Part shown: piece after piece, positions 1 to 6,700 of the stretch
Position numbering within the stretch: position 1 is the first letter of the stretch
How the letters are laid out: each line of letters begins with the position of its first letter
NCBI GenBank assembly: GCA_031280545.1
Contig: JAITGP010000024.1
Coordinates: 1 to 6,700, forward strand
Length of the DNA stretch: 6,700 bases
From: Candidatus Peribacteria bacterium
GTDB lineage: Bacteria; Patescibacteria; JAEDAM01; Absconditabacterales; Absconditicoccaceae
Direction: 5' to 3'
Notes under the pieces: generated by a model
Databases searched by the model: none
What the model was told of the DNA's origin: nothing
Seen by the model: the letters and a program-made list of their open reading frames with translations, nothing else
Made by a program: the position numbers and the translations under genes

Positions 1-2283
1 CTCAGAGAAGGAGTAGGATCTGAGTATACCGCAGAATTGGTAGAAGCTCTAACTACTGCAGATCAACTTATAGGTCCTGATGAAAATGGGAACTATATTT
101 TAACGAAAAATGAAGAGATGCAGCTCATTGATAAATATGGGGAAGGTATAGGAGACTTAAGTGAGGATCCAACAATGAAAGTAGCTATAGAGACCTATCA
201 GTCCACTATCGAAAATGGAGAAAAGTTAGGAGCCCTAACGTTTGACTATATTTTACCCTATGAAAAAGGAATTTATCTAGCAAGAAAAGAAGACATCTTG
301 CTCTATATAGATGCCTCCACAGGACTACCTATAGAAAAACAACAGAAATGAGTAGCACCACTTCATAAAAATACTCCCAAAAAGCTTTTTGATGAGGTAT
401 TTAAAACACTATTACATAGCTATCAGATGTACCTAATAAATAAAAAGGGGATAAATTTCTCTCAAACATTAGAAACTTCTCAAAAACTGACAAAAGATTA
501 CAAAAAATTACTCAATGCTATTTACGGAGTCTACCGCTACTTTTACCATGGAGAAATAACTCCTCATTTGGCATGAAAAAACTCGGAATTATGGGAGTGA
601 ATGTTAGAATTCCCTGATTTTAAACAAAAATATCCCAATCTCTACTTAGCCGCTCATGAACTTCAAAAAATCAAAGAGATTCTTGTAAATGAAAATGGAC
701 AAGTAGTGGGTTATATCGAAAAAAAAGGAGATAAATACGGATATAGAACTCCTGACAAACAGTGGGATGAAGGACTAGAATATGATGATTTTATAGGACC
801 AGATCCTCAAGGAAATATCATCACCGTAATCAATGGTAAAAAATTTTTTATCAATGATGATTTTCCTTACCCAAAAATGGAATTTGATCAAATCGATGGT
901 CCTGATAGTCAAGGAAATTATGTTGCTCATCAAAAAAAGAAGCAATACTTTATCAGAAAAGATGGGACATTACTTACACTAAATCTCTCCGATTCTGACA
1001 CACAAGAGAGTTGGGATAGAATAGAAAAAATTGATAAAAATCAGAATTATATCCTTGATCAAGGAGAGAGCAGCTATCTAGTAAATGCTGAAGGAAATTT
1101 TATCTCTAATGCCTATCTAGATATTAGCACAATAGATGATTGTGGATATTACCAAGCAATAACTCCTGAAGGAGGAGTAATATTATTAGATAAAACGGGA
1201 AAAGAAATTCTCTCTCAAGCCTATGGAAAAATCAGACTATTATCCGGTGGAGAATATGAACTTTCTCTCAATGGAAAAATAGGACTCTACACTATAGAAA
1301 AAGATGCATTACAGCTTGAATGCATCTATGATGAAATTATTCCTCTTACAGGTGAAGTTTACCAGGTACGAAAAGATGGAACATGCTGACGATGGAAAGA
1401 TACAGGAGAATTTATAGTACCTCTAGGAAAATATGAAGACATTTCCGATAAAAATGCACAGGGATTTTATCCTGTATCCAAAATTGGGAAAAATAAAAAT
1501 CTTACTAAAATTTCCTTGGGACTTCTGGATCAGGAAGGAAAAGAAATTATCCCTTGTGAACGGGAAGCTATCATCTGGGACAAAAAAAGAGGATACAATT
1601 GTACTAGACGAACAGAAGATAATAAAAAATTAGAAATGCATTACAATATTGAAGAGAATTATCTGAAAAATGGAAATTATGGAGTATATGACAAACATGA
1701 TATAGATGAGGACCCAAAAAAGGAGAAAGAAAGAATTCGACTCCAATTACTCAATACCAAAAATCCAGATGGTAGTAAAAAATGGGAATGGGTAGATGAA
1801 GCAGATAAAAATGGGCTTTTCAAAGTAACAACACTTGATGAAGAATATCTTTTAACAAAATATGGAATGATGAAAGATCCAGATACAGTAATTATTCCTT
1901 GTGAGTATGATAAAATTTCTTTACATAAGGATGGGAAATATCTCGCTACCATGCCAGATAGAGAACATATCTATGATTATGAAGGTACAATGCATCACTA
2001 TAAGCTAGGAGATGAAAGCAACGCTGATAGAGATGAAAAAATAAAAGCATATCGCGATCTCTGCAATGCAGGAAGACGAGAAATGGTAGACGAAGCAGAT
2101 AAAAATGGGCTTTTCAAAGTAACAACTGTCAATCTAGCAGAATTAGAAATGAAATGTGGGATCATGAAAGATAAAGATACAGAGATCATCCCTTGTAAAT
2201 ATGATAAAATTTCCCTTCTCCCTGACGGAACATATCGTTGTCTTCTCCATGGAGAGGAAATTATCATAGCTCCTCAAAGATAA
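1..2283 (+). CDS. WG-repeat-like protein, 5'-truncated, containing four UGA (Gly) codons
   Basis: A single frame is open from the first base to TAA at 2281-2283 (760 residues visible; the true start lies upstream). It is interrupted only by TGA at codons 117, 192, 200 and 463. Read as glycine these give one continuous repeat protein. Repeats are degenerate: a GPDxxGNY element recurs three times (codons about 24-31, 268-275, 300-307). WG/KWG-like units follow, with a conserved glycine then D/K, and IIP plus YDxI (for example NGKIGLY, LGLLDQEGKEIIPCE, KYGMMKD, KCGIMKD). The last two units (codons about 597-650 and 695-748) are a recent duplication. WG repeats (Pfam WG_beta_rep) are beta-rich modules of mostly unknown role and are abundant in some CPR genomes. 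No signal peptide or membrane segment is seen in the visible part, but the N-terminus is missing. Function is unknown. Under the standard code it would be miscalled as several fragments or a pseudogene. Intactness is well supported; the repeat family is fairly sure. Confidence 0.85.
349..351 (+). other. In-frame TGA read as glycine (codon 117)
   Basis: TGA sits between EKQQK and VAPLHKN. The same frame continues on both sides without TAA or TAG, and 74 further codons follow before the next TGA. Nothing in the local sequence identifies the amino acid here; glycine is assigned from the better-supported TGA at 1387. Confidence 0.7.
574..600 (+). other. Two in-frame TGA codons read as glycine (codons 192 and 200)
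   Basis: TGA occurs at 574-576 and again at 598-600, flanking KNSELWE, in the frame of the repeat protein. The ATG at 601 directly after the second TGA would be taken as a start under the standard code, but there is no Shine-Dalgarno-like sequence before it and the upstream frame is coding-like. A true gene start at 601 is therefore unlikely. Confidence 0.7.
1387..1389 (+). other. In-frame TGA at a conserved glycine of a WG-like repeat (codon 463)
   Basis: The unit KDGTC-TGA-RWKDTGEFIVP aligns without gaps to the general WG pattern KDGKWGLIDKTGKEIIP, placing the TGA on the glycine. It also aligns with sister units in the same protein: KCGIMKD near codon 719, KYGMMKD near codon 621 and NGKIGLY near codon 427. 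This is the strongest internal evidence that UGA encodes glycine here. It argues against tryptophan, which is supplied by TGG throughout the window. Confidence 0.8.
1791..1953 (+). repeat. Repeat unit A of a duplicated domain in the WG-like protein
   Basis: This is the first copy of an approximately 160-base unit repeated 294 bases downstream (98 codons, in frame). The first 42 bases differ at only one position from bases 2085-2126 (T at 1797, C at 2091). After that, identity falls at the DNA level but the protein pattern persists: VDEADKNGLFKVTT, then a KYGMMKDPDT segment and IIPCEYDKISL. Confidence 0.85.
2085..2247 (+). repeat. Repeat unit B of a duplicated domain in the WG-like protein
   Basis: This second copy has VDEADKNGLFKVTT, KCGIMKDKDT and IIPCKYDKISL at the same spacing as unit A. 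The near-identity of the first 42 bases beside strong divergence of the next 40 suggests either partial gene conversion or strong selection on that segment. Confidence 0.85.
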
Positions 2284-2344
2284 TAGAGAGAAAGTAATAG
2301 GTAGGAAACATAAAATTAGATAAAGAAAAAATATATAAATTGAG

Positions 2345-2372
2345 TTGACTTTATAGAGCAAATAATTATAAT
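2345..2372 (+). promoter_or_regulatory. Sigma70-type promoter for the E2-JAB-E1 operon
   Basis: A -35 box TTGACT (2345-2350) and a perfect -10 box TATAAT (2367-2372) are separated by 16 bases, within the 166-base gap between the repeat protein and the operon. Transcription would begin near 2379-2380, giving a leader of about 70 bases. GAGCAAA occurs twice (2356-2362 and 2384-2390), flanking the -10 box. The second copy also begins a weak inverted repeat GAGCA/TGCTC (2384-2388 with 2397-2401). These could be operator half-sites, but this is speculative. No convincing terminator hairpin was seen after the upstream gene. Confidence 0.65.
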
Positions 2373-2437
2373 CTAAAACAGTTGAGCAAAGAAATCTGCT
2401 CCGTGATGGTGATCTTTAACAATAATAAATAATTTAA

Positions 2438-2443
2438 AAAGGA
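2438..2443 (+). promoter_or_regulatory. Shine-Dalgarno-like site for the E2-like gene
   Basis: AAAGGA lies six bases before the ATG at 2450 in an A-rich leader. An in-frame TAA at 2435-2437 means 2450 is the first possible ATG, so the start is well fixed. It is the clearest ribosome-binding site in the operon; the following genes have weak or no such sites. Confidence 0.6.
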
Positions 2444-2449
2444 AAAAAT

Positions 2450-4375
2450 ATGGTAAAAAAGAAAGAGGAGATTCCTCGAGAAGAAAACAAACGTAGATAC
2501 GTCAATCTTTTTTCTAATGAAGTAAAAACAAATTACTTCAATAAGGGAAATGAAGATGTAAAAAAGCGGATCGAAAAGTTGTGGGAGAGTATCCCTCTAC
2601 TCAGAAACCGTATTGTATCGCTCACTGACGATATCGAATCGATCGAAAACAAGGGGGGCCTTCGACAGAGGCTGGTCAAAGAGTTTAGTGACTTACTAAG
2701 CAGTCCAGATATTCTTAAGATAGAAGTATCTGGTGAAGAAGTCATAGTTTATACAGATCTTCTCTTTTGTTGGGACTCAAAGAACAAAGTGTACCGAGCA
2801 ATCGGTAAATTTAAAATCACTCTTGATCGATCAAAAAAAGATAAAGACTCTGAAGGGGTCTATTGGAAAAATCTGACAGATCCACGTAAAGGGCTGTCAG
2901 ATAGTGGATTAATGCAAGCTCCTCACATTTATCCAGAAGGGTATGCATGTCTAGGAAACAGAAAATCCATATTCAGAGATCTCCTTCAAGAAAGAGAATA
3001 TGCCTCAGCGATAGATCTTGCCATTCAATTCGTGCAATACGCAAACGTTAATGATTCTGCTGGTAAATATGTTGATCAATGGCCAGAAGCCACTAGTCAA
3101 CGCAATGCAGAAATGAAACGCAGAGAAAAAGAAGCTGAAGCACGCAGAGATGACAACTATGAGCTCAGAGAAAAACTCCAAAATGAGATTGACTCAATTG
3201 AAAAGAAAAAAAATCAAGCAGAAGAAACATTTTCCTCCCTTCAAGAAGATTGGACGAAAAAGAACAAAGCTTATTCTAAACTTCAGAGAGAGTACAATCA
3301 ACTTTCCAGAGAGATCAAGGAATTTACCGTTGAACCAAAAATTGCAGAGCTGAAGGAAAAAAGAACTCAAAGAGAACTCACCTTATCTCAGCAATCGCAA
3401 CAGCGACAAAAAGAATTGGGAAAAGAAAAAAAACAACTTAAAAAGCCTGGTAAATTCTGGCTAGGAGTTGGAGAATTCTTTTCAAAAAGCTGGAGTTGGA
3501 CTCAAAAACAGCAGGAAAAATTTGATACAGAATTTGCATTTTTTACTCAAGAGACTGAGCGAATAAATCTATTAATCCAAAAAGAAGCCAATGAGTTATC
3601 AGAAGCTTTAACATTAAAAGAAATAGAGTATAACAAAGCATGTAGTGCGATTCGTATGGCAGGAGGGAAACTCTTAAAACTCAAAAAAGACCTCCTCGCA
3701 GAAAAAGAAACTGCATTACAGACAGCAAAAGTCGAATATGAAAATGTTAATGATCTGTGGGAAGATGCGAAACAAAAGGTTAACGAGTTAAAAGGACAAC
3801 TATCCTTAAAACAAACGAGCCTGAAGCAAGCAACTCCCAAATTCAAAACTCCTGCTCGAAAAGAGAGGAAAGAGGATCGAGAGAGATACGTCGCTCTCAT
3901 CATAGATCAATTAAATGATGGAGATGAACTCAGAACCATGCAAACAAAGCTAAAAGACGCCGAGGAAACCTTAAAAAAGAATTCCGAGGAATACATGAGG
4001 CTTACTGGTATTGATTTTGCGAACAGTCATAAAACAGATCTTGAAGAGTATTTTGCAGAGCAATTTGAAAGAATTTCCAGTTTACCAGAAGTTGAGAAGA
4101 TCTCTATAGAAGCATATGAAGGAATAATAATCCTAAATATCCTAACTAAAAAGATAGAACTTGATTCTGGGTATGAAGAAATTTTTCAAATACAGATCTC
4201 GCGACAAGGATTTGCCTTTTATAAAAAGGGTGATGAAAACCGCATTATCTGGATAGAGCAACCTCACGGTAGTGAGGTAAGAAATGCCTTCATGCAACTC
4301 AACGGAAACTATGAACATGAGCGACTAATTCGCAAAATGTTTAAGTTTATAAAAACATTTAAAATAAAAAGATAA
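2450..4375 (+). CDS. Ubiquitin-conjugating (E2)-like protein with long coiled coil
   Basis: This 641-aa protein likely carries an activated ubiquitin-like protein as a thioester. Residues about 75-212 resemble a prokaryotic E2/UBC-like domain: a helix, beta-strand stretches (KIEVSGEEVIVYTDLLF, then KFKITLDR), and PHIYPEGYACLGN at 158-170. The last matches the E2 active-site pattern HPxI..G..CL and makes Cys167 the candidate catalytic residue and His159 the conserved His. After it come a helix (ASAIDLAIQFVQYA) and the AGKYVDQWPE segment. Residues about 215-515 are charged coiled coil (K/E/Q/R-rich), broken at 331-350 by an aromatic stretch (PGKFWLGVGEFFSKSWSW). Residues about 530-641 form a folded-looking alpha/beta end that may be a second, Cys-less E2-like domain. 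The only other cysteines are 107 and 398. It is the first gene of the operon and overlaps the next by one base. The E2 call rests on motif and context; substrate and partner are unknown. Confidence 0.72.
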   Translation: MVKKKEEIPREENKRRYVNLFSNEVKTNYFNKGNEDVKKRIEKLWESIPLLRNRIVSLTDDIESIENKGGLRQRLVKEFSDLLSSPDILKIEVSGEEVIVYTDLLFCWDSKNKVYRAIGKFKITLDRSKKDKDSEGVYWKNLTDPRKGLSDSGLMQAPHIYPEGYACLGNRKSIFRDLLQEREYASAIDLAIQFVQYANVNDSAGKYVDQWPEATSQRNAEMKRREKEAEARRDDNYELREKLQNEIDSIEKKKNQAEETFSSLQEDWTKKNKAYSKLQREYNQLSREIKEFTVEPKIAELKEKRTQRELTLSQQSQQRQKELGKEKKQLKKPGKFWLGVGEFFSKSWSWTQKQQEKFDTEFAFFTQETERINLLIQKEANELSEALTLKEIEYNKACSAIRMAGGKLLKLKKDLLAEKETALQTAKVEYENVNDLWEDAKQKVNELKGQLSLKQTSLKQATPKFKTPARKERKEDRERYVALIIDQLNDGDELRTMQTKLKDAEETLKKNSEEYMRLTGIDFANSHKTDLEEYFAEQFERISSLPEVEKISIEAYEGIIILNILTKKIELDSGYEEIFQIQISRQGFAFYKKGDENRIIWIEQPHGSEVRNAFMQLNGNYEHERLIRKMFKFIKTFKIKR

Positions 4376-4377
4376 TG
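4373..4377 (+). promoter_or_regulatory. TAATG stop-start overlap between E2-like and JAB genes
   Basis: The TAA stop of the E2-like gene shares its last A with the ATG of the JAB gene. No clear Shine-Dalgarno sequence precedes this ATG, so translation of the second gene is probably coupled to the first, which would keep the two coiled-coil proteins at similar levels. Confidence 0.75.
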
Positions 4378-5805
4378 GGAAATTTAATTAAAAAATGGTT
4401 CATTCTTAAGTTCTCTTGGCATCCTCGCTCTTTCGGTGCATTCATTAGAAATGAACGAAAACTCCAAAAAGAACGACAAAAGCTCCGTAAGGAAGATATC
4501 CACGAAGATCATTGTCGGCAATGGGAAGCGTTTAGAGAAGAATGGCAGAAAAAAGACGAGGCACTAGTAGAAACCTATGGGGATAGAAATAGAGGCCTCG
4601 GACCATTCAGAGAAGCCTCATATAAAAAGAGGCAAGCTGAAAGAGAACTCAAAAATAAATTGGAGAAAGACTATGACCAGCTTCCCAAAGAGGATGAAAA
4701 ATACTCTGAATGGGAAAAAGGAAAATGGAAAGCTTTCTTTGATGGCACATTAGAGAAAGAGCACGATCCAATGGAGAGTGATTATCCTAGTGAAGTCTTA
4801 GAACAAAGACGAGAAGCACAAAAAGAAGTTGATCATCAACGAAAGCTTGACGCTCAACAGCAACGAGCGATTGCACATCAACAAAAAAGAGAAGCTGATG
4901 CTCAACGCCGTCAACAGAAGGCTGAAGAACAAAAGCAACGTGAACAAGCCCGAATAAGGCAAAAGCAAAAGGAAGCTGAAGCGAAAGCTTTAGAAAAAGA
5001 AAAAAATGAATTATTTAATAAACTATTCAAAAATAAAGAAATGAAACATTGGTTCAAGAGATGGAAAAAAGGAGATGGAGAAACTCCTGAGGAAAAGTTC
5101 TATAACTTTGTCCCCGAAAAATTTGAGAGTCAACCGTTTGGTCATACAGGACAAACAACGGTACGAATCACAAAATACCCAAAAATCATTTTTACGAAAA
5201 AAATGGACAAAATGATCAGAAAGATCGTTGGGCTAGCACCCGAAGAGATCGGCTGGTTTTGCGGTGTGAGAAGAGATGAATTACATCCGGAACAATTCTG
5301 GGTTGAGAATATTTATATTCTTGACCAAAAGACGTCGCCGGCCAACTGTACATTGGACTCGAAAGATTTAGCAAGACTCATGGAAGAGCTTGTCGCAAAA
5401 GGCGAGGAAGGTGAAGCAGAACTTGAGAGAATAAAATTCTGGGGACATTGCCATGTCAAATTCGAAGTTAACCCAAGTTCTCAAGACGTACAAACGTTTG
5501 ACAAATTCGGGTTACCTGAGGAATTTTATATCAGAGGAATTTTCAACAAATTAGGTGCCGTAAGGCTTGACTTAATGGTTAAAGCCTTTGGTCTCTTCTT
5601 TGAAAACGTAGAATTTATGGTCTCTGACCCTGAATTCGATCGGGAAATTGAAAAAATGGCCCGTATATTGGAGCCAAAAATCACTCCGAGTATAGACCGT
5701 CGCCCATTATTTAATAGAACTCCCACAGATACCAATACGGTCACAAGTTTTGGATCTGAAGAAGAGGACGAAAATGATCACCAAGAAATGGGAGTAGGAG
5801 TATAA
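4375..5805 (+). CDS. JAB/JAMM (MPN) metalloprotease with N-terminal coiled coil
   Basis: This 476-aa protein is a likely deconjugating or precursor-processing isopeptidase. The C-terminal domain (about 260-420) has the full JAMM zinc motif: Glu290 or Glu291 (PEEIGWFCG), His358-Cys-His360, seven residues, then Ser368-x-x-Asp371. It continues with the family-like segments EEFYIRGIFNKLG and LFFENVEFMV. It resembles the prokaryotic JAB proteins found beside E1- and E2-like genes rather than the RadC type. Residues 1-25 are basic and aromatic (KKWFILKFSWHPRSFGAF) but too polar for a membrane span. Residues about 25-215 are charged and helical, with a Q/K/R/E-rich coiled coil at about 142-215. A proline/threonine-rich linker and an acidic tail (SEEEDEND) end in GVGV. 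Most known JAB partners in such operons are much shorter, so the coiled-coil extension is notable. It is translationally coupled to the E2-like gene and 21 bases from the E1-like gene. No key catalytic residue is missing. Confidence 0.88.
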   Translation: MGNLIKKWFILKFSWHPRSFGAFIRNERKLQKERQKLRKEDIHEDHCRQWEAFREEWQKKDEALVETYGDRNRGLGPFREASYKKRQAERELKNKLEKDYDQLPKEDEKYSEWEKGKWKAFFDGTLEKEHDPMESDYPSEVLEQRREAQKEVDHQRKLDAQQQRAIAHQQKREADAQRRQQKAEEQKQREQARIRQKQKEAEAKALEKEKNELFNKLFKNKEMKHWFKRWKKGDGETPEEKFYNFVPEKFESQPFGHTGQTTVRITKYPKIIFTKKMDKMIRKIVGLAPEEIGWFCGVRRDELHPEQFWVENIYILDQKTSPANCTLDSKDLARLMEELVAKGEEGEAELERIKFWGHCHVKFEVNPSSQDVQTFDKFGLPEEFYIRGIFNKLGAVRLDLMVKAFGLFFENVEFMVSDPEFDREIEKMARILEPKITPSIDRRPLFNRTPTDTNTVTSFGSEEEDENDHQEMGVGV

Positions 5806-5826
5806 GAAACTCAAAAATAACAGAAA

Positions 5827-6567
5827 ATGGAAAAGGGTTTTACAAACAAAGTAAGCACGATAAGACACAATGCTGTCTTTAGTGCGACCGCTTTTGGAGA
5901 GACCAGAGTCGACATCATAGGATGCGGGGCCACAGGGTCTCGCATTGCTATGGGATTGGCGAAACTGGGAATTCAAAATTTGCACATCTGGGATTTCGAT
6001 ACTGTTGAATCTCAGAATGTATCCAATCAAATCTTTTATCTTGACGAAGACATCGGTAAAAAGAAAGTAGTTGCCTTAGCGAAACATATTCGCAAAGCTA
6101 CTGGCTTGGAAGTCACAATCCATGATGAAAAAGTAGACGGTAGTCAAGAATTGGGTGATGTAGTATTTTTACTTACTGATACGATGGCATCCAGAAAAGA
6201 GATTTGGGAGAAGTCCATCAGAGATTCGAATGTAAGGATAATGATCGAAACACGTATGAACCCCTTCTCAGGAAGAATCTACATGATTGATCCCAATCAT
6301 TACAATGAATCAAAATTCTGGGAAGAAACACTAAAAAAGGACGGAGAAATCCCTCCTTCACCGTGTGGAGGAAAGACCTCAGTAGGTCCTACAGCTGAAA
6401 GAATATCAGGAGATGCTCAGATCCAGTTTCTGAATTGGATAAACTACAAAAACAGTTTACAAAATCCAAAGCTTGAACAAGTTCAGCATCCCACTAGAGA
6501 AATGGTTATCAATCTTCGACCTATCCCGTCAGTTCTTACTGATGATGACTTGGGCAATGTGTTTTAA
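5827..6567 (+). CDS. ThiF/E1-like adenylating enzyme
   Basis: This 246-aa protein has a single Rossmann adenylation domain of the ThiF/MoeB/E1 superfamily (Pfam ThiF), expected to adenylate the C-terminus of a ubiquitin-like protein. Features in order: IIGCGATGSRIAMGLAKLG (nucleotide loop, Gly32/34/37); DFDTVESQNVSNQ (55-68), equivalent to MoeB DFDTV.LSN..RQ, with Asp56 and Asp58; IGKKK (76-80) supplying the conserved Lys; LLTDTMASRK with Asp118; and SPCGGKTSVGPTAERISG (178-195), where Cys180 is the candidate thioester cysteine and the following helix resembles the ThiF family's post-Cys segment. The MoeB Arg of the NxxRQ motif is Asn67 here. There are no CxxC zinc pairs, no second pseudo-adenylation domain and no ubiquitin-fold domain, so this is a minimal E1. 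The start is the first ATG after an in-frame TAA at 5818-5820. The RBS is weak, consistent with translation in an operon. Confidence 0.88.
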   Translation: MEKGFTNKVSTIRHNAVFSATAFGETRVDIIGCGATGSRIAMGLAKLGIQNLHIWDFDTVESQNVSNQIFYLDEDIGKKKVVALAKHIRKATGLEVTIHDEKVDGSQELGDVVFLLTDTMASRKEIWEKSIRDSNVRIMIETRMNPFSGRIYMIDPNHYNESKFWEETLKKDGEIPPSPCGGKTSVGPTAERISGDAQIQFLNWINYKNSLQNPKLEQVQHPTREMVINLRPIPSVLTDDDLGNVF

Positions 6568-6603
6568 AACAAAAGTTAATAATACTTAAAAAAAAATAAA
6601 ATT

Positions 6604-6700
6604 ATGGCAAAGATTAGAATCAAAGTATCGGCTTCACCGAAGCCAGATGATTGGAGTAAACTGATCAACTCATTTGATATTGAAGAAGGCATCAGTATGG
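6604..6700 (+). CDS. Unknown protein, 3'-truncated (fourth gene of the operon)
   Basis: ATG at 6604 follows an A-rich 36-base gap and an in-frame TAA at 6580-6582. The 32 visible codons read MAKIRIKVSASPKPDDW and then SKLINSFDIEEGISM, with no stop. The opening looks like a beta strand (KIRIKVSA) followed by a turn and a helix, which is compatible with many folds, including a ubiquitin-like or another E2/E1-associated domain. The visible part is too short to recognise. Same strand and close spacing suggest it belongs to the operon. No Shine-Dalgarno sequence is evident. Confidence 0.65.
   Translation, partial: MAKIRIKVSASPKPDDWSKLINSFDIEEGISM

Follow-up and report, generated by a model that had tools for sequence, protein, structure and literature searches.

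What do three adjacent genes that look like the E2, the removal protease and the E1 of a ubiquitin-like protein-tagging pathway do together, and do they serve the cell or a phage? The genes, ORF1, ORF2 and ORF3, share one strand of a stretch of 6,700 nucleotides that was analysed as a whole and is called here the window (Table 1). The initial annotation read them as an E2-JAB-E1 ubiquitin-like conjugation operon. The identities of the three genes, their catalytic residues, the E2 fold and the linkage of the genes in relatives, each established by computation, bear this out, and we conclude that the three-gene stretch is such an operon. The spacing first given for it is also correct, with ORF1 and ORF2 sharing 1 base and a gap of 21 bases between ORF2 and ORF3. 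A promoter-like site lies upstream; the region has 4 such sites compared with 9.6 in shuffles, which is not above the shuffled level. No Rfam match is found in the 6.7-kb window at gathering scores.

Table 1. Positions of the operon's genes, domains and neighbouring features within the window
Feature	Position	Strand	Remarks
Promoter-like site	2345..2372	+	TTGACT-16-TATAAT; 11/12 consensus matches, a consensus match alone
ORF1	2450..4375	+	641 aa; an E2 domain, then a long stretch of charged residues, then a probable degenerate E2/RWD-like domain at the C-terminal end
E2 (UBC-fold) domain of ORF1	2672..3085	+	residues 75-212; His159; putative active-site Cys167, codon 2948-2950
Probable second, degenerate E2/RWD-like domain of ORF1	4007..4372	+	residues ~520-641; the Pro-His...Cys motif is absent
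ORF2	4375..5805	+	476 aa; C-terminal JAB/JAMM domain (residues ~262-430) after a long charged extension at the N-terminus
ORF3	5827..6567	+	246 aa; minimal ThiF-type E1; GCGATG loop; Cys180, codon 6364-6366
ORF4 (start)	6604..6700	+	first 32 codons, the rest lying beyond the window end; Ubl slot in 8/8 readable clade relatives

Catalytic residues and domains of the three enzymes

ORF3 matches PF00899 at 79.7 bits, against a cut-off of 28.1, and 502 proteins of a large database pass E 0.001 with it as query, the 119 relatives listed being 48-60% identical to it. It is, as had been claimed, a minimal single-domain ThiF/E1, with one adenylation domain, without fused E2 or JAB, and with Cys180 present. 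The glycines of the nucleotide loop and the Cys180-Gly181 pair are unvarying in 27 aligned E1 sequences. In the PDB the E1 profile finds ThiF first (5e-11), followed by PaaA, MccB, eukaryotic E1s, Cap2 and BubCD among others.

For ORF2, the JAMM isopeptidase motif recognised earlier proves to be part of a full metal motif (E291, H358, H360, S368 and D371). The protein thus follows the pattern E ... H-x-H-x7-S-x2-D, and all five columns are unvarying in 16 aligned sequences. Pfam gives no JAB match to the ORF2 protein of the window; the PADLOC JAB model matches it at E 9e-4, Prok-JAB matches 10 of the 16 members of its family at E <= 0.1, and the family matches RPN11 and BRCC36-type chains at ~3e-7. 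A search with the whole of ORF2 returned only itself among 7,994 scored candidates, because words from its charged helices swamped the search.

A UBC fold for residues 75-212 of ORF1, with Cys167 at the E2 active-site place, had been set as a test of the operon reading; it was run, and these residues are assigned that fold by computation, with the putative active Cys167 in the E2 position. The upstream His159 column is the same in all 32 aligned E2 sequences, and the strict E2 Cys motif is retained in 90 of 118 E2 segments. The catalytic-residue alignments of E1, E2 and JAB were built from picked rows of relatives, and across those rows the residues of catalysis do not vary in any of the three. 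A protein search with the E2 domain retrieved 8 other proteins, and Pfam, NCBIfam and PADLOC hold no good model for this E2.

The remainder of ORF1 had been described as a long coiled-coil extension. The E2 itself stands; the extension, however, is probably not coiled coil alone and seems to end in a domain of another kind. Its charged middle is probably a coiled coil, judged from composition and weak SMC-like matches. The C-terminal end is probably a second, degenerate E2/RWD-like domain, comparable with the tandem E2 genes of relatives: two E2 domains adjoin the E1 in 20 of the 107 loci surveyed below, and are fused in L015 and L017. Foldseek returned nothing usable for this C-terminal domain.

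The ubiquitin-like protein

Relatives encode a small beta-grasp ubiquitin-like protein (Ubl) near the enzymes, sometimes as two or three tandem units. Its profile matches SAMP2 (1e-8) and ThiS (12/25 members at E <= 0.1, best 3e-8). These resemblances, together with ThiF as the best match of the E1, are what might be expected of a ThiS/ThiF-like sulfur-transfer or cofactor pathway with a JAB peptidase, in which the 'E2' would be a scaffold and not a conjugating enzyme. We regard such a pathway as very improbable, given the E2 fold, the cysteine in E2 place, the retention of the strict motif in most E2 segments and the tandem arrangement of some Ubls; moreover, none of the nine neighbours scanned is a thiamine or Mo-cofactor gene.

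The C-termini were counted on the Ubl ORF nearest the E1 in each of 88 loci, near-copies being kept. Gly-Asn, or Gly-Asn plus 1 residue, ends 46 of them; 13 end in Gly-Gly followed by one to three residues, 6 in Gly-Gly, 4 in Gly-Ala and 19 otherwise. To our knowledge a Gly-Asn end is unusual for a Ubl. In the tandem Ubls of L071, L079 and L093 the next unit begins immediately after Gly-Asn, so that these joints look as if made for a protease. An association of the bare GG end with loss of the JAB was considered and dropped; L028 and L033 have both GG and JAB.

The Ubl of the window's own cassette is probably cut off by the window end. ORF4 begins 36 bases past the E1 stop codon and is followed for only 32 codons. 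The window's E1 clade has 8 further loci that could be read, and in all of them the Ubl directly follows the E1, its ORF starting 5-64 bases past the last E1 codon, compared with 40 for ORF4. Tested as sequence, the 32 residues score 0.4 bits; among controls, 23 of 300 N-termini from unrelated proteins and 9 of 200 shuffled sequences do equally well, and the assignment of ORF4 as Ubl therefore rests on its position.

Linkage, spread and exchange with phages

Do the same genes keep company elsewhere? This, too, had been set as a test, and 107 loci fetched by their E1, some of them near-copies, were examined: 68 from 84,980 species genomes and 39 from virus contigs. The survey at first covered ORFs on the E1 strand, and counts refer to genes no more than 6 kb from the E1. 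An E2 is present in 93 loci, a JAB in 95, a Ubl in 88 and all four parts in 77; E2 and JAB stand together near the E1 in 86 of 107, so that the co-occurrence is confirmed. In the 69 loci with >3 kb 5' and >1.5 kb 3' of the E1 (near-identical loci kept), E2 and JAB are found in 62 and all parts in 61. The exceptions are L027, with none of E2, JAB and Ubl, L037, L039, L040 and L045, without JAB, L041 and L042, without E2 and Ubl, and L066, without Ubl. Profile matches on the E1 strand number 112, 99 and 96 near the E1 compared with 2, 4 and 0 far from it, and on the opposite strand the four profiles matched 0 of 4,029 ORFs. The order is E2-JAB-E1 in 68 of the 86 loci with E2 and JAB, E1-JAB-E2 in 16 and other in 2; among those 68 the Ubl lies directly 3' of the E1 in 31, 5' in 27 and elsewhere in 1, and was not found in 9.

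The initial annotation considered a complete set striking in a reduced-genome lineage. Judged by record titles, the cassette does occur in CPR groups (Doudna-, Kaiser-, Falkow-, Moran- and Parcubacteria), but it is not peculiar to reduced genomes, since Obscuribacterales/Melainabacteria, Methylomirabilota, Myxococcales, Bacteroidota and Bacillota also carry it; none of the 68 genome records with an E1 locus is labelled Gracilibacteria or Absconditabacteria. Prevalence of the E1 is low and patchy: with the centre genomes counted, 5 of the 379 genomes in the phylum to which L007 belongs carry it, and around L005 it is present in 15 of 194 genomes at the level of the class and in 15 of 53 at that of the order. 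Plasmid records gave distant ThiF matches only, none over 80% of the query, and when viral contigs were scanned with single proteins, neither the window E1 nor P0002, from a relative of the window population, gave a relative.

In 11 cellular loci, most of them labelled Melainabacteria/Obscuribacterales, the E1 is followed by a related gene of 757-860 aa, as grouped by clustering; two of these were checked with Pfam and are Clp-type double-AAA ATPases. This could point to protein quality control, with the Ubl handing targets to an Hsp100 unfoldase, a role that we consider improbable. The ATPase cluster is confined to those 11 cellular loci, with phage loci and other bacteria outside it, and no such ATPase is seen in the window. 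No ClpP-docking loop was visible by eye in the stretch viewed in any of the 11, which makes degradation unlikely.

The hints at function conflict: phage copies examined lie among replication and recombination genes, the 11 cellular loci beside a Clp-type ATPase.

The virus contigs are those of IMG/VR, on which the viral label mainly rests. Of two models, phrog_2, which we take to be a terminase, matches 10 of 18 virus records and PF03237 (Terminase_6N) 5 (union 12); in 14 control genomes the same models match 11 and 6, so that terminase is weak as proof of phage nature and adds little to the assignment. On an E1 tree of 138 rows, 14 changes of the phage label are required; well-supported branches force at least 8 of them, implying repeated exchange between phages and cells. 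Because of several long branches, single placements on the tree are unsure. The window falls in a set of 7 rows with six metagenome proteins (97/81), then in one of 9 rows that includes Kaiserbacteria L020 and phage L076 (96/92), and then in a clade of 23 rows (98/97), in which seven rows come from phages, 1 from a cell and 14 from unplaced metagenome sequences. A Peribacteria-labelled protein is also among its near relatives. A Rad50-like neighbour suggested by clustering at L020 was dropped; the adjoining gene there is an ABC-transporter permease (YtrF/MacB-like).

In L069, L070, L072, L073 and L077, five phage loci of the 23-row clade, the cassette lies between a Mre11-like gene (5') and a Rad50-like gene (3'); in L071 both are 5' of it, and L076 belongs to neither cluster. 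Clustering gave the positions and families, and identities were checked on examples: for Rad50, L070 (1e-22) and L072 (SMC/AAA); for Mre11, L071 (2e-6, without a Pfam match) and, weakly, L070 (1.4e-3). Beyond Rad50, L070 and L072 have a second Ubl-E2-JAB-E1 set; L069 and L073 have a second E1 with further parts, and L077 a further Ubl and JAB. Phage neighbours scanned include DNA polymerase A and a SNF2/DEAD-type helicase. Distant versions occur in the Xanthomonas phage PhiXhv-12, where an E2-like HPH...CLG protein (profile E 6e-4) stands beside ThiF, and in the Flavobacterium phage Fpv3, where a JAB (5e-10) does so.

Does the window itself come from a phage? It had been attributed to a UGA-recoded, probably CPR host. 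ORF0, the WG-repeat gene upstream (1-2283), is indeed open only with UGA read as an amino acid, whereas ORF1-3 contain no in-frame UGA, and phages, Kaiserbacteria and the Peribacteria-labelled protein stand together in the nearest E1 clade. The Pfam score of ORF0 is equal for UGA=Gly and UGA=Trp; its 'DGTC*RW', however, aligns by eye with its own repeats 'NGKIGLY', 'GDKYGYR' and 'NGNYGVY', which have glycine at that place, and this favours UGA=Gly (table 25). UGA is used for 0 of 68 Gly codons in ORF1-3 compared with 4 of 62 upstream (hypergeometric p ~0.05), and GC3 is 0.31-0.38 in ORF1-3 compared with 0.235 in ORF0, differences that hint weakly at a separate history for the operon. The contig may belong to a phage, or a prophage, whose host is a UGA-recoded CPR bacterium, with the cassette serving the phage, in host take-over or DNA-end protection, and not the cell. 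We hold this as a tentative reading and on balance doubt it: the seven phage rows to one cell row, the Mre11-/Rad50-like flanks of its relatives and the unlike GC3 and UGA use speak for it, but no phage gene is recognised in the 6.7 kb, the gene upstream encodes WG repeats and uses UGA as a sense codon, the near rows include the Peribacteria-labelled protein and L020, with its permease gene, and the UGA difference reaches p ~0.05 only.

We propose that the cassette is an accessory module that moves horizontally and is common to bacteria and dsDNA phages. With good confidence we regard it as a complete ubiquitin-like conjugation and deconjugation cassette that moves between the two and most likely acts in phage-host biology. 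That it is a mobile module for conjugation, used in conflict or control between phage and host, leaving aside the side served in the window, has in our judgement about an even chance of being right.

Proposed pathway and relation to known systems

From these parts we infer the following chemistry and roles, with less weight on the second E2 domain. The JAB would trim the Ubl, made as a precursor or in tandem, behind its terminal glycine; the E1 would adenylate the Ubl and hold it on Cys180, from which it would be handed on to the E2 at Cys167. The second, degenerate E2 domain, joined to the first by a coiled coil on the same chain, may act like a UEV partner and orient the acceptor, which would be a target lysine or another Ubl. 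The JAB could then take the tag off again. Eukaryotic Ubc13-Mms2 consists of an E2 and an inactive UEV partner; the likeness lies in the pairing of active and degenerate E2 folds, although here both would be on one chain and the shared role is suggested by analogy. Taken further, the system may be a bacterial and phage ubiquitin system in which proteins at DNA ends are modified by an E2-UEV pair with a (poly)Ubl ending in Gly-Asn, built in one group of large phages into the Mre11-Rad50 pair as a phage counterpart of Ubc13-Mms2 repair signalling and exchanged with CPR and Obscuribacterales hosts. We consider this extended proposal quite unlikely as a whole.

A known system that shares this chemistry is Bil (BilABCD), in which Ubl, E2, JAB and E1 are likewise encoded together. 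Bil puts its Ubl on a virion protein and so spoils assembly. A Bil-like anti-phage defence by the same means would account for the presence of the same four activities, the patchy distribution and the exchange with phages, yet we think it unlikely: phages themselves carry the cassette amid replication and recombination genes, no defence neighbour was seen when the neighbours were viewed without a PADLOC scan, and the enzymes differ in kind. The defining features of known systems were taken from Iyer et al. 2006 (PMC1779556), a 2024 review (PMC11354881) and an EMBO J 2026 paper (PMC13373217). According to PMC11354881, the Bil E2 (BilB) carries a CEHH motif, Cys-x5-Glu-x-His-x4-His, and the Bil E1 (BilD) has an inactive and an active adenylation domain. 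The window E2 lacks the motif, reading C167-LGNRKSIFRDLLQ, and has an upstream Pro-His; the E1 is a single ThiF domain of 246 aa and no two-domain pseudodimer, and ORF1 has its probable second degenerate E2 domain. The layout is therefore unlike that of Bil, as the initial annotation held. For Bub, the E1 profile matches the 458-aa BubCD chain at 1.3e-5, over residues 183-261.

Type 6d of Iyer et al. 2006 shares with the cassette four separate genes for Ubl, JAB, E1 and E2. As described in PMC1779556, however, type 6d E2s have no upstream His and one downstream, and a further helical protein and a JAB-N domain belong to the type, whereas here the upstream His159 is present and kept in the aligned relatives. 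Type 6e, with polyUbl, an inactive E2/RWD and a JAB-E1 fusion, shares the tandem Ubls and the inactive E2-like domains found in the family; in contrast, the E2 here is predicted to be of active type, and JAB and E1 are separate ORFs in the window. The CBASS Cap2/Cap3 systems and types 6a/6b share E1, E2 and JAB parts and an E2 with His and Cys, but their E2 is fused to the E1, and they are linked to nucleotidyltransferase or MBL genes. The genes are separate here, and no nucleotidyltransferase or MBL gene occurs in the 6.7 kb of this cut contig. PRTRC cassettes, which are carried on mobile elements, share a ThiF relative; against the PRTRC ThiF model TIGR03736 the window E1 scores 40 bits, compared with a cut-off of 144.75.

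We found no description of this E2-JAB-E1 family in the open-access literature; key subscription papers on Bil and Bub lay outside that search, so that absence is unproven. The family is a little-described one of scattered bacteria and bacterial viruses. New here are the probable second E2 domain, an E2 without a good library model, the presence of the cassette in both bacteria and phages, its Mre11/Rad50 setting in five phage loci and the Gly-Asn ends of about half of the Ubls. The family adds a ubiquitin-like lineage in phages and candidate phyla whose E2 is unmodelled in the three family libraries searched. Phages that encode E1, E2, protease and Ubl for themselves, in some cases as two sets flanking Rad50, would offer a direct test of the targets of viral tagging in bacteria, and the pairing of active and degenerate E2s with Gly-Asn-jointed tandem Ubls bears on the origin of polyubiquitin and of UEV partners. 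Judged by its sequence features, the window cassette is of the same kind as Bil, types 6d and 6e, CBASS/6b and PRTRC, but it departs from the tested features of each, and we do not count it as a member of any of them.

Ubl C-termini and sets without a JAB

Among the loci fetched by E1 relatives (L001-L107), the small ubiquitin-like protein (Ubl) ends in Gly-Asn, or in Gly-Asn plus one residue, in 46 of 88 loci and in Gly-Gly in six of the 88. Gly-Asn is also the junction between tandem Ubls in L071, L079 and L093. No JAB was detected in the E2-E1-Ubl sets of seven loci assigned by title to Methylomirabilota, or NC10 (L034, L036-L040 and L045), and several of the Ubls in these sets have a bare Gly-Gly end.

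Neighbouring genes in the window and in cellular loci

Directly 3' of E1 in 11 cellular loci (L002-L006, L008, L011-L014 and L016) lies a gene encoding a protein of 757-860 aa. Both of the products that were scanned (2 of 11) are Clp-type double-AAA ATPases, and in the stretch inspected by eye the ClpP-docking loop is absent in all 11. In the window, the internal repeats of the upstream WG-repeat protein suggest that its in-frame UGA codons are read as Gly.

Features located by coordinates
Feature	Locus	Position	Strand	Detail
WG-repeat protein gene	window	1-2283	+	4 in-frame UGA codons
Group I intron	L079	7118-7372		Rfam RF00028, 58.9 bits
Distant E2-like or JAB gene beside annotated thiamine biosynthesis gene	L113	3238-6612
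Distant E2-like or JAB gene beside annotated thiamine biosynthesis gene	L114	4674-6606

Phage versions of the cassette

In five phage loci of the same E1 clade as the window (L069, L070, L072, L073 and L077), Mre11-like and Rad50-like genes flank the cassette, and on the far side of Rad50 these loci carry another, divergent Ubl-E2-JAB-E1 set, whole or in part. The intron interrupts the phage JAB gene of L079 exactly at the catalytic His-Ser-His codons; the JAB ORFs of L080 are split in the same way, the intron match itself coming from L079. In Xanthomonas and Flavobacterium phages (L113 and L114), which carry distant versions of the cassette, a gene annotated "thiamine biosynthesis protein" adjoins the E2-like or JAB gene.
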